A stretch of DNA of 64,000 nucleotides from NCBI RefSeq assembly GCF_017875325.1, contig NZ_JAGGMN010000001.1, forward strand, positions 248,001 through 312,000, read 5' to 3'. Positions within the stretch are counted from its first letter, which is position 1. Each line of letters opens with the position of its first letter. The notes under the pieces are model-generated. The model saw only the letters and a list, made by a program, of their open reading frames with translations, had not been told where the DNA came from and did not search any database. Source of the stretch: Methanofollis sp. W23 (GTDB lineage: Archaea; Halobacteriota; Methanomicrobia; Methanomicrobiales; Methanofollaceae). A program made the translations under genes and the position numbers. Below, piece by piece: positions 1 through 64,000 of the stretch.

Positions 1-1206
1 CAGTGACAAGAGGGTGGGGAACGGCATTTGAAGTCGCGCTCACGCTGGGGGAGGTGAGGGGTGTGCCGCCCTCCGAACTCGCGCGCAAAGATGGGCGGAG
101 GATGGCAATCTGCTCTTCATGGTCATTGATTGAGTCTTCCCGGCCCCATCGTCGTTCTGGGGGTCCGGGGGCGCGGCGCCCCCGACGAGAGTGTGGGGAT
201 CCCCCCGGGGTGTCCTGCTCCGAAGGGGGAACAAGGACCCTCCCCCCTACGAGCCGCCTTCCTCGTCGCATGTGTCTGGGGCGGTACGCCCCTCGGGCGG
301 CGGAGAGCGTTTTGAATTTCTAAGAGAGTTGTGGGATATGCTCCATGATACTGATCCTGGCGGCCCTCTCCTCTGGTTTGCATGGGCGTTTGAACTTGCC
401 ATATCATGTTGAAGCCGATAGAATCGTTAAATCAAAGATGGCCGAGGGGTGGCATGATGCTCGACTTTGGTCCGCTCCTCGAACAAAATGGATGTGGGTC
501 AGGAATCGATCCAGTTCTGATATGATATTTTCATCCTGTATGTGTGGGCCCAGGGGTCGTGCTCAATTCTACAAAATCATGATCTTCCCATCCGGGGGCG
601 TGGTTCCCCGGGTGCGGATGATTGGGGCGGTGCGATGGTCGAGGATTTCTATGGGTCGGGTCTGTCTTTGTGGGGGTCCTCTGACTCGCGTGCTTCCCTC
701 TCGATCACACCCGGGATCGCATCCGGTCCTCCTACTACATGATATGGCCAGGGACTATTGGCCCCCGGCAAGAAGATGCGAGAAGGTGATGAAGGCCCCC
801 TCTGATCTATTCATCGGCGATGTTGGCATGCATTTTTGCCTTGGCTATGTGGCAGGTGCCGGGCCTTCTGGTGTCTGGCCGGGCAACTGATCTCTGAAAT
901 ATTCTCATATGGGGGGGTAAGGATCCAATCGATTTCCTGCGAGTATATCAGCACGAAGATGGCTTCATTGTCGGAGCTATAATGTACAGATCCTCTATGG
1001 TGGCAAAAAGGGATTTTATGTGGGTTTATGGAGGTCATTTATATGGGGCCTGCCCCGCACCTGTGCGGTGCTCTTCTGGACAGGTGTTCTTTGTTATCCT
1101 CCTGCATGGGATCTTGTCGTGTGTGGGTTCTGATCCTGTGCCGGGACACTGTCGCAGAATGTATATTCTGCGACAAAATTAAATACGGTCGAAACAGACA
1201 AAATAA
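1..1206. other. Gene-free stretch with degenerate repeats
   Basis: No convincing gene is visible. Overlapping open frames exist on both strands, but they are low-complexity Arg/Pro/Gly-rich translations typical of GC-rich non-coding DNA. Two pieces match repeats elsewhere in the window. About 344-421 is the reverse complement of 40547-40622, and 525-575 is a copy of the repeat also present at 55296-55345. A GC-rich hairpin near 150-200 resembles the core of the TGTAGAAA element. Confidence 0.7.
1150..1175. promoter_or_regulatory. 26-bp perfect inverted repeat upstream of the recombinase gene (operator or dif-like site)
   Basis: Two 11-bp arms, TGTCGCAGAAT and ATTCTGCGACA, are exact reverse complements separated by GTAT. 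Read with a 6-bp centre, this gives 11-6-11 geometry with 10 of 11 arm bases matching, which is the general layout of Xer/dif sites. It lies 34 bp before the ATG and abuts an AT-rich TATA-like box at about 1178-1186. It could be an autoregulatory operator or a recombination site; the sequence alone does not decide. Confidence 0.6.
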
Positions 1207-1209
1207 TTG

Positions 1210-2136
1210 ATGGAGGAGGCTTCTTTTTCTGAGTGGCTGGAAAGGTTCGAAAACTACCTTCGAATGCGAAATTACTCGCCGAGAACTGTCAGAAGTTATG
1301 CAGAGACAGTCCGGCGCTTCGCCCACTATGTCTGGGCATACCGGCATGCTCCTGTGGGCGATATGCCACAGTTCGACGAACATGATCTCCCGCTTGAGGT
1401 TCTTGAGGCCGACGTTGAGGTGCCCACCTCGGTGGTGACCGATTATTTCACCTGGCTCGCAGGGCGGCATGCCTATAAACCTCGCACGCTCCACCGCATG
1501 ATCTCATCGCTCTCGTCATTTTATTCATATCTTTATGCGCAGGGTGCGGTCAGGGCCGACCCCATGCCCGCGGTGGAACGCCCGCGGATCAAGAACCAGG
1601 AACTGAAATACCTGAAACACAACCAGGTGATGCGCCTCCTCAGGTCGATCGACGACGAACGGGATCGTCTGATCGTGCGGTTGATCTACGCCACCGGCGT
1701 TCGCGTCTCAGAACTCTGCACCATCGACATCGGCGACATCGACTTTGACGAGGGGACCATCAGGGTGCGGGGCAAGGGCGACAAGATCAGAACGGTCTTC
1801 GTGGACGACGAGACGCTTGCAGAGGTCGAGGACTATATCGGAAACGCGATCATAGGACCACTCTTCGAGGGGCAACAGGGCAAGGGCATCTCCCCGCGGA
1901 CGGTCCAGCGGATCTTCCAGAAGTACGCCCCTGAAGGGATCACGCCGCATAAAATACGACATTCCTACGCCTCTGAACTCTACCGACGCTCGCACAACCT
2001 CCGTGTCGTCCAGGAAAATCTTGGCCACTCCTCCATCAAGACGACCGAGATCTATCTACACACTGACATCGACGAACGCAGGCGGGTCTATAAGGAATAT
2101 TTCCCGCTCTCCAATGGTGGCGACCGCCGACGGTAG
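1210..2136 (+). CDS. xerA: Tyrosine recombinase, XerA-like
   Basis: This is a 308-residue site-specific tyrosine recombinase. An N-terminal SAM-like core-binding domain (about 5-105) is followed by the catalytic domain. Visible catalytic residues are Arg165 (in ATGVRVSEL), a Lys in the GKGDKIR beta-hairpin, His247 and Arg250 (HKIRH), His273 (LGH) and the nucleophile Tyr282 (EIYLH), so the full set is intact. The length fits XerA, which resolves chromosome dimers at dif. A TTG sits just before the chosen ATG. A TATA-like box about 25-30 bp upstream suggests a leaderless transcript. No other integrase-module genes are adjacent, which favours a housekeeping Xer over a provirus integrase, but the palindrome upstream leaves this open. 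Confidence 0.85.
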   Translation: MEEASFSEWLERFENYLRMRNYSPRTVRSYAETVRRFAHYVWAYRHAPVGDMPQFDEHDLPLEVLEADVEVPTSVVTDYFTWLAGRHAYKPRTLHRMISSLSSFYSYLYAQGAVRADPMPAVERPRIKNQELKYLKHNQVMRLLRSIDDERDRLIVRLIYATGVRVSELCTIDIGDIDFDEGTIRVRGKGDKIRTVFVDDETLAEVEDYIGNAIIGPLFEGQQGKGISPRTVQRIFQKYAPEGITPHKIRHSYASELYRRSHNLRVVQENLGHSSIKTTEIYLHTDIDERRRVYKEYFPLSNGGDRRR

Positions 2137-2559
2137 GGGGTGCGAGCGCCAGCGAGCTTGAGATAATTTCCAATTTTCGAACGGCACGCCTCCCGCCAGA
2201 GAGATTCATCAAGGGGATTTCTCCAGCAGTCGACGAAAATGGCTCTGTAGAATGAGCATGGGGCGAGAACACGCCTCAAGTACACGGGATGAATATTTTT
2301 CGTTGCTGGATATTCTTTTTTAAGACTGGAGAATTGGTGAGGATCGTTCCTGCCGTCTCGCGCCCTGTTGGGTGCTGTATAAATCTTGCTCTGGATACGG
2401 TGTCGCTCAGGTATCGCAAGGCCCCTCTCGCCTCTCGTGGCGTTATACGCATACAATTGAATTGGAATTTTTGGGCTTTGCAGATCTTCTCTCTGCGTTT
2501 TGACGGCCCGGGACTGGCCCTCTGCCCCCAATAAACCATATGATGCTATACTGATGCTC
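2137..2559. other. Gene-free stretch with repeat copy
   Basis: No gene is supported here. Positions about 2240-2350 are a diverged reverse-orientation copy of the modular repeat seen at 40321-40500. They share the GGGATGAAnATTTTTCGT block followed by the GAGAATnGGTGnGGATCGT block. The remainder up to the ATPase stop shows nothing I can name. Confidence 0.6.
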
Positions 2560-5004
2560 TCATCGATTGAAGACGATCCCCGTATGTTCGAGCAGGCTGT
2601 ACGCACGGAGTTTGATAAAGTCAAGGAGGAAAAAACCGGCGAGGGCGTAGACCCAGACGACGGCGGCAAGACCCCACCCCATTGGCGGCATGAGAATCCC
2701 GTAGACCGTGATGAGCGTCGCGACCGCCTGGGTGACGACGACCGCCAGGAAGAGCGGTGCGGCCGGTGGCACTGACCAGAACGGTCCCCGCGTCCGTGCG
2801 GCGAAGACGGCGAGGTGTCCGGCGACCGAGAGTTTCAGATAGACAAATGACCTGAGGACCTCGGGGTCGAGCATCAGCACCTCCTTCCCAAGGTAAAGAA
2901 GACCAAATGACTCGAAGACACCATATATCCCGAGGATGGTCGAGATACCAAGAAGCGTCCTCATGTCCCACCTGACTGGGCCCGAGGGCACGACGACACG
3001 ATCGAAGGCGATCGTCATGATGGCGAAGTCGTTCAAGAGGGCGAGAAGGACGATCATCAAGGCGGTTACCGGATAGAAGTTGAAGGCGATGATCGATGCC
3101 GTGATGAAGAAGACCACCCTGATCGTCTCGGCGATCCGGTAGATGGCATAGTGTGACATCCTCTGAAACGTCTTTCTGCTCTCGGTGACGGCGTCGATGA
3201 TGACCGAGATCCCGGGTAGGGTCAGGACGATATCGGCCGCGGACTTCGCCGCGTCGGTGGCGCCGGCGACCGCGATCCCGGCGTCGGCTTTTTTCAGGGC
3301 GGGAGCGTCGTTCACCCCGTCTCCTGTCATCCCGACAATATGCCCGCCCTCCTGGAGGGCGGCGACGATCTCGTACTTGTGCTCAGGGTATACCCCGGCG
3401 AAACCGTCAGAGTCTTCGATCATCTGGCCGCGTTCTTTTTCCTTGACCTCTGTGAGGGTGGATGCCCCGGCGATCCTGGTCCCGAGGTTTAACTTCGCGG
3501 CGATCTCCCGGGCGATGGCGATGTGATCGCCGGTGAGGAGTTTGATCTGCAGCCCCATCGCCTTCGCCTCCTTGATCGTCTCTGCTGAGTCGTCCCGCGG
3601 CGGGTCGTAGAGGGCGATCAGTCCGGCATAGCGCCACTCCCCTGTAGCATCGGCCCGCGCCACCCCAAGAGTCCGGTAGCCCCGCCCGGCAAAGGCGGCG
3701 ACAGGGCCCTCCACATCGACGCCCCCGCCGCCGACGAGTGCGAGAATCGCCTGGGGCGCACCCTTTGCCGCCATAAATTGGGTTCCGTCCTCCGCTTCCA
3801 GCGTTGCCATCGCGCGCTTGTCGACTGGATTAAATGGGATGTACTCTGTCACCCTGACAGCCGCGGCATCTCTCTTGCCGCCTGTGTCTCGAAACCGTGC
3901 GATCACCGCATTGTCTATGGGGTCGTTGTCCTCCTCCCGTGAGGCAAGACGGGCGAGGAGGAGAACCTCGTCCTCTGAAAATTCCTCAAGACCCACCACC
4001 TCCGCGACGGTCAGTTCGTTCCTGGTGAGAGTCCCGGTCTTGTCGACACAGAGGATGTCGACGCCTGCCATCTCCTCGATGGAGACAAGCCTGCTCACGA
4101 TCGCCTCGCGCCTGGCGAGTGCCATGGCACCGACTGCAAGGGTGGTCGTCAGGACGGCAGGGAGGGCCGCGGGGATCGCCGCCACCGTCAGCACAAGGGC
4201 GAACTGAAGGGTCTCTGCAGGACTCTCGTGGCGGAAGAGGGCGACGATCAGGATCACGGCGGCCAGGGCAACGGCCAGGGCGATGAGGTAGTCCCCGATC
4301 TTGATCACCGCCTTCTGGAAGTGGCTCGGGGGCACCTCCTCGCCGACAAGACCGGTCGTCCGCCCGAAGAAACTCTTCAGCCCGGTGGCAAAAACCAATC
4401 CTTCAGTCTCCCCCTGTCTGATCACGGTCCCTGCATAGGCGACTTCGCCGCGCTTTTTTGTGACCGGCAGCGACTCGCCGGTCAGTGCCGATTCATCAAC
4501 GACAAGATATCCCTGCCCGGCGATCTTTGCATCTGCCGGGACGATGTCGCCGAGCCTGAGCCGTATCATATCGCCGGGAACGAGTTCGCGGGCAGGCACG
4601 TTCATCCAGTCGCTGTCCCTGAGCACCCGCGCCTTGAGGGCAAGTTTCTGCTTGAGAAGCCTGATGGCGTTGTCGGCCCTGCCCTCCTGCCAGAACCCGA
4701 TCCCTGCATTGACGAGGAGAAGGACCAGGATGACCAGGAGATCATCCAGACGACCCAGCAATGCAGAGAGGACGATGGCGGCCTCGATCATCCATGGGAT
4801 CGGGCCCCAGAAGTAGGCGAGGAAACGGCGGAGAGGGCCGACCTCATGCTCGGGGATCTCGTTGTAGCCGGTGCGTTCGAGGCGCCGCGCTGCCTCCTCT
4901 GTTGTGAGGCCCTCAGGCCTGGTCGACAACCGCCTCTGGAGTTCCTCCACCGACGCTGATCGGGCCTCGTCGTCTGCAATATCGGCGACGTTCCCCCTGC
5001 CCAT
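2560..5004 (-). CDS. P3A-type cation-transporting ATPase (plasma-membrane H+-ATPase family)
   Basis: This is an 814-residue P-type ATPase of the proton-pump (P3A) subgroup. It has an N-terminal cation-ATPase domain with the RTGYNE motif, the actuator loop with TGES, the phosphorylation motif DKTGTLT with Asp321, and the hinge GDGVNDAP. Hydrophobic segments fall where the M1-M10 helices are expected. There is no heavy-metal-binding domain or CPC motif, which argues against P1B, and the spacing is that of fungal/archaeal H+-ATPases. The likely role is ATP-driven cation (probably H+) export across the cell membrane. The start ATG has a GAGGGGGG stretch upstream. A TATA-like element at 5019-5038 lies between this gene and the divergent DJ-1 gene. 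Ion specificity cannot be read from sequence. Confidence 0.9.
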   Translation of the reverse strand: MGRGNVADIADDEARSASVEELQRRLSTRPEGLTTEEAARRLERTGYNEIPEHEVGPLRRFLAYFWGPIPWMIEAAIVLSALLGRLDDLLVILVLLLVNAGIGFWQEGRADNAIRLLKQKLALKARVLRDSDWMNVPARELVPGDMIRLRLGDIVPADAKIAGQGYLVVDESALTGESLPVTKKRGEVAYAGTVIRQGETEGLVFATGLKSFFGRTTGLVGEEVPPSHFQKAVIKIGDYLIALAVALAAVILIVALFRHESPAETLQFALVLTVAAIPAALPAVLTTTLAVGAMALARREAIVSRLVSIEEMAGVDILCVDKTGTLTRNELTVAEVVGLEEFSEDEVLLLARLASREEDNDPIDNAVIARFRDTGGKRDAAAVRVTEYIPFNPVDKRAMATLEAEDGTQFMAAKGAPQAILALVGGGGVDVEGPVAAFAGRGYRTLGVARADATGEWRYAGLIALYDPPRDDSAETIKEAKAMGLQIKLLTGDHIAIAREIAAKLNLGTRIAGASTLTEVKEKERGQMIEDSDGFAGVYPEHKYEIVAALQEGGHIVGMTGDGVNDAPALKKADAGIAVAGATDAAKSAADIVLTLPGISVIIDAVTESRKTFQRMSHYAIYRIAETIRVVFFITASIIAFNFYPVTALMIVLLALLNDFAIMTIAFDRVVVPSGPVRWDMRTLLGISTILGIYGVFESFGLLYLGKEVLMLDPEVLRSFVYLKLSVAGHLAVFAARTRGPFWSVPPAAPLFLAVVVTQAVATLITVYGILMPPMGWGLAAVVWVYALAGFFLLDFIKLRAYSLLEHTGIVFNR

Positions 5005-5018
5005 GTCCCCCCCTCAAC

Positions 5019-5038
5019 GATGTGTTATATATCACCTC
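5019..5038. promoter_or_regulatory. Shared AT-rich promoter region between ATPase and DJ-1 genes
   Basis: The nearly symmetric sequence TGTTATATATCAC sits 15-30 bp before the ATPase start on the minus strand and about 55-70 bp before the DJ-1 start on the plus strand. It can serve as a TATA box in both directions. No experimental start site is known. Confidence 0.5.
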
Positions 5039-5090
5039 TCCCATCCTCGTCTGCACGGCACGGCGCCGCCATGTCGGGCAGGAGATCATC

Positions 5091-5621
5091 ATGAGTCGTA
5101 TTGCAGTCCTGATCGGGGAGCGGTTTGAGGACTCCGAGTATACCGAACCGGTGAAGGCCTTCCGTGCCGCGGGCCACGAGGTCGTCCACCTCGGGCTGAA
5201 GAAGGGGAGCGCGGTCACCGGAAAAAGAGAAGGGACGAAGGTGCGGATCGAGCGGGCGGTCGCGGACGCCGACCCTGGCGACTACGACGCCCTCCTCATC
5301 CCGGGAGGATATTCTCCGGACCACCTGCGGGCCTACGACGGCCCGGTCGAGTTTGTCCGCGCCTTCATGGAGAGTGAGAAACCGGTCTTTGCCATCTGCC
5401 ACGGACCCCAACTCCTCATCACGGCTCAGGTGATCGAGGGGCGTCGGGTGACCGGGTGGCGCTCGATCGTGCAGGACCTCAAGAACGCAGGCGCAGAGTT
5501 TGTCGACGCCGAGGTGGTGGTGGACGAGAACCTTGTCACCAGCAGGCGGCCCTCAGACCTCCCGGCCTTCATCGAAGAGTCGCTGAAAATAGTCGGGGTG
5601 ATGATCACACAATCTGCCTGA
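5091..5621 (+). CDS. DJ-1/PfpI family protein
   Basis: This 176-residue single-domain protein belongs to the class I glutamine-amidotransferase-like fold. The nucleophile elbow is visible as AICHGPQ, with the Cys after Ile, and an acidic residue lies in the early SEYTEP segment, as in PfpI/YhbO/DJ-1 proteins. Family members act as intracellular peptidases, glyoxalase III or deglycases and in stress protection; which applies here cannot be decided. The ATG at 5091 has an AGGAGA Shine-Dalgarno sequence 6 nt upstream, so I prefer it to an upstream in-frame start at 5022. It is divergent from the cation ATPase and shares its promoter region. Confidence 0.88.
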   Translation: MSRIAVLIGERFEDSEYTEPVKAFRAAGHEVVHLGLKKGSAVTGKREGTKVRIERAVADADPGDYDALLIPGGYSPDHLRAYDGPVEFVRAFMESEKPVFAICHGPQLLITAQVIEGRRVTGWRSIVQDLKNAGAEFVDAEVVVDENLVTSRRPSDLPAFIEESLKIVGVMITQSA

Positions 5622-5642
5622 CTGTCAGGGCCTCTGCGGTGA

Positions 5643-6476
5643 TCAATACCGGTCCGCAGGCGAGTGCTCCCAGAGTTCCAGGCGCCGCGCCTCCAGGAGC
5701 CTTGGGGGTATCCCCATGTACGCGGCGGCCGAGATCCCGCCGGCGTCTTCGGCCCATTGCCGCCCCTCGACACTTCTCAGAGGGTGGTGGTCGATGACGA
5801 GCGTGCGTGCGGTGCTCGCGATGCGGGCGGCATGGGCGCGGGCGCGGTCGGCCTCCTCCCAGGTGAGCGAGGGGAGGTACAGGGGCGGGCCCGAGGTGAA
5901 GACGACGGTCGGCCGCCATGTGAGGATCTTCGCGACCGCTTCAGGAGAGAGGAGCTGGGTGTCGGAGGCGTGGACAAAACATTCGTTCCCCTCCTGCACC
6001 GCGACGATCATCACCGGGCCGCTCCCTCCGCCATGGGGAAAGGGTCCGGCGCAGGCGATGACGCCGTCGTCCTCACCCTCGTCGGCCGGAAGAGCGCGAC
6101 CGAGGGCTTTTGCAAAAGCCCGCCGCCGTCCCCGCGACCGTCCTGACTGCCCGCTCTCGCCTGGCACCCAGACCCGGCACCTCTCTGGCGGAGTAAATGC
6201 GGCGAGAGGGATCTGAAAAGGGTCGGCGTCGGCGAGGGGCATGTGGTCGCCGTGGAAGTGGGTGACGACGACGTCGGTCGCCCGCGGGAGCCACCCGAGC
6301 ACCGCCGCCCTCACCCGTTCGGCCGCCTCGGCCTCAAGGGGGTGGGGCGGGAGGCCACCGCGTTTCGGGGCAAGAGCGACGCCTGGGTCGATGAGCACCG
6401 TCCGCTCGGCGGTCAGGACGACGGTCGCCATCGAACGGGCACCCAGGGACTCAGCGCCGAGGAAGAGGACTTGCAT
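5643..6476 (-). CDS. UPF0282 family metallo-beta-lactamase-fold hydrolase
   Basis: This is a 277-residue protein of the archaeal UPF0282 group. The N-terminus MQVLFLGAESLGARSMAT is the family hallmark. The metal-binding motif HFHGDHM follows, and later DTQLLSP and DHHPLR supply further expected ligands of the metallo-beta-lactamase fold. The substrate is unknown. The frame stays open upstream to 6599, but that extension would run through the tRNA-Gln gene and lacks similarity, so the Met at 6476 is chosen. The gene is convergent with the DJ-1 gene, with 21 nt between their ends. Confidence 0.82.
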   Translation of the reverse strand: MQVLFLGAESLGARSMATVVLTAERTVLIDPGVALAPKRGGLPPHPLEAEAAERVRAAVLGWLPRATDVVVTHFHGDHMPLADADPFQIPLAAFTPPERCRVWVPGESGQSGRSRGRRRAFAKALGRALPADEGEDDGVIACAGPFPHGGGSGPVMIVAVQEGNECFVHASDTQLLSPEAVAKILTWRPTVVFTSGPPLYLPSLTWEEADRARAHAARIASTARTLVIDHHPLRSVEGRQWAEDAGGISAAAYMGIPPRLLEARRLELWEHSPADRY

Positions 6477-6524
6477 CGAGGTGCACCTGCCAGGGGATGA
6501 ACGAGCATAAATAGGATTCAGTCC

Positions 6525-6532
6525 AATAAATA
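6525..6532 (+). promoter_or_regulatory. TATA box of tRNA-Gln
   Basis: The sequence AATAAATA lies about 46-53 bp upstream of the mature 5' end. This suits transcription starting some 20-25 nt before the tRNA. A similar CATAAATAG occurs at 6506-6513. Confidence 0.45.
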
Positions 6533-6577
6533 GAAGGCCTGCCATCTGGATAGCAGGAGCAGTGCGACCGGAAGCAG

Positions 6578-6650
6578 ACCCCCGTAGTGTAGTGGTCAAT
6601 CATGCAGGACTTTGGATCCGGCGACGGCGGTTCGAATCCGCCCGGGGGTA
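6578..6650 (+). tRNA. tRNA-Gln (anticodon UUG)
   Basis: The cloverleaf can be folded by eye. The acceptor stem ACCCCCG (6578-6584) pairs fully with CGGGGGT (6643-6649), and A is the discriminator. The T arm is GGCGG-TTCGAAT-CCGCC. The anticodon loop CTTTGGA gives TTG. The anticodon stem has one A/G mismatch. No intron is seen and CCA is not encoded. Archaea charge this tRNA through Glu-tRNA(Gln) amidation, normally by GatDE rather than the GatCAB encoded at 31-34 kb. Confidence 0.9.
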
Positions 6651-7014
6651 CTGGACTTTTTTTGGTGGGGATCTGAACAGGTGCGTTGTCGTCCGGTTCG
6701 GTTGTCGTTGTCCGAAGGATCTTTGAATTTCTGGAGTCTGGCGGCGGCGAAGATTATGAAATCAGGGATTCATAATGGGCCGGTATGAACTCTGGGGTTC
6801 ATGAGGTGGTCGAGCGGCCTCTGCTACTCGCAAGAATCCATGTTTTTTTCAACACCTCTCTGACCTCCTCCGGGGAGGAGAAGTTGGCCTATCCTGATAT
6901 CCTCGGAGAATCCTCGGTGGCCCGGAAGGTCTTGGCGACGACCAACTTTGTGAGCCATTTGATCCTCCCCACAAACCTTATCCCTCCAAGACGCAGGGGA
7001 GGACATCGGGGACG

Positions 7015-7324
7015 AGGGACCGCGGAGGACGAAGGCAGCCTCATCATGCCGCTCTCGATACCCCTCATCACCGGCCCGGGTGCGATCACGACGGCCATCA
7101 CCCTCGCCTACCAGGGCGATCAGATCGATCCCCTCATCGCCACGCTCATCGGCGTCGGGGTGGTGGCCGTCATCATCTTCGTCTCCATGGACTATCTCGG
7201 CGGGTTGATCTCGGAGGTGAGCGACCGGACGATGGAGTTGTTGTTGCGCCCGGGTGGTCTTGTTCTTGCCACGCTCGGGGTTCAGATTCTTCCTGGCGGG
7301 GTTATGAGGTATTTTGGGCTTTAA
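7015..7324 (+). pseudogene. MarC-family membrane protein remnant (C-terminal half)
   Basis: About 100 residues match the C-terminal half of MarC-type integral membrane proteins. They include the MPLSIPLITGPGAI signature and two further hydrophobic segments ending in LATLGVQILPGGVMRYFGL. Intact family members are about 200 residues with six helices. The upstream open frame (from 6785) has no membrane segments and reads like non-coding sequence, so the first three helices are missing. A Pro-Gly pair (LLRPGG) in the last helix region also suggests decay. I call it a truncated, probably non-functional gene. Confidence 0.65.
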
Positions 7325-7591
7325 ACCTGGGGGTGGGAATTTGGGATCTTTAAAATCGCTCTCTGGAATGCGACTGGTGTGTACTGACTGCGCACCACTG
7401 TCGCCCGCACCCCCACGACGGAGATGGGTGGGGGCGGCGAAGTTTTGTGTTTCTGCCTGTCACTCTGTTTTGACAAGAAAGGGCAAGGATCCCCTTACAC
7501 CCTGAACGATCCACTCAGAGCAACTGAGAAGAGAATAAAAAAGGAGTTTTAATTGATGAAAATGACAATAACCGTGCCTATGATCTAAATC
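7325..7591. other. Intergenic region with GC-rich repeat fragment
   Basis: No gene is seen. About 7400-7440 carries the GCACCCCCACGACGGAGAT-type fragment shared with the GC-hairpin module found at 49248-49300 and 55141-55225. The rest shows nothing I can name. Confidence 0.45.
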
Positions 7592-8803
7592 TTATGAACC
7601 TACATAGACATTATCAAGATACTCTACATTTGCAGTATCCTCCCAGACTTTACTCCCCTCATTTACAGGAAGGGGATCAAAGATGTACTGCCAATTTGCT
7701 CTCGGTGTGCTTGTAACAAGGTAGCCTACACATGCACGCATATGTCCAACAGAACCCCGTTTCGCTCCACTTGCGACAGGTCTATCATAATGGTATATTT
7801 CCTGCCAGACCTCAGAAAATGTGGGCGATCCATCAACCTCGGATCCCGTTCGGTCCAATCCATCAGGAGCACTACCACTGAAGTAATCAACCATCCTCCC
7901 AGGTGGTGTTCCTGATGTTGTGGTGCCCATCTCACCAGCAATATGATCCTGAGTGTGGGTCACTCCAAAATAGTCTGCTATCATCTGGCCTGTTGCAGGC
8001 GCGCAGTAGTATGTTTCTTCCTGTCCAAAGAGTGAGAAACCACTCAGTTCCTTGTATGCAGCGCCATCACTAGTGATATAAGCGCAAGAGGAGTTGTATT
8101 CATGGTTTTCTGCTATCATTGATTGAATAGCCTCGTGTTGTTCATCCCATTGTGCGACATACTCATCCACAACCTTGTCCGGGATGGTATCATAGAGCGA
8201 CTCAACGCACACCGCTCCATAACGGCCTTCTGCTTCAGGAGGCAGATCTTCTGGAACAAGAGTGAACGTATGGGCATCAACCACGACTCGCTCATATGAA
8301 TCGTTTGCTGGACCGGAGAGTTCAGCCATTGCTCCAATACGTGAGGGTGCATAATCTACAGGTTTTATCGACGTGATTGTATGATGTGGATACTTTTCTG
8401 CTGCAATTTTTTTTGCAACCTCCTGGGCCTGGTCAAAATCCCATGTATGGGGTTTGAGGTTGACTGAAGGTACTGGTGACCTGAGCACTTTGCTTGCAGA
8501 AACCTTGATCTCGCCGATCGGTGTTCTGTCTTGTTCTACCGCGAAGAGGTAGTAAAGTTTCAGGCCATTTGGATCATAGATCGTGATGGGGGTTTCATTG
8601 ATCGTGGCCTCTTTCCACGCCTCGCTATCAGAGAGCGGCCCCATGGGGACGAAATTGAGGAGAACACCATGTGCGTTTGTTCTGGCCTGATCCATCGATA
8701 CATAATTCTTTACTACATTCTCGACATCGACTGCGGTTACAGGGGCGGTAAAGCTCCATGCTACCAGCATGATGCTGATACAGACGAAGAGGGCTTTTTT
8801 CAT
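7592..8803 (-). CDS. Secreted C39-like (papain-fold) cysteine peptidase
   Basis: This 403-residue exported protein has a signal peptide at about 1-22 (KKALFVCISIMLVAWSFT). A roughly 220-residue N-terminal region of unknown fold follows, then a C-terminal C39-like peptidase domain. Candidate catalytic residues are Cys267 (ETYYCAPATGQ), His354 (VGHMRACVGY) and Asp in IFDPLPVNEG. Such domains usually cleave peptides or proteins outside the cell. The start at 8803 is set by an AGGAGG sequence 9 nt upstream and by the signal peptide. GC content is visibly lower than in the housekeeping genes. A membrane-anchored winged-helix regulator lies upstream in the same direction and may control it; this is inferred only from position. 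Confidence 0.78.
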   Translation of the reverse strand: MKKALFVCISIMLVAWSFTAPVTAVDVENVVKNYVSMDQARTNAHGVLLNFVPMGPLSDSEAWKEATINETPITIYDPNGLKLYYLFAVEQDRTPIGEIKVSASKVLRSPVPSVNLKPHTWDFDQAQEVAKKIAAEKYPHHTITSIKPVDYAPSRIGAMAELSGPANDSYERVVVDAHTFTLVPEDLPPEAEGRYGAVCVESLYDTIPDKVVDEYVAQWDEQHEAIQSMIAENHEYNSSCAYITSDGAAYKELSGFSLFGQEETYYCAPATGQMIADYFGVTHTQDHIAGEMGTTTSGTPPGRMVDYFSGSAPDGLDRTGSEVDGSPTFSEVWQEIYHYDRPVASGAKRGSVGHMRACVGYLVTSTPRANWQYIFDPLPVNEGSKVWEDTANVEYLDNVYVGS

Positions 8804-9001
8804 GAAACACATCCTCCTGCACACCTGAGAACAGTGAGCAGGCATTGGTGAGCACATCTAGAGTACTCAACAGGGCCTTTCAACCCGGTTTTAGAAAAGG
8901 GTATCAAATAGGTTCGATTTTGATCGAACAGTCTCAAAGGAGATATAAGAAATACACCGTTGGCTTCTATATCTTAAAATGAAATATCTTGCGATAATGG
9001 T

Positions 9002-9520
9002 TCAGTCGGTGTTGGGTGTTTTCTCTGTTGAGGATTTTAAAATGGCTATTCTTCGGAAGATAATATATGTGGCAAGAAGGATGCTTGATCCCAGGAGTCC
9101 GATGCCCCCCACCAAAAAGGTGAGATCTGATAGATTCCAGAGCGGAAATACATCCCCAGTATAACGCACCGGTTGGTTTAGATAGACTGTAAGAAGAACG
9201 ATCCCTCCGGAGAATGTGATCGGGATCGAAGTAAGAAGAAGAACGATCCTGGTCTTCTCAGATGGATGCAGAATCATGCGTCCCTTTAACGTCAGTTCGA
9301 GGTATATCCACCGGTGCCCTTCATCAATATCAGTAATTAGCCCTGAAGCCATGAGTTTTTCCACATGGTGATGAACTGTCGATTTGGCACACTGCATCTC
9401 CTGTGACAGTTCGGTCAATGTCATCCGTTTTTCATCGAGATGTTTCATAATTTGCACCCGCTGCTCAGATGCAAGGACTTCAAGGGTCTCTCTATTGAGC
9501 AAGATGTTCTGCGGGAGCAT
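9002..9520 (-). CDS. Membrane-anchored winged-helix (ArsR-like) transcriptional regulator
   Basis: The 172-residue protein has an N-terminal winged helix (about 8-90). The helix-turn-helix reads LTELSQEMQCAKSTVHHHVEKL, split here as LTELSQEMQC then AKSTVHHHVEKL. Two transmembrane helices follow (about 92-112 and 132-157) with a short extracytoplasmic loop between them and a cytoplasmic tail. Membrane-tethered one-component regulators with this layout are common in methanogens. The ligand or signal is unknown. The 198-bp gap to the peptidase gene downstream may hold the peptidase's own promoter, which this protein could regulate. Confidence 0.75.
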   Translation of the reverse strand: MLPQNILLNRETLEVLASEQRVQIMKHLDEKRMTLTELSQEMQCAKSTVHHHVEKLMASGLITDIDEGHRWIYLELTLKGRMILHPSEKTRIVLLLTSIPITFSGGIVLLTVYLNQPVRYTGDVFPLWNLSDLTFLVGGIGLLGSSILLATYIIFRRIAILKSSTEKTPNTD

Positions 9521-9877
9521 TTATGCTGTATAGGTAATGGCTTCTCATAATGTTTTTGATTTGGCGGAGGGTGGCGATAATTAGGAATGGATCAGACTCA
9601 GAAATATCTTCACTACTTACTCCCACCAGAACGGTTGTGTTGAAAAATCAATTTGGGTGTGGATGGTAAAAAATCCCCACATCATTACAGGGCCCGGTGG
9701 AGCAGACCCAGGGGAAGTTCCACAAAAATAAGGATGATACTCATATTATCACTATGTTCCAGTCAGTCATTGGTGGTGATGGCTACTCTCTCCTGATCAA
9801 AACAACAGCCCTGAAAAAAGAGATCTTTCCTTTCACGTGACCGCCGGGTCTGGTTTGAATGGGTCTTTGCGTGCGAG
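9521..9877. other. Gene-free stretch
   Basis: No coding, RNA or repeat signal was recognised between the regulator start and the hicB stop. Confidence 0.5.
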
Positions 9878-10096
9878 CTATTGCACGGTCACATAGGATG
9901 CAAAGGACTGCGGCTCAGGCACCGGGAGACCGTCTTCGATCAGTCCCCTGACATGCATCTCGATGGCGACCTGCATCTTCTCCTCTGCTTCCTCCCGCGT
10001 CTTCCCTGTCGCTACGCAACCGGGGAGGTCGGGAGAATATGCCGAATAGTTCCCTTCCGTCTTTTCGATGACGATGAGGTATCGATACATTTCCAT
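9878..10096 (-). CDS. hicB: HicB-like antitoxin
   Basis: This 72-residue HicB-fold protein contains the hallmark YSAYSPDLPGCVATGKTREEAEEKM, seen here as YSPDLPGC followed by TGKTREEA. HicB forms a partial RNase-H fold that binds and neutralises HicA. No C-terminal DNA-binding extension is visible, so this is the short form. The ATG overlaps the hicA stop as TGATG, a translational-coupling arrangement. An in-frame GTG lies one codon earlier and another ATG two codons later. Confidence 0.87.
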   Translation of the reverse strand: MEMYRYLIVIEKTEGNYSAYSPDLPGCVATGKTREEAEEKMQVAIEMHVRGLIEDGLPVPEPQSFASYVTVQ

Positions 10097-10284
10097 CACC
10101 CCTTTAGTCCTGCCTGTTTTAAAATACTATTCAGTGTTCCCGGGGCAAGATTCTCTGAGGGATGACCGGCGATGGTGATCCGCCCCGGCTTTATTGGGTG
10201 TTTATACTGGCGGTGGCTCCCTCTGGTAGTGACCAGGTACCACCCGTCTGCCTCTATCAGGGAAATGACCTCTCGTACTCTCAT
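10096..10284 (-). CDS. hicA: HicA-like mRNA interferase toxin
   Basis: The 62-residue protein is a dsRBD-like HicA toxin with the conserved catalytic-His motif TTRGSHRQYKHP and a C-terminal GTLNSILKQAGL helix. HicA cleaves mRNA and is blocked by HicB. The toxin gene precedes and overlaps the antitoxin gene, the usual hicAB order. The pair sits at the edge of the AT-rich islet that holds tcmP and a radical SAM gene. Confidence 0.88.
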   Translation of the reverse strand: MRVREVISLIEADGWYLVTTRGSHRQYKHPIKPGRITIAGHPSENLAPGTLNSILKQAGLKG

Positions 10285-10911
10285 GGGGGTTCATCATATG
10301 CGGGGGCAATTCGTGGTGCTGGATTGTGATTCTTCAAACAGAATGATCTGCTATTCTGCATTCCAGATACACTCTGGTTATTTGTAGAATATAATGTCGA
10401 TTCGATCTTTTTTGCACTTGGAGGCTGAAGTATCCTGTTCCAGAGTATCGATGGCGTGTGAGAGTAGGGACAGCGATCATGCCCCTTCGCCTGATGTCTT
10501 CGAGAATTCGTTGCAGTTAGATCTATTACTGGTGTGTGAAGCCGCTGGAAGACCACGTGTCTTGAATAGAAGTCGATTTGGATTTTGAGCAACCTTGATT
10601 GTGATGATGATGGGGTTGAGTATGAGAATTGTGATTGTTCTGTCATCTCTGTCTTGAGGAGGGGATCTTGGGTTGGAACTCCACTAATGAGAAGAAGAGC
10701 GTTGCATTCATACTCGTCCGGTGAGAACAGAGGTGCTACTTCAATAAAATTGTGGGGTTTCATAGATCGAATGAATTGGAACTTTGAAAAGGGCGTTCAT
10801 GAAAATCAAATCGAAAATATTATCTTAATTCTATAGATCTATATTATTTGTACATCGATAAGGCTGAATGTATTATAATTGAAGATATTTGCGTTGAAAC
10901 TGAGGTGAAAC
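10285..10911. other. Gene-free left flank of the AT-rich islet
   Basis: No reliable gene is seen. Short open frames on both strands lack recognisable domains. Composition shifts from GC-rich on the left to strongly AT-rich by about 10,800. An ATTATAATTG box at about 10,872 is a plausible TATA element for the downstream tcmP gene. Confidence 0.5.
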
Positions 10912-11889
10912 ATGGAGTTCTATCAAGATGATGAAGGTATATTATATAATCCTGTAAAATGGCATACCTGGAAAAAACATGCATTTATTGAATCTTATTT
11001 AAATATCTGGAAAGAAAAAGTGAAACATAACCCTCCTTCCCTAGACATATTTGATCTTTATGCCGGTACTGGTATGTGTTATTGTGAAGATGCTGAAAAA
11101 CATAATATTCCTGAGTCAACTTGGGACGGTTCATCAGTTTTATCAGCGAAATGTCTAGAAGATTATAAAAATGGGCGATATTTATTTTTAAATACTTATA
11201 ATCAAATTGAGGAATATTGTGAAAAACAAAAAAACAATTTAAGGGAATTATCAAAAAAAATACGAGGAGAAAATGATAGCAAAACAATAATTACATCATG
11301 TCTGATCGAAGAAGCAGTTGAAGAAGCAATAGAATTTGGAGACAGGTGTAATATTTTTCGATATCCTACATTATGGATTCTTGATCCATGTGCAGCGAAG
11401 GATCTACCCTGGGGGGTGGTTGAAAGAATCGCTAAACTTCAGAGGCCTTATCCACATAAAACAAAGGGCCAGCAAATAAAAAAACCCGAATTGATTATTA
11501 ATTTGATGACATCTGATCTTCAAAGGAATGTAGATATTAATCCTCATATTGTTAGTGCTGCTTTCGGTATGAAGGAATATGAATGGCGCCCTGAATTTGA
11601 TGAATTAATAAAACAAGGGAAGAATTATCGTCAGGCAATTGTAGAAATATATGCTCAAAGGCTTTCACAATATTATCAGAAACCTCCGATTATTGTAGAG
11701 ATAAATACCAAAAATGAATCCGCCATTGTATTTTGTTTGTTTTTATGTTTAGATAATGATGCTGCATACTATTTATCTCGGTTAGATGGAATGAAGGAAT
11801 ACAATGCGAGATTATTTCAATGGAAACAAGATGCAAGACGAATGGTAGCAGAAGAGAGGTTACCTCCTGGGCAGACCAAATTATTTTAG
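10912..11889 (+). CDS. tcmP: Three-Cys-motif partner protein TcmP
   Basis: This 325-residue protein is recognised as TcmP by its N-terminal WHTWKKHAFIESYLNIW segment, the FDLYAGTGMCYCED motif that resembles the glycine-rich SAM-binding loop of class I methyltransferases, and the WILDPCAAKDLPWGVV motif. TcmP genes were named for their association with a three-Cys-motif (radical-SAM-like) partner, and exactly such a gene lies convergent and overlapping here. The biochemical activity of the family is not established. Codon use is extremely AT-rich (many AAA, ATT, TTA codons), unlike nearly all other genes in the window, which points to horizontal transfer. There is no signal peptide; it is presumably cytoplasmic. 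Confidence 0.85.
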   Translation: MEFYQDDEGILYNPVKWHTWKKHAFIESYLNIWKEKVKHNPPSLDIFDLYAGTGMCYCEDAEKHNIPESTWDGSSVLSAKCLEDYKNGRYLFLNTYNQIEEYCEKQKNNLRELSKKIRGENDSKTIITSCLIEEAVEEAIEFGDRCNIFRYPTLWILDPCAAKDLPWGVVERIAKLQRPYPHKTKGQQIKKPELIINLMTSDLQRNVDINPHIVSAAFGMKEYEWRPEFDELIKQGKNYRQAIVEIYAQRLSQYYQKPPIIVEINTKNESAIVFCLFLCLDNDAAYYLSRLDGMKEYNARLFQWKQDARRMVAEERLPPGQTKLF

Positions 11890-12617
11890 TATTTCATTAA
11901 ATCATTTTTTATATAGTAATCATTTCCATATTCTTCCATTTTATGAATTATATTTTCACGAAACGCTTTCCAATCTATATTTTGTTGCTGTGGATGATAA
12001 TTTAATTTACCAACTTTAAACAAATCAACATATTCATGAGTAGTGTCTATTAATTTTAAACTCTGCTTTGGATCCCATACTGGCTCTAATGAGACATAAG
12101 TAAATATTCCCATTTCATGAGCTTCCTTCAGCATCATGATCCTCTCATCTGTTGGTGCAGCATAAGGTTCAATGGTCTCTCTCATTTTTTCATCAGTAAA
12201 AACAAGTGTGGCACCATACATTGTATTTTCAGGTTGAGATGCGAGAAGATCGAAGTCTCTCTGAGATCTAAGCCCACCCTTTGTTAGTATTGAAACCTTG
12301 AGATTGTGGTTTAACAGAATTTGTATCGCTTTTCGGGTAAGTTGATACCTCTCATCAAGATGCATATAGGGATCTGTTGTAAAAGAAAGAAGGACATATC
12401 TTTTTTCGTGTTTATTTTCTAATTCAATTGCATCATTTAGAAATTTATTGATTACACCTTCCCTTACTGTTGGTTTAATATACGCTTCTTTTTTTTGTCG
12501 GGTTACGCGAGGAGCATAACAATAAACACACCCATGATCACACCCGCGATAGAGGTTTGCTGCTAACTCTGAATATTCGCGTGCTCTTCCTTTACTTTCA
12601 TAAATAATAGTTGTCAT
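11886..12617 (-). CDS. Radical SAM protein of the SPL-like group (TcmP partner)
   Basis: The 243-residue radical SAM enzyme carries the canonical CX3CX2C cluster in GCDHGCVYCYAPR, which ligates a 4Fe-4S cluster and cleaves S-adenosylmethionine. The sequence resembles the spore-photoproduct-lyase-like / DUF5131-type radical SAM proteins (VLLSFTTDPY, ILTKGG, YVSLEPVWDP). Its 3' end overlaps the tcmP 3' end by 4 nt, so the two genes are convergent and were probably acquired together. The substrate is unknown; DNA or tRNA are possibilities suggested by the family. Composition is as AT-rich as tcmP. Two 17-bp direct repeats sit immediately before its start codon. Confidence 0.82.
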   Translation of the reverse strand: MTTIIYESKGRAREYSELAANLYRGCDHGCVYCYAPRVTRQKKEAYIKPTVREGVINKFLNDAIELENKHEKRYVLLSFTTDPYMHLDERYQLTRKAIQILLNHNLKVSILTKGGLRSQRDFDLLASQPENTMYGATLVFTDEKMRETIEPYAAPTDERIMMLKEAHEMGIFTYVSLEPVWDPKQSLKLIDTTHEYVDLFKVGKLNYHPQQQNIDWKAFRENIIHKMEEYGNDYYIKNDLMKY

Positions 12618-12658
12618 TCATCCTAACCTATCAGACACTACTCATCCTAACCTGTCAG
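12618..12658. repeat. Two 17-bp direct repeats abutting the radical SAM start codon
   Basis: The unit TCATCCTAACCT(A/G)TCAG occurs at 12618-12634 and 12642-12658 with one difference and a 24-bp period. On the coding strand the units end directly at the ATG, so they overlap the ribosome-binding region and likely the transcript start. An operator or a duplication of the leader are the two simplest readings. Confidence 0.7.
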
Positions 12659-12773
12659 CCGAATTGTTTGTGTATATATTTTATTGATCTTATGCTCGGC
12701 TCTACATATAAAATTAAAAGCTCCGTGCGGTGTGAAAGTGTATTCGTATGAGAATTAATAACCACGGCGTTGC

Positions 12774-13973
12774 TTGATCTCACGAAGATTCTCTTCTTCA
12801 ATCCCGCAGTCACCAACTGCAAGGAATACTATCCATCCCCACCCCGCCACAATCTATATCCTCTCCCACGTCTCTCTCCGGCGCGGGGGGATCGAGATCC
12901 CGACACACACCATTCAGCAGAGCCGCACCGAGGCACTGGTACGCCGGACCCTCGACGAGGTCTGGGAGCGGAAGCGGGCAGAGAACGGGAAGGACGACCG
13001 CCTGGCCCTGGCGGCGGTCGAAAAGATCAACGCCCTCTTTCTCTGGGCCGGGACGCCGCTCGAACTCGGGTTCAGGGAGCGTCACCCTGAAGTCTTCAAG
13101 GAGTCGGTCGGGGTGCTTGCCGGGGCGGTCGGCGACCCGGCGAAATACGATCGAGTCAGGGCGCTCCTCTCTGACGAGCGCTCGAAAGAGATCTTCGACT
13201 GGCTCGTCGGCTACCGCGTCGCCTACGCCCTCATTGGTAACGGGGCGCTCGACCTCTGCCCGCCGCCGATCGCGCGCGACGAGTTCTGGCGGCTGCAGCG
13301 GGAGACCGAACGCTACCGCTCAGGACGGTATTACCACTACGAGGGGAGCATCGTCCACTCCGACGCCTACGTCTTCAACACCATCTGGCTCCAGGAGCAG
13401 TACCGGGTCGAAGGGGTCTGCGAACCGCAGCCAGGCGACGTCGTCGTCGACGCCGGGGCATGCTGGGGGGAGACCGCGGTCTGGTTCTCCAGGTTCATCG
13501 GCTCCACGGGCCAGGTCCATGCCTTCGAACCGGCAGAAGCGAACAGGCAGGTGATCGAGCGGGTGGTCGAGAAGAACGATCTCTCCTCTTCGGTTGTCAC
13601 CGTCCCCCTTGGACTCTGGGATAAGGAGATGACCCTCACCTTCTCAGGGAGCGGGAGGATGTTCCGGCAGAGTGCCGGGGGCGGGGCCGAGGTGCCGGTG
13701 ACCACCCTCGACCGTTATGTCGAAGAGACCGAACTTGCCCGCGTCGACTTCATCAAGATGGACATCGAGGGCGCCGAACTCCCCGCCCTCGCCGGGGCCG
13801 AGAAGAGCATCAGACAGTTCCGGCCAGACCTCGCCATCTCGGTCTACCACCGGGCAGACGACCTCACCGGGGTTCCGATGTACCTCGCCTCCCTGGTGCC
13901 TGAGTACAGGATGTACCTCCGCCACTACACCCCCGGCCCTGACGAGAGCGTTCTCTATGCGACGGTGCGGTGA
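12774..13973 (+). CDS. FkbM family methyltransferase
   Basis: This is a SAM-dependent methyltransferase of the FkbM type (up to 399 residues). A helical N-terminal region of about 200 residues precedes the catalytic domain. The SAM-binding motif VVDAGACWGETAVWFSRF, given here as VVDAGACWGET, is followed by VHAFEPAEANRQVIERV and the FIKMDIEGAELPAL motif typical of the family. FkbM enzymes O-methylate sugars or polyketides; the substrate here is unknown. The start is doubtful. The frame opens with TTG at 12774, but the first 40 or so residues look non-coding. A CTATAT box near 12,851 would put transcription start after that TTG. The downstream CBS gene overlaps it by 1 nt. Confidence 0.78.
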   Translation: MISRRFSSSIPQSPTARNTIHPHPATIYILSHVSLRRGGIEIPTHTIQQSRTEALVRRTLDEVWERKRAENGKDDRLALAAVEKINALFLWAGTPLELGFRERHPEVFKESVGVLAGAVGDPAKYDRVRALLSDERSKEIFDWLVGYRVAYALIGNGALDLCPPPIARDEFWRLQRETERYRSGRYYHYEGSIVHSDAYVFNTIWLQEQYRVEGVCEPQPGDVVVDAGACWGETAVWFSRFIGSTGQVHAFEPAEANRQVIERVVEKNDLSSSVVTVPLGLWDKEMTLTFSGSGRMFRQSAGGGAEVPVTTLDRYVEETELARVDFIKMDIEGAELPALAGAEKSIRQFRPDLAISVYHRADDLTGVPMYLASLVPEYRMYLRHYTPGPDESVLYATVR

Positions 13974-14425
13974 TGGGCATGCACCCCGCCGAGGTCCCGG
14001 TCACCACGGTGATGGACGAGGAGATCCTCTCCGTCCTCCCTGACACCCCCCTCCCTGAGGTCTTCGAGACCTTTTCCAGGCTCGGGTGCACCGACCTCGT
14101 CGTTGCAGGACCTGAGGGCCACTTCCTCGGGTTCATCACCGCCCTCGACCTCCTTGCCTCGGTCGGCCCGGTGGTGGGCGTGCGGAGCAGGGGGCGTGAA
14201 CGCTGTATCGAGTGTCTTCTCAGACGGGAGACGGCGGTGGCCGCCGATATCATGACCCGCCGCCACATCTCGGTCCCGGCGACGGCCACCCTTCGCCACG
14301 CGATCGAGGCGATGGAACGCTACCGCTACCCGGCCCTCGTCGTCGTCGACGAGCGCGGCGTCGCCGTCGGCCGCCTTGAGGCCTGCATGGTCATCTCGCA
14401 CCTGCGGGTGGCCGGTCATCTCTGA
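13973..14425 (+). CDS. CBS-domain protein
   Basis: The 150-residue protein consists of two CBS motifs (about 8-65 and 80-145), forming one Bateman module with no attached catalytic domain. CBS pairs bind adenosyl ligands such as AMP, ATP or SAM and act as sensors. The ATG overlaps the FkbM stop codon (TGATG), indicating translational coupling, so it may bind SAM or nucleotides to modulate the methyltransferase. That link is inference. Its 3' end overlaps the convergent antiporter gene by 35 nt. Confidence 0.8.
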   Translation: MGMHPAEVPVTTVMDEEILSVLPDTPLPEVFETFSRLGCTDLVVAGPEGHFLGFITALDLLASVGPVVGVRSRGRERCIECLLRRETAVAADIMTRRHISVPATATLRHAIEAMERYRYPALVVVDERGVAVGRLEACMVISHLRVAGHL

Positions 14426-15563
14426 ACGGCACCCGGCTGTACCCCCAGGCCATCAGGACGGGGGTGAGGAGGACCGAGACGACCACCATCACCGTGAACC
14501 CCGAGAAGAGGCTATGGTCGATGACCCCGGCGGCGAGGGCGATCTGAGAGACGACCAGGGCGATCTCGCCCCGCGGGAAGAGCCCGAACCCGACGACCAG
14601 TGCCTCGGCACGGGTTGCCATGAAGGGTGCGGCGCCGAGGAACCCCCCCAGCACCTTGCCGACAAAGGCGAGGAGGATGAGCGGGAGGACAAAGGGGGAG
14701 AGGAGCGTCTCGGGAGTCACCACTACTAACAGCCCGATGGACGCAAAGAAGATGGTGACAAAGAATCCGAAGGCGAAATCGGCGATCCCGTCGAAGAGCG
14801 ACCGATCGCTCCTGATCTCCTCGCCCAGGATCATCCCGGCCATGAACGCCCCGATAGAATAGTGGAGCCCGGCAAAATCGGCGAGCCAGGCCATCAGCAG
14901 GGCAATGACGATCGCCGCCGTATAGGCCAGTTCATGGGTGCGGGCGCCCCGTGTCCTGGCAAGCACCACCGGGAGCACCCGCCGCCCGACCACGACACTT
15001 CCCGCGATGAAGACACTCCCTCCGATGAGGGTGTACAGCAACGACCCCTCGCTCCCTGAGGCGACGGCGATGAGGGCGGCGAGAAGGACGACCCCGAGCA
15101 CATCGTCGATGACCGCCGCCCCCACGATCGTCGCCCCTGAGGGGGTTTCCAGGCTACGGAGGTCGATAAGACTCCTGACCGAGATCCCGATCGAACTGAT
15201 GGAGAGGGCAGTCCCGATGAAGAAGGTCTCAAGAAAAGAAAAGTCCATCAAGACCCCCAGGCCCCACCCGAGAGCGAACGGAAGGACGACACCGGTGAAG
15301 GCCGTCGAGACCGCCGCCTTCTCAGAGGCGGCAAACGACTTCAGGCTCAGCCTCACCCCGCTGACAAAGAGGAGAGCGATGATCCCGATCTCAGAGAGGA
15401 AGGCAAGCGGTTCCTCGAAGGTCACGAGCCCGAGCACCGAGGGGCCGAGAATGATCCCGGCTGCGATCTCCCCGACCTGCGCCGGATATCCCATCCGCTC
15501 AAGGAGTTCGCCTCCAGCCTTTGCGGCGACGAGGATGAGGATGACCTGGGCCAGCGGGTCCAT
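14391..15563 (-). CDS. CPA2-family cation:proton antiporter
   Basis: The 390-residue polytopic membrane protein has about 11-13 hydrophobic helices. The pattern is that of monovalent cation:proton antiporters-2 (NapA/KefB-like): GEIAAGIILGPS near the N-terminus, ALSISSIGISV, and GAAVIDDVLGVV, whose adjacent Asp pair is the ion-binding site. No TrkA-N domain follows, so it is a bare transporter. It likely exchanges Na+ or K+ for H+ across the cell membrane. Its 3' end is antisense to the end of the CBS gene. Ion specificity is not decidable here. Confidence 0.88.
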   Translation of the reverse strand: MDPLAQVILILVAAKAGGELLERMGYPAQVGEIAAGIILGPSVLGLVTFEEPLAFLSEIGIIALLFVSGVRLSLKSFAASEKAAVSTAFTGVVLPFALGWGLGVLMDFSFLETFFIGTALSISSIGISVRSLIDLRSLETPSGATIVGAAVIDDVLGVVLLAALIAVASGSEGSLLYTLIGGSVFIAGSVVVGRRVLPVVLARTRGARTHELAYTAAIVIALLMAWLADFAGLHYSIGAFMAGMILGEEIRSDRSLFDGIADFAFGFFVTIFFASIGLLVVVTPETLLSPFVLPLILLAFVGKVLGGFLGAAPFMATRAEALVVGFGLFPRGEIALVVSQIALAAGVIDHSLFSGFTVMVVVSVLLTPVLMAWGYSRVPFRDDRPPAGAR

Positions 15564-15589
15564 CTGGTAGGGGATCGCCCTCCCCTCCC

Positions 15590-17500
15590 TTATGCCTGCC
15601 GCCCCTCTTCCCTATCCTGGACCTTCTGCAGGGTGAAGCGCACCGCCGCCCCCTTCTCAGGGGCACCCTTCACCCGGTCGTCGGCCCAGACCGTTCCGCC
15701 GTAGCGCTCCACCAGCGACCTGACGATATAGAGCCCGAGCCCCTTTCCACTCTGCATGTGCTCTCCCTTCTTGAACCTGTTGAAGACCGACTCCTTCATG
15801 GGGTCAGGGATGCCAGGGCCGGTGTCCTCCACCGAGACCAGCACCTCGTCTTCCCTGTCCTCGACCCTGATGCAGACCGTGCCGTCCTCTTCCATGAACT
15901 TGAGGGCGTTCCCGATGAGGTTGGAGAAGACCTCAGGGAGGAGGGCGTCGGCCCGGACCAGCACCTTCTTGCGCCTCTCATATCTCACCTGCTCCTCATG
16001 GTGATGGCCCACCTCTTCCCTGATCACGCTGTCCAGGTCCACGGTCCTGAGCGGGATATCCTCCTGGTGGATCCTCCGGATCGTCGCGACATTCTGGATG
16101 ATCCCTGAACTCCTGAGAATGCTCTGCCTGATCCGCTCCACGTCTTCTCTCTCTGTCTGGGGAAGTTTCAGGAGCAGGAGCTGGGTATATCCCATTGATA
16201 CGGCGTTGGCATTGTTGATGTCGTGGGACATGATGTCCAGGTAGAGGTTCGCCTCTTCGTTTGCCACTTTGAGTTCGGCCGTCCTCTGGTCGACGATCGT
16301 TTCCAGGTTCTCGGAATAGTGTCTCAGTGCCTCCTCAGATTCATGGGTGCGTCTGATATTCTCTTTAAGCACCAGGACCATCGCGTTGATCGCGTTCTCC
16401 AGTCTGGAAAATTCGATCCCCTTGGTCTGCCGGATCGTGTGGTCGAGGTCGCCGTGTGCGATCTGGTCGATGTCCTCGACCACCTCAGAGATCGGGCCGG
16501 AGATGTAACGACTCCCGCCATAGGCAAGGACGATGCTGAGGAGGACGGCAAGGAGGGAGATCGTCAGTTGCGAGATGAAGAGGGTGTTGAGTTTCTGCTG
16601 GAGAGGGGCGGTCGTATAGGTGAGTTCGATCACCACGCTCATGTCAGAGGCATAGTCGGGGTCCTGGAGATCGAGGAAGAGGTAATGGACCTCGGTCAGG
16701 TGGGCGGAGTCCTGGTATGTCGCCCCGGCCCGCTCTGCAAGCGCACGTTCCACCCGCGCCTGCTGGAGCGGGGGCATCACATAACTCTTGTTCCCGACGA
16801 CATTGCCCATGGTGTCAAAGAACCTGACCGTCGTCAGGTCGGGGTTGAGTTCCTTGAGGTTCTCGCCGGTTTCGACATAGGAGAGGTCAAGACTGCGGTC
16901 TTTGAGCATGTCGGTGACCAACCCAAGTTCGAAGAGGTAGCGGTGGTCGGGGGTGGGCATGTAGGCAAATTTCCGCACTTTCCTGGTGGACTGTTCACGT
17001 ACCACCCGGTCGGCCGAGAAGGTGCCTGCCTCGCGAAGATCGGTGATGTACTCGTAGAAGTATGGGACCTCCTTGAAGTCCAGGCCGACCTCTTTTTCAT
17101 AGGTGGAGTATTCGATGACCCCGTCGGCATTGACAATGTAGAGGTCCATCTCTCCGCCGAGATCTTCTTTCAGTTTCCAGAGGTTCATTTGTGAGGGGTC
17201 GCGGCCAGAACGCTCGTACTCTTCCAGGAAACCCTTGAAGCCGTTCCGCATCTTTTCGTTGAGGCTGTCGTCGTATTTTTTCAGGCCGGCGTCGACGAGA
17301 GTCATCCACTGGAGAATACTCTTCTCAGTCTCTTCCTGGAGAAGGAGGTTCTTCTCGACGAGTTCGTCTCTTGCCTCGATATAGGAGACAGAGGAGAGGA
17401 TCGCGATGACGGTGACGATGAAGAGGATGAAGAACGCCATCAGGTACTGGTTGAATGGACGTTCTTTGCGACACTTCAAGGAAGGGAACTCTCTCCTCAT
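15590..17500 (-). CDS. Membrane-bound sensor histidine kinase (Cache-HAMP-HisK)
   Basis: The 636-residue sensor kinase has an N-terminal transmembrane helix (about 20-42), a large extracytoplasmic sensor region (about 45-320, Cache-like) and a second helix (about 323-345). HAMP (about 345-400), a coiled-coil-like stretch, the phospho-acceptor region with His426 (DIMSHDINN) and an HATPase domain (NLIGNALKF, DTGPGIP, GKGLGLYIV) follow. The start is uncertain: ATG at 17500 or an in-frame GTG at 17539. A TTTAAAAAGT box at about 17,583-17,593 upstream fits as TATA. No response regulator lies nearby, so it is an orphan kinase in this window. Confidence 0.85.
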   Translation of the reverse strand: MRREFPSLKCRKERPFNQYLMAFFILFIVTVIAILSSVSYIEARDELVEKNLLLQEETEKSILQWMTLVDAGLKKYDDSLNEKMRNGFKGFLEEYERSGRDPSQMNLWKLKEDLGGEMDLYIVNADGVIEYSTYEKEVGLDFKEVPYFYEYITDLREAGTFSADRVVREQSTRKVRKFAYMPTPDHRYLFELGLVTDMLKDRSLDLSYVETGENLKELNPDLTTVRFFDTMGNVVGNKSYVMPPLQQARVERALAERAGATYQDSAHLTEVHYLFLDLQDPDYASDMSVVIELTYTTAPLQQKLNTLFISQLTISLLAVLLSIVLAYGGSRYISGPISEVVEDIDQIAHGDLDHTIRQTKGIEFSRLENAINAMVLVLKENIRRTHESEEALRHYSENLETIVDQRTAELKVANEEANLYLDIMSHDINNANAVSMGYTQLLLLKLPQTEREDVERIRQSILRSSGIIQNVATIRRIHQEDIPLRTVDLDSVIREEVGHHHEEQVRYERRKKVLVRADALLPEVFSNLIGNALKFMEEDGTVCIRVEDREDEVLVSVEDTGPGIPDPMKESVFNRFKKGEHMQSGKGLGLYIVRSLVERYGGTVWADDRVKGAPEKGAAVRFTLQKVQDREEGRQA

Positions 17501-17582
17501 CTGGACATCAGGCTCTCCTGCAGGTCGTCTGGTCGGCACCCCTGCACTTCTAGAAGAGGGTACTCAATCTGATGATAAATCA

Positions 17583-17593
17583 CTTTTTAAATG
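17583..17593 (-). promoter_or_regulatory. TATA box of the histidine kinase gene
   Basis: On the minus strand the sequence is ATTTAAAAAGTG. It lies about 45 bp before the GTG and 84 bp before the ATG candidate starts. Confidence 0.45.
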
Positions 17594-17635
17594 GAATAGG
17601 GATCTATAGTCCCTCTATTTTTTGAAAAAAGGGGT

Positions 17636-18778
17636 CTATGGCTTGTTCGCCATCTTGCTGGAACTCTGAGAAAATGTGCCTGATCTCGGGCGCATCGCCA
17701 GGTCGAGGTTTTCTGCCGAGAAGCACGGGGCCTTGCAGATGAGCTGCGTCCCGCAGGTCGCGACCAGTTCCCTGAAGCGGCGCGCGCGTTCCCCGGTCCA
17801 GATCTCCATGAACCGTTCAGAGGCGACATTCCCGAAGGAGACGTGCGGCATCGAGGAGCAGGGGAGCACTTCCCCGTACGGTGAGACATATGCCGTCGCA
17901 AACCCGGCCCCGCAGTTTGCACCCTCGTCAAATCTGAGTTTATGATCGTTGGCCTCTCTGGGCGTGAGCGGGAAGTCGTCGGAGGAGAGCTGGACTTCGA
18001 TGCCAAAAAGCGCCCCAAGATCCTGGAGGCGCTGTGCACTCTCCAGGTCGGCGGTATAGCCGAGGAGATCGGCGTTCTCAGGGTCGGCGGCACGGCCCAC
18101 CTCTTTGATCGCCGACGCCTTCACTTCATGCACGCCGGCGGAGGCCAGGTCGGCGAAAAGGTCTTCGAGATGGTCCTCGCTCCGGCCAGAGAGGGTAAGC
18201 CTGACCACCGTATGGTTCCCGGTCTTGATCAGGTTGTTCACGGCGCGTAATGCCTTCTGGTACGTTCCTTTCCCCCTGACATTGTCGTTGATCTCCTCCG
18301 CTCCCTCAAAACTGACCCGCACGTCGAGGACGCCGAGTCGTGCCAGTCTGGCCGCCACCTTCTCTGAGACGAGCAGCCCGTTGGTCGAGATCATCACGTT
18401 CATGCCGCAATTGCGGATCTGAGCGATGAGCGGGAAGATCTCCTGGTACACAAAAGGCTCTCCCCCGGTCACTGCGACGTCAAGGATTCCCGCCCGTGCA
18501 CATTCTGAAAGAAGCGTACAGGCCTGGTTGAGAGTGAGTTCTCCAGAGGCGTCTGCTGTCGGCGACGACCTTGTAATGCAATGCCGGCATGAGAGGTTGC
18601 ACCGGTACGTCGGGTCATAATACAGGCGGAGCGGGGCGAGCGGGTGACTTTCCGGCGGCACCCAGACCTCGTCCCTCTCCATGTCGTGGGGCGGGTAGGT
18701 GTGGATGGCCCCGGACGTCCGGTCATAGTAGATCTCAGATTTCCCCACCGTTCTTTTGATCCATCGTTTCTGAACCAT
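17636..18778 (-). CDS. Radical SAM/SPASM domain protein
   Basis: This 380-residue enzyme has a central radical SAM domain with CNLSCRHC (CX3CX2C), the GGEP SAM-binding motif (AVTGGEPFVY) and a C-terminal SPASM-like region. Cysteines there lie in GANCGAG, LPCSS and CGTQLICKAPC and would bind one or two extra Fe-S clusters. SPASM enzymes modify ribosomal peptides or proteins, or make heme/cofactor precursors (AhbC/NirJ-like). No precursor peptide gene was found beside it. The start is set by a GAGGAG sequence before the ATG. It lies downstream of, and co-directional with, the cohesin-dockerin surface operon, 111 nt after it. Confidence 0.82.
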   Translation of the reverse strand: MVQKRWIKRTVGKSEIYYDRTSGAIHTYPPHDMERDEVWVPPESHPLAPLRLYYDPTYRCNLSCRHCITRSSPTADASGELTLNQACTLLSECARAGILDVAVTGGEPFVYQEIFPLIAQIRNCGMNVMISTNGLLVSEKVAARLARLGVLDVRVSFEGAEEINDNVRGKGTYQKALRAVNNLIKTGNHTVVRLTLSGRSEDHLEDLFADLASAGVHEVKASAIKEVGRAADPENADLLGYTADLESAQRLQDLGALFGIEVQLSSDDFPLTPREANDHKLRFDEGANCGAGFATAYVSPYGEVLPCSSMPHVSFGNVASERFMEIWTGERARRFRELVATCGTQLICKAPCFSAENLDLAMRPRSGTFSQSSSKMANKP

Positions 18779-18889
18779 TTTGTAGTCTCCTCTTTTTTTT
18801 CATGGTCGATGGCCCAGGCTCCTGGGCGTTCGCCCCCCCCCCTTTTTTTCCGGCACCCTCTTTGTGCTCTGGAAAAAATGGTGGTATTT

Positions 18890-20809
18890 TTAGACCATCA
18901 TGGCAAGTGTCGCCACATCGTCGTAGTCGAGTTCGCCATTGTTGTTGAAGTCGAAGATTGCAACCAGGTTGTTCTCCTCGATCCACTGCATGTCGGTAAA
19001 GAACACGACGACATCGTCATAGTCGATGATACCATTCCCATTGACGTCTTCGTACTTCCCGTCCCCATTCGGGTCGGTGGATGCGTTTTCATACCCTGGG
19101 AACGGCGGCGGCGGGGTGATGGTGATGCTGGCCGGTGTGGTCGGCGGGTCAAGTACCGCGCCGCCGTCCGCGTCCATCACCCGCACCTCGACCTGGAGTT
19201 CGGCAGTCCCTGCTCTCACCCCTTCGAGGGTCACAGTCCCGAGTACCACTTCAGTGGCGTTTGCACGGACGGCGTCATCGAGATCGACGGCTTCCATCCA
19301 TGCGGTGGAGTTCGGGAACAACGAAGTCTCGTTGAATCCTGCCCAGTCAGGGAAGGTGATCGCGGTGATGTTTGCGGCGGCCGGGTCGCTGACGCTCAGG
19401 TTCAGTGAGTATCCGGCAAGCCCTTCCTCTGCCGAGGCGAGGACGATGTCAAGATCGGTTGTGTTTCCGACCCGGACAGAGGTAGTGGACGGCCTGAACG
19501 AGATTCCGACAGGCATTACCTCGCTGACGTTGATGTAGCCCTCTTTGACCATGGTGTCGGTCTCGTTCATCTCGTCAGAGACGGTGAGACTGACCGTGTA
19601 GATGCCGCCCTCATCGTAGGTATGGACCGGGCTCTGCTCGGTCGAGTTGGTGCCGTCGCCAAAGTCCCATGCCCACGCGGTCACGTTCCCGGTCGAGAGG
19701 TCGGTGAAGGTGACATTGAGCGGCGCCTCGCCCTCAGTGGTGTCGGCCTCGAACTCGGCCGCAGGTCCGACCGGCGGCGGTGCGACGCCTGAGACATTGA
19801 TGTAGTCTTCCTTGACCATGGTGTCGGTCTCGTTTGTCTCGTCCGAGATCGTGAGACTGACCGTGTAGACCCCGTCATCCCCGTAGGTGTGGACCGGGTT
19901 CTGCTCGGTTGAGTTGGTGCCGTCGCCAAAGTCCCATGCCCATGTGGTCACGTTCCCGGTTGAAAGGTCGGTGAAGGTGACATTGAGCGGCGCCTCGCCC
20001 TCAGTGGTGTCGGCCTCGAACTCGGCCGCAGGCCCGACCGGCGGCGCCGGGCCGCCGCTGACCATGATGTAGTCTTCCCTGACCATGGTGTCGGTCTCGT
20101 TTGTCTCGTCAGAGACAGTGAGACTGACGGTGTAGATGCCGCCCTCCTCATAGGTATGGACCGGGTCCTGCTCGGTCGAGTTGGTGCCGTCGCCAAAGTC
20201 CCATGCCCACGTCGTCACGTTCCCGGTTGAAAGGTCGGTGAAGGTGACATTGAGCGGGACGACGCCGGCGGTCATGTCGGCCTCGAACTCGGCCGCAAGT
20301 CCGGCAGGCGTCGGGGATTTACCGGTCACATTCAGTTCGCCAGGGACGACTGTCGCATTGTAGAGTGTGCCATTGACGCCTTCGATCGTTTCAGGCGTAA
20401 CGGTGATCGCACTCATCCCTTCGGCGTCTCCGCGCACGGTGGCGGTGCAGAGCGTGATGTTCGATTCACCTGCAAGCCCCTCGGGGTCGAGTGCCTGGGC
20501 CCAGACAGAGTCTGCAGGCAATGAACCGTTCTCTGGAGAGAACGCCCAGTCCGAAAAGTTCAGGTCGACGATCTCGCCGATCGCTGGGTCTTCAATGGTG
20601 ATGGTGAGGTTAAAACCGGCCAGTCCCTGCGGGGCCGTCTCCAGGATCACTGCAATATCTGTCGTCTCGTTGAGCATCACCTCGGCCGACTCGGGCATGA
20701 GCATGATCGAGACGTTCTCATTCCCCTGGTCCTGCGCCAGGGCTCCCTGTGTCCCGAAGGCACAGAGGATCATGATGCCGAGAAGCGGCATAATACGCTT
20801 CACGTTCAT
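18890..20809 (-). CDS. Surface protein: cohesin - three PKD - cohesin - dockerin
   Basis: The 639-residue exported protein has a signal peptide (about 1-25), a cohesin-like beta domain (about 30-165) and three nearly identical PKD domains (about 170-430, each with WDFGDGTNSTEQ). A second cohesin-like domain (about 433-570) and a C-terminal dockerin type I module (about 583-639) follow. The two Ca-binding loops of the dockerin read DPNGDGKYEDVNGNG and DFNNNGELDYDD. Having both cohesin and dockerin modules suits a linker in a multi-protein surface assembly. The coding sequence is rich in potential N-glycosylation sites. It is the last gene of a three-gene operon, 7 nt after the membrane-anchored cohesin gene. 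Domain boundaries are estimated by eye. Confidence 0.82.
   Translation of the reverse strand: MNVKRIMPLLGIMILCAFGTQGALAQDQGNENVSIMLMPESAEVMLNETTDIAVILETAPQGLAGFNLTITIEDPAIGEIVDLNFSDWAFSPENGSLPADSVWAQALDPEGLAGESNITLCTATVRGDAEGMSAITVTPETIEGVNGTLYNATVVPGELNVTGKSPTPAGLAAEFEADMTAGVVPLNVTFTDLSTGNVTTWAWDFGDGTNSTEQDPVHTYEEGGIYTVSLTVSDETNETDTMVREDYIMVSGGPAPPVGPAAEFEADTTEGEAPLNVTFTDLSTGNVTTWAWDFGDGTNSTEQNPVHTYGDDGVYTVSLTISDETNETDTMVKEDYINVSGVAPPPVGPAAEFEADTTEGEAPLNVTFTDLSTGNVTAWAWDFGDGTNSTEQSPVHTYDEGGIYTVSLTVSDEMNETDTMVKEGYINVSEVMPVGISFRPSTTSVRVGNTTDLDIVLASAEEGLAGYSLNLSVSDPAAANITAITFPDWAGFNETSLFPNSTAWMEAVDLDDAVRANATEVVLGTVTLEGVRAGTAELQVEVRVMDADGGAVLDPPTTPASITITPPPPFPGYENASTDPNGDGKYEDVNGNGIIDYDDVVVFFTDMQWIEENNLVAIFDFNNNGELDYDDVATLAMMV
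19540..20330. repeat. Three tandem PKD-encoding DNA repeats (about 267-bp period)
   Basis: The PKD units of the surface protein are near-identical at DNA level. For example, the run encoding TWAWDFGDGTNSTEQ recurs around 19,650, 19,920 and 20,190. They reflect recent internal duplication and are an unequal-recombination risk. Confidence 0.75.
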
Positions 20810-20816
20810 CTTTTCT

Positions 20817-21545
20817 TCACTCCTTCTTCTCCCTCAATATGGATCCGAAAATCAGGGCCGCAATGGTAAGGACGGCCAGGAAAGGCGCACTTCCCTGTGC
20901 CGGGGCTGTCTCTTCAGGGGCCGCGGGCACGGGAGACGACACTGCAGGCGTTGTTTCGGCCGGGGTGCTCTCTTCAGGTAGCGTCGGCGCCGGCGAGGTC
21001 GCCACCGCGCCAGGACCGCTGCTGCTACTGCCGCTTGCACTCCCCGAGTGCCCGGAGTTTCCTGCCTGCGTTCCCGGCGTAGACCCGACCACAAGGCCGG
21101 TTTTCACCTCGGAGATCTCGTAACTGGTCCCGGTATCGTCCTGGACTCTGACTGCGGCAATCACCAGGTCGGTCGGTCCCCTCTTGACCCCCTTGAGCGT
21201 GATCCTGCCAAGGTCGACATTGGTGCGGTTCCCCTCTGCCGTGCCCCCCACGTCGACCGCCTCGATCCAGGTCTCTCCAGCAGGGACCTCCCCACCGCGG
21301 TGGAGTGAGGCCCATGCAGGGTACGAGACCGCCGAGATCTCGGCGCACTCGGGGTTGGAGAGCGTGACCGTGAGGTTGTAGCCTGAAAGTCCGTTCTCGA
21401 CCCCTTCCAGGGTGATGGGAACCTCGGCACTCCCTCCTACCGGTATCTCTCCAATTTCTCCTACTTTGAGTACGGGAGCGGCCTGGCAGGCCGCAACAAG
21501 GCTGGCAAGCGCGATCAGCCAGATGACATATCCTGGACCCTTCAT
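20817..21545 (-). CDS. Membrane-anchored cohesin-domain protein
   Basis: The 242-residue protein has a signal peptide (about 1-22), one cohesin-like domain (about 25-155, with GLSGYNLTVTLS and AISAVSYPAW-type motifs shared with both neighbours), and a Ser/Thr/Pro/Ala-rich spacer (about 160-215) likely to be glycosylated. It ends in a C-terminal transmembrane helix followed by REKKE. This is the layout of a cell-surface anchoring scaffold. Its start codon overlaps the stop of the upstream protease gene by 4 nt (21542-21545), indicating translational coupling. It has a cohesin but no dockerin, while both neighbours carry dockerins, so it probably anchors them. Binding itself is inference. Confidence 0.78.
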   Translation of the reverse strand: MKGPGYVIWLIALASLVAACQAAPVLKVGEIGEIPVGGSAEVPITLEGVENGLSGYNLTVTLSNPECAEISAVSYPAWASLHRGGEVPAGETWIEAVDVGGTAEGNRTNVDLGRITLKGVKRGPTDLVIAAVRVQDDTGTSYEISEVKTGLVVGSTPGTQAGNSGHSGSASGSSSSGPGAVATSPAPTLPEESTPAETTPAVSSPVPAAPEETAPAQGSAPFLAVLTIAALIFGSILREKKE

Positions 21546-23980
21546 TGTTGCACCATTCTGTAGAGTGTGTTCACGTCACTGAACCCGACCCGGCCGTCTC
21601 TGTCGAAGTCGAAGGCTTCGATGGGCTGACGGTCCCTGATGAACTGCAGGTTCCCGGCATAGACCTCGACGTCCTCGGTCGTGAGAACGCCGTCCCCGTT
21701 GAGGTCTTCGTAGAGCCCGTCGCCGTCCTGGTCGGTGGGCGGAGGATAGGTACCGCCGTCAGGCCGCGGGAAGGGCCTGACATGGGCGGACATCACCGTG
21801 AGGCGTGCCGGAGTGGTCTCCAGCACATACCTCTCTCCGCCGGGCCCGGTCACCACCGGGTCCGGACCAACCGTGAAGGCGGTGGTCCCGGCCTCCTCGC
21901 CCTGCACTGTCAGGGTGCAGAGGGCGACGCCGCCGGTCTGGGCGCGCGGTGGATTGCCGGTCGCGTTGATCCTGACGCGGTCGTCGGGCAGAGGAGTGTG
22001 TGTCTTGTCCTGTATCCATGCAGGAAACGAGACGCCGGTGACCTCCCCGACCGCCGGGTCTGAGATGGTCAGGGTGATGGCGTACTCCAGGAGCGCAGCG
22101 GGTACCTGGTCCATCGTCAGGTCGATCTCGGTCTCTTCCCCTGCACCGATCTCTGCAGTGGCAGGGACAAAAGAGAGCGAGACGTTGGTCGACGGTGTGG
22201 AGAGGGCGTTGAGCATCGCGGGTGCATCCACCCTCCCATGGCCATAGACCGGGTCCCATCCAGGGTCTCCCAGGTCGACGGCCGATTCATAAAGTGCCTC
22301 GCGCACCTCGGCAGGAGTCCTGTCCCTGTGGATGCCCCATACGGTGGCGACGGCTCCTGCAACTGCAGGGGCCGAGGCGCTTGTCCCATAGAACGCTTTT
22401 CCAAACCCGCCCGCGCCGCTGACACGCGCCATCCCGACGCCGCAGACATCGGGCTTTGAGCGTACCTCGCGTCTGGGCCTGGTCACTGTTGCCGGTCCCT
22501 CAGACGAGAAGAACTCGATCTCGGTCGGGTCGTCGGCCCTGACCGCCCCAGCGGCGACCACCCCTGGCACTGCCGGGTGCCCGAAGACGGAGTCCCCAGG
22601 TGTGGCGGCAGGGTCGTCGAAGAACCCGCCGCCCAGGACGAACATTTCAAGAGTACGCGGTTCGCCTTCATGGAGGGCGACCGATAGATAGACCTCACCC
22701 GGCGCTTCGCCGAAGTACTCGACCATGATCTCCTCCATCGGGACATCGTCGCCGTCCTGGACTCTCGAACTGTTCGCGATCTCGACAAAACGGTTTCCTT
22801 CTCTGGTGACCAGGAAGAGGTCGTAGTCGCTTGACGCATGCCCCCAGGGTTCGTCCCACTGGAGCACGACCTGGAGCAGGGTGGTCTGCATCCCGTCGAT
22901 GGGCGGATCGACCACGGCCCTGATAAGGGTGCTCTCTTCGCTGAAAAGGTGATAGCCGTGGCCATCATCCCTGAAATCCCCTTCATAGTGCCCCAGCGCA
23001 TCATTGCCTGCCGCCGAGACATAGACGAGGTCCTCATTCTCGACGGCCTCGTGGACGTACGAGGCGACATAACCGTCTTCGAAGTATGGTTCGTCGAACC
23101 ACCCGATATCGTCGCAGACCACATCGCACCCGGCCTCGGCCAGTGCCGCGACCGCCGAGACAAAGGTGATCTTGTTGGGCAGACCGCTGTGGAAATAGAG
23201 GCTTGCTCCTGGTGCGGTGTCATGAACGACCTCGAGCATGGCCGTACCTTCGTCGATACCGTCGATGTCGTACAGGACACGGACCGAGGGCGGGAGGTCG
23301 CCAGAGGCCGCGGCCTCCTGCCACTGGTCGGCACTGTCCGAGATGATCCCGACCTTCATCCCCTCGCCGCCGTATCCGGTCTCGGCACGCACCTCCGCGG
23401 TCCCAAGGACGGCATCGCTCTCACCTGAGATCGGTCCCGTATAGACCACCGGAGGAGTCACGCTCTCGATCCGTCTGACGTCTTCAAGGGACGCAAGATC
23501 CTTGAGCCGGTCGACCCTCACCCATGCCGCCGCGACATGGCGGTCCTCGTCCCGGTCGGTGACCTCCCTGACATAGGGGTCGACGACCTCGGTCGACACC
23601 CCGTCTTTGAGCCAGATATAGAGATAGACCTGGAGCACCCCGTCGTCGGCGCGGGTGGTTGAAGACTGCGGGAGTACAGGGACGAACTCTGTCGTGGGCC
23701 TGGCGGGCGGTGCGGCACGCGTGGTCATGGCTGACCCGTATCCCGCCCGCGCATGCTGCACGAGTTCGGTCGGGAGTTTTTCCTCTGCAGAGGAGAGTCC
23801 GGACTTGAATGTCCCGCTCTCGTTTTTCATTAAGAGATGGAGACTCCTGTCTCCGTCTGGAGCCCTCGCAGTCTCCTCTACAGTCCCTTCCTGAAGGCCT
23901 GTGCCCTGGGCCTGGACCGGGCAGCAGAAGAGTAGCATCGCGACAACGAATGCCCCCACTCGTGCATACCTCACGGTCAC
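21542..23980 (-). CDS. Secreted subtilase with cohesin-like and dockerin modules
   Basis: The 812-residue protease has a signal peptide (about 1-25), a prodomain-like region and an S8-type catalytic domain (about 200-600). A cohesin-like domain (about 605-735) and a dockerin (about 750-812; DQDGDGLYEDLNGDG and DFDRDGRVGFSD) follow. Candidate catalytic residues are Asp215 (GIISDSADQW) and Ser534 (YGTSASAP). Where subtilisins have the His of HGT, the sequence reads DEGTAML, with Glu244. This recalls the Glu of sedolisins and may be a distinct catalytic set. The GTG start follows a GGGGGTGG sequence. It is the first gene of the surface operon. A TATA-like box at 24,149-24,163 implies a leader of about 145 nt. 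Confidence 0.83.
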   Translation of the reverse strand: MTVRYARVGAFVVAMLLFCCPVQAQGTGLQEGTVEETARAPDGDRSLHLLMKNESGTFKSGLSSAEEKLPTELVQHARAGYGSAMTTRAAPPARPTTEFVPVLPQSSTTRADDGVLQVYLYIWLKDGVSTEVVDPYVREVTDRDEDRHVAAAWVRVDRLKDLASLEDVRRIESVTPPVVYTGPISGESDAVLGTAEVRAETGYGGEGMKVGIISDSADQWQEAAASGDLPPSVRVLYDIDGIDEGTAMLEVVHDTAPGASLYFHSGLPNKITFVSAVAALAEAGCDVVCDDIGWFDEPYFEDGYVASYVHEAVENEDLVYVSAAGNDALGHYEGDFRDDGHGYHLFSEESTLIRAVVDPPIDGMQTTLLQVVLQWDEPWGHASSDYDLFLVTREGNRFVEIANSSRVQDGDDVPMEEIMVEYFGEAPGEVYLSVALHEGEPRTLEMFVLGGGFFDDPAATPGDSVFGHPAVPGVVAAGAVRADDPTEIEFFSSEGPATVTRPRREVRSKPDVCGVGMARVSGAGGFGKAFYGTSASAPAVAGAVATVWGIHRDRTPAEVREALYESAVDLGDPGWDPVYGHGRVDAPAMLNALSTPSTNVSLSFVPATAEIGAGEETEIDLTMDQVPAALLEYAITLTISDPAVGEVTGVSFPAWIQDKTHTPLPDDRVRINATGNPPRAQTGGVALCTLTVQGEEAGTTAFTVGPDPVVTGPGGERYVLETTPARLTVMSAHVRPFPRPDGGTYPPPTDQDGDGLYEDLNGDGVLTTEDVEVYAGNLQFIRDRQPIEAFDFDRDGRVGFSDVNTLYRMVQQ

Positions 23981-24324
23981 AGGCCACCCCCTTCCTTCAT
24001 GGCCTCTCCGTGGACTGGAAGGTGACCTACTGCTGGTCTGCTGATGGGGATCCCTCTCTGTGACCTCAGTATGGACTACGTGATCCCCGTGTCGACTGAA
24101 TAGGCGTTGTGCTCTGGCCTACCATCCAGTGAGGACTATACCAGAGGAAATACTATTTATAGTTTATCTCGCTCCAGGTGTGAAGACGGGCTTGTATTTC
24201 ACAGGAAATTTCGAGACAGCGACGTACAGAGAGATTTCTCTTTTGTCATGACCCTGATAAACGACCCGTCTTTCTGAAAAAAAGTATGAAGGTGGGCTGA
24301 TCCCTTCGCAAGGAAGAGACGCCC
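23981..24324. other. Intergenic region and probable long leader of the subtilase operon
   Basis: No gene is seen. On the minus strand the AT-rich TATA-like element ATAAACTATAAATAG lies at about 24,149-24,163, some 170 bp before the protease start. Transcription would therefore begin near 24,125 and leave a long 5' leader. No riboswitch fold was recognised. Confidence 0.45.
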
Positions 24325-26157
24325 TCAGATGAACCGTGGTCTCTGGGAGAGTTTTTTCGGGGTATAGATCGGCCTGAACGGCTTGCCGGCACACTCTTCC
24401 TTCACCGCGGCGGTGAGTGCCTCCACGGTCATCCCCTCTTTATGCGGCTTCTTCGGCTCGGAGAGTGCCCTGACCGTGACGGTGAGGTTCCCCTCTTCCA
24501 TTTCGCGGTCGCCGATGACCGCCACATAGGGAACCCACTCAGTCCCGGCGGCACGGACCTTCTTGTTCATCGACTCGTCCCGGTCGTCGACATCGGCCCT
24601 GACCCCGGCGGCGGTGAGTTGCTGACAGAGGTCTTCGGCATAGGCCACATGCCGCTCGGCCACTGGCACAAAGCGAACCTGGGTCGGGGAAAGCCAGGTC
24701 GGGAGCCGGGGCACTGTCTGGTAGGCGGTGTTTTCGAGCATGGCACAGATCACCCGCTCGATCGAACCGGTCGGGGAGCAGTGGAGGATCGGGGGGTGGA
24801 CGTCTTCGTTGTCGGCGCGGTACGAGATCTCAAAGCGCTTTGCGCTCTCGACATCGATCTGGACGGTCGGGTTCTCGATAGGGCGCCCCTGCCCGTCGAT
24901 CGCAGCGAGGTCGACCTTGGCGATCCAGTAGTGGACCCGCTCAGAGAGGATCTCGATGATCATCCTGACGCCTGACTCTTTCACGATCCTCTTGACCCAG
25001 TCCTCGTGCTCGTCCCAGAAGTCCTGGGTGCAGCGGAAGGCCCCGACAAGGGGAGTCTCCAGGTCGCGCCCGGTCTGCCAGCCCATCTTGAGCTGCTCCT
25101 CGAAGCACGCGAGGGCGTTGTCCATGTCCAGGCAGAGGGTGTGCATGTCCGGCATCGTGAAGGCCCGCAGCCTCTTGAGCCCGAGCACTTCGCCGCGCTG
25201 TTCGTGCCTGAACGAGTAGGTGGAGAGCTCGTACATCTTCATGGGGAGGGTGTTGGGGGAGATGTGCATGTCCCGCATGAAGGAGAACATCCCGAAACAG
25301 GCGGCAAACCTGAGCATCATGTTGCGGTTCCCGCTCTTGAAGCGGTACTGCCGCTCGCCGAACTTGGCGGCATGCTCTGAGATGGCCGGGTCGGCCAGGT
25401 CGTACATTACCGGGGTCTCGACCGGCATCCCGCCATAGTCGAGGACCAGCCCCAGCACATAGTCTCCGAGGAGGTCGCGGACGAGCCGTCCTTTCGGCAT
25501 CCAGCGGAAGTGGCCGACATCTGAGGCGGGCTCATAGTCGACGAGTTCCTTGGAACGCATCAGGTCGATATGGATCGGTTCGCCGCCGGCCGGAGTAGAC
25601 TTGCCGAGTTCTTTCTTGACGAGCGCACCGAAGGGCGAGTCGTCGCAGCAGGCCTCGGCGTCCAGACGCTCTCCCTCGGGAGTGAGGACGAAGAAGGTGT
25701 GGGTAACCTCTTTCTTGGCCGGTTTTCCTTCTTCGCTCTCGCCGGGCACGATGGTCCTGGAGAGTTCAGAGAGGGGGTGGCCCTTGCACGAGAGGGTGAA
25801 GGCCTTGTACCAGCCGAAGGGGGCGCGCTTCACGGTAAGCCCGGTGACCTTCAGCCTCTCCTCGATCTCCTTCATGGCCTTCTTGGCAGTCTCGGGCTTC
25901 GAGAGGTCCGCGCTCAGGTGGGCGTACGGGTAGACGAGCACCCGTTCGGTCTTGAGGTTCTCGGCGGTCTTTGTGATCTCCCCGACCGCCTGGGCGACGA
26001 CATCCTCGATGTCCTCTTCATCAATTGATTCAACTGCACAGAAGGCGACGAGGGCCTCGTCAAGGGCGTCCTCAAGGACTGCGCCCTCTTCCGCGACCGG
26101 CGTCTTCTTCTGCGCCTTGTAGTCGATATGGTCAGAGTGTATTAATAGAAGCCGCAT
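24325..26157 (-). CDS. thrS: Threonyl-tRNA synthetase, archaeal type
   Basis: This 610-residue class II synthetase charges tRNA-Thr. The N-terminal archaeal editing domain (about 1-140, [13 protein letters not shown], related to D-Tyr deacylase) replaces the bacterial TGS/SAD region. The class II core follows with motif 2 around [19 protein letters not shown] (here [10 protein letters not shown]) and motif 3 near [10 protein letters not shown], and then the C-terminal anticodon-binding domain (about 500-600). The start at the MRLLLIH Met fits family alignments, although the frame is open further upstream. It is the last gene of the co-directional run from gatC, with a 53-nt gap after dcd. Confidence 0.95.
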
Positions 26158-26210
26158 ATAACTCCCCTTTTTGTCTCTGGGTCTCGGTATATATTTTTCA
26201 GTCCCACTAT

Positions 26211-26780
26211 TTATTCCTTCAAACACCCGTTGCGCTCGTTCTCGTGATAGCGCGAGAGGGTCGCCTGGCGCTGGTCCATGTACTTGGCGTCCTTCTTGAG
26301 GTTGTAGGGTTTGTCGGCCCGCTCGGTGGTGTAGAAGACGAGTTGTCCGACCGGCATCCCGGCGTACATTTTGACGGGGCGCTGGTTTACATTGCACATC
26401 TCAAGGGTGATCGACCCCCTGAACCCGGCGTCGATCCAGCCGCCGGTCTGGTGGAGTTCGATCCCGAGGCGCGCGATGGAACTTTTGCCCTCGATGCTTG
26501 CGACCACATTGTCGGGGAGGGCGACCGCCTCAAGGGTCTCGGCAAGGATGAAGGCGCCGGGCTGCATGACGATCGAATCGGCGTGTTGTTCCTGGACCTG
26601 TGCGGTGACACTCCCCTTCTCGTAGGGGTCGATGACGTCGTCTCCAGGTTCGTACCAGACAAAATGGTCCCCGAGCCTGATGTCCAGGGAGTTGGGCTGG
26701 ATGAGGGAGGGCTCATAGGGGTCGATTCCAATCTGCCCCCGTCTGATCCGGTCCTCGATCTGCCAGTCGACAAGAATCAT
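26211..26780 (-). CDS. dcd: dCTP deaminase (possibly bifunctional dCTP deaminase/dUTPase)
   Basis: The 189-residue trimeric dUTPase-fold enzyme acts on dCTP to supply dUTP or dUMP for thymidylate synthesis. Visible motifs are SLDIRLGD near the N-terminus, GKSSIARLG, and the catalytic segment [16 protein letters not shown]. Methanogen homologues such as that of Methanocaldococcus jannaschii also hydrolyse dUTP to dUMP; whether this one does cannot be told. The frame is open upstream, but [12 protein letters not shown] at 26780 is the family-typical start. It is 28 nt downstream of trmJ. Confidence 0.92.
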
Positions 26781-26808
26781 TGCGTAAGAGGTACGCACTC
26801 TGGGAGAA

Positions 26809-27525
26809 TTAAGGTGTTCCCTGCCTGGGCATGTCGTGGTCGATGTGCCACTCAGCCCTGCGGAGGATGCCGTGGAGGGTTGAGACCTCACGGGTGGTCA
26901 GTGCCGTCCGCCCGAAGATCCGGCGCAGCATCAGCAGGGTGTTCTGTCGTTTGAAGTCTGGGTGGTCGATGCGCGCAAGAAATGTCCCGAAGTGATCGAT
27001 GAGGGCCTCGCGCTCGGTCTTGCCCGCGACCCGGTAGGTGCCGCGGGGGAGGTGGGCGAGTTCATAGCAGACGATACCCACGGCGTGGGAGAGGTTCATG
27101 ATCGGGTAGATCTCAGAGGTCGGGATGGTGCAGATGAGGTCGCAGCGTGAGACCTCCTCGTTGTTCAGTCCCCAGTTTTCCCGCCCGAAGAGGATGCTCA
27201 CCCGTCCGTCGACATCGCTGAGGATCTCGCGTAGTTCGTTCGGCGCATAATAGGGCATCCGCATCGAGGTGCAGACCGACTTGGAGAGTTCGCCGGTCGT
27301 GGCCACGACCAGGTCGCTCTCTGCAAAGACTTCTTCCAGGCTCTTTCTTTCGGCGTGTTCCAGGACGTCGCGGGCATGCGAGGAGCGGGCGATGGCGTCG
27401 TCTCCGATCTCGCAGGGGTCGACGAGGACGAGGCGGGTGAACCCGAAGTTCTTCATCACCCGCGCCGCAAAACCGATATTCCCTTCGTAGAGGGGTTGGA
27501 CCAGAACGATCTCGACCTCTGGCAT
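26809..27525 (-). CDS. trmJ: tRNA (cytidine/uridine-2'-O-)-methyltransferase TrmJ
   Basis: The 238-residue SPOUT-superfamily enzyme methylates ribose 2'-O, typically of position 32 in tRNA. N-terminal [22 protein letters not shown], the central [12 protein letters not shown] and the knot motif [19 protein letters not shown] (shown here as [12 protein letters not shown]) identify the TrmJ/SpoU group. A short C-terminal helical extension follows, as in archaeal TrmJ. The start at 27525 follows the GGGP synthase stop by 14 nt. Archaeal TrmJ usually modifies C32 only; this is not decidable here. Confidence 0.9.
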
Positions 27526-27539
27526 GGACCGCCCCCTGC

Positions 27540-28229
27540 TTACTGGACGGCCTTCACCGTCGCCTTCAGGGTGTCGGCACCCTTCTCGTAGACGGCGTTG
27601 CCGATGACGATGGTGTCGGCGTACTGCGCCATCTCCGCGGCCCGCTCGCCCGAGTTGATCCCGCCGCCATAATAGAGGACGGCGTCCTCGACCGTCTCTG
27701 AGACCGCCTGCACGACCGCCGGGTCGCCGTAGGTGCCCGAGTACTCGATGTAGACGATCGGGAAACGGAAATAGTGCTCCGCGCACCTGGCATAGGCCGC
27801 CACCTCCTCTGGAGAGAGGTCGCAGGCTGCCCTTGTCACCCGCCCGACGGCCGAGGCCGGGTTGAGGACGATATAGGCCTCAGGCACGACCCGGTCCCAG
27901 GGGATCGCCGGGTCCTTGAGGGCCCACTGCTGGTGTTTGCCGACGACCCACCTGGCGTCCGGGGTATTGAGGACGCTCGGGACAAAGAGCATATCGACCC
28001 CGTCGAAGACGGCGCCTTCGGGGTCTGCGGGCTCGACGATGAGGGGGATGCCGTAGCCCTGCACCTGCTCGCGGAGTTCGGCGAGGTTCTCGCGGGTCAC
28101 GTTGAGGGTGCCTGAGAGGAGGATGGCGTCGGTCCCTGAGGTCGCCACCTCGTCGACGACCGCCTGGTCGAGGTGTTTGTCGGGATCGAGTTTGGTTACG
28201 TGTCTCCAGTGTTTCCAGTCCATATGCAT
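27540..28229 (-). CDS. Geranylgeranylglyceryl phosphate synthase
   Basis: This roughly 229-residue TIM-barrel prenyltransferase forms the first ether bond of archaeal membrane lipids by joining sn-glycerol-1-phosphate to geranylgeranyl diphosphate. The hallmarks are HVTKLDPDK at the N-terminus, YIEYSGTYGDP, and the phosphate-binding YYGGGINSGERA near the C-terminus. The short N-terminus and this spacing fit group I enzymes. Three starts are possible (GTG 28238, ATG 28229, ATG 28223). It lies a few nucleotides after the topA stop. It is an archaeal signature gene. Confidence 0.92.
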   Translation of the reverse strand: MHMDWKHWRHVTKLDPDKHLDQAVVDEVATSGTDAILLSGTLNVTRENLAELREQVQGYGIPLIVEPADPEGAVFDGVDMLFVPSVLNTPDARWVVGKHQQWALKDPAIPWDRVVPEAYIVLNPASAVGRVTRAACDLSPEEVAAYARCAEHYFRFPIVYIEYSGTYGDPAVVQAVSETVEDAVLYYGGGINSGERAAEMAQYADTIVIGNAVYEKGADTLKATVKAVQ

Positions 28230-28241
28230 GCGGTTCACGTC

Positions 28242-31061
28242 TTACTTCTTTGTTTTGCGTTCTCTCGATATAGATGCCACGTAGTCTCTGATCTTCTCGA
28301 GGGCGATCCCTGACTTTTTGGCGACCTCTTCCGGGTCGGCGGCGGCGAGGGCGGCGGCGTCGGTGACCCCGGCAAGGTAGAGTTTCTCGATCGTCGCCTC
28401 GCCGATGCCCGGCACCTGGAGGAGTTCTTTCTTCCCGTTTTCAAGTTTTTTCTGGGTGATCTTCTCAGGGGGTGCCTGGCCGACCGCGTCGCAGGCGGCC
28501 CGGGCATGCTTCCAGACGGTCTCCACCCGCACCCCGCTGACCGCGCTGATATAGGCCGGGTGGAAAGTGGCGAAGTCCTCCGGGCCGGTGATCCCGGCGG
28601 CGACGTATTTCTTGACGCTGACCGCCGGAAGACCGGCCTCTTTCAGCCGTCGCGTGCTCCTGACCGCCCGTGCCGTGCTGAGGAGGTGGTCAGTCTCCTC
28701 GTCGGAGAGTCCGGCCTTCTTCAGGAGGGCGGGGTCGGCCGATCCGAGGGCATGGATGTCGTCGATGCCGGCCTCGATCAACTGCCTGGTGATCTTTGCA
28801 TGGCTCCGCCGGCGGCGCGGCGGGACTTCGGCACGGATGAACTTCTTCATCTCTGAACGTCGGCGGAGGAGGTCGAGGACGTCGTTTGCCTCGGCGACCA
28901 GGGTCTCTGCGGTGTCGGTCCTGATCCCGAGCCGTCCTGCCAGGTCGTCTGCGGCCATCCTGGCGATCTCGGGCACGGTGTAAATGTGCTGGGCCTGGAG
29001 GCCGGCAAGGAGGTCGGGGGTCATTGAGGGCATCAGGCGCAGCGTCTTTTCGTTGGACTCGATATGGGAGCAGAGCGGGCACCCGATGTCCCAGGGGCGT
29101 GCGCCTTTTCGGATCAGCCTGACATGGCTGAGGCCGTGTTGGTCGCAGACCTTCTCGACTCTGATGGCCTTGCCCCACATGACGCCTGGGAGGCTGATGT
29201 TGAAGGTGCACTCGGGGTAGCCCGAACACCCGATGAACTGCGAGGCTCCATGGGCCTGGCGGAGCTGGAGGTCTCTGCCGCAGACCGGACATGGGCCGAT
29301 GGTCCGCTCTGCAACGGTGCGGCCGATGATCTCTTCACCGATCTGCTCTTCGTGCGCTTCGAGATCGTCGAAGACCGAACTGAGCATCTTCCTGGACTCG
29401 TTGACCACATCTTCCCGGCTCTTTTTGCGCTCCTTGATCAGCTGCATGTGCGTCTCGAGCGTCCTGGTCATGTCGGGCCTGGTGATGGTGTCGGCATGGG
29501 CCTCCAGCGACTCGATCACCGCCTTGCCCACGAGGGTGGGGCGCAATGGCCCGTCCTGGACGTAGCGGCGGGAGATGAGTTTCTGGATCACCTCGTGGCG
29601 GGTACTCTTGGTGCCGAGCCCGAGTTCCTCCATGCTCTGGATGAGCCGGCTCTGGGTGTAGCGTGGGGGAGGCTGGGTCTCTTTCTCTTCGAGGTCGATC
29701 GAGAGGATGGGAAGACGTTCGCCGACCGTGCAGGCCGGGATGAACCGTTCGGTCGCCTTGCTGTATGGGTAGACCCGCCGCCATCCTTCCTCTTTCAGCC
29801 GTCCGCCGGTGACGGTGTAGGGTTCGCCGCTGGCGTCGAAGTTCACCTTCGTGGTGGTCCATTCGGCGTCCGGAGAGAGGGTGGCAAGGAACCGTCGTAC
29901 CACGAGCTCATAGAGTTTCCACCGTTCTTCTCCGAGTTGATCTCTTGTCGCCGCGCCGGTCGGGTGGATAGGTGGGTGGTCGGTGCTCGACTTCTTGCCC
30001 CTCGTCGGGATCGGGCGCCGGTGCTGCTTTACCCATCTTGTCTCATTGGCGAAGGGCGTTTTGGCGAGCATCCCGAGCACCTCGTCGAGATCGAGGGTCT
30101 TGGGGTAGACGGTGTTGTCGGTCCTCGGGTACGAGATGAACCCGTTCATGTACAGGTCCTCGGCGGTCCGCATCGCCTTTGATGCGGAGATCCCGATCCT
30201 GCCGGCGGCGACCAGGAGGGCGGTCGTGTCGAAGGGCGTCGGGGCCCGGTCGTGTTTGACCCCCTCTTTCACCTCGGTGACGGTGAGCGGTTCTTTTGTC
30301 TGTTCTTTTGCCCTGAACGCCTCGGTGCGGTCGGTGAACCGCCCGGTGGTGTGACGGAGTTCGAGGGGGGTGGCGTCCTTCTCGGTCTGGAGGGTGAGCA
30401 TCCAGTAGGGCTCAGGGACAAAGGCGTCGATCTCTCGTTCGCGGTCGACGATCATCGCGAGCGTCGGGCTCTGGACCCGGCCGACCGAGAGGATATTGGC
30501 CCCTCCTCGCCTGGCGGCGATGGAGATGAACCTGGTGAGGGAGGCCCCCCAGACCAGGTCGATGATCTGGCGCGACTCGCCGGCCGCGGCCAGGGCGAAG
30601 TCGAGTTCGGTTGGGGCGGCAAAGGCCCGCCTGATCTCCTGCGGGGTGATGGCCGAGAACCTGGCCCTGAAGATCGGCACTTTCGGGTTGACCGCCTGCA
30701 CCAGTTCCAGGGCTTCCTTGCCGATCAGTTCTCCCTCGGTATCGAAGTCGGTGGCGATGATGACCTGGTCGGCCTTCTTCGCCAGTTTCTGGAGGAGGGC
30801 GACGATCTTCTTCTCGGTCGGGCGTTTGACGGTGCCGGCGTCGATGAGGCTCCTTGGGGGGCGCTCTTTCGAACGCCAGTTCGCATACCCTGGTTCAAAG
30901 TCGACCTCGACGACGTGCCCTTTCAGCCCGACGACGGTGGTGTTGCCAAAGGAGTAGGTGTCCACTCCTCCCTGTTTCTTGGTGGTGACCTTCTGGTCTT
31001 CTGCCAGGATGGCCGCGACCCGCCGCGCCGAGATGTTCTTCTCTGCGACAATGAGGCGCAC
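28242..31061 (-). CDS. topA: DNA topoisomerase I (type IA) with long C-terminal extension
   Basis: The 939-residue type IA topoisomerase relaxes negative supercoils. A TOPRIM domain opens the protein (MRLIVAEKN; ATDFDTEGELIG). The catalytic Tyr311 lies in GFISYPRTDNTVYP. A C-terminal zinc finger CPVCGRDL...CSGYPEC is visible near residue 600, with a second Cys set (CDQHG...GCPLC). The last 250 or so residues hold several helix-hairpin-helix-like repeats (for example PGIGEATIEKLYLAG), so the protein is longer than a minimal topA. The GTG start lies 3 nt after the gatB stop, which supports co-transcription. Confidence 0.93.
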   Translation of the reverse strand: MRLIVAEKNISARRVAAILAEDQKVTTKKQGGVDTYSFGNTTVVGLKGHVVEVDFEPGYANWRSKERPPRSLIDAGTVKRPTEKKIVALLQKLAKKADQVIIATDFDTEGELIGKEALELVQAVNPKVPIFRARFSAITPQEIRRAFAAPTELDFALAAAGESRQIIDLVWGASLTRFISIAARRGGANILSVGRVQSPTLAMIVDREREIDAFVPEPYWMLTLQTEKDATPLELRHTTGRFTDRTEAFRAKEQTKEPLTVTEVKEGVKHDRAPTPFDTTALLVAAGRIGISASKAMRTAEDLYMNGFISYPRTDNTVYPKTLDLDEVLGMLAKTPFANETRWVKQHRRPIPTRGKKSSTDHPPIHPTGAATRDQLGEERWKLYELVVRRFLATLSPDAEWTTTKVNFDASGEPYTVTGGRLKEEGWRRVYPYSKATERFIPACTVGERLPILSIDLEEKETQPPPRYTQSRLIQSMEELGLGTKSTRHEVIQKLISRRYVQDGPLRPTLVGKAVIESLEAHADTITRPDMTRTLETHMQLIKERKKSREDVVNESRKMLSSVFDDLEAHEEQIGEEIIGRTVAERTIGPCPVCGRDLQLRQAHGASQFIGCSGYPECTFNISLPGVMWGKAIRVEKVCDQHGLSHVRLIRKGARPWDIGCPLCSHIESNEKTLRLMPSMTPDLLAGLQAQHIYTVPEIARMAADDLAGRLGIRTDTAETLVAEANDVLDLLRRRSEMKKFIRAEVPPRRRRSHAKITRQLIEAGIDDIHALGSADPALLKKAGLSDEETDHLLSTARAVRSTRRLKEAGLPAVSVKKYVAAGITGPEDFATFHPAYISAVSGVRVETVWKHARAACDAVGQAPPEKITQKKLENGKKELLQVPGIGEATIEKLYLAGVTDAAALAAADPEEVAKKSGIALEKIRDYVASISRERKTKK

Positions 31062-31064
31062 GGC

Positions 31065-32507
31065 CTACTTCCCCTCCTCGGTGGAGATGCGGGCCGCGAT
31101 CATCGGCGTGATCTCTCTGGGGTCGGCCTTGCCCCTGGTCTTTTTCATCACCTGCCCGAGCAGGAAGTTGAGGGCGGTGGTCTTTCCGGCCTGGTAGTCA
31201 GCGACCGCCTGTTCGTTCTCGGCGATCACTTCGTCGACGACGGCGGCGAAGGCTGAGGCGTCGCCTTTGCCCAGGTTCTGTTCCCTGACATACTCAGAGG
31301 GCATCTTCGGGCTCCGTGCTTCGAGGACGGCGTCGAGGAGTTTTCTGAGGACGTCGACGGCGACCCGGTCGGTGACTTCTTCTGCGCCAGCGAGGTTGAC
31401 GAGGTCGGCGAAGTGGTCGAGGGGCACCTTCGTGACCGACATGTCCCGGTAATTCAGTTCGCCAAGCAGGGTGTCGGCGGTCCAGGTGGCGGCGAGCACC
31501 GGGTCGGCCTTTGCGGCCAGCCCTTCGTAGAACTCGGCAAGACGGAGGTCGCCGGTGAGGGTCTTTGCGTGGTTGAGGGAGAGGGCGTACTGGTGCATGA
31601 ACCGGTCGCGCCTGGCGTCAGGGAGTTCAGGGAGAGAGATCTCTGCGACCCAGTCCCGCACCCGCAGCGGGCGGAGGTCGGGTTCAGGGAAGTAGCGGTA
31701 GTCGGTCTCGGTCTCCTTGGTCCTGGCCGAGGTGGTGATCCCGCGGCCTTCATGGAAGTGGCGGGTCTCGCGCTCGACGCGGGCGCCGCGGCGGATGAGG
31801 CTCTTCTGTCTGGTGATCTCGAAGGTGAGCGCCTTCTCTACGCCCTTGTACGAGGTGATGTTCTTGACCTCGACCCGCTCAGAGCCTTTGATGGAAATGT
31901 TGGCGTCCACACGCAGGGCACCTTCGCGCTCGCCGTCGAAGACGCCGAGGTACTCCAGGGTGGCCCTGAGTTTGGTGAGGAACCGGCGCGCTTCCTTCGG
32001 CGACCTGAGGTCAGGTTCGGTGACGATCTCGATGAGCGGGATCCCGCTCCGGTTGTAGTCGACCAGGGTGTACCTCGCACGCCCTGCCCCGCCCATGTGC
32101 ACGAGTTTGCCAGGGTCCTCTTCGAGGTGGATCCTGGTGATCCGCACTTTCTTCTCCTTGCCTGCGTCGTCCTCCATCTCGAGGATGCCCCGCTCGGCGA
32201 GGGGGCGGTCGTACATTGTGATCTGGTAGCCCTTCGGGAGGTCGGGGTAGAAGTAGTTCTTCCTGGCAAACTCCGACTCTTCGAGGACTTCGAGGTTGAG
32301 GGCCTTGGCGACCCTGAGGGCATACTCGATGGCCTTTTTGTTGACCATCGGCATTGCCCCTGGCAGCCCGAGGCAGACCGGGCAGACGTGGGTGTTCGGG
32401 CCGTCCTCTTTGTAGTCGGTCGAGCACCCGCAGAAGAGTTTGGTCTGCGTGTTCAACTGGCAGTGGATCTCGAGCCCGATGATGACGTCGGTGTGCTGCG
32501 TGCTCAT
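31065..32507 (-). CDS. gatB: Asp-tRNA(Asn)/Glu-tRNA(Gln) amidotransferase subunit B
   Basis: The 480-residue GatB is the tRNA-binding and kinase subunit of the GatCAB amidotransferase. The start IGLEIHCQLNTQTKLFCGC and the motif SGIPLIEIVTEPDL are diagnostic. A C-terminal GatB/Yqey tail domain (about 330-480) ends the protein. The enzyme converts Asp-tRNA(Asn) to Asn-tRNA(Asn); archaea use GatDE for Gln. The start overlaps the gatA stop by 4 nt (ATGA), indicating coupling. Confidence 0.96.
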   Translation of the reverse strand: MSTQHTDVIIGLEIHCQLNTQTKLFCGCSTDYKEDGPNTHVCPVCLGLPGAMPMVNKKAIEYALRVAKALNLEVLEESEFARKNYFYPDLPKGYQITMYDRPLAERGILEMEDDAGKEKKVRITRIHLEEDPGKLVHMGGAGRARYTLVDYNRSGIPLIEIVTEPDLRSPKEARRFLTKLRATLEYLGVFDGEREGALRVDANISIKGSERVEVKNITSYKGVEKALTFEITRQKSLIRRGARVERETRHFHEGRGITTSARTKETETDYRYFPEPDLRPLRVRDWVAEISLPELPDARRDRFMHQYALSLNHAKTLTGDLRLAEFYEGLAAKADPVLAATWTADTLLGELNYRDMSVTKVPLDHFADLVNLAGAEEVTDRVAVDVLRKLLDAVLEARSPKMPSEYVREQNLGKGDASAFAAVVDEVIAENEQAVADYQAGKTTALNFLLGQVMKKTRGKADPREITPMIAARISTEEGK

Positions 32508-33802
32508 GCCTGCACCTCCTCGAAGGCGGCGGCGGCATCGATGATCCGCTCCTCCTCGAAGTGTGGTCCGATGAGTTGCAGCCCGACCGGAAGGCCGTCG
32601 ACGGTGCCGCAGGGGACCGAGATCGCCGGTACGCCGGCGAGGTTGGCCGGGACGGTGAGGATGTCGGCGAGATACATCGAGAGAGGGTCACTCTTCTCGC
32701 CGAGTTTGAAGGCGGTCGTCGGCATGGTCGGGCCGGCGACGACGTCGACGTCGGCGAAGAGGCGGGCGAAGTCGTCTCTTACGTTCTTCCTGGCTGCCTG
32801 GGCCTTGCCGTAGTATTTGCCGTAGTATCCGGCAGAGAGGGCGAAGGTTCCGAGCATGATCCGGCGGCGGACCTCGGCGCCGAAGCCTTCTTTGCGGTGG
32901 TCCTGGTAGGCGTCGTGCCAGGAGCGGATGGTATCCACACCAGGGCCGTACCTGACGCCGTCGAAGCGGGCCAGGTTCGAGGAGGCCTCGCAGGTGCAGG
33001 TGACGTAGTACGCGGCAAGGGCATGTTGCATGCTCGGCATCGTGCACTCGACGACCTCGGCGCCGAGTTCGGTGAACCTCTCGATGGCCGCTCGCACCTG
33101 TGCGGCGACGGCCGGGTCGACGCCTTTGCCGAAGAACTCGGCCGGCACGCCGATCCGCAGCTCCTTCACCTCAGTGGTGGGGGTGTGGTCGTACGGGCGG
33201 TCGAGGGAGGTGGCGTCGCGGGGGTCGTGGCCGGCGATGGCCGAGAAGAGTCGTGAAACGTCTCCGACGGTCCGCCCCATCGGTCCGACGCCTTCAAGCG
33301 AGTTGGCATAGGCGATGAGCCCGTACCTGGAGGTCCGGCCGTAGGTGGGTTTGAGCCCGACGATCCCACAGAAGGCGGCCGGGCACCGGATCGACCCGCC
33401 GGTGTCGGTGCCGAGGGCCATGTCGACGAGGCCGCCGGCGATGGCCGCGGCGCTCCCGCCCGACGACCCGCCAGGCACCCTGCTCTCGTCGACCGGGTTG
33501 GTGGTCGGACCATAGGCGCTCGACTCGGTCGTGGTCCCCATCCCGAACTCGTCCATGTTGGTCTTGCCGACGATGGCGGCCCCGGCCTCCTTGAGGAGGG
33601 TGACGACGTGGGCGTCGTACGGGGGGATGTAGCCCTTGAGGATCGCCGAACCGCAGGTGGTCTGTGTCCCGGCGGTGGAGATGTTGTCTTTGACGGCGAC
33701 CCTGACCCCGGCAAGGGGTCCGTCGTCCTGGTGGTCTGCCTTCTGACAGACGGTGACGAAGGCGTTCCAGCGGTCTTCGGCGTCGAAGGTGACGACTCCC
33801 AT
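32504..33802 (-). CDS. gatA: Asp-tRNA(Asn)/Glu-tRNA(Gln) amidotransferase subunit A
   Basis: The 432-residue amidase-signature enzyme releases ammonia from glutamine or asparagine for tRNA amidation. The Ser-cisSer-Lys triad can be placed: Lys in VAVKDNIST, and the serines in VPGGSSGGSAAA and the later DTGGSIRCPA. It is slightly shorter than bacterial GatA (about 485), as in many archaea. It is preceded by gatC without a gap and overlaps gatB by 4 nt. Confidence 0.96.
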   Translation of the reverse strand: MGVVTFDAEDRWNAFVTVCQKADHQDDGPLAGVRVAVKDNISTAGTQTTCGSAILKGYIPPYDAHVVTLLKEAGAAIVGKTNMDEFGMGTTTESSAYGPTTNPVDESRVPGGSSGGSAAAIAGGLVDMALGTDTGGSIRCPAAFCGIVGLKPTYGRTSRYGLIAYANSLEGVGPMGRTVGDVSRLFSAIAGHDPRDATSLDRPYDHTPTTEVKELRIGVPAEFFGKGVDPAVAAQVRAAIERFTELGAEVVECTMPSMQHALAAYYVTCTCEASSNLARFDGVRYGPGVDTIRSWHDAYQDHRKEGFGAEVRRRIMLGTFALSAGYYGKYYGKAQAARKNVRDDFARLFADVDVVAGPTMPTTAFKLGEKSDPLSMYLADILTVPANLAGVPAISVPCGTVDGLPVGLQLIGPHFEEERIIDAAAAFEEVQA

Positions 33803-34075
33803 TTAGAGCACCACCCGTGGGGCCTTGATGTACCCGTCTTCCGACTCCCCGGCGCTCTTCAGGGCGTCGTCGAGGGGGAGAGAGGCGACGACCTCGTCCT
33901 CCCTGAAGACGTTGGTCGTCCCTGCCTCAGGTCTTTCACCGACCTCCACCTGGTCGAGGAGGTCGAAATATTCCAGGATCGCGTTGAACTGTCCGGTAAA
34001 CTCGGAGAGTTCTTCTTTCGAGATCCCGATATCTGCGAGTATTGCGATATGTGCTACCTCTGTTTCAGAAACCAT
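33803..34075 (-). CDS. gatC: Asp-tRNA(Asn)/Glu-tRNA(Gln) amidotransferase subunit C
   Basis: The 90-residue GatC wraps around GatA and GatB and stabilises the complex. The N-terminal VSETEVAHIAILADIGISKEEL helix pair and the C-terminal YIKAPRVV tail are typical. The ATG at 34075 gives the expected length; an upstream in-frame extension to 34177 would cross the promoter. It is the first gene of the eight-gene co-directional run. Confidence 0.93.
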   Translation of the reverse strand: MVSETEVAHIAILADIGISKEELSEFTGQFNAILEYFDLLDQVEVGERPEAGTTNVFREDEVVASLPLDDALKSAGESEDGYIKAPRVVL

Positions 34076-34115
34076 GCATGTCCCTACCCATGTCAGATAA
34101 GTACCCTTGTACCGA

Positions 34116-34125
34116 CTTTTTATAA
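34116..34125 (-). promoter_or_regulatory. TATA box of the gatCAB operon
   Basis: On the minus strand the sequence TTATAAAAAG lies 41-50 bp before the gatC ATG, so transcription would begin about 20 nt upstream of the start codon. No other strong promoter was noticed in the run down to thrS. Confidence 0.6.
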
Positions 34126-34776
34126 CCATTATGATACGGCCAGCAGCCGGATTTATTTTTTGTACTGGGGAAAACAAATACGTTCAAGCCGATATTTCCC
34201 TTTTACTCTGAAGGTTGAATCTCACATGGTAATAAAAGTGCCCGCTATGCGAATGGTAGGTGCGGTGCCGCATGCACTCATGGAAATGAATGGATTTGAT
34301 GAGTTTGTTTGAATCTCTGGGACTGATTTATCTTCGGAGGAGGGACTGTCATCTGGTCGCCCCCGCGCAAGGGAGACCTGAGACCGGCACCTGGCCTTGT
34401 CGCTCCTGTCTTCATCATTGTGTCGTGGGGGTGAATCTCTCCAGGCGTGAGGGAACGAACGACTGAGATCCTGATGGGGGCATCTCGTGATACGACTGTG
34501 TAGAAACCCTCTGGACAACCATCTCTCCGGGGGGCTTGCTGCGCCACGATAGGTCGAGGACGGTAGCGTCCCTCTCATTGGTCGTTGATTTTGTCTTCCC
34601 GACCCCATCGTGGTCCCCGGGGTGCGGGCGGCACTCGCCCCCGGCGCGAGAGATGGGGGAAGGCAATTGAGTTACGGTCACACCAAGAGTTTCTGAGGGT
34701 TTCTACAGGGCCGTTTTGGGATATCTCCACAACCTGGATATCGAGTCCGCAGGGCCTCTTGGAAACCCTGTTCTGT
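34126..34776. other. Gene-free stretch containing a TGTAGAAA element
   Basis: No gene is supported. The 3' part is occupied by the 209-bp inverted-repeat element at 34499-34707. The part from 34180 to 34498 shows no recognisable feature. Confidence 0.55.
34499..34707. mobile_element. MITE-like element with 13-bp terminal inverted repeats (copy 1)
   Basis: TGTAGAAACCCTC at the left end is the exact reverse complement of GAGGGTTTCTACA at the right end. The 209-bp interior contains GGTCGAGGACGG, a CTTCCCGACCCCATCGTGG block and the GC-rich CGGCACTCGCCCCCGGCG hairpin. No open reading frame of note is present. Related copies lie at 35923, 46469 and 54733. Confidence 0.72.
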
Positions 34777-35799
34777 TCAGCGTTCCTCTCCACCCAGCAT
34801 TTTCAGGTAGTCACCGACCCGGCGGTGGCCGTTGCGGCGGGCAAGTTTCTGGATCGTCTTCCAGATCCCGCTGCCGTACTGCATCGCCTTCTTCTCTGCC
34901 ATGGCGAATTCTCTAGGGATATGCTCTGCCGCGATCGTTCTCAGGGGCAACTTGCGCACCTCTCCCTTGATGAGGGAGGAGACAGGGAGGGCGCGGGCCG
35001 CCGCCACCACGCGCAGGTCGAGGTACGGGGGCGAGAATGCAGTACCATAAGAGGAGGCCACCGCCCGGTCCCTGGCCACCTGGCGGGGGAGGTCGAGGCG
35101 GTCGTGTTCGAGTGCGGCGGCGAGGTCAGGGCTTTCAAGGTAGCGGGCATACCCGCCGAAGAGTTCGTCGGCGCCCTGGCCGGTGAGCACCCGGGGGTAC
35201 CCCTGGTCCCGCGCCCACCTCGCGACGAAGACCTCGGTCGCGGCGATGGAGGCGTCGACCGGGTTTGGGGCACCGAGGAGACCGACGGCCTCGCGGAGTG
35301 CCTCCTCGACCTCGGGCATGGTGACGGTCACGGCCTCGCACTCGATCCCGCAGGCACTGGCAAGCTCGAGGGCCAGGCGGTGGTCGTGAGAGTCTTCAAG
35401 CCCGACGACGACGGCCGGTCTCTCTGCAAGGGCGGCGACGAGTGCGGAGTCCACCCCGCCGGAGAGGGCGACGGCGGTCCTGTCGGTCGCCCTGAGTTCG
35501 ACGGCGGTGAGGATCGCAGCCTCAAGGTTGCCGGGGGGGTGGACCTGATCGACGGTACCGACGACCTCGCCGCCGCAGGTGAGCGTGCCGGCCGGTGCGG
35601 GGCCGTCCCTGATCCCGAAGTGGTCCCGCGCCGCCCACTCCCCGTACCTCAGGAAAAACTCCCCGCCAAAGCAGGTGGGTGCGAAGGGGTCGGCTCCGAC
35701 GGCCGCCCGCACCTCATCTTCAGAGAGGCGGTGCCCGTCCCTCTCCACCCACCCGTCGAGGGAAAACCCGTTCCTGCCATCCGCTCCTCTGCGACTCAT
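34777..35799 (-). CDS. Asparagine synthase-like PP-loop protein lacking the glutaminase domain
   Basis: The 340-residue protein has the asparagine synthase C-terminal domain with the ATP-pyrophosphatase loop ALSGGVDSALVAAL (about residues 120-133), GQGADELFGGYARY, and a C-terminal EKKAMQYGSGIWK segment. The N-terminal region is short (about 110 residues) and does not begin with the catalytic Cys of class II glutamine amidotransferases, so it would need free ammonia or another donor, or makes a different amide or adenylated product. The start at 35799 is the most compact choice with no clear Shine-Dalgarno sequence; the frame is open to 36249 through repeat DNA. Confidence 0.75.
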   Translation of the reverse strand: MSRRGADGRNGFSLDGWVERDGHRLSEDEVRAAVGADPFAPTCFGGEFFLRYGEWAARDHFGIRDGPAPAGTLTCGGEVVGTVDQVHPPGNLEAAILTAVELRATDRTAVALSGGVDSALVAALAERPAVVVGLEDSHDHRLALELASACGIECEAVTVTMPEVEEALREAVGLLGAPNPVDASIAATEVFVARWARDQGYPRVLTGQGADELFGGYARYLESPDLAAALEHDRLDLPRQVARDRAVASSYGTAFSPPYLDLRVVAAARALPVSSLIKGEVRKLPLRTIAAEHIPREFAMAEKKAMQYGSGIWKTIQKLARRNGHRRVGDYLKMLGGEER

Positions 35800-35922
35800 T
35801 GCCGCTACGGTTGGGCGCCGGCCGATAAGATACCCGCGGATGGGGACGGAGGTATGGAAGAGAGAATAAGACCTGGGTGCTCGTGATCGGGGGAGTGCCC
35901 CAGGAGTAGAACCGAACCGCGC

Positions 35923-36073
35923 TGTAGAAATCCTCTGGATATCTCTCTGTCGGGGGGCGTGCCGCCCCCCGAACCCCCCGCGACATGATGGGTCAAGGAC
36001 GGCACTCGCCCCCTGAAGAGGTGGGAAGGTAGATGACACACATCCCTCCACACAAAGGGAGAGGGTTCCCATG
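35923..36073. mobile_element. MITE-like element, shortened (copy 2)
   Basis: The left end TGTAGAAATCCTC is intact. The interior keeps the GGGGGGCGTGCCGCCCCCCG hairpin, shown as GGGGGGCGTGCC, and the GGTCAAGGACGGCACTCG block, but is shorter than the 209-bp copy. The right end is degenerate (GAGGGTTCCCATG) and runs into a CATGAAAATGATCC motif that also follows copy 4. Confidence 0.6.
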
Positions 36074-36516
36074 AAAATGATCCTGACGATGAACCCGGGA
36101 GGTCTGTATGATGATCTCTCCTCTCCGGGATACTCCATACCTGATATACGAACTACAGAAACGCTCTCAGAATGATCGGCCCCCCTCACGGAGAGAGGAG
36201 AGCCGGGGGCGGCACTGAGGCGGCGGGCACGGATCCACAATCCACACACCCTGGAGACCCACGATCATGTTCATCCCATATGCGGGAGCCTCAGGTTCAT
36301 GTTCGATTCTACAGGGCCGTTATTTTGGTTTTGTAGAAATTGTCATAGAACCAGGTTTTGGTATCAGTTATTGCCTGGAGCGCGACCGTGATAGGGGGGA
36401 TCAGTGGATATCGTTAGAAACGAGGGGTGGCGCATATTGGGTGGATAATCCTGGGGCGAGTATTGTGGATACTTGTTTTTATGTGCCGAAAAAATCGATA
36501 GCTTCATATTTGATAT
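36074..36516. other. Gene-free stretch with a CTTGAGCC-family repeat
   Basis: A repeat copy lies at about 36,266-36,314 (TTCATCCCATATGC then GGTTCATGTTCGATTCTAC). The final 100 bp is AT-rich and contains TATA-like boxes near 36,505-36,526 for the large downstream gene. Nothing else was recognised. Confidence 0.5.
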
Positions 36517-39500
36517 ATGGTTTATAATTATCTGTCTCTATTCTACCATTTCCAGGAGGGAACCTCTACGAATGACCAACACTTTTTCAGACGATTTTCA
36601 GAGACAATCAACCGTACCGCACTCGCCCCTTTCTTCGGCATACTCCTGCTCGCCCTCGCCCTCGCCTCCCCACCGGTGGCGGCGACCGATTGGACGGTCG
36701 GAAGCGACGGCTGCAATTTCACCACCATCGGTGCGGCGCTCTCAAACACCTCGGTGACGGCGGGCGACGTCATCCTCATACATCCGGGCACCTATGACGA
36801 GACCGTGAACGTGGGCAAACGCCTCACCCTCAGGGGCGAGGCGGGCGCGACGGTGAACGGCGGGATCACGATCATCGCCGACGGTGCAACGGTCGAGAAC
36901 CTCGCCGTGAACGGGGCCACGGACTCCATGGCCATCTATGTCAACAGGGCCGACGACGCCGTGGTGCGGGGGTGCACGATTTCCAGCGCGAGATCCGGGA
37001 TCTATATCGAATCAGCGACGAACTGCACCGTGGAGAGATGCGTCCTGGACGACACCATCACCGACACTGGCATCTACCTCTACTCATCCTCAGACCAGTG
37101 CCGGATCCTGGACAACACGGTGACCGGGTGTGGAAGTCTTGGGATCGCACTCCTGAACAAGTGCCGCGACTGCGTCATCTCCGGGAACACCGTCCAGGAC
37201 TGTGGTTATGCAGGCATTCAAATCCAGGGCGGTTGCGAAGGCTCTGTGGTCGTCGCCAACACCTTCTCCGAAAACATCTATGGTGTCGTGGTCATGGATT
37301 GCACCGGCCAGACCACCATCCTGAAAGACAATACCGTCCTTGGAAACAGAGATAGGGCAGTCTATCTAACCGGTACGGATTCTGTCATCGTTGAGAATGT
37401 CACGGTGAGGGGCGGGGAATATGGTGTCTGCCTCTCCTCTGTCGGGAATATCACGCTCGCCAACAGCACCATCACCGGAACTGGTACCGGACTGTATGTC
37501 GAGAGTACCACAACAGACTCTCTCATCGCAAACAACCTCTTCAACAACACGAAAAATATCGGGGTCCGGGCCAGGATCACCATGACCGGCACCCGCTGGA
37601 ACACGACGAAGGCCGCCGGTGAAAACATCCGCGGCGGTTCTTTCCTCGGCGGCAACCTCTGGCTGACCCCCGAGGGCACCGGTTTCTCCCAGACCCATGC
37701 CGACTTCGACCTCGACGGGATCTGCGAGGAGGGGTATGCGATCACGGATAAAGATGGAATGGTCGTCGGCACTGACTCCCTCCCGCTCCAGAACGGGGGG
37801 CCGTCGGCGAACTTCACCATCATTCCGTCGAGCGTGATGATCGGCGTACCGGTCTTCTTCAACGACACCTCGGTGGGCACGCCGACCTCGTGGTCATGGG
37901 CTTTCGGCGATGAGACAGAGACCACCCGGAACGTCACCCGTATCTACGATACCGCGGGCACCTACCAGGCGACCCTCACCGTCGCCAACGAGTTCGGCAC
38001 GAACACCACGGCCCGCACCGTCACCATCGAGCCCTTCAGCATCCAGGGCGCGGTGGACGCCGCCTCCAAAGGCGACGTCGTCGTCGTCCCGTCCGGCACC
38101 TATGACGAGACCGTGAACGTGAACAAAACCCTCACCCTCAGGGGGAGCGAGGGCGCGACGGTGAACGGCAGCATTTCCCTCACCGCCGGCGCCGCCGGTG
38201 CGACGATCGAGCACCTCACCGTGAACGGCGCCGCAGACACCACGCCTATCGTGGTCAGTGCCGACGACGCTGTGGTGCGGGGGTGCACGGTCTCCGGCGG
38301 GCCGGAAGGGATTTTTCTCTTTTATGCGACGAACTGCACCGTGGAGGGGTGTACCGTTTCTGGAGGGACGACCGGGATTAATCTCTACTCGTCGGGCCAG
38401 TGCCGGATCCTGGATAACCGGGTGGCCGGAAGTGGGGATAGCGGGATCCATCTCTATAACATCTGTCCTGAGTGCGTGATCTCTGGCAATATCGTCCATG
38501 ACTGTGGTAATACCGGCATTTCCCTCTGGGCGGGGAGTCAGGGAAGCGAAGTCGTCGCCAACACCTGCTCTGACAATGAGTTTGGTTTCGTGGTCTCAGG
38601 GTGCACGGGTGCAACGACCACCTTGAAGGACAACACCGCCCTCGGAAACAGTGGTCCCGGGATCGTGGTGTCAAATTCCGGTTCTGTCGTCATTGAGAAT
38701 GTCACGGTGCACGAGAACCAGTGCGGCTTCAGGCTGTCCAATAGCGAGACGGTCACGCTCACCAACAGCACCCTCACCGGGACTACAGGGTCCGGACTTG
38801 AGGTTAACTCCGCCTCTTCCTCCCTGATCGCCAACAATCTCTTCAACAACACAAAGAACATCAATATCTGGTCAGACACCGGTCTGACCGGCACCCGCTG
38901 GAACACCACAAAGACCTTCCGGAAAAATATCCGCGGCGGCCCCTTCCTTGGCGGCAACCTCTGGCTGACGCCTGAGGGCACCGGGTTCTCGGAGACCCAC
39001 AAAGATCTCAACGGTGACGGGATCTGCGACGAGGGCTACGACCTCGGGAACGGGTGCACCGACTCCCTCCCGCTCCACACCTGCCTTCCGACCGCAGACT
39101 TCACCTTTGCACCGACCGGCGGCAGCACCCCGCTCGAAGTGCAGTTCACCGAAATCTGCTCGGGGGTCAACCCCCGCCTCTATCACTGGGACTTCGGGGA
39201 CAACACTCCCGCGGTCGAGTTTGTCCATCCCTCCCACACCTTCACGACCAACGGTAGCCACCAGGTGAGCCTGACGGTCACGAACGCCTTCGGGAGCGAC
39301 ACGGTGACAAAGACGGTGACCACCCTTGATCCGCCGACGGCGAACTTCACCGTGACGCCAGCGGGGGGGAAGGCTCCCCTCACGGTGGTGTGTACCGATG
39401 CATCGACGGGCTGCGTTTCCACCCGCCTCTGGGACTTCGGCGACGGCACCACCTCGACCGAGGCCACCCCCACGCATGTCTACGCGAAGGCTGGCACCTA

Positions 39501-40197
39501 CACCGTCTCCCTGAATGTCAGCAACCCGTACGCCTCGAACACGACGGTGCGGGAGAACTGCATCACGGTGGAGGGGACAGGCGTGAGCAGCGGCGGGGGC
39601 GGCGGGCGATCCCCTGCGTCGGCCGGTGCGGCGAGTCATATCCCCGCCAGCGGCCACGCTTCCTTTGAAGTCCGCGACGCGGCGATCGCCGAGGTGGAAG
39701 TGACGGCCGCCGAACTGGTCTCGCACATCCTGGTCACCGTCGAGCCGATCGCAAAGCCGAACCACATCAAGGCCCCGGCAGATGCGGTCTATGAATACGA
39801 CGAGGTGACGCTCTACCACACCACTGACGAGGCGATCGCCAGCGCCGACCTCGCCTTCACCGTTCCAAAGACATGGCTCAAGGCGCAGGGCGCCAGGCCG
39901 GATGACGTGGTGCTGTACCGCTACCACGACGGGGCGTGGCACGCACTCCTGACAGAGAGGACAGGCGAGGACAAATTCTGCTACTCTTTCACTGCCAGGA
40001 GTTCGGGCTTCTCGCTCTTCGCGATCGGGGTTGATGAGTCCGGGCCTGCGCCGACCGTGACCCCGACCGAGACCGTGACCGCGGTCCCGGCCACGACCGC
40101 CCCCCCGACGACCGCCCCGCACCAGACCCCCATGCCTTCTGGAATAGTGTTCTTCGCTACAGGTGCTGCTTTTATTCTGGCACAGCGGCTAAGGTAA
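36517..40197 (+). CDS. Giant surface protein: beta-helix / PKD / PGF-pre-PGF
   Basis: The up to 1226-residue exported protein has a signal peptide at about 32-56 (FFGILLLALALAS). A first right-handed beta-helix (about 60-400, NosD-like repeats) is followed by a PKD domain, a second homologous beta-helix (about 510-845) and two further PKD domains. A PGF-pre-PGF-type domain (about 1035-1175), a Thr/Pro linker and a terminal hydrophobic segment followed by RLR complete it. The layout implies an S-layer-associated or cell-wall-anchored adhesin or carbohydrate-active protein. The start is problematic. The in-frame ATG at 36517 overlaps the probable TATA region, while the ATG with AGGAGG upstream (36572) is in the +1 frame, suggesting a frameshift near 36,580-36,605. 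Confidence 0.8.
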   Translation: MVYNYLSLFYHFQEGTSTNDQHFFRRFSETINRTALAPFFGILLLALALASPPVAATDWTVGSDGCNFTTIGAALSNTSVTAGDVILIHPGTYDETVNVGKRLTLRGEAGATVNGGITIIADGATVENLAVNGATDSMAIYVNRADDAVVRGCTISSARSGIYIESATNCTVERCVLDDTITDTGIYLYSSSDQCRILDNTVTGCGSLGIALLNKCRDCVISGNTVQDCGYAGIQIQGGCEGSVVVANTFSENIYGVVVMDCTGQTTILKDNTVLGNRDRAVYLTGTDSVIVENVTVRGGEYGVCLSSVGNITLANSTITGTGTGLYVESTTTDSLIANNLFNNTKNIGVRARITMTGTRWNTTKAAGENIRGGSFLGGNLWLTPEGTGFSQTHADFDLDGICEEGYAITDKDGMVVGTDSLPLQNGGPSANFTIIPSSVMIGVPVFFNDTSVGTPTSWSWAFGDETETTRNVTRIYDTAGTYQATLTVANEFGTNTTARTVTIEPFSIQGAVDAASKGDVVVVPSGTYDETVNVNKTLTLRGSEGATVNGSISLTAGAAGATIEHLTVNGAADTTPIVVSADDAVVRGCTVSGGPEGIFLFYATNCTVEGCTVSGGTTGINLYSSGQCRILDNRVAGSGDSGIHLYNICPECVISGNIVHDCGNTGISLWAGSQGSEVVANTCSDNEFGFVVSGCTGATTTLKDNTALGNSGPGIVVSNSGSVVIENVTVHENQCGFRLSNSETVTLTNSTLTGTTGSGLEVNSASSSLIANNLFNNTKNINIWSDTGLTGTRWNTTKTFRKNIRGGPFLGGNLWLTPEGTGFSETHKDLNGDGICDEGYDLGNGCTDSLPLHTCLPTADFTFAPTGGSTPLEVQFTEICSGVNPRLYHWDFGDNTPAVEFVHPSHTFTTNGSHQVSLTVTNAFGSDTVTKTVTTLDPPTANFTVTPAGGKAPLTVVCTDASTGCVSTRLWDFGDGTTSTEATPTHVYAKAGTYTVSLNVSNPYASNTTVRENCITVEGTGVSSGGGGGRSPASAGAASHIPASGHASFEVRDAAIAEVEVTAAELVSHILVTVEPIAKPNHIKAPADAVYEYDEVTLYHTTDEAIASADLAFTVPKTWLKAQGARPDDVVLYRYHDGAWHALLTERTGEDKFCYSFTARSSGFSLFAIGVDESGPAPTVTPTETVTAVPATTAPPTTAPHQTPMPSGIVFFATGAAFILAQRLR

Positions 40198-40546
40198 CTT
40201 CATTTTTTCTGCACGCAAAGGATGCCAGTGCCGGGACGCCGGCAACATTGCTGGTTCTCTCTATGATGGTTTGAAGATTGGAAGTTCACATGGAAAGATG
40301 GACCCTGGTGGCATTGAGAGTAGAATTGGGCATGAACCTCTGGCTCAAGCATATGGGATGAACATTTTTCGTCGCTTTATCGCCCTTTTTCAAGAGAAGA
40401 GAATCGATGGGGATCGTGTTCCACGGCCGCCCCCACCTATCTTCGTCCGTGGGGGGTCTGGGGGGTGAAACCCCCCGGCGCGAGATGACAGGGAATCTCG
40501 ACGATGGGGGCGCCGATCCATCAGAAGAATTTTCTATCCTCTGCGT
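40198..40546. repeat. CTTGAGCC-family repeat with GC-hairpin module (minus orientation)
   Basis: About 40,321-40,500 is the best full copy in reverse orientation. It contains GGGCATGAACCTCTGGCTC, GGGATGAACATTTTTCGTCG, GAGAATCGATGGGGATCGTG and a hairpin with arms GGGGGG/CCCCCC around GTGAAA. The copies at 55,141-55,345 and 63,215-63,372 have the same module order in the opposite orientation. No gene is seen. Confidence 0.65.
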
Positions 40547-41237
40547 ATTGGCTTCAACGGGATATGGGGAGTTCAAACTCTCATGCAAACCGAAAGAGAG
40601 GATCGTCAGGATCATTTTCATGGTAAAACATCCTCTTTTCATCACCACAACCCCCCTCTGACCTTCATCCATCACCTTCCCTCATGCTCATGCCGGGGGC
40701 GCTGCCCCCCGTCCGGGATTGCGATAGGGTCGGGAAGGCGCAGAGAAGACCATGAAGTGGGGGGTGCAGTCCACCCCCCTATCGTGATGCGGGGGGACCG
40801 GGGGGCGGCCAGCCCCCCGGCGAAGAGAACCATTAAGATGATTTCTACAAAGCCGATATTTTACAAGGAGACCCCATACAGCAGATCCCGATCAGGTTGT
40901 GGGTAACTGTACCCATAATCGAGATGCTGATCTGTTTGCAGCTGTGTATCATCGCAGAAAATTGATCTTCTTATTATTGAGGTTACGCTCTCTGTCGCGG
41001 ATCGCGCGGAGAGATATTATCACATTGCCCATTTTTTCGATGCTTACCTGGATTTTGTGCTTATATCAAACAATATTGGTGATTTGGCGAATTGAAATAT
41101 TTATTGGTTGAATTTTTTGTGGGCCGATTCATTGAGGGTCAATATGTGCTCACAACCGTTAATATGGTCTCTTCCGGCGGGATCGATTTCGAAAAATATA
41201 TCAATAGGGATGTTTTCGGTAAAATATATATGGATTT
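40547..41237. other. Gene-free stretch with repeat fragments
   Basis: Positions 40,547-40,622 are the reverse complement of 344-421. GC-rich hairpins lie at about 40,690-40,830, and an ATTTCTACAAAG end of the TGTAGAAA family lies at about 40,841. From 40,900 to 41,237 the DNA is AT-rich and shows no feature other than the promoter of the next gene. Confidence 0.5.
41220..41232 (+). promoter_or_regulatory. TATA box of the papain-like surface protease gene
   Basis: AAAATATATATGG is centred about 27 bp before the ATG at 41253. This predicts a leaderless transcript starting at or next to that ATG and argues for it over the upstream ATG at 41238. Confidence 0.55.
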
Positions 41238-41252
41238 ATGGTGGTGGCGATT

Positions 41253-44200
41253 ATGATTCGGTTGCCAAAAGGCATATTGATCTCTCTAATCTACTGTGTG
41301 GTTCTATTTTCCCTATTTTCAGGGGTAAATGCCATAGATATCGAGATGGCGCCCCTGAACCCGGAATTTGTGGAATATATGGAGATGAGGCAGGCAGAGG
41401 ATCCTGTCCCTATGGACGTATCCATCGCAAGAGGCACTGTTCCTCTATGGTATGAAGATACGCCTATCTTTGCGACAGGGGCCGTACCGGCCCCCGCAAT
41501 GTTGGTCTGGCCGGAAGGATACAGGGCACCTGCCGGTGCTCCTCCTACTCAAAACTCTTTTGATCTCCGGAATGAAGGACGAGTAACTCCGGTGAAGGAT
41601 CAGGGTAATTGTGGGTCGTGCTGGGCCTTTGCTTCCCTCGGTTCCCTTGAATCGGCCCTGCTTACTGATGGATTTGGAGAGTGGGATCTTTCAGAGAACA
41701 ACATGAAAAACACCCACGGTTTTGACTTGGGGCCATGCGAAGGCGGCAATTTCCTCATGGCGACGGCTTACCTCGCCAGGTGGTCGGGGCCGGTGAACGA
41801 GAACGACGACCGGTACAACGCGACTTCGGGTGACTCGCCTCCTGGCCTCTCGTCGGTGATGCATACCCAGAACGTCACTTTCCTTCCTCTACGGAGTGGC
41901 TCGATGGACAACGATCTGATTAAGGAGTACATCCATGATGATGGAGGATTGTATGCCTGTTTAATCATAAATGCATCCTGTTTTAGGCCGGATGCTACAA
42001 CCTACTATCTCCCGGATGACCCCTATTATACAAATGGCACCGCACAGAACGGCCATGCCATTCTTCTGGTAGGGTGGAATGACACCTACGATAAATCCAA
42101 TTTCGTTGTCACGCCCCCGGATGACGGTGCTTTCATCGCGAAGAACAGTTGGGGTACTGGTATTGGTGAAAATGGGTATTTCTATATTTCATACTATGAT
42201 TCTTCCCTCAAAGATTTTGCACACTTCTCTGCCGAATCTGTGGATAAATATGATGGGATATACCAGCATGACCCGCTCGGGTGTTGCCGTGCCATTGGAG
42301 CCCCGGGTCGTAAAACAATTTATGCAGCGAACGTCTTTACGGCAACAGAAAAAGAGGATCTTGCGGCGATAGGGTTCTATACCCTGGAGCCGCAGGTGGC
42401 TTACACCTACGAGGTATTTGCCGGTCTTGATGCTCCTCCAGTCAACACGTCGGGCCCGGTTGCAACCGGCGGAGGCACCCTTGCACTCCCGGGTTACCAT
42501 ACCATCCCCCTCGCCACTCAGGTTCCGCTTGCATCAGGTCAGACCTTCTCGGTCGTGCTCAATATCACTTCTCCGCTTGAAGACGCCATTCTTGCCGTGG
42601 AGGGGCCTATCGGTTATCCATACTCTGATAATGCCGTTGCAGGAGCGGGAGAGAGTTATGTGAGCCTGGATGGTACGTCCTGGGGGGACCTGACCGGAAG
42701 TTTTGTGAATACAAATCTCTGTATCAGGGCATATTCTGCACTGAATCTTCCCCCTCTGGAGGCCAACTTCACCGCCGTCCCGACTTCCGGCACCGCTCCG
42801 CTGACGGTGCAGTTCACGGACGCCTCGACCGGCGCCATCACCTCCCGGCAGTGGACCTTCGGTGACGGGAACACCTCGGACGACTGGAGTCCGTCGTACA
42901 CCTACCAGCACGCCGGAGTCTACACGGTGAACCTGACGGTGACAGGTTCTGGCGGCGATGACACGGCATCCGCCGTCATCACGGTGGAAGAACCGGCTCC
43001 TGAACTGAAGGCCAACTTCACCGCCTTTCCAACCTCCGGCACCGCCCCGCTGACCGTCTCGTTCACCGATACCTCAAGCGGTTCACCTACATCATGGCTG
43101 TGGGACTTCGACGATGGGAACACCTCCACCGTTCAGAATCCGTCCCATATCTATGTAGAACCGGGAACGTACTTCGTGAACCTGACCGTCTCAAATGGAA
43201 CAACACAATCGTGGTTTAAACTGGAGGAGTACATCGATGTCGATGCTGCACCGCTTGATGCCAACTTCACCGCGTCCCCGACCACCGGCACCGCTCCGCT
43301 GGCGGTGCAGTTCACGGACACCTCGACCGGTATCTATGACACCTGTGTCTGGACGTTCGGTGACGGGAACTCCTCGGGCGAACAGAACCCGGTCTATATC
43401 TATACGGTACCCGGACTCTACACTGTAAATCTGACCATCTCTTCCGGGATGCAGACCGACACCGAGACGAAGGAGCAATACATCAACATCACCGCAGCAC
43501 CACCTGTGCTCTCCGCCAACTTCATGGCCGTTCCACAGAACGGTACCGCCCCGCTGACCGTTCAGTTCACCGATACCTCGACCGGTGCACCGACGTCCTG
43601 GCTGTGGGACTTTAAAGATGGGAACTTCTCGACAGAGCAGCACCCGACCCACACCTACATTTCTTCCGGGCTGTATAATGTCAACCTCACCGTCTCTGAC
43701 GGAAAGACATCTTCGTCGTATGAGACGATGGAGTACATTGAAGTTTACGAACCACAATTAGAAGCCAGCTTCACCGCCTCTCCAACCACCGGCACCGCCC
43801 CGCTGACGGTGCAGTTCACGGACGCCTCGACCGGCACACCGACGTCCTGGCAGTGGACGTTCGGTGACGGGAACACCTCGGACGACCGGAGTCCGTCGTA
43901 CACCTACCAGCACGCCGGCACTTACACGGTGAACCTGACGGTGACAGGTTCCGGCGGCGATGACACGACATCCACTGTCATCACGGTGAACGAACCCGTA
44001 CCTGATCTAAAGGCCAGCTTCACCGCTTCTCCAACCTCCGGCCTTGCCCCGCTGACGGTGCAGTTCACGGACGCCTCGACCGGCGCCATCACCTCCCGGC
44101 AGTGGACCTTCGGTGACGGGAACACCTCGGACGACTGGAGTCCGTCGTACACCTACCAGCACGCCGGAGTCTACACGGTGAACCTGACGGTTACAGGTTC

Positions 44201-45428
44201 CGGCGGCGATGACAAGGCATCCACTGTCATCACGGTGGAAGAACCCGTACCTGATCTAAAGGCCAACTTCACCGCCTCTCCAACCTCCGGCACCGCCCCG
44301 CTGACGGTGCAGTTCACGGACGCCTCGACCGGCACACCGACGTCCTGGCGGTGGACGTTCGGTGACGGGAACACCTCGGACGACCGGAGTCCGTCGTACA
44401 CCTACCAACACGCCGGTACCTACACTGTCTCGCTGATGGTTTCTGACGGGGGCACGGACGACACGATCACCCGTACAGACCTCATCACGGTGGAAGAACC
44501 CGTACCTGATCTAAAGGCCAACTTCACCGCCTCTCCAACCTCCGGCACCGCCCCGCTGACGGTGCAGTTCACGGACGCCTCGACCGGCACACCGACGTCC
44601 TGGCGGTGGACGTTCGGTGACGGGAACACCTCGGACGACCGGAGTCCGTCGTACACCTACCAACACGCCGGAGTCTACACGGTGAACCTGACGGTTTCTA
44701 ACAGGGGCATGGACGACAGGATCACCCGTACAGATCTCATCACGGTGAATGAACCCAAAACGACCCCCACCCGATCATCTGGTTCTTCCTCTGATGGTGG
44801 TCGTTCTTTGCTCTCGGCAGGGGTATTTGAACGGCTCAAAAAAGGTGAATCAGGTTATGTCTCGTTAAGTGGAAGTGTAATCACCAGAATCGGGATCACC
44901 GCCAACTCGAGCCTCTCGGATGTTCTCGTCACCGTCGGCAGGGGTTCCCCCCCCAGCAGTGCCGGAGCCCCAGGAGATACCATCTACGCGTACCTGGAAA
45001 TCCTTCTCTACCATGCTACAAACTCTGACCTGAATGGTGCGGAGATCATCTTCTCGGTCCCCCTCGCATGGCTGGAAGAACACGGTGCCGGGGTAGAAGA
45101 TGTTGTCCTCTACAGATATCACAACAATACATGGGTACCTCTCCCTACCGAGTACATCGAAGAAAAAGATGGAAAGGCATATTTCCGTGCTGAAACAGAG
45201 GGTTTTTCCCTCTTTGCGGTTGTGATTGAAGCACCGGGAACTACAGTGGTGATGACCCCGGTAGCCCCTGTCCCCACAGACACAACCCTTCCAGACTCTG
45301 AAGATCCGGGGTCTACCCCGACGCAATCGGAGGAGCCTGAATCCACCCCGACGCAGACCCCCCTGCCCGCAGCCCTGTCCCTCCTCGCCGCGGGTACCGC
45401 TCTCCTCCTCAGGGGAAGGCGGGGATAG
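41253..45428 (+). CDS. Giant surface papain-like protease with eight PKD domains
   Basis: The 1391-residue exported protein has a signal peptide (about 1-27), a C1A papain-like peptidase domain (about 95-320), a lectin-like beta domain (about 340-490), eight PKD domains (about 500-1168), a PGF-pre-PGF-type domain (about 1190-1330), a Thr/Pro linker and a C-terminal hydrophobic helix ending RGRRG. The catalytic set is complete: Cys123 (GNCGSCWAFA), His268 (NGHAILLVGW) and Asn298 (AKNSWGTG). The protein is probably anchored at the cell surface and degrades extracellular protein. Its 3' end overlaps the convergent GNAT gene by 20 nt. Confidence 0.87.
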   Translation: MIRLPKGILISLIYCVVLFSLFSGVNAIDIEMAPLNPEFVEYMEMRQAEDPVPMDVSIARGTVPLWYEDTPIFATGAVPAPAMLVWPEGYRAPAGAPPTQNSFDLRNEGRVTPVKDQGNCGSCWAFASLGSLESALLTDGFGEWDLSENNMKNTHGFDLGPCEGGNFLMATAYLARWSGPVNENDDRYNATSGDSPPGLSSVMHTQNVTFLPLRSGSMDNDLIKEYIHDDGGLYACLIINASCFRPDATTYYLPDDPYYTNGTAQNGHAILLVGWNDTYDKSNFVVTPPDDGAFIAKNSWGTGIGENGYFYISYYDSSLKDFAHFSAESVDKYDGIYQHDPLGCCRAIGAPGRKTIYAANVFTATEKEDLAAIGFYTLEPQVAYTYEVFAGLDAPPVNTSGPVATGGGTLALPGYHTIPLATQVPLASGQTFSVVLNITSPLEDAILAVEGPIGYPYSDNAVAGAGESYVSLDGTSWGDLTGSFVNTNLCIRAYSALNLPPLEANFTAVPTSGTAPLTVQFTDASTGAITSRQWTFGDGNTSDDWSPSYTYQHAGVYTVNLTVTGSGGDDTASAVITVEEPAPELKANFTAFPTSGTAPLTVSFTDTSSGSPTSWLWDFDDGNTSTVQNPSHIYVEPGTYFVNLTVSNGTTQSWFKLEEYIDVDAAPLDANFTASPTTGTAPLAVQFTDTSTGIYDTCVWTFGDGNSSGEQNPVYIYTVPGLYTVNLTISSGMQTDTETKEQYINITAAPPVLSANFMAVPQNGTAPLTVQFTDTSTGAPTSWLWDFKDGNFSTEQHPTHTYISSGLYNVNLTVSDGKTSSSYETMEYIEVYEPQLEASFTASPTTGTAPLTVQFTDASTGTPTSWQWTFGDGNTSDDRSPSYTYQHAGTYTVNLTVTGSGGDDTTSTVITVNEPVPDLKASFTASPTSGLAPLTVQFTDASTGAITSRQWTFGDGNTSDDWSPSYTYQHAGVYTVNLTVTGSGGDDKASTVITVEEPVPDLKANFTASPTSGTAPLTVQFTDASTGTPTSWRWTFGDGNTSDDRSPSYTYQHAGTYTVSLMVSDGGTDDTITRTDLITVEEPVPDLKANFTASPTSGTAPLTVQFTDASTGTPTSWRWTFGDGNTSDDRSPSYTYQHAGVYTVNLTVSNRGMDDRITRTDLITVNEPKTTPTRSSGSSSDGGRSLLSAGVFERLKKGESGYVSLSGSVITRIGITANSSLSDVLVTVGRGSPPSSAGAPGDTIYAYLEILLYHATNSDLNGAEIIFSVPLAWLEEHGAGVEDVVLYRYHNNTWVPLPTEYIEEKDGKAYFRAETEGFSLFAVVIEAPGTTVVMTPVAPVPTDTTLPDSEDPGSTPTQSEEPESTPTQTPLPAALSLLAAGTALLLRGRRG
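42757..44755. repeat. Eight tandem PKD-encoding repeats, the last three near-identical
   Basis: PKD units of about 249-255 bp repeat through this span. Units beginning near 43,992, 44,241 and 44,496 share the GAACCCGTACCTGATCTAAA junction. An approximately 185-bp stretch of the last two is identical by eye, so at least the last duplication is recent. Confidence 0.8.
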
Positions 45429-45990
45429 ACCCCTCTTTTTTCCCGTCCCAAAGGTTCTTCCTGTCCCACGTTGCCCGGGTCAGGTGATAGCATAACCTGA
45501 TCCCTCCCTCCTCTTCCCCCGCAGGGGTGAAGCCGAGTCGCCTGAGGAGACGGATCGATGGGGTCAGGTCAGGATAGGTTCTGGCAAAGACACATGTCAC
45601 CTCTGGGTCGTCAAAGGCCCACCTGATGAGGGCACCCGCCGCCTCGGTCGCATATCCCAGGCCTCTGAACTCTGGCAGGAGCGAGTAGCCGATCTCGGCC
45701 CTCCCTTCAGAGGAGGGACACCCGACAAACCCGCACCCCCCGATGAGCACCCGGTGGTTCCCTTCGGTGCAGATGAGGTACCAGAGGTTCCAGCCCTCGC
45801 TGAACGGGTCGGCCCTGAGCATGGTGAGGAAGGTCTGCCGTGCCTCCCTGACCATTTCGGGCGGCCAGTCGTGGGGGATCTCGGCCTCCAGGAGTCTGGC
45901 GAGTCCCCTGTGGTCGGTGAGGTCGAGGTCGAGGTGGCGGGGAGTGGCCGGGACCAGTTCGAGGCGTTCGGTCTGGAGGGAGAATGCCAT
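45409..45990 (-). CDS. GNAT family N-acetyltransferase (RimJ/RimL-like)
   Basis: The 193-residue acetyltransferase begins LQTERLELVPATPRHLD, typical of the RimJ/RimL branch. It has the acetyl-CoA-binding segment LLPEFRGLGYATEAAGALIRWAF, shown here as RGLGYATEA, and a C-terminal SIRLLRRLGF motif. It probably acetylates an N-terminal amine or small molecule; the substrate is unknown. The Met at 45990 is the family-typical start; the frame is open further upstream without similarity. The end overlaps the end of the surface protease gene on the other strand. Confidence 0.85.
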   Translation of the reverse strand: MAFSLQTERLELVPATPRHLDLDLTDHRGLARLLEAEIPHDWPPEMVREARQTFLTMLRADPFSEGWNLWYLICTEGNHRVLIGGCGFVGCPSSEGRAEIGYSLLPEFRGLGYATEAAGALIRWAFDDPEVTCVFARTYPDLTPSIRLLRRLGFTPAGEEEGGIRLCYHLTRATWDRKNLWDGKKEGSIPAFP

Positions 45991-46468
45991 AAAATACGGC
46001 TCTTCTTGATCAGTGAAAAGGCTTTGGGAATGTACTGGCTTGCAGGAGGTATGGGGGGTGATCAGGGGAGCCACCCAGGCAAAAGAATGAAGATTTGGTC
46101 GGATCAAGCACCCTGGAATCCGCCAGAATCCGCTCTTCTTTTCCGCCCTTTTCAGGGGCATATCTGCGGATCATGGTCTATAGCATTACTTGGGATCATA
46201 CGGGGCCATGAGAGGCGGGATAGGCCTGGTCTCCTCGGTGCGTTGGATGAATGAACGTCTCTATGGGGTTATCGTGAATGGAGCCCGGGATGACCCCTGA
46301 TTAGATGCTTTGTTCTCGAAATGGGGGTTCATATGGCCGTATTTGGGGGAGGGTCGTACCTCCATTCTCTCAGGAGATAGGAAAGGTGGGTATGATCTCA
46401 CTCCTGGCGGAGGATTCCCTTGAAGGGCTTTGAGTGCAGGGGAGATCAAAGATTTTCCCGCATGGCTT
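45991..46468. other. Gene-free stretch
   Basis: Nothing is recognised between the GNAT start and the TGTAGAAA element at 46469 apart from low-confidence open frames. Confidence 0.5.
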
Positions 46469-46693
46469 TGTAGAAATCCTTCGGCTCTCTCTCTCTGGCG
46501 GGGGGCTTGGCCGCCCTCCGAACCCCCCGCGCCACGATTGGTCGAGGACGGCAGCACTCTCTTTATGATCATCTATTCTGCCTTCCTGCCCCTATCGTGG
46601 TTCCAGGGGTCCGGGGGCACTCGCCCCCGGCGTGATTCATTGGGGAAGGCGGGAATATCACGCGTGCACCCATAAAGGGTGAGGGTTTCTACA
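46469..46693. mobile_element. MITE-like element with terminal inverted repeats (copy 3)
   Basis: The left end TGTAGAAATCCT faces the right end GAGGGTTTCTACA (12 of 13 positions complementary, allowing one transition). The 225-bp interior has CTTCGGCTCTCTCTCTCTGG, a GGGGGGCTTGG hairpin arm, GGTCGAGGACGGCAGCACTC and the CGGGGGCACTCGCCCCCGG hairpin. It is closely similar to copy 4 at 54733 over most of its length. It ends 23 bp before the purB stop codon on the other strand. Confidence 0.72.
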
Positions 46694-46716
46694 GAGCAAA
46701 AAAAAAAACAAGATCT

Positions 46717-48057
46717 TCAGGCCGCGAGGGGCCTGAGTTTTTCGACGACACCCTCGACCTGCTCGACCGCGGTGCCGATATAGTTGTCAGGGTTGAGAAG
46801 ACGGGCGATCTCTTCGGCCGAGAGGACGGCCGCGACCTTTGGGTTCTCTTCAAGAACCCCGGCGATGTTTCGCTTCTCTGCAAGTGCCGTCATGCTCGCC
46901 ACCCGGACGGCCTCGTGGGCGTCCTGCCGTCCCATGCCGCGCCTGGTCAGTTCGATCATCACCGACTCGGCCAGGTTCACGCCGTGGAGGAGGTTGAGGT
47001 TCTTCCTGATGTTCTCCTCCCTGATAGTGAGGCGGTCGAGCACCCTGGTCATCACGTTGAGGATGTGGTCGGCGAGGACCGAGGCTTCAGGGAAGACCAC
47101 CCGCTCGCAGGATGAGTTGGTGAGGTCGCGCTCGTCCCAGAGAGTGTTGTTCTGGAGGGCGGGCTCGACCATCGCGCGGACGATCCGGGCAAGGCCGCAG
47201 ACCTGCTCGCTCTTGATCGGGTTCCTCTTGTGGGGCATCGTCGAGGACCCCACCTGGTTCTTGCCGAAGGCCTCCTCGACCTCGGCGAGTTCGGTCCGCT
47301 GGAGTGACCTGATCTCGACCCCGATCTTGTCCAGCGTCGTGGCCATGTTTGCGAGGAAGAGGACGTACTCGGCGTAGCGGTCGCGGGCGATTACCTGGTT
47401 GGAGACGTCGACCGCGGTGAGACCGAGGTACTCCATCATCGCGGGCTGCACCTCAATCCCCTTGGTCCCCAGGGCCGCCTGCGTCCCGACGGCGCCGGTG
47501 AGTTGACCGACCGCGACTCTGGGCCGCAGCTCGCGGAGGCGCTCGATGTGCCTGCCGACCTCGCTTGCCCAGATCGCAAACCGCAGCCCGTAGGTCGTCG
47601 GCACGCCGTGCTGGCCGTGGGTGCGTGCGACGCAGACGAGGTGCTTCGTCTCTTCGCTCCTACGGAGCAGGACGGCAAGGAGTCGCTGGAGTTTCTCCTC
47701 GATCAGGTCCATCGCCGCCTTCATCTGGAGCCCGGTGGCGGTGTCCAGCATGTCGTTCGAGGTGGCGCCAAAGTGGATCCAGCGTCCCGCGTCGCCACAG
47801 ACCTCGGTGACGGCCTTGACGACGGCCATCATGTCGTGGTTGATCTCGGCCTCGATCTCGTTTGCCCGTGCGAGGGTGGCCTCGCCCGCGCACTCCTTGA
47901 TCTTCGCCGCAGCGTCGGCCGGGATGACCCCGCACGCCGCCTCGGCCTGTGCAAGCGCGACCTCTGCCGCCACAATGCACCTGAACCGGTTCTCTTCGCC
48001 CCAGACAGCCTTCATCTCGGGCGTGCCGTACCGGTAGTCTATCGGGTGGATCGCCAT
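46717..48057 (-). CDS. purB: Adenylosuccinate lyase
   Basis: The 446-residue fumarase/aspartase-superfamily enzyme acts twice in purine synthesis, splitting SAICAR to AICAR and adenylosuccinate to AMP. The signature GSSTMPHKRNP is present, as are ARTHGQHGVPTTYG with the catalytic His region and HFGATSNDMLDTA. The start MAIHPIDYRYGTPEM at 48057 is family-typical. A CTATTTATCG box about 25-35 bp upstream on the minus strand suggests a short leader. It lies 59 nt downstream of an unknown exported-protein gene in the same direction. Confidence 0.95.
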   Translation of the reverse strand: MAIHPIDYRYGTPEMKAVWGEENRFRCIVAAEVALAQAEAACGVIPADAAAKIKECAGEATLARANEIEAEINHDMMAVVKAVTEVCGDAGRWIHFGATSNDMLDTATGLQMKAAMDLIEEKLQRLLAVLLRRSEETKHLVCVARTHGQHGVPTTYGLRFAIWASEVGRHIERLRELRPRVAVGQLTGAVGTQAALGTKGIEVQPAMMEYLGLTAVDVSNQVIARDRYAEYVLFLANMATTLDKIGVEIRSLQRTELAEVEEAFGKNQVGSSTMPHKRNPIKSEQVCGLARIVRAMVEPALQNNTLWDERDLTNSSCERVVFPEASVLADHILNVMTRVLDRLTIREENIRKNLNLLHGVNLAESVMIELTRRGMGRQDAHEAVRVASMTALAEKRNIAGVLEENPKVAAVLSAEEIARLLNPDNYIGTAVEQVEGVVEKLRPLAA

Positions 48058-48116
48058 GGGGAATATATCGGTTTCCGGCGATAAATAGGCAGGGGGAGGG
48101 CCAGAGAGCACCTGTG

Positions 48117-48986
48117 TCATAGGGTGTCCGACGTGGCGAAGGCGAGGGGCACCTCGTCCCCATGGCAGATCTCTGTAGGGTTGTCCAGGGTCCGGACTTC
48201 GGCCCCGCTCGGCACTTTGACGGTGCTCCCGACCACGGTCCCCGCGGTCTCATCGACCATCACGTCGAGGGTGACTCCGGATCCTGTGATCCTGAGTGCA
48301 GGGTAGGTCTCGCAGAGTGTATCGGTCGTTTCTCCCAACGTTTTAGGGTGATGGATGCTCTTGGCCACCCCTTCGATCGTGCCGCCGCTCATGAGCAGTT
48401 CTCTGGCCGTTTTGTCCTGCATGGCGATCCGTGCGATATAAGAGATATTTGTCCTCAGTGCTGTCTCGCCCTCTTCTTCGAGGACTGGTATCCCGGCGAG
48501 GTCGATGAGCGGCAGGCCGTCGCAGTCCTCGATCCGGAAGGGCGGCACCATATGGGGGCAGCGGGGCGTGAAATGCCTGGAGAACCATTTGCGTGCCATC
48601 TCATGAATCGTCCCGACCGCACCACGGTTCCCCGACCCGGTATAGGTTCCAGGGACACCATCTTTGTCGATGACAAAACCGAAGGCGAGGGTGCCCACGC
48701 CGTCGGGATCGGTGGAGTTCCCGAAATACATCTCTGATGCGACCCGGCCTCCGATATCCCGGTAGTCGCTGACGGCGAGGTCGATCCGGTCGTTCATCTC
48801 TTCGGTGGTGACGGGATCGTCGATGTCACGGAGCACACAGGCCCATCCCGGGCCTCCGATATCGACCGGCGTGATATTTTCCGCCTGCCTGTCGGGGATC
48901 AGGTGCGGTCCGGTGATGACCGCGACGACGCCCGCCACCAGTGTGATGCCGAGGATTATCAGGAGGAATCGGTCGAGTCGTATCAT
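48117..48986 (-). CDS. Exported or membrane-anchored protein of unknown function
   Basis: I do not recognise this 289-residue protein. It starts with a short basic segment and one hydrophobic helix (about 5-28, FLLIILGITLVAGVVAVIT), so it is either exported or held in the membrane by its N-terminus. The rest is soluble and contains four cysteines in the middle and later parts (WACVLRD, PRCPHM, IEDCDG, TLCETYP, ICHGDE) that could form disulfides. No lipobox is seen. It precedes purB in the same direction, probably with its own role. It may be restricted to Methanomicrobiales. Confidence 0.65.
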   Translation of the reverse strand: MIRLDRFLLIILGITLVAGVVAVITGPHLIPDRQAENITPVDIGGPGWACVLRDIDDPVTTEEMNDRIDLAVSDYRDIGGRVASEMYFGNSTDPDGVGTLAFGFVIDKDGVPGTYTGSGNRGAVGTIHEMARKWFSRHFTPRCPHMVPPFRIEDCDGLPLIDLAGIPVLEEEGETALRTNISYIARIAMQDKTARELLMSGGTIEGVAKSIHHPKTLGETTDTLCETYPALRITGSGVTLDVMVDETAGTVVGSTVKVPSGAEVRTLDNPTEICHGDEVPLAFATSDTL

Positions 48987-49873
48987 GTTCTGGTCACACG
49001 CTCTTTTCTGAATTCGTGACCTATATGAGTATCTGCCTCACGAATATACCTGGAGCATATCCCAGAAGTAGCCGGGGCTCGAACAATCACCTAGATCGAG
49101 ACTCTTCTCGGCCATTCCTCTGCCTTCCCTGCTTCAATCGCAATCCTGAGATTTTCGGGGGCCGCGCCTCCGGCGTGATTGATAGTGGGGGGTGGATCGA
49201 TCAGACGTGCCGCCTACATCGAGAATAAATGGGTGTTTTCTTGCTCTCTTCCACCGGGGGGCACGGCCCCCCGGAACCCCCACGACGAAGATAGGGGAGG
49301 GGCGGCAGTAATCTCTTGAACGACGCCGTACTTCTGAAACACCTCCAGGTCACATATCAAGGGCGGAGAGTTTTGGGATGCCCTCTTGTGTAGAATTGAG
49401 CATGATGATCCGACGTGCCGCCCTCAATTGGAAAATCTTCCCCTCGTCTCGCGCCGGGGGGCCGTGCCCCCCGGAACCCCCACAGAGAGAAGATAGCCGG
49501 GGGGCGGCGATAGAATGATCCCTCCCTGTTGTGAGGGAAGGGATACATCAACATCTCAAAACGCTGATCAAAGCAATTTTTATTCCCTATGCTTGAGCCC
49601 AAAGCTCATGCCTTCTCACACCATACGCCCCTGGGGCGCTGCCCCCGGGATCCCTGGGACAAAGACAGGGTCGGGAAGGCAGAGAGTCTGATCATTATGA
49701 GGGAGATCTATGTGTTCGAATTCTCATCCATAACTCCAGAACAGAACGTCAGGATCATTTCAATGATAATATTACTTGAATGCAATGTGATCCTTTTGTA
49801 GATATTTTATGTGTTGGGCCATTAATGGTCGTGATTTGAGAAATATTATGGGATCTGAGATAGAAGTGCACAT
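48987..49873. other. Gene-free stretch with several GC-hairpin repeats
   Basis: Hairpins with GGGGGG/CCCCCC arms lie at about 49,250-49,300 and 49,455-49,485, each followed by GAACCCCCACGACGAAGAT-like sequence. A CTTGAGCC-family copy lies at about 49,577-49,620. An AAATATTATG box at about 49,840 is a probable TATA element for the next gene. Confidence 0.55.
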
Positions 49874-50638
49874 ATGGAATCTTCTCGTATTCTCTACGTC
49901 TGCTCGGCCCTCGCTCTCGCCCTATGCCTCATCGCCGCCGGGTGCACCGGTCTTGCCGGGGCGCCTGATCACAAAGAGACCATTATCCTCCAACCCAATG
50001 CCCTCGGCCTCCCGTTCACCGAGATATGGAACACCATCCTGGAGAAGACCGGGGCGACGAACGAGACGGCCGTGCTCAACAGTGCCGACATCATGATCGG
50101 AGTGGACGGATCGCTCGAGTGGTTGAGCCTTGAGTTCTGGGACGAAAACGAGGACGGCGCGGACCTGGTCCATGTCGACCTCTCGTTCTCTCCCGACCGG
50201 TCCGGGACGATCTCCTGGTCACGAGCGATCTCTGAGACGGTGCCGGTGAGCCTCCACCCCCTCGACGTCCTCGGCGAACTCGAACAGGTTGACTTCGCCG
50301 ATCTCCACCTCGGGACAGAGGGACTCTGGATCGAGGTCTCTGGAACGCGAGGCTCGATCGGGTACGGCAACGGGAACTACGATCTCGTCCTCCTTGAAAA
50401 CGGCACCTTCACCCCACTCAGGGAGGTCTGGTTTACCCCGGACGTGCAGGGATGTCCGATCGGTATCTATGGGAGGGGCGGCCAGGGAGGAAACGTCACC
50501 ATCACCGAGACGAGCGACTTCCTCTTCTGGCATGAGGAGAAGACCTACACCACCTACGAAGAACCCGACCCCGAACGGGAGAACATCATTGTCTTCGTGC
50601 CCGAGAGTCTGGCGATGGCAGACGGGGTCGTCTTCTGA
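49874..50638 (+). CDS. Predicted lipoprotein of unknown function
   Basis: The 254-residue protein has a lipoprotein-type signal peptide. The lipobox LIAAGC places the acylated Cys at about residue 24, after a hydrophobic segment (CSALALALCLIAA). The mature part is acidic, beta-rich in appearance and has no motif I recognise. It is likely tethered to the outer face of the cell membrane. The next gene (helicase) starts 54 nt downstream; a functional link is not implied. Confidence in the gene is good because the signal, codon use and length agree, but no function can be proposed. Confidence 0.7.
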   Translation: MESSRILYVCSALALALCLIAAGCTGLAGAPDHKETIILQPNALGLPFTEIWNTILEKTGATNETAVLNSADIMIGVDGSLEWLSLEFWDENEDGADLVHVDLSFSPDRSGTISWSRAISETVPVSLHPLDVLGELEQVDFADLHLGTEGLWIEVSGTRGSIGYGNGNYDLVLLENGTFTPLREVWFTPDVQGCPIGIYGRGGQGGNVTITETSDFLFWHEEKTYTTYEEPDPERENIIVFVPESLAMADGVVF

Positions 50639-50692
50639 CCCGCCGTGCAAGAACCCAATACTACATCATCCCGGGCGACCAAGACGTAGTGA

Positions 50693-52711
50693 ATGGACCC
50701 GCTTGAAGACTGGTTCCCGTATCCGTCCTTCCGCCCGAACCAGAGGGAGATGCTGGAGTTCGCCGCCGAGACCGCGCGCGACGGCGGGATCGCGATGATC
50801 GACGCCCCCACCGGGAGCGGGAAATCGAGCGTCGTCTCAGCCCTCCTCTCCGCCCGCGGCACGAAGAAGGTGGTCGTGGCGGTGCGGACCATCTCACAAC
50901 TTGCGACATTTATCAGAGAACTCGAACTGGTCAGGAAGGTAAAGCCCACCCTCACCTTTGCATACCTCGTCGGAAAGCGATCGATGTGCCCGCTCGGCGG
51001 GGAGGGCGACCCCTACCGGCGGTGCGAGGCGGTCAAGGCCTTTTCCTCATCTTTGATGCGTGAAAGGGCGCAGAAGGGCTCGCTTGTCCCGAACGAGGAT
51101 CCTGAGATCCAGACACAGATCAGAAAGATGGACCAGGAGCACCCGCTCCTCTGCCCCTACTTCATCAAGAGCCGGGTCTTTGTGAAGGACACCGAGGAAG
51201 GTGGCCTGCGGATGGTGCCGTCAGGGGCGCTCCGCGACCGGGCCACCCAGGTGCGGCGCAAAAACATCCTGCCCGAGAACCTCAACGCCTTCTGCCGGGG
51301 GCTCTGCCCGTACGAGACGATGATGCAGGCGGCCCGCGGTGCCGACGTCCTCATCTGCAACTTCCACCATCTCTTCAACGACGACGTCAGGGACCAGCTG
51401 TACGCCAACCTCGACATCAAACCCGAAGACGTCCTCCTCCTCATCGACGAGGCCCATAACTGCGGGGACGTCGTCGAGGGGATCCAGAGCGTCGTCCTGG
51501 AGGCAAGAGTGCTCGAAGGGACGATGACCGAACTGGCCCACCTCTCAAAGCATATGAAGACGGTGAACGCCGTCAGGCAGGTCCTCCCCAATGTCTCGCG
51601 CTTCATGGACGACCTCAAGCGCTCGCCCAAAGGCGAGGACTGGTTCGACCCGGCGATCTTCCACCGTATGGCCATCAGGGGCACACTATACAAAGGGCTT
51701 GAAGAGGTCGTCGAAGACCTCTCCAGGATCGCCGACCGGGTCTCTGAGAAGAACAAGAACGCCGGGATCTACAAGGAGAGCGCGGTCGAGCAGTTCTCCG
51801 AGTTCATGTACCGGGTCTTTCGTGCCGGGGCCGACCCGACCTTCCTCACCCTGTACCGCTCCTCCGAGGGCGAGGTCGAACTTGAGGTGCGAAATATCGA
51901 CCCAAGCGGGAAGATGCAGGAGATCTGCGAGGCCCATGCCGCCGCGGTCCTCATCTCGGGCACCCTTTCTCCCCTTGACGCCTACATGAAATATTTCTTC
52001 GGCGACCTTGAGGTCAGCACCAAGTCCCTCCCGAACAGTTTCCCGCGGGAGAACCGGTTGCTTGCCTGTGCAAACGACGTCACCACCACCTACCGGAAGC
52101 GCCGCGATCCCCTGAACACCGAGCGGATCGTCGGCTATATCAGGGCCTTCGCCCAGGCACCCGGCAACCTGGCCATCTACTTCCCCTCATACCAACTCCT
52201 CAACACCTATGCCGAGGCCTGCGGGAGCCGGGTCAATGGCAAGAAGGTCTATGTCGAGCCCAGGGAATCGGGCGAGGCGACGGCGACACTGCGCGAGTTC
52301 GTCGGTCTCCCTGAGCGGGGGAGGGCCGGGCTCCTCTTTGCGGTCTGCGGCGGCAAGTGGAGCGAGGGGCTCGACTACCGTGGCGAGATGCTGCGCGGGG
52401 CGATGGTCGTCGGCCTCCCGCTGGCGCCGTACAACAATGTCCGCCGGATGGTCATCGACTATTACAAGCACAAGTTCGGGCGGGAAGGCGAGTTCATCTC
52501 GTACACCCTCCCGGCGATCAACAGGGCCACCCAGGCGCTCGGCCGGGTGTTGCGGACCCCTGAAGACACAGGGGTGCTCGTCTTTGCCGAGCAGCGGTTC
52601 CTGGATCCAGGGGTGAAGGACGGCCTCCCCCCCTGGATGCAGCAGGAGATGAAAGAGTGTGGGCTCGAGGAGTTCATGCGCCTGGTGCTCACATGGAAGA
52701 AACGGCGGTGA
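50693..52711 (+). CDS. XPD/Rad3-like ATP-dependent DNA helicase
   Basis: The 672-residue superfamily 2 helicase has Walker A DAPTGSGKSS (about 39-48), the DEAH box LIDEAHN (near 250) and helicase motifs V-VI toward the C-terminus (QALGRVLRTPEDTG). Four cysteines (SMCPL, RRCEA, LLCPY, GLCPYE) between motifs Ia and II match the 4Fe-4S domain of XPD, so it is an iron-sulfur 5'-3' helicase probably acting in DNA repair. The following alkyltransferase gene (6-nt gap) supports a repair operon. XPD and DinG are hard to separate by eye; the archaeal context favours XPD. Confidence 0.9.
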   Translation: MDPLEDWFPYPSFRPNQREMLEFAAETARDGGIAMIDAPTGSGKSSVVSALLSARGTKKVVVAVRTISQLATFIRELELVRKVKPTLTFAYLVGKRSMCPLGGEGDPYRRCEAVKAFSSSLMRERAQKGSLVPNEDPEIQTQIRKMDQEHPLLCPYFIKSRVFVKDTEEGGLRMVPSGALRDRATQVRRKNILPENLNAFCRGLCPYETMMQAARGADVLICNFHHLFNDDVRDQLYANLDIKPEDVLLLIDEAHNCGDVVEGIQSVVLEARVLEGTMTELAHLSKHMKTVNAVRQVLPNVSRFMDDLKRSPKGEDWFDPAIFHRMAIRGTLYKGLEEVVEDLSRIADRVSEKNKNAGIYKESAVEQFSEFMYRVFRAGADPTFLTLYRSSEGEVELEVRNIDPSGKMQEICEAHAAAVLISGTLSPLDAYMKYFFGDLEVSTKSLPNSFPRENRLLACANDVTTTYRKRRDPLNTERIVGYIRAFAQAPGNLAIYFPSYQLLNTYAEACGSRVNGKKVYVEPRESGEATATLREFVGLPERGRAGLLFAVCGGKWSEGLDYRGEMLRGAMVVGLPLAPYNNVRRMVIDYYKHKFGREGEFISYTLPAINRATQALGRVLRTPEDTGVLVFAEQRFLDPGVKDGLPPWMQQEMKECGLEEFMRLVLTWKKRR

Positions 52712-52717
52712 ACCGGG

Positions 52718-53152
52718 GTGCATGAAGGGAGCTGCCCCTTCGGGCTCTGGCACGTGCATGTCGCCTGGGAGGGCGACCTCGTCTCCGGGGTGTGCTTCCT
52801 GCGGCACCCGGCCTCGGGCGGGGTGCCGGAGCAGTTCACCAGATACCTTGCCGGCGACGTGACCGGGCTCGACGGGCTCCACTCGGTCGCCGTCGAGGGC
52901 GAGAGCCTCTTTGCCAGGATCTACCGGGCAGTGCAGGAGGTCCCGTACGGCGAGACGACGACCTACGGCGAGGTCGCCCGCCGTGTCGGGACCGTGCCGC
53001 GGGTCGTCGGCACGGCAATGCGCCTCAACCCCACCCCGCTCGTCGTCCCCTGCCACCGCGTGGTGGCAAAGGACGGGCCCGGCGGGTTCTCTCCCTCTCC
53101 TGAGTTGAAGCAGGCACTTCTCTCGATGGAGAAGGGAAAGCGGACATATTAA
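52718..53152 (+). CDS. ogt: Methylated-DNA-protein-cysteine methyltransferase
   Basis: The 144-residue suicide repair protein removes O6-alkyl groups from guanine. The acceptor motif VVPCHRVVAKDG contains the reactive Cys. GETTTYGEVARRVG is the typical DNA-binding helix, and NPTPLVVPCHR is continuous with the family pattern. It is short, with a reduced N-terminal domain. It uses a GTG start 6 nt after the helicase stop, so the two are probably co-transcribed. Confidence 0.92.
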   Translation: MHEGSCPFGLWHVHVAWEGDLVSGVCFLRHPASGGVPEQFTRYLAGDVTGLDGLHSVAVEGESLFARIYRAVQEVPYGETTTYGEVARRVGTVPRVVGTAMRLNPTPLVVPCHRVVAKDGPGGFSPSPELKQALLSMEKGKRTY

Positions 53153-53187
53153 GAGCCGTGAGTGTCATAATTTATAACGATTCTTCC

Positions 53188-54105
53188 ATGAAAGTGCTGA
53201 TACTCGGAGCCGGTGCAGTCGGACTCTCCCTTGCCGCCAGGCTCTCTGACTACTGTGATGTCCATGCCGTCTGCAGGCAGCGGCATGCCGATGCGATCGC
53301 CGAACGCGGCCTGGTGCTGACCGGGCTCTGGGGCGAGGGGACGCACCACTTCTCGGCCTCTGAGGAGGTGCCTGCAGGCGAGCGCTACGACTACATCTTC
53401 ATCACCTCCAAGGCACTTGCCACCCGTGCGATCTGCGAGCAGTTCGCCGACGTGATCAAGGACACCGAGACGGTCAGTCTCCAGAACGGGATCGGGAACG
53501 AGGAGATCATCGCCGGGTACACCGACCGGGTCATCGGCGGCACGATCATCACCGGGTTCGAGTGGCGGGGCGATGCCCGCGTCCATGTCTCGGTGGTCGG
53601 GGGCCCGATGAAACTGGGGCGGTTCCCGGACGGTCCTGACCAGAAGGTGGAGGCTCTTGTCGCCCTCGTCGAGCAGGCCGGGGTTCCGGTCGAGGGGAGC
53701 GACCATATCAAGGGCGATCTCTGGGCGAAGACCCTGTACAACTCCTCGCTCAACCCGCTGGGCGCCCTGATGAATGTGCCGTACGGCAAACTCCTCCACC
53801 CGATGCCCTGGGGGATCATCGAGCACGTGGTCAGGGAGGCCTATGCCGTGATGGACAGGGAGGGCGTCCGCGTCCCCTGGAAGACGGCCGACGACTACCT
53901 CGCCTATCTCCATGACGTCCAGGTGCCGAGCACCGCCGAGCACCATGCCTCCATGCTCCAGGACATCATGCATGGGCATCTGACCGAGATCGACTTCATG
54001 AACGGGGAGATCGCGGCCAGGGCACGAAAATATGAACTTGATGCCCCCTACAATGACTGCATCACCAGGCTGATGCACTTCCGCGAGTCGCTCCTGGAGC
54101 AGTGA
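53188..54105 (+). CDS. panE: 2-dehydropantoate (ketopantoate) reductase
   Basis: The 305-residue NAD(P)H-dependent enzyme reduces ketopantoate to pantoate for coenzyme A synthesis. The N-terminal dinucleotide-binding ILGAGAVGLSLAARL is followed by SLQNGIGNEE and a C-terminal ApbA_C helical domain with DLWAKTLYNSSLNPLGAL, shown here as LWAKTLYNSSLNPL, containing the catalytic Lys and Asn. The Met at 53188 lies about 20 bp after an ATTTATAAC box, suggesting a near-leaderless transcript; an in-frame start at 53158 would include that box. The mobA-like gene follows by 3 nt. Confidence 0.9.
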   Translation: MKVLILGAGAVGLSLAARLSDYCDVHAVCRQRHADAIAERGLVLTGLWGEGTHHFSASEEVPAGERYDYIFITSKALATRAICEQFADVIKDTETVSLQNGIGNEEIIAGYTDRVIGGTIITGFEWRGDARVHVSVVGGPMKLGRFPDGPDQKVEALVALVEQAGVPVEGSDHIKGDLWAKTLYNSSLNPLGALMNVPYGKLLHPMPWGIIEHVVREAYAVMDREGVRVPWKTADDYLAYLHDVQVPSTAEHHASMLQDIMHGHLTEIDFMNGEIAARARKYELDAPYNDCITRLMHFRESLLEQ

Positions 54106-54108
54106 GGA

Positions 54109-54711
54109 ATGAGAACCGGGATCGTGCTGGTGGGCGGGGAGGCGCGCCGGGCCGGCGGGGTGGAGAAATATTTCTTCGAGGTCTGCGGCCAGACGTTCAT
54201 CGACCGTCTTCTTGGGACGCTCAGGGAGGTCGTCGACGAGATCGTCATCGTCGCCAGGGACAGGGAGCAGTGCACGCGCTTTGCTGAATACCAGGACGTC
54301 CGGTGCATCGAGGACCTGCGAAAGGGGATGGGCCCCATCGGCGGGCTCCATGCCGGGGCCCTTGCCGCCCATGGCGATGAACTCTTTGTCGTGGCCTGCG
54401 ATATGCCCTGCATCAACGGGAAGGTGATCGAGGGGCTCTTCAGGATGATGGAGGGTTACGACGCCGCGATCCCCTGCTGGAACAGGGAGATGCTCGAACC
54501 GCTCCATGCGGTCTATCGCCGTTCCGCCCTTCTCGAATACCTCCGCGAGCACGAGTCCCGCTCGCTGCGGGCGATGATCGAGGCTCTCCACCCCCGCTAT
54601 GTCCCTGCCGAGTCGTTCAGGCCGGTCGACCCCGACCTCCTCACCTTCATCAATATCAACCATATCAGCGATCTCGAAGAGTTCAGGGCTGAGATTGAGC
54701 ACCGGTTGTGA
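54109..54711 (+). CDS. mobA: MobA-like molybdenum cofactor guanylyltransferase
   Basis: The 200-residue nucleotidyltransferase-fold protein resembles MobA, which attaches GMP to molybdopterin (needed for formate dehydrogenase and formylmethanofuran dehydrogenase). The N-terminal VLVGGEARRAGGVEKYFF matches the GGxSxRxGxxK pattern loosely, and GMGPIGGLHAGALAA and FVVACDMPCIN match well. The first glycine-rich motif is slightly divergent. It follows panE by 3 nt in an apparent operon. Confidence 0.85.
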   Translation: MRTGIVLVGGEARRAGGVEKYFFEVCGQTFIDRLLGTLREVVDEIVIVARDREQCTRFAEYQDVRCIEDLRKGMGPIGGLHAGALAAHGDELFVVACDMPCINGKVIEGLFRMMEGYDAAIPCWNREMLEPLHAVYRRSALLEYLREHESRSLRAMIEALHPRYVPAESFRPVDPDLLTFININHISDLEEFRAEIEHRL

Positions 54712-54732
54712 GGGTGCGATTATTTTCGGCTT

Positions 54733-54950
54733 TGTAGAAATCCTTCGGCTCTCTCTCTGGCGGGGGGCTGGCCGCCCCCTGAACCCCCCGCCACACGATA
54801 GGTCGAGGACGGCAGCACTCTCTTTATGGTCATCTATTCTGCCTTCCCGACCCTATCGTGGCGCGGGGGTGCGGGCGGCACTCGCCCCCGGCGAGAAGAT
54901 GGGGGAAGGTGGGCGACACACATCCCCCACAATAGGTGAGGGTTTACCAT
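54733..54950. mobile_element. MITE-like element (copy 4)
   Basis: The left end TGTAGAAATCCTTCGG and the interior are nearly the same as copy 3. The right end is damaged (GAGGGTTTACCAT) and is followed by GAAAATGATCC, as in copy 2. It lies just after the mobA stop. Confidence 0.68.
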
Positions 54951-55140
54951 GAAAATGATCCAGAAGATCACCTTTCCGGATTTCCGTAATGGTTTGAGAC
55001 CTCCAAACACCTTCTGGACCGATACGAAGATTTCGGATACATCTTCCGAATGATCAGGCCTCTGCCTCCCTGACCCAATCGCAATCCCGGGGGTCCGGGG
55101 GCGCCGCCCCCGGCGCAAGGATATGGGAAAGCATAATGAT

Positions 55141-55345
55141 CCGACGTGCCGCCCCAAATCGTCGAGATTTCACTGCCATCTTGCGCCGGAGGAAACCCCC
55201 CGGACCCCCACGACGAAGATACCCGAGGGGCGGCGATGGAACACGATCCCCACCGATTCTCCTCTCTTGAAAAAGAGCAATCAAGCGACGGAATATTTTC
55301 ATCCCGTATGCTTGAGCCAGAGGTTCATGCCCGATTCTACGAAGA
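55141..55345. repeat. CTTGAGCC-family repeat, full copy left of tnpB
   Basis: Modules in order are GACGTGCCGCCCC, a CCCCCCGG-type GC hairpin, GATCCCCACCGATTCTCC, TTTTCATCCCGTATGC and TTGAGCCAGAGGTTCATG, ending ATTCTACGAAG. It is the mirror of 40,321-40,500. The tnpB element begins about 10 bp after its end. Confidence 0.68.
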
Positions 55346-55434
55346 AAACAGGCAGAGTGCTCCCCACTTCAGTGGGGAGGTGAATGCCGTCCTCTGATAA
55401 CATTATGTAAGCAAAATACCAATATGGCCGTACA

Positions 55435-56535
55435 ATGCTTAGGGCATATCGGTATCGGCTCTATCCCACAAAGTCTCAGGTTACTCTTCTTGAGCAGACG
55501 CTTGAGATATGTCGGTGGGTCTATAACGATACGCTTGCATTGCGGAAGAACGCCTGGGAAGAGGAACAGCGTTCAATTTCTCTCTATGAGACGAACAAGA
55601 TCCTGACGCAGTGGAAGAAAGAACGACCTGATCTGAAACAGGTCTATGCTCAAACTCTCCAGAATGTTCAAATGCGCGTGGATCTTGCCTTCAAAGCGTA
55701 CTTCCGGCGGGTGAAAGCAGGGGAAAAACCAGGCTATCCCAGGTTCAAGGGGAAAGGACGATACGACAGTTTTACGTACCCTCAAGGTCCGAAAGGAGGG
55801 TTTAAGTTCAATGGGGGCCGCCTCCATCTCTCAAAGATCGGAGACGTGAGGATCGTCCTCCACCGCTCTATCGTGGGAACGATCAAGACCCTCACTATCA
55901 GACGTTCATCAACCGGGAAATGGTACGCTTGCTTCTCGGCCGAGTGTGATCCCGCTCCTGCACCGCAGAAGGAGACCGTCGTCGGGATCGATGTGGGTCT
56001 TGAGTCCTTCGCCACCCTCTCGAACGGAGAGAAGATCGAGAACCCACGGTTCTTCCGTACCGACCAGAAGGCCCTTGCGAGAGCGCAGAGGAAACTCTCG
56101 AAGGCAGAGAAGGGTACACCCGAACGGAAGAAAGCCCGAAAGATCGTCGCACACATTCACGAACGGATCGCCAACAGAAGGCTCAATTTTGCTCACCAGA
56201 CTTCCCGGAAGTTGGTGGATCGGTTTGGTACGATTGTGTTCGAGGATCTGAACATCATAAAAATGGAACAGAACCACCATCTGGCAAAAAGCATTGCAGA
56301 TGTTGCCTGGAATCAGTTCATCACGATCACCGAGAGCAAAGCGGAGGATGCTGGCTCACGCGTGGTCCTGGTGAACCCCAGAAACACGTCTCAGCAATGT
56401 TCCAGGTGTGGCATGATCGTCGCAAAGGCGCTTTCTGATCGTGTTCATTCCTGCCCGCATTGCGGGTTGGTGATGGATCGTGACCAGAACGCGGCGATCA
56501 ATATTATGAGATTGGGACTGCAATCTCAGGGGTAA
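55435..56535 (+). CDS. tnpB: RNA-guided endonuclease TnpB
   Basis: The 366-residue OrfB/TnpB protein is intact. It has an N-terminal helix-turn-helix (LRAYRYRLYPT), and the RuvC-like acidic triad is Asp186 (GIDVGLE), Glu270 (VFEDLNI) and Asp350 (DRDQNAA). The zinc-finger cysteines lie in QCSRCG and SCPHCG. TnpB proteins are guided by a right-end RNA to cut DNA beside a short motif and help retain the element. With no tnpA nearby, mobility would need a transposase in trans. Codon use is lower in GC than in the neighbours. Confidence 0.92.
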   Translation: MLRAYRYRLYPTKSQVTLLEQTLEICRWVYNDTLALRKNAWEEEQRSISLYETNKILTQWKKERPDLKQVYAQTLQNVQMRVDLAFKAYFRRVKAGEKPGYPRFKGKGRYDSFTYPQGPKGGFKFNGGRLHLSKIGDVRIVLHRSIVGTIKTLTIRRSSTGKWYACFSAECDPAPAPQKETVVGIDVGLESFATLSNGEKIENPRFFRTDQKALARAQRKLSKAEKGTPERKKARKIVAHIHERIANRRLNFAHQTSRKLVDRFGTIVFEDLNIIKMEQNHHLAKSIADVAWNQFITITESKAEDAGSRVVLVNPRNTSQQCSRCGMIVAKALSDRVHSCPHCGLVMDRDQNAAINIMRLGLQSQG

Positions 56536-56576
56536 CATCCCAGGATGCCCCTGACTTCAGTCGGGGGAGCAGTCAC
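56440..56576 (+). ncRNA. Predicted omega/reRNA scaffold at the tnpB right end
   Basis: In characterised tnpB loci the guide-RNA scaffold overlaps the 3' end of tnpB and ends at the element boundary. The next bases are the guide. Here the hairpin at 56548-56567 followed by AGCAGTCAC fits that boundary, which would place the guide in the flanking sequence from about 56577. The 5' limit is a guess. Confidence 0.45.
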
Positions 56577-56589
56577 AGAGCAGTCATTT

Positions 56590-56645
56590 TGGTTTTGTAG
56601 TCGGCATGAAACCTGGACTCAAGCATGCGGGATGAAAATTTTCTG
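56590..56645. repeat. CTTGAGCC-family repeat right of tnpB, inverted
   Basis: The reverse complement reads TTTTCATCCCGCATGC, TTGAGTCCAGG, TTTCATGCCGACTAC, matching the end of the left-flank copy at 55,296-55,345. The two copies therefore face each other across the tnpB element. Confidence 0.68.
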
Positions 56646-57586
56646 AGCAGCGCTTCAGCGTGTGGGTGGATCTCTATCCTTCTTCTGACAGGCCATCTTG
56701 AAGATACGGATTCATCGCCACCCCTCGGCTATCTTCGTTGTGGGGGGGGTCCGGGGGGTGCAACCCCCCGGCGCGAGATGATGGGGGAGGTTCTGCGATG
56801 AGGGTGACGCGTCTGGATCATCACGCCTTCCCACACCACCATGCCGGGGGCTCTGCCCCCGGACCCCCGGGACGAAGATAGGGCGGGGAAGGCTGAAGAA
56901 AAGATCCTGAATGCCGGAATGCCGTCCCCCATCTATCTTCATGGCCATGATGGGGGCTCTCCCTCCGGTGGGAGAGAACACTCCGGCATTCCTCGTTTTT
57001 TTGCCGGGGCATTCGTTCTGGTCGACGTGCGTTCCCTCATCTTCTCGTCGGGGGCGAGTGCCGCCCACTCCTATCCTTATGATATGGGGGTCCGGGTCTC
57101 CCGAACCCCCGCTGGTGGCGATAGACGGAGATCATCGATCGGTAGATCGGGAGTGAGGAGAGTTCCTCTCTTATCTTCTGTTTGCTGTCCCCCTTCTATC
57201 CTCATGATACGAGGGTTCGGGTCTCCCGAACCCTCGCCGCCAGCGATAGGCAAGGATAGCAAAATGATGAAGCCGAGAGGATGCTCTTCTTGCTCTTCCG
57301 GTTTGTCTTTTGCCCTTCATCTTGAGGTAAAGGGGGTTGTTCGGTGGGCCCCGGCCCCCTGAACCCCGCCCTGATGGCGATTGGCGTGGGACCGCAGAAT
57401 GGCAGATCATGAGCGGTCTTGTTCCTTCTCTCTTCAACGATGAACCGTCCCGCTCCTATCCCCACAATACGAGGGTTCAGGTCTCCCGAACCCTCGCCGG
57501 ATGGCGATAGAGGGGGAAGCGAGAGATCGAAGACAACCGCTCCGCTCTACCCCACCGCGCTCAAAAATAAAAAAAGGAAGTACTGC
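56646..57586. other. Gene-free stretch rich in GC hairpins
   Basis: No gene is supported. It contains GC-hairpin modules at about 56,735-56,785 and 56,840-56,870, followed by the hairpin series at 57,086-57,495. Confidence 0.55.
57086..57495. repeat. Three long-stem hairpins with TCT loops
   Basis: Units lie at 57086-57110, 57211-57235 and 57471-57495. The middle one is a perfect 11-bp stem, GAGGGTTCGGG and CCCGAACCCTC, around TCT. The other two have one mismatch each. Flanks share ATGATA/ACAATACG on the left and CGATAG on the right, so they are copies of one short repeat. Confidence 0.75.
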
Positions 57587-58381
57587 TCACTCTTCTGTTT
57601 TCTTCGCCCACGGGAAGACGACCTTGCTGCCGGTGGCGTCCCGTGCATAGCGCCCGAACTCAGACTCCAGGAGGTCGGCGCCGGTGAAGACCGGACCGTC
57701 CCGGCAGACCCGCAGGCCGTGGGGGTCGGTGGCGCACGAACCGCAGACCCCGATCCCGCACTTCATGTAGCGGTGGAGCGAGAACTGGCCGCGGTCGGCG
57801 ACGCCGGCGGCATGGAGACGTTCGAGCACCTTGAGCATCATGATCTCGGGGCCGCAGACGCATATGTGGTCGTAGTCCTCCAGGTCGATCTCGTCCATCA
57901 GGTCGGTGACCACCCCGTGGTGGCCGGCCGTGCCGTCGTCGGTGGCGATCTTCAGGTTGGAGGAGGCGTTGATCACCGGGGCGAAGAGGAGTTCGTCGGC
58001 GGTCCGCGCCCCCAGGAGGAAGGTGCTCACCTTCCCCTCCACCGCAAGGTGAAGGAGGGGGGCGGCCCCGACCCCGCCGCCGATGGCCAGGGTCTTGCCG
58101 CTCACCGTGAACCCGTTCCCGAGCGGGCCGCGGATCCCGAGGGAGTCGCCGGGCTTGAGCCCAAATATCGCCGTCGTGGCGTCGCCGACCTGCTGGACCG
58201 TGATCGAGGTCGCCGAGGAGAGAGCCATCGGCACCTCGTCGACGCCAGGCACCCAGACCATCACGAACTGGCCGGGTGAGGAGGGTATGGCGGGCTCGAA
58301 GTAGAAGGTCCGCACCGACGGCGTCTCCTCGACGACCGCCTTGACCGTCACCCGCACCGGGAGCATCGGGAGGTCAGACAT
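57587..58381 (-). CDS. pyrK: Dihydroorotate dehydrogenase electron-transfer subunit
   Basis: The 264-residue ferredoxin-reductase-like protein passes electrons from PyrD to NAD(P)+ or another acceptor. An FAD-binding beta-barrel (about 5-95; MALSSAT in place of the usual RPYSI), a nucleotide-binding domain (GGGVGAAPLLHLA) and a C-terminal 2Fe-2S cluster motif, MKCGIGVCGSC...VCRDGPVF, are visible. The ATG overlaps the pyrD stop by 8 nt. With PyrD it makes the class 1B heterotetramer. Confidence 0.92.
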   Translation of the reverse strand: MSDLPMLPVRVTVKAVVEETPSVRTFYFEPAIPSSPGQFVMVWVPGVDEVPMALSSATSITVQQVGDATTAIFGLKPGDSLGIRGPLGNGFTVSGKTLAIGGGVGAAPLLHLAVEGKVSTFLLGARTADELLFAPVINASSNLKIATDDGTAGHHGVVTDLMDEIDLEDYDHICVCGPEIMMLKVLERLHAAGVADRGQFSLHRYMKCGIGVCGSCATDPHGLRVCRDGPVFTGADLLESEFGRYARDATGSKVVFPWAKKTEE

Positions 58382-59270
58382 GGTGCGCCGCCCCCACGAT
58401 CTCCTCGGCCGCCACCCCGTCGCCGGAGTACAGCCCGCGTGCGATCTGCTCGAAGACCCGCACATCGTCGACGACCGCGCTTCCGACCTCGACGGCCTGC
58501 GCGCCGGCCATCATCATCTCGACGACGTCCTCAGCCGTCGACACCCCGCCGCACCCGATGATCGGGACCGAGCAGGCCTCGTAGAGGTCCCAGACGCACT
58601 TCACTGCGATCGGGAAGATCGCCTTGCCAGAAAGCCCGCCGCTCCGGTATCCCAGGACCGGGCGGCGCATCTCGGTGGAGATCCGCATCGCGCGCACGGT
58701 GTTGACCGCCACGATCGCGCTCGCCCCGCCCTTCTCGGCGGCCAGGCCGATGGTGGTGATGTCGGTGACATTTGGGGTGAGTTTCACCCAGACCGGCAGG
58801 CCATGGGAGGCCACCGCCCGCGTGCACTCGAGCACCATCTCAGGGTCGGTCCCGATCGCCGCCCCATAGCCGGCGGCATGCGGGCAGCTCACATTCAGTT
58901 CAAAGCCGCGGGCCGTTCCTGTCCCGGCAAACCATCCGGCGACCTCCTTGAAGTCGTCCGGGTCCTTGCCATAGATGCTCACGACCACAGGATCGTCCTT
59001 GAGGGGTTCGATCTCATCCACAAACTCCTTTGAGGGGTTTGGCAGCCCCATCGCGTTGAGCAGCCCGCCCTCGGTCCTGACCAGGCAGGGACCGTGGTGC
59101 CCGGGGTTTGGTTCTGGGCCGATGGACTTGGTCACCACGCCGCCCGCCCCGAGCCTGAGCATCCGTTTGAGGGACGCACCGGTCGTCCCGAGCACTCCGG
59201 CCGCGAGGAGGAGATGGTTGTGAAGAGCGACCCCGCCGACCGTTATTTCGCCAGGTTGGAGGGTAATCAT
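58374..59270 (-). CDS. pyrD: Dihydroorotate dehydrogenase catalytic subunit (class 1B)
   Basis: The 298-residue FMN TIM-barrel enzyme oxidises dihydroorotate to orotate in pyrimidine synthesis. Visible motifs are TKSIGPEPNPGH with the FMN/substrate Lys, NAMGLPNPS, the catalytic Cys in NVSCPHA, and the phosphate-binding IIGCGGVSTAEDV. Cys as the catalytic base and the pyrK partner identify class 1B. The Met of MITLQPGEITV is chosen; the open frame continues upstream into the mdh region on the other strand. Confidence 0.95.
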   Translation of the reverse strand: MITLQPGEITVGGVALHNHLLLAAGVLGTTGASLKRMLRLGAGGVVTKSIGPEPNPGHHGPCLVRTEGGLLNAMGLPNPSKEFVDEIEPLKDDPVVVSIYGKDPDDFKEVAGWFAGTGTARGFELNVSCPHAAGYGAAIGTDPEMVLECTRAVASHGLPVWVKLTPNVTDITTIGLAAEKGGASAIVAVNTVRAMRISTEMRRPVLGYRSGGLSGKAIFPIAVKCVWDLYEACSVPIIGCGGVSTAEDVVEMMMAGAQAVEVGSAVVDDVRVFEQIARGLYSGDGVAAEEIVGAAHHV

Positions 59271-59284
59271 CCAGAAGAGATTGT

Positions 59285-59297
59285 GGTTATTTATTAT
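59285..59297. promoter_or_regulatory. Bidirectional AT-rich promoter between pyrD and mdh
   Basis: GGTTATTTATTAT lies 15-28 bp before the pyrD ATG (minus strand) and 25-37 bp before the mdh ATG. It offers a TATA box in both directions, so both transcripts would have very short leaders. Confidence 0.5.
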
Positions 59298-59321
59298 TAG
59301 CATACCCATAGAAGAGATCAT

Positions 59322-60188
59322 ATGAGCAGCCTCGCAGTGATCGGAACCGGCCGGGTCGGGGGTGAAGTCGCATTTCTCGCCGCAGCATTGGGGCTTGCGG
59401 ACGAGCTCATACTCTGCGACGCCGTCAAGCCTCTTGAACGCGCGCAGGTTCTTGATATCAGTCATGCCGCCTATGATGTTACCATCGAGACCGATCCCGC
59501 CCGCCTGAGGGACGCAGACGTCTGTGTCTTCACCGCAGGACGGCCCCGCACCCCTGACGTGAAGACCAGGGCCGACCTCCTTACCGTCAACCTCCCGGTC
59601 CTCGACGACTGCTGCCGGGCGTTGAAGGGGTTCGGGGGCGTCCTGATCACGGTCACCAACCCCATGGACGTGAACAACTATCTCTTCTCCGGCTGTCTTG
59701 ACCTGGAGCCTTCCAGGTGCGTCGGGTTCGGCGGCCAGCTCGACAGCGCCAGGTTCGCCCTCAGGCTTGCAAAGGAGGGGATCGCGGACACCCCGGCCAT
59801 GGTCCTCGGCGAACATGGGGAACATCAGGTTCCGGTCTTCTCCAGGTTCGGGACCAAGGTGCCGGTCGAGAAGCGCGAGGCGGTGCTCGCCTCCCTCCGC
59901 GGGGCGAGCATGGAGGTGATCAAGGGCAAGGGCGGCACGGCCTTTGGTCCTGCGGCCCATATCACGAGGCTTGCCGATGCGGTCCTTTCCGACCGGCGGG
60001 ACGAGGTCGTCCCGTGCTCGTGCATCGTCGACGGCGAATATGGTCTCTCCGGCCTCTCCATCGGCCTCCCGGCCAGGGTTGGGGCCGAGGGGATCGAGGA
60101 GATCGTCGAGTGGGATCTCGACAAATGGGAGACGGCAAAACTGAACGAGGCTGCCGGCTTCATCAAGAAACTTTGCAGGGACGCGTAA
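59322..60188 (+). CDS. mdh: Malate dehydrogenase (LDH/MDH family)
   Basis: The 288-residue NAD(P)-dependent dehydrogenase interconverts malate and oxaloacetate. The Rossmann motif is VIGTGRVGGEVAF. The substrate loop GRPRTPDVKTRADLL supplies the Arg residues, which are MDH-type rather than LDH-type (Arg at the discriminating position). VTNPMDVNNYL and the catalytic His in GEHGEHQVPVF follow. In methanogens it serves the partial reductive TCA route to 2-oxoglutarate. It overlaps polB by 1 nt (TAATG). Confidence 0.9.
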   Translation: MSSLAVIGTGRVGGEVAFLAAALGLADELILCDAVKPLERAQVLDISHAAYDVTIETDPARLRDADVCVFTAGRPRTPDVKTRADLLTVNLPVLDDCCRALKGFGGVLITVTNPMDVNNYLFSGCLDLEPSRCVGFGGQLDSARFALRLAKEGIADTPAMVLGEHGEHQVPVFSRFGTKVPVEKREAVLASLRGASMEVIKGKGGTAFGPAAHITRLADAVLSDRRDEVVPCSCIVDGEYGLSGLSIGLPARVGAEGIEEIVEWDLDKWETAKLNEAAGFIKKLCRDA

Positions 60189-62644
60189 TGACGGAAAAAC
60201 AGGCGACGCTCTTTGGCCCGGCTGAGGCCGGGGCCGGAGCGGGGGGGATCAGGTGTGCGATCAACCAGGTGGAATACAATCTCTCGGGTGTGGGCCCGGT
60301 CATCCACGTCTTCGGGCGGGAACCTGACGGCCGTGCGGTCCATATCCAGGTGACCGGGTTCAGGCCGTACCTCTATGCCCCAGCCGAGGAGGTGGCCGAC
60401 CTGTCCTCTCTCCCTGATGAGGTGACCGATCAGGACGAGGAGGTGTACCGCTCGATCAAGGGCGAGGCCCTGACCAGACTCTATACCCGCAAACCGACTG
60501 ACGTGCGGAATGTTCGTGACCGTTTCAGTCGCCACTACGAGGCCGACATCCCGTTTGCGACGCGCTACCTCATCGATGCCGGGCTGACCGGGGGGCTCGA
60601 GGTCCTGGCCGAGGTCGTCGAGTACACCGAGGTGGCGCCGGCCGAGGTCGACGCCCCGGCCCGTCTCTGTTTCATTGATATCGAGTGCGAGGACGAGCGC
60701 GGCTTTCCCGAGACCGAGCGGGACGCGATCATCTGCATCACCTGCTGGGACTCTTTCGAGCAGGACTATACCACCTTCCTCTACCTTGCGGACGGGACGC
60801 CCGCCACCTTCTCGGAGACCTGGGAGAAGACGAACGGGTGCCTCTGGAAAGGCGACGCCCGCCACACTCTCTGCCCTTACGAGACCGAAGAAGCGATGCT
60901 CCACGCCTTTGTCGCCTATATCAGGGAACGCGACCCCGATATCCTCTCGGGCTGGAACTTCACCGACTTCGACCTCCCCTACATTGTCAAACGGATGAGC
61001 GCCCTCGGGCTCAGGCCGACCGACCTCTCCAGGCTCCCTGGCCTGACCGAGCGGACGGCCGTGCGGGGAAGGACGGTCTTTGACCTCCTCACCGCCTACC
61101 GCAAACTTCAGCCCAGCCAGAAGGAGTCGTACCGCCTCGATGCCGTCGCCGCCGACGAGGTCGGGGAGCGGAAGGTCCGCTACACCGGGACGATCAGCGA
61201 CCTCTGGCGGGACGACCCCGAACGGCTCGTCGAGTACAACTGCACCGACGTCGAACTCTGCGTCAAGATCAATGAGAAGAACGACATCGTCGATTTCTAC
61301 CGGATGATCGCGCGCTATGTCGGCGTCCCCCTCGACCGGACCCTCAACTCCTCCAATGTCATCGACATCTACATCCTGCGCAGGGCCCATGACCGGTTTG
61401 TCCTCCCTTCCAAGGGGCATGTCCTGGCCGACGAGTTCGAGGGCGCCACGGTCTTTGAGCCGACGCTCGGCGTGAAGGAGAACGTGGTGGTCCTGGACCT
61501 TAAGTCGCTGTACCCGATGGCGATGATGACCATCAACGCCTCGCCTGAGACGAAGGACCAGGCCGGTGAACTGGTCGCCCCGAATGGCGTGCGGTTCAGG
61601 CGGCACCCCGACGGCCTCACCAGGACGATCATCTCAGAACTGATGGCCGAGCGCGATTTATTCAAGGCGCGCCGGAACGAGCACCCGTACGGCTCGCCCG
61701 AATACCGTCTCCTCGACCTCCAGCAGGGGGTCATCAAGGTGATCATGAACACCTATTACGGGGTCTCGGGCTACTCGCGGTTCAGGCTGTACGACCGGGA
61801 GATCGGGGCGGCGGTCACCTCGGTGGGCCGGGCGATCATCAAACACACGCGCGACGTCATCACCTCGATGGGCTACGAGGTGCTGTACGGCGACACCGAC
61901 TCGTGCATGGTCGAACTCCCGCAGGCCCCCCTCGAAGAGACGATCGCGCGGGCCCGCGAGATCGAGAAACGCCTCAACGAGAGTTATGAGACATTTGCGA
62001 AAGAGACTCTCAACGCCGACCAGAACTACTTCTCCATCAAGTTCGAGAAGGTCTATGCTCGCTTCTTCCAGGCAGGCAAGAAGAAACGGTACGCCGGCCA
62101 CCTGGTCTGGAAGGAAGGGGTCGAAGCGGACACCGTCGACATCGTCGGCTTTGAGATGCGGCGCAGCGACTCCCCGCAGGTCACCCGCAAGGTCCAGGAG
62201 GAGGTGATTGCCATGATCCTCAGGGGTGCCCCGCTCGCGGAGGTGAAGACCTATCTCGGCGAGGTGATCAGGACGTACCGCAAGGGGGGGTACTCTCTGG
62301 ACGAGGCCGGGATCCCTGGCGGGATCGGGAAGGCTCTTGAGGACTACGAGATAAAGGACGCCCATATCAGGGGGGCGATCTACTCGAACACCTATCTTGG
62401 CACCGACTTCAAGCGGGGAAGCAAGCCCAAACGGATCTATATCAAACAGGTGACCGGGAAGTACCCGCAGACCGACGTGGTCGCCTTTGAGTACGCCGAC
62501 CAGGTGCCCCCCGAGTTTGTCGTCGACTGGGAGACGATGCTCGAGAAGACGATCAAGCAACCGATCGCCCGGATCATCGAACCACTGGGATGGACCTGGA
62601 CCGATGTCGACCCTTCGAGGACGACGCTCTTCGACTTTGCGTGA
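60188..62644 (+). CDS. polB: Family B DNA-directed DNA polymerase
   Basis: The 818-residue replicative-type polymerase has an N-terminal domain (about 1-140), a 3'-5' exonuclease (Exo I FIDIECEDERGFPE, shown here as DIECEDE; Exo III YNCTDVELC) and a polymerase core. Its motifs are DLKSLYPMAMM (A), KVIMNTYYGVSGY (B) and YGDTDSCMV (C). All catalytic aspartates are present. The start is the ATG coupled to the mdh stop (TAATG). It is probably one of the chromosomal B-type polymerases; a possible PIP box (QATLFG) lies at the N-terminus, residues 5-10, rather than the usual C-terminus. Confidence 0.95.
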   Translation: MTEKQATLFGPAEAGAGAGGIRCAINQVEYNLSGVGPVIHVFGREPDGRAVHIQVTGFRPYLYAPAEEVADLSSLPDEVTDQDEEVYRSIKGEALTRLYTRKPTDVRNVRDRFSRHYEADIPFATRYLIDAGLTGGLEVLAEVVEYTEVAPAEVDAPARLCFIDIECEDERGFPETERDAIICITCWDSFEQDYTTFLYLADGTPATFSETWEKTNGCLWKGDARHTLCPYETEEAMLHAFVAYIRERDPDILSGWNFTDFDLPYIVKRMSALGLRPTDLSRLPGLTERTAVRGRTVFDLLTAYRKLQPSQKESYRLDAVAADEVGERKVRYTGTISDLWRDDPERLVEYNCTDVELCVKINEKNDIVDFYRMIARYVGVPLDRTLNSSNVIDIYILRRAHDRFVLPSKGHVLADEFEGATVFEPTLGVKENVVVLDLKSLYPMAMMTINASPETKDQAGELVAPNGVRFRRHPDGLTRTIISELMAERDLFKARRNEHPYGSPEYRLLDLQQGVIKVIMNTYYGVSGYSRFRLYDREIGAAVTSVGRAIIKHTRDVITSMGYEVLYGDTDSCMVELPQAPLEETIARAREIEKRLNESYETFAKETLNADQNYFSIKFEKVYARFFQAGKKKRYAGHLVWKEGVEADTVDIVGFEMRRSDSPQVTRKVQEEVIAMILRGAPLAEVKTYLGEVIRTYRKGGYSLDEAGIPGGIGKALEDYEIKDAHIRGAIYSNTYLGTDFKRGSKPKRIYIKQVTGKYPQTDVVAFEYADQVPPEFVVDWETMLEKTIKQPIARIIEPLGWTWTDVDPSRTTLFDFA

Positions 62645-62650
62645 GGAGAG

Positions 62651-62944
62651 ATGGTGATGATAGAGGGTGTCGGTCTGGTCTTCATACTCTTTGTGCTCCT
62701 CAATCTCTACACCGCGTATCTCTTCTGGAGCGACAAGAAGAAGGCGATCGACGGCAGGTGGCGGACTTCTGAGGATATGCTTGTTGCATTCTCGTTCCTG
62801 GGACCGTTCGGGGCCTGGTGGGCGATGCAGCACTACCGGCACAAGACGCAGAAGATGAAGTTCAAGTTGGTGCCGGTCTTTGCGCTCCTCCATATGGCGG
62901 TGGCGGTGGGGGCGCTGTACCTGGTGCTGGGCGGGGCCTGGTGA
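62651..62944 (+). CDS. DUF1294 family small membrane protein
   Basis: The 97-residue protein has two or three transmembrane helices (about 5-25, 45-62, 73-95) and the DUF1294 hallmark YLFWSDKKKAIDGRWRT plus FLGPFGAWWAMQHYRHKT, shown as FGAWWAMQHYRHKT. Its function is unknown. It starts 6 nt after the polB stop; a second ATG at 62657 is better spaced from the GAGGAG at 62643-62648 and may be the true start. It is probably co-transcribed with polB. Confidence 0.85.
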   Translation: MVMIEGVGLVFILFVLLNLYTAYLFWSDKKKAIDGRWRTSEDMLVAFSFLGPFGAWWAMQHYRHKTQKMKFKLVPVFALLHMAVAVGALYLVLGGAW

Positions 62945-63452
62945 GAGGGGGGACCCCATCGGATCGGTGTACCTCTCTCTATTTTCATGCCAGAGGCGTT
63001 GCCCTGTCACAAGGAGATGGATCAAAGATCGATCCTTTCACGCCTGATCATCTTCTGGATAATATTCCTGACTGTTCTTCATCAAGAGAGAGGATCATTC
63101 GGCCCTGATCCCGATCGGTCTGTCGCCCCCACTTCTCCTCGGTCGTGGGGAGTCTCAGGGGACCTGTCGAGACCTTTGATCATCACGCTCCTCAAGACGA
63201 AACAATGGACAGGAACACAGGCCATCGCCGCCCCCCCCATGACCGAGGATAGGCAGGGTCGGCGATGGAACAGGATCCACATCGATTCTCCTATCTTATA
63301 AATGAGTGATCAAGCAACGGGAAGTTTTCATCGCGTATGCTTGAGCCCAGGTTCACGCTGGATCCTACAAAGTCCGATCGAAAGGCTTTTCCAGAGCCAA
63401 AAAACGATCTCTTTTATTTCTCATACGTGAATGGATCAATTGGTCACCCCCC
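62945..63452. other. Gene-free stretch with CTTGAGCC-family repeat
   Basis: About 63,215-63,372 is a plus-orientation copy: GGCGATGGAACAGGATCC, ATCGATTCTCC, AAGTTTTCATCGCG, TATGCTTGAGCCCAGGTTC, ending GATCCTACAAAG. A CTTTTATTTC box at about 63,411-63,420 could be the TATA element of the following gene. Confidence 0.55.
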
Positions 63453-64000
63453 ATGAATCCCTACCAGAACGATGAATTTCAGGACCGATTTCAGATCATC
63501 CTCGAATTCCTGAAGAGGCAACACCCGCGGAAGATGTCCATATCCGCCATTGCCAGAGAACTCGAGATGAACCGCGGTTCGGTCTCCAAATATCTTGAAA
63601 TTCTTCTGTCAAAGGGGTATGTGACAATGGAACCCTTTGGGAGGTCGAAGTTGTTCACCTCATCAAAGCAGATTTTTTATTCCGACCTCCTTGACCGCCT
63701 CTCCTTTGCTATTGTGATCCTGGACACCAGTCTGCATGTCGTCACGGTCAACAAGAGTTTTATCACCTTTTTCGAGCTCAATAAAGGGCGAAACATTGTT
63801 GGAAACTGTCTCTATGATCTGGGACTGGGCCTCTTTGACGACCAGTCCATCAGGAAAAACATTGAGAGGTTACGGCACCGGGACACCTTTATCACTGAGA
63901 TGCAGTACATCGACGAGAAAACCAGACAACTATATTTCATCGAGTTCGCCCCGATCATCTCTCAGGTCGGGGACCAGGGGATCATGATCACGTTGCGGGA
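63453..64000 (+). CDS. HTH and PAS domain protein (partial, runs off the window)
   Basis: The frame opens at ATG 63453 (MNPYQNDEFQDRFQII) and stays open to the window end, giving 182 residues so far. The first 75 or so residues form a winged-helix-like DNA-binding domain (MSISAIARELEMNRGSVSKYLEILL, here split as ISAIARELEMN and RGSVSKYLEILL). A PAS-like domain follows from about 85 (FAIVILDTSLHVVTVN). In methanogens this combination occurs in one-component regulators and in sensor kinases with an N-terminal HTH; the missing C-terminus would tell. No signal peptide is present; it is cytoplasmic. Confidence 0.75.
   Translation, partial: MNPYQNDEFQDRFQIILEFLKRQHPRKMSISAIARELEMNRGSVSKYLEILLSKGYVTMEPFGRSKLFTSSKQIFYSDLLDRLSFAIVILDTSLHVVTVNKSFITFFELNKGRNIVGNCLYDLGLGLFDDQSIRKNIERLRHRDTFITEMQYIDEKTRQLYFIEFAPIISQVGDQGIMITLR

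Follow-up and report, generated by a model that had tools for sequence, protein, structure and literature searches.

Archaeal cohesin-dockerin gene pairs as a probable cell-surface docking system for secreted enzymes, with a protease-bearing operon in Methanofollis

Cohesins and dockerins of archaea have been catalogued for more than two decades, and their function is little understood. Assemblies of such modules are known from Clostridium thermocellum and other bacteria as cellulosomes, in which dockerin-bearing enzymes are combined with an anchoring protein and a cohesin scaffold. S8 and cysteine peptidases with dockerins are known in bacterial cellulosomes, as are X-dockerin dyads, one of which carries a cysteine peptidase (PMC12484212). 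In ANME archaea, dockerins are found in proteins with S-layer domains and as many as five cohesins (Chadwick et al., 2022; PMC9012536); no two-gene cassette of dyad and anchor, and no protease or phosphatase cargo, is described there. The Doc75-Coh76 pair of Archaeoglobus fulgidus was used by Ko et al. (2021; PMC9705933), who give its binding as strong and specific, citing Voronov-Goldman 2011.

The closest described layout is that of A. fulgidus. AF2375 encodes a cargo followed by a cohesin (Coh75) and a dockerin (Doc75), and AF2376, back to back with it, a signal peptide, a cohesin (Coh76) and a PGF-CTERM end (Cohesin and PGF-CTERM by Pfam); the arrangement recurs in several other Archaeoglobaceae. 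The cohesin of the A. fulgidus dyad differs from PDB entry 2xdh, the archaeal cohesin of A. fulgidus, at one aligned position. The first two genes of the operon described here are likewise adjacent, a cargo with cohesin and dockerin next to an exported, anchored cohesin. The A. fulgidus cargo is beta-propeller-like, unlike that of the operon, and there is no protease or PKD scaffold. A search of A. fulgidus with the operon's dockerin profile gave no match, and the pair was found instead with the Pfam model PF00963. Aligned with hhalign, the cohesins of the two systems matched at E 3.7e-4 (probability 36%) and the dockerins at E 7e-6 (probability 84%). Since the sequence families are distant, A. 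fulgidus was taken as a precedent by layout and fold, not as proof for the modules of the operon. The preliminary description of this locus knew of no described proteolytic complex of its design. That claim was narrowed by the two-gene layout of AF2375/AF2376 with its published binding, by the scaffoldin-like ANME proteins and by the bacterial dockerin-bearing S8 and cysteine peptidases; as far as could be found in the literature searched, which lay mostly outside subscription journals, the proteolytic archaeal version is still undescribed. The same search returned neither the dyad-anchor cassette, nor its haloarchaeal phosphatase form, nor the Methanofollis case.

The window analysed was a stretch of 64,000 nt of Methanofollis sp. 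W23 (contig NZ_JAGGMN010000001.1, positions 248,001 to 312,000), and positions below are those of the window unless given in kb. Three co-directional open reading frames (g1, g2 and g3) lie on its minus strand, exactly as first described, with a 4-nt overlap (ATGA) between g1 and g2 and a 7-nt gap between g2 and g3. g1 (21542..23980, 812 aa, GTG start) encodes a predicted secreted peptidase with a signal peptide, a prodomain-like region, a peptidase domain (residues ~190-590, 22211..23413), a cohesin-like module, COH (residues 599-731, 21788..22186), and a dockerin-like module, DOC (residues 734-810, 21551..21781; loops DLNGDGVLTTED and DFDRDGRVGFSD). The ATG of g1 orthologues (MKEGGG...) is present at 24000, but a G-rich run differs here by 1 nt and shifts it out of frame (23970-24000, minus strand), so the GTG at 23980 was left as the start. 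A TATA-box-like element of archaeal type, CTATAAATAG (24153..24162, minus strand), lies 173 nt upstream of that start and is a consensus match only. g2 (20817..21545, 242 aa) consists of a signal peptide, a COH (residues 22-155, 21081..21482) that falls in the anchor clade of the COH tree (SH-aLRT 97), a Pro/Ser/Thr linker and a C-terminal hydrophobic helix (residues 216-234, 20844..20900) with the basic tail LREKKE. This C-terminus is conserved in anchors; the PGF motif is absent from g2, and its anchoring is predicted from hydropathy alone. g3 (18890..20809, 639 aa) carries a signal peptide, COH1 (residues 32-163, 20321..20716), three PKD domains (residues 172-429, 19523..20296; Pfam PKD_4, 2.4e-59), COH2 (residues 433-566, 19112..19513) and DOC (residues 567-639, 18893..19111; loops DVNGNGIIDYDD and DFNNNGELDYDD). 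An Rfam scan gave no match near the operon, and bacterial-type promoter and terminator scans of the operon region were uninformative. Elsewhere in the window, on the plus strand, are a 1226-aa NosD/beta-helix surface protein with three PKD domains (36517-40197) and a 1396-aa papain-type peptidase with a lectin-like domain and eight PKD repeats (41238-45428), a paralogue of which, at 1767 kb, has a COH and a transmembrane segment in place of the PKDs.

The four COH modules of the operon are mutually homologous (27-34% identity), as are the two DOC modules (41%). With Pfam and NCBIfam alone every cohesin of the operon was missed, the Pfam cohesin model PF00963 matching nothing in g1, g2, g3 or the whole genome. 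Dockerin and EF-hand matches of g1 and g3 in Pfam were sub-threshold only: for Dockerin_1 (PF00404, cut-off 22.9 bits) g1 scored 17.0 bits as a whole protein and 22.1 as a domain, and g3 8.0 bits. Another COH-DOC dyad of this genome, at 1769.7 kb, reached 24.5 bits, and its orthologues up to 34. The g1 dyad was modelled with AF2 from 63 aligned dyads (pLDDT 93.1, pTM 0.73), and the model was compared by Foldseek with 350,542 PDB chains. Ranks 1-32 were all cohesins or cohesin-bearing chains (E 1e-9 to 1.4e-6), 2xdh among them. On the modelled fold, a nine-stranded jelly roll, and not on Pfam, COH is assigned as a divergent cohesin. Against PDB sequences the COH profile had a sole match, a ScaC cohesin (E 0.13), and single COH modules of another locus (L065) had no cohesin match. 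DOC modelled on its own (77 residues, pLDDT 97.6) gave dockerins for all of its first 16 Foldseek matches (E 0.12-4.4, modest values expected for 77 residues; probability up to 0.95, against 0.02 for calmodulin), and its predicted fold is that of a dockerin rather than of a generic EF-hand pair. The DOC profile retrieved dockerins from PDB sequences (2y3n_B, 2e-5; 1ohz_B, 1e-3) alongside EF-hand proteins. DOC has a pair of F-hand Ca2+ loops whose Asp/Asn ligands stand at positions 1, 3, 5 and 12, the first and last Asp being invariant in both loops of 30 DOC sequences. Where the loops were listed one by one they were located by the ligand pattern, and the counts from that listing are partly by construction. 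The loops are asymmetric in the g1 DOC (TE versus FS) and symmetric in that of g3. Loop symmetry among the dockerins was 59%, versus 36% in shuffles that ignore relatedness (0/2000), and is weak support for dual binding. Structure prediction, which the preliminary description had proposed, and the layout of the reading frames thus bore out its complementary cohesin and dockerin modules.

A search of the GTDB genome collection gave 354 stretches with the COH-DOC dyad. In the best loci read from other genomes, 49 of 83 dyad genes had, within 200 nt downstream, a COH gene lacking DOC, usually of ~240 aa with a C-terminal helix, and in Methanofollis 28 of 31 dockerin matches lay no more than 7 kb from a COH-only gene; the association of COH and DOC is therefore not chance. 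The two-gene cassette, cargo-COH-DOC with signal peptide-COH-anchor, occurs in haloarchaea, ANME-2, Archaeoglobaceae and Thermoproteaceae. Haloarchaeal cargoes are PhoX, PhoD, GDPD, nuclease-like and 5'-nucleotidase proteins, many cargoes having Tat-like starts and the anchors PGF-CTERM-like ends; elsewhere the cargo is S-layer repeats (Methanoperedenaceae), a beta-propeller (Archaeoglobaceae) or the peptidase family of g1 (ANME-2). Beside an ANME-2 homologue of the g1 protease with COH-DOC lies a COH protein with no transmembrane segment and, at its C-terminus, a canonical type I dockerin (L063:10618-11550, 37.0 bits), likely an adaptor between two docking classes. The cassette is widespread and would be an archaeal way, apparently undescribed, of fixing secreted enzymes to the surface.

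An anchor is not universal. Where none had been seen, a local one was sought at looser thresholds and found only at L062, upstream of the dyad, and at L070; most anchor-less dyads are truly without a nearby anchor or lie at a contig edge. Dyads without any non-dyad COH of the operon's family were present in 6 of 18 genomes, which had been selected mainly for the lack of an anchor close by. A COH immediately precedes nearly every DOC module, at a spacing of 0-10 residues, the few exceptions being proteins of 434 aa (L047), 611 aa (G005) and 626 aa (G011). Module numbers varied in other methanogens. Two genomes of Methanoregulaceae (G082 and G085; L071, L074 and L138) have 37 dockerin matches to 5 COH and 23 to 4, a surplus that is cellulosome-like, and Methanogenium cariaci (L070) has 26 COH matches, some partial, to 8 DOC, possibly in large scaffoldins. 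Tandem COH-DOC-COH-DOC proteins were also seen in the bacterial Bipolaricaulota/Fraserbacteria (L133, L134, L136), which points to a family of wider range or to transfer out of the archaea.

The source genome (G000, 2.9 Mb) holds seven COH and three DOC of the operon's type in all. Outside the operon these include a pair at 1767-1770 kb, formed by a 1710-aa PKD protein ending in COH-DOC and a 1107-aa neighbour with a papain-type peptidase, a lectin-like domain, a COH and a C-terminal transmembrane segment, and a lone 957-aa COH/PKD protein (L042). The search for further dockerin proteins also returned a pair of a second class at 225.6-227.4 kb (L171:2136-3886), ~40 kb from the operon. Its first member is a secreted protein of 312 aa that ends in a dockerin (PF00404, 25.8 bits); 2 nt on lies a 269-aa secreted cohesin with a PGF-type C-terminus, which aligned with the Archaeoglobus cohesins at an hhalign E of 3.9e-8.

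The GTDB family sample consists of the single genus Methanofollis, with 12 species. The operon lies in an island downstream of thrS (threonyl-tRNA synthetase), the side on which a HAMP histidine kinase and a Na+/H+ exchanger are also found. Orthologous islands were present in at least 8 of the 12 species (G000-G005, G010, G011), and in G007 the genes are beside the synthetase. Protease, anchor and scaffold occur together in four genomes (G000, G001, G004, G007); anchor and scaffold alone, with no protease, occupy the island in three (G002, G003, G010), and the same gene pair is found in G006 and G008. The island of G011 holds a DOC protein, a protease and a COH-PKD3 protein without a transmembrane segment, and that of G005 has these and a PKD-COH-DOC protein. 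Because the content of the island varies and sister species have no protease there, the protease is an exchangeable cargo and not the core. At the G004 locus (L058) two COH-DOC proteins and an anchor accompany a scaffold in which three COH and two PKD are combined with a dockerin of the second class (24.5 bits). A similar protein of G003 (1127 aa) has an extra cohesin recognised by Pfam. In cellulosome terms, both proteins are scaffoldins or adaptors. A three-COH scaffoldin with two COH-DOC partners, as in G004, is absent from G000, where g3 has two COH and a DOC. In the window, a radical SAM/SPASM protein and the HAMP histidine kinase follow the operon (15590-18778, minus strand); the kinase is kept beside the island across Methanofollis and could regulate it.

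Taken together, the operon is probably a cell-surface docking complex, with the two-gene cassette as the unit of evolution. Support for the docking pair comes from operonic pairing across archaeal classes, the cohesin and dockerin folds and the A. fulgidus precedent; that the operon's modules bind each other, do so with Ca2+ and sit at the surface is what we infer. g2 would form the base, an exported protein that is fixed in the membrane through its C-terminal helix and displays one cohesin outside. The g1 protease and the g3 PKD scaffold would be secreted without an anchor, each ending in a cohesin-dockerin dyad, and a Ca2+-loaded dockerin with its two complete F-hand loops would plug into the cohesin of g2, or into one of g3 or g1. 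Cargo would thereby be kept at the cell surface in an assembly extendable outward, the likely benefit being that hydrolysis products, here peptides, stay near the cell. Methanofollis would have added a scaffold to the evolving unit, [cargo-COH-DOC]+[COH-anchor], and would exchange its cargo within one syntenic island. Features in common with bacterial cellulosomes are the folds of cohesin and dockerin, the Ca2+ loops, a predicted anchoring protein, a scaffold that carries cohesins, and peptidases among the dockerin-bearing enzymes. Unlike these, the operon system has one cohesin per anchor, COH-DOC dyads and 3 DOC to 7 COH in the genome; Pfam scans of the operon and of the proteins scanned at other COH loci gave no plant-polysaccharide hydrolases or carbohydrate-binding modules. 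The earlier view of a three-gene complex built around a protease and anchored at the surface is changed accordingly in two respects: the PKD scaffold is an addition of Methanofollis to a conserved two-gene unit, and the place of the protease is empty in sister species and taken by PhoX/PhoD, GDPD, nucleases or S-layer proteins in other archaea. The anchor-type g2 and the COH-DOC of g1 agree with its third element, with binding and surface location at the strength given above.

The dyad COH may be a receptor that allows chain growth or a buttress. In the former case it would itself receive dockerins, so that cargo polymerises head to tail, DOC to COH, with the g2 anchor as first link. We hold this tentatively. 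That nearly every DOC is directly preceded by a COH is consistent with it, as are the six genomes in which the family has no COH outside the dyads, so that the dockerin is left without another family partner. Dyad and non-dyad COHs can also be nearest relatives, a relationship to be expected of modules that receive one and the same dockerin (the L065 dyad and its anchor, SH-aLRT 95; the L057 dyad and scaffold COHs, 90). The single dockerin of A. fulgidus was reportedly bound by both its cohesins, and the cohesin is said to have oligomerised. Haloarchaeal dyad and anchor COHs, however, form separate clades (SH-aLRT 94 and 93) with class-specific residues, such as Arg versus Glu on strand 6, which argues that their functions have diverged. 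Extended to all archaea, with any secreted dyad-fused protein polymerising head to tail from a membrane cohesin, the proposal becomes rather unlikely; if true, it would be a general route to cell-surface enzyme filaments, independent of cellulose degradation.

Alternatively, the dyad COH could be a structural buttress like the X modules, with DOC binding only anchor and scaffold COHs, a possibility that we likewise rate below an even chance. The fixed COH-DOC order with its short spacing, the separation of the haloarchaeal clades and the known X-dockerin dyads, including the one with a cysteine peptidase, all favour it, and the pTM of the dyad model suggests a partly defined mutual arrangement. 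Genomes without another COH of the family are left unexplained, unless other cohesin classes serve, and the few DOCs without a COH also speak against a buttress.

The docking complex could also be real and its protease a pseudo-enzyme, or a factor of processing or adhesion, and not a nutritional protease. g1 had been called a subtilase, and Pfam does give Peptidase_S8 (2.2e-14), with the fold, the Ser of GTSxAP, the Asp and the oxyanion Asn of that family. In an alignment of 15 homologues from two lineages, Asp215 (23336-23338) is kept in 14 of 15 rows, and oxyanion Asn326 (23003-23005) and Ser534 (22379-22381, in GTSA-S/A-AP) are conserved; Glu244 (23249-23251; all on the minus strand) stands at the position of the catalytic His in all 15. 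Judged by its residues, g1 lacks the Asp-His-Ser triad and is not a classical subtilisin. S53 sedolisins have a Ser-Glu-Asp triad, with a spacing of Glu and Asp that g1 does not share. The loss of His throughout would fit a pseudo-enzyme, and for the peptidases of bacterial cellulosomes a role in maturation or turnover has been proposed (PMC12484212). Against this, the other catalytic residues are kept to the extent just given, and a Glu that is conserved from genus to genus speaks for a functional Ser-Glu-Asp triad, by analogy with sedolisins likelier than decay; a proteolytic g1 with a D/E/S triad is presumed on this basis, and a pseudo-enzyme or processing factor appears improbable. Paralogues of the g1 peptidase in Methanofollis carry PKD repeats, and some also a type I dockerin.

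That COH and DOC merely stabilise large surface proteins or make them adhesive, with no mutual binding, is very unlikely: COH does score below the Pfam cohesin model, and Ig-like and EF-hand-like domains are often spacers, but the structural matches were to cohesins only and dockerins only, the pairing in operons spans archaeal classes and A. fulgidus provides a precedent.

With a cassette that recurs, is found in haloarchaea and exchanges what it carries (protease, PhoX/PhoD phosphatase, GDPD, nuclease, S-layer), it becomes testable whether an enzyme is kept on the cell by its anchor. If so, archaea would have a general cohesin-dockerin system of enzyme display, of which cellulosomes would be one special use.
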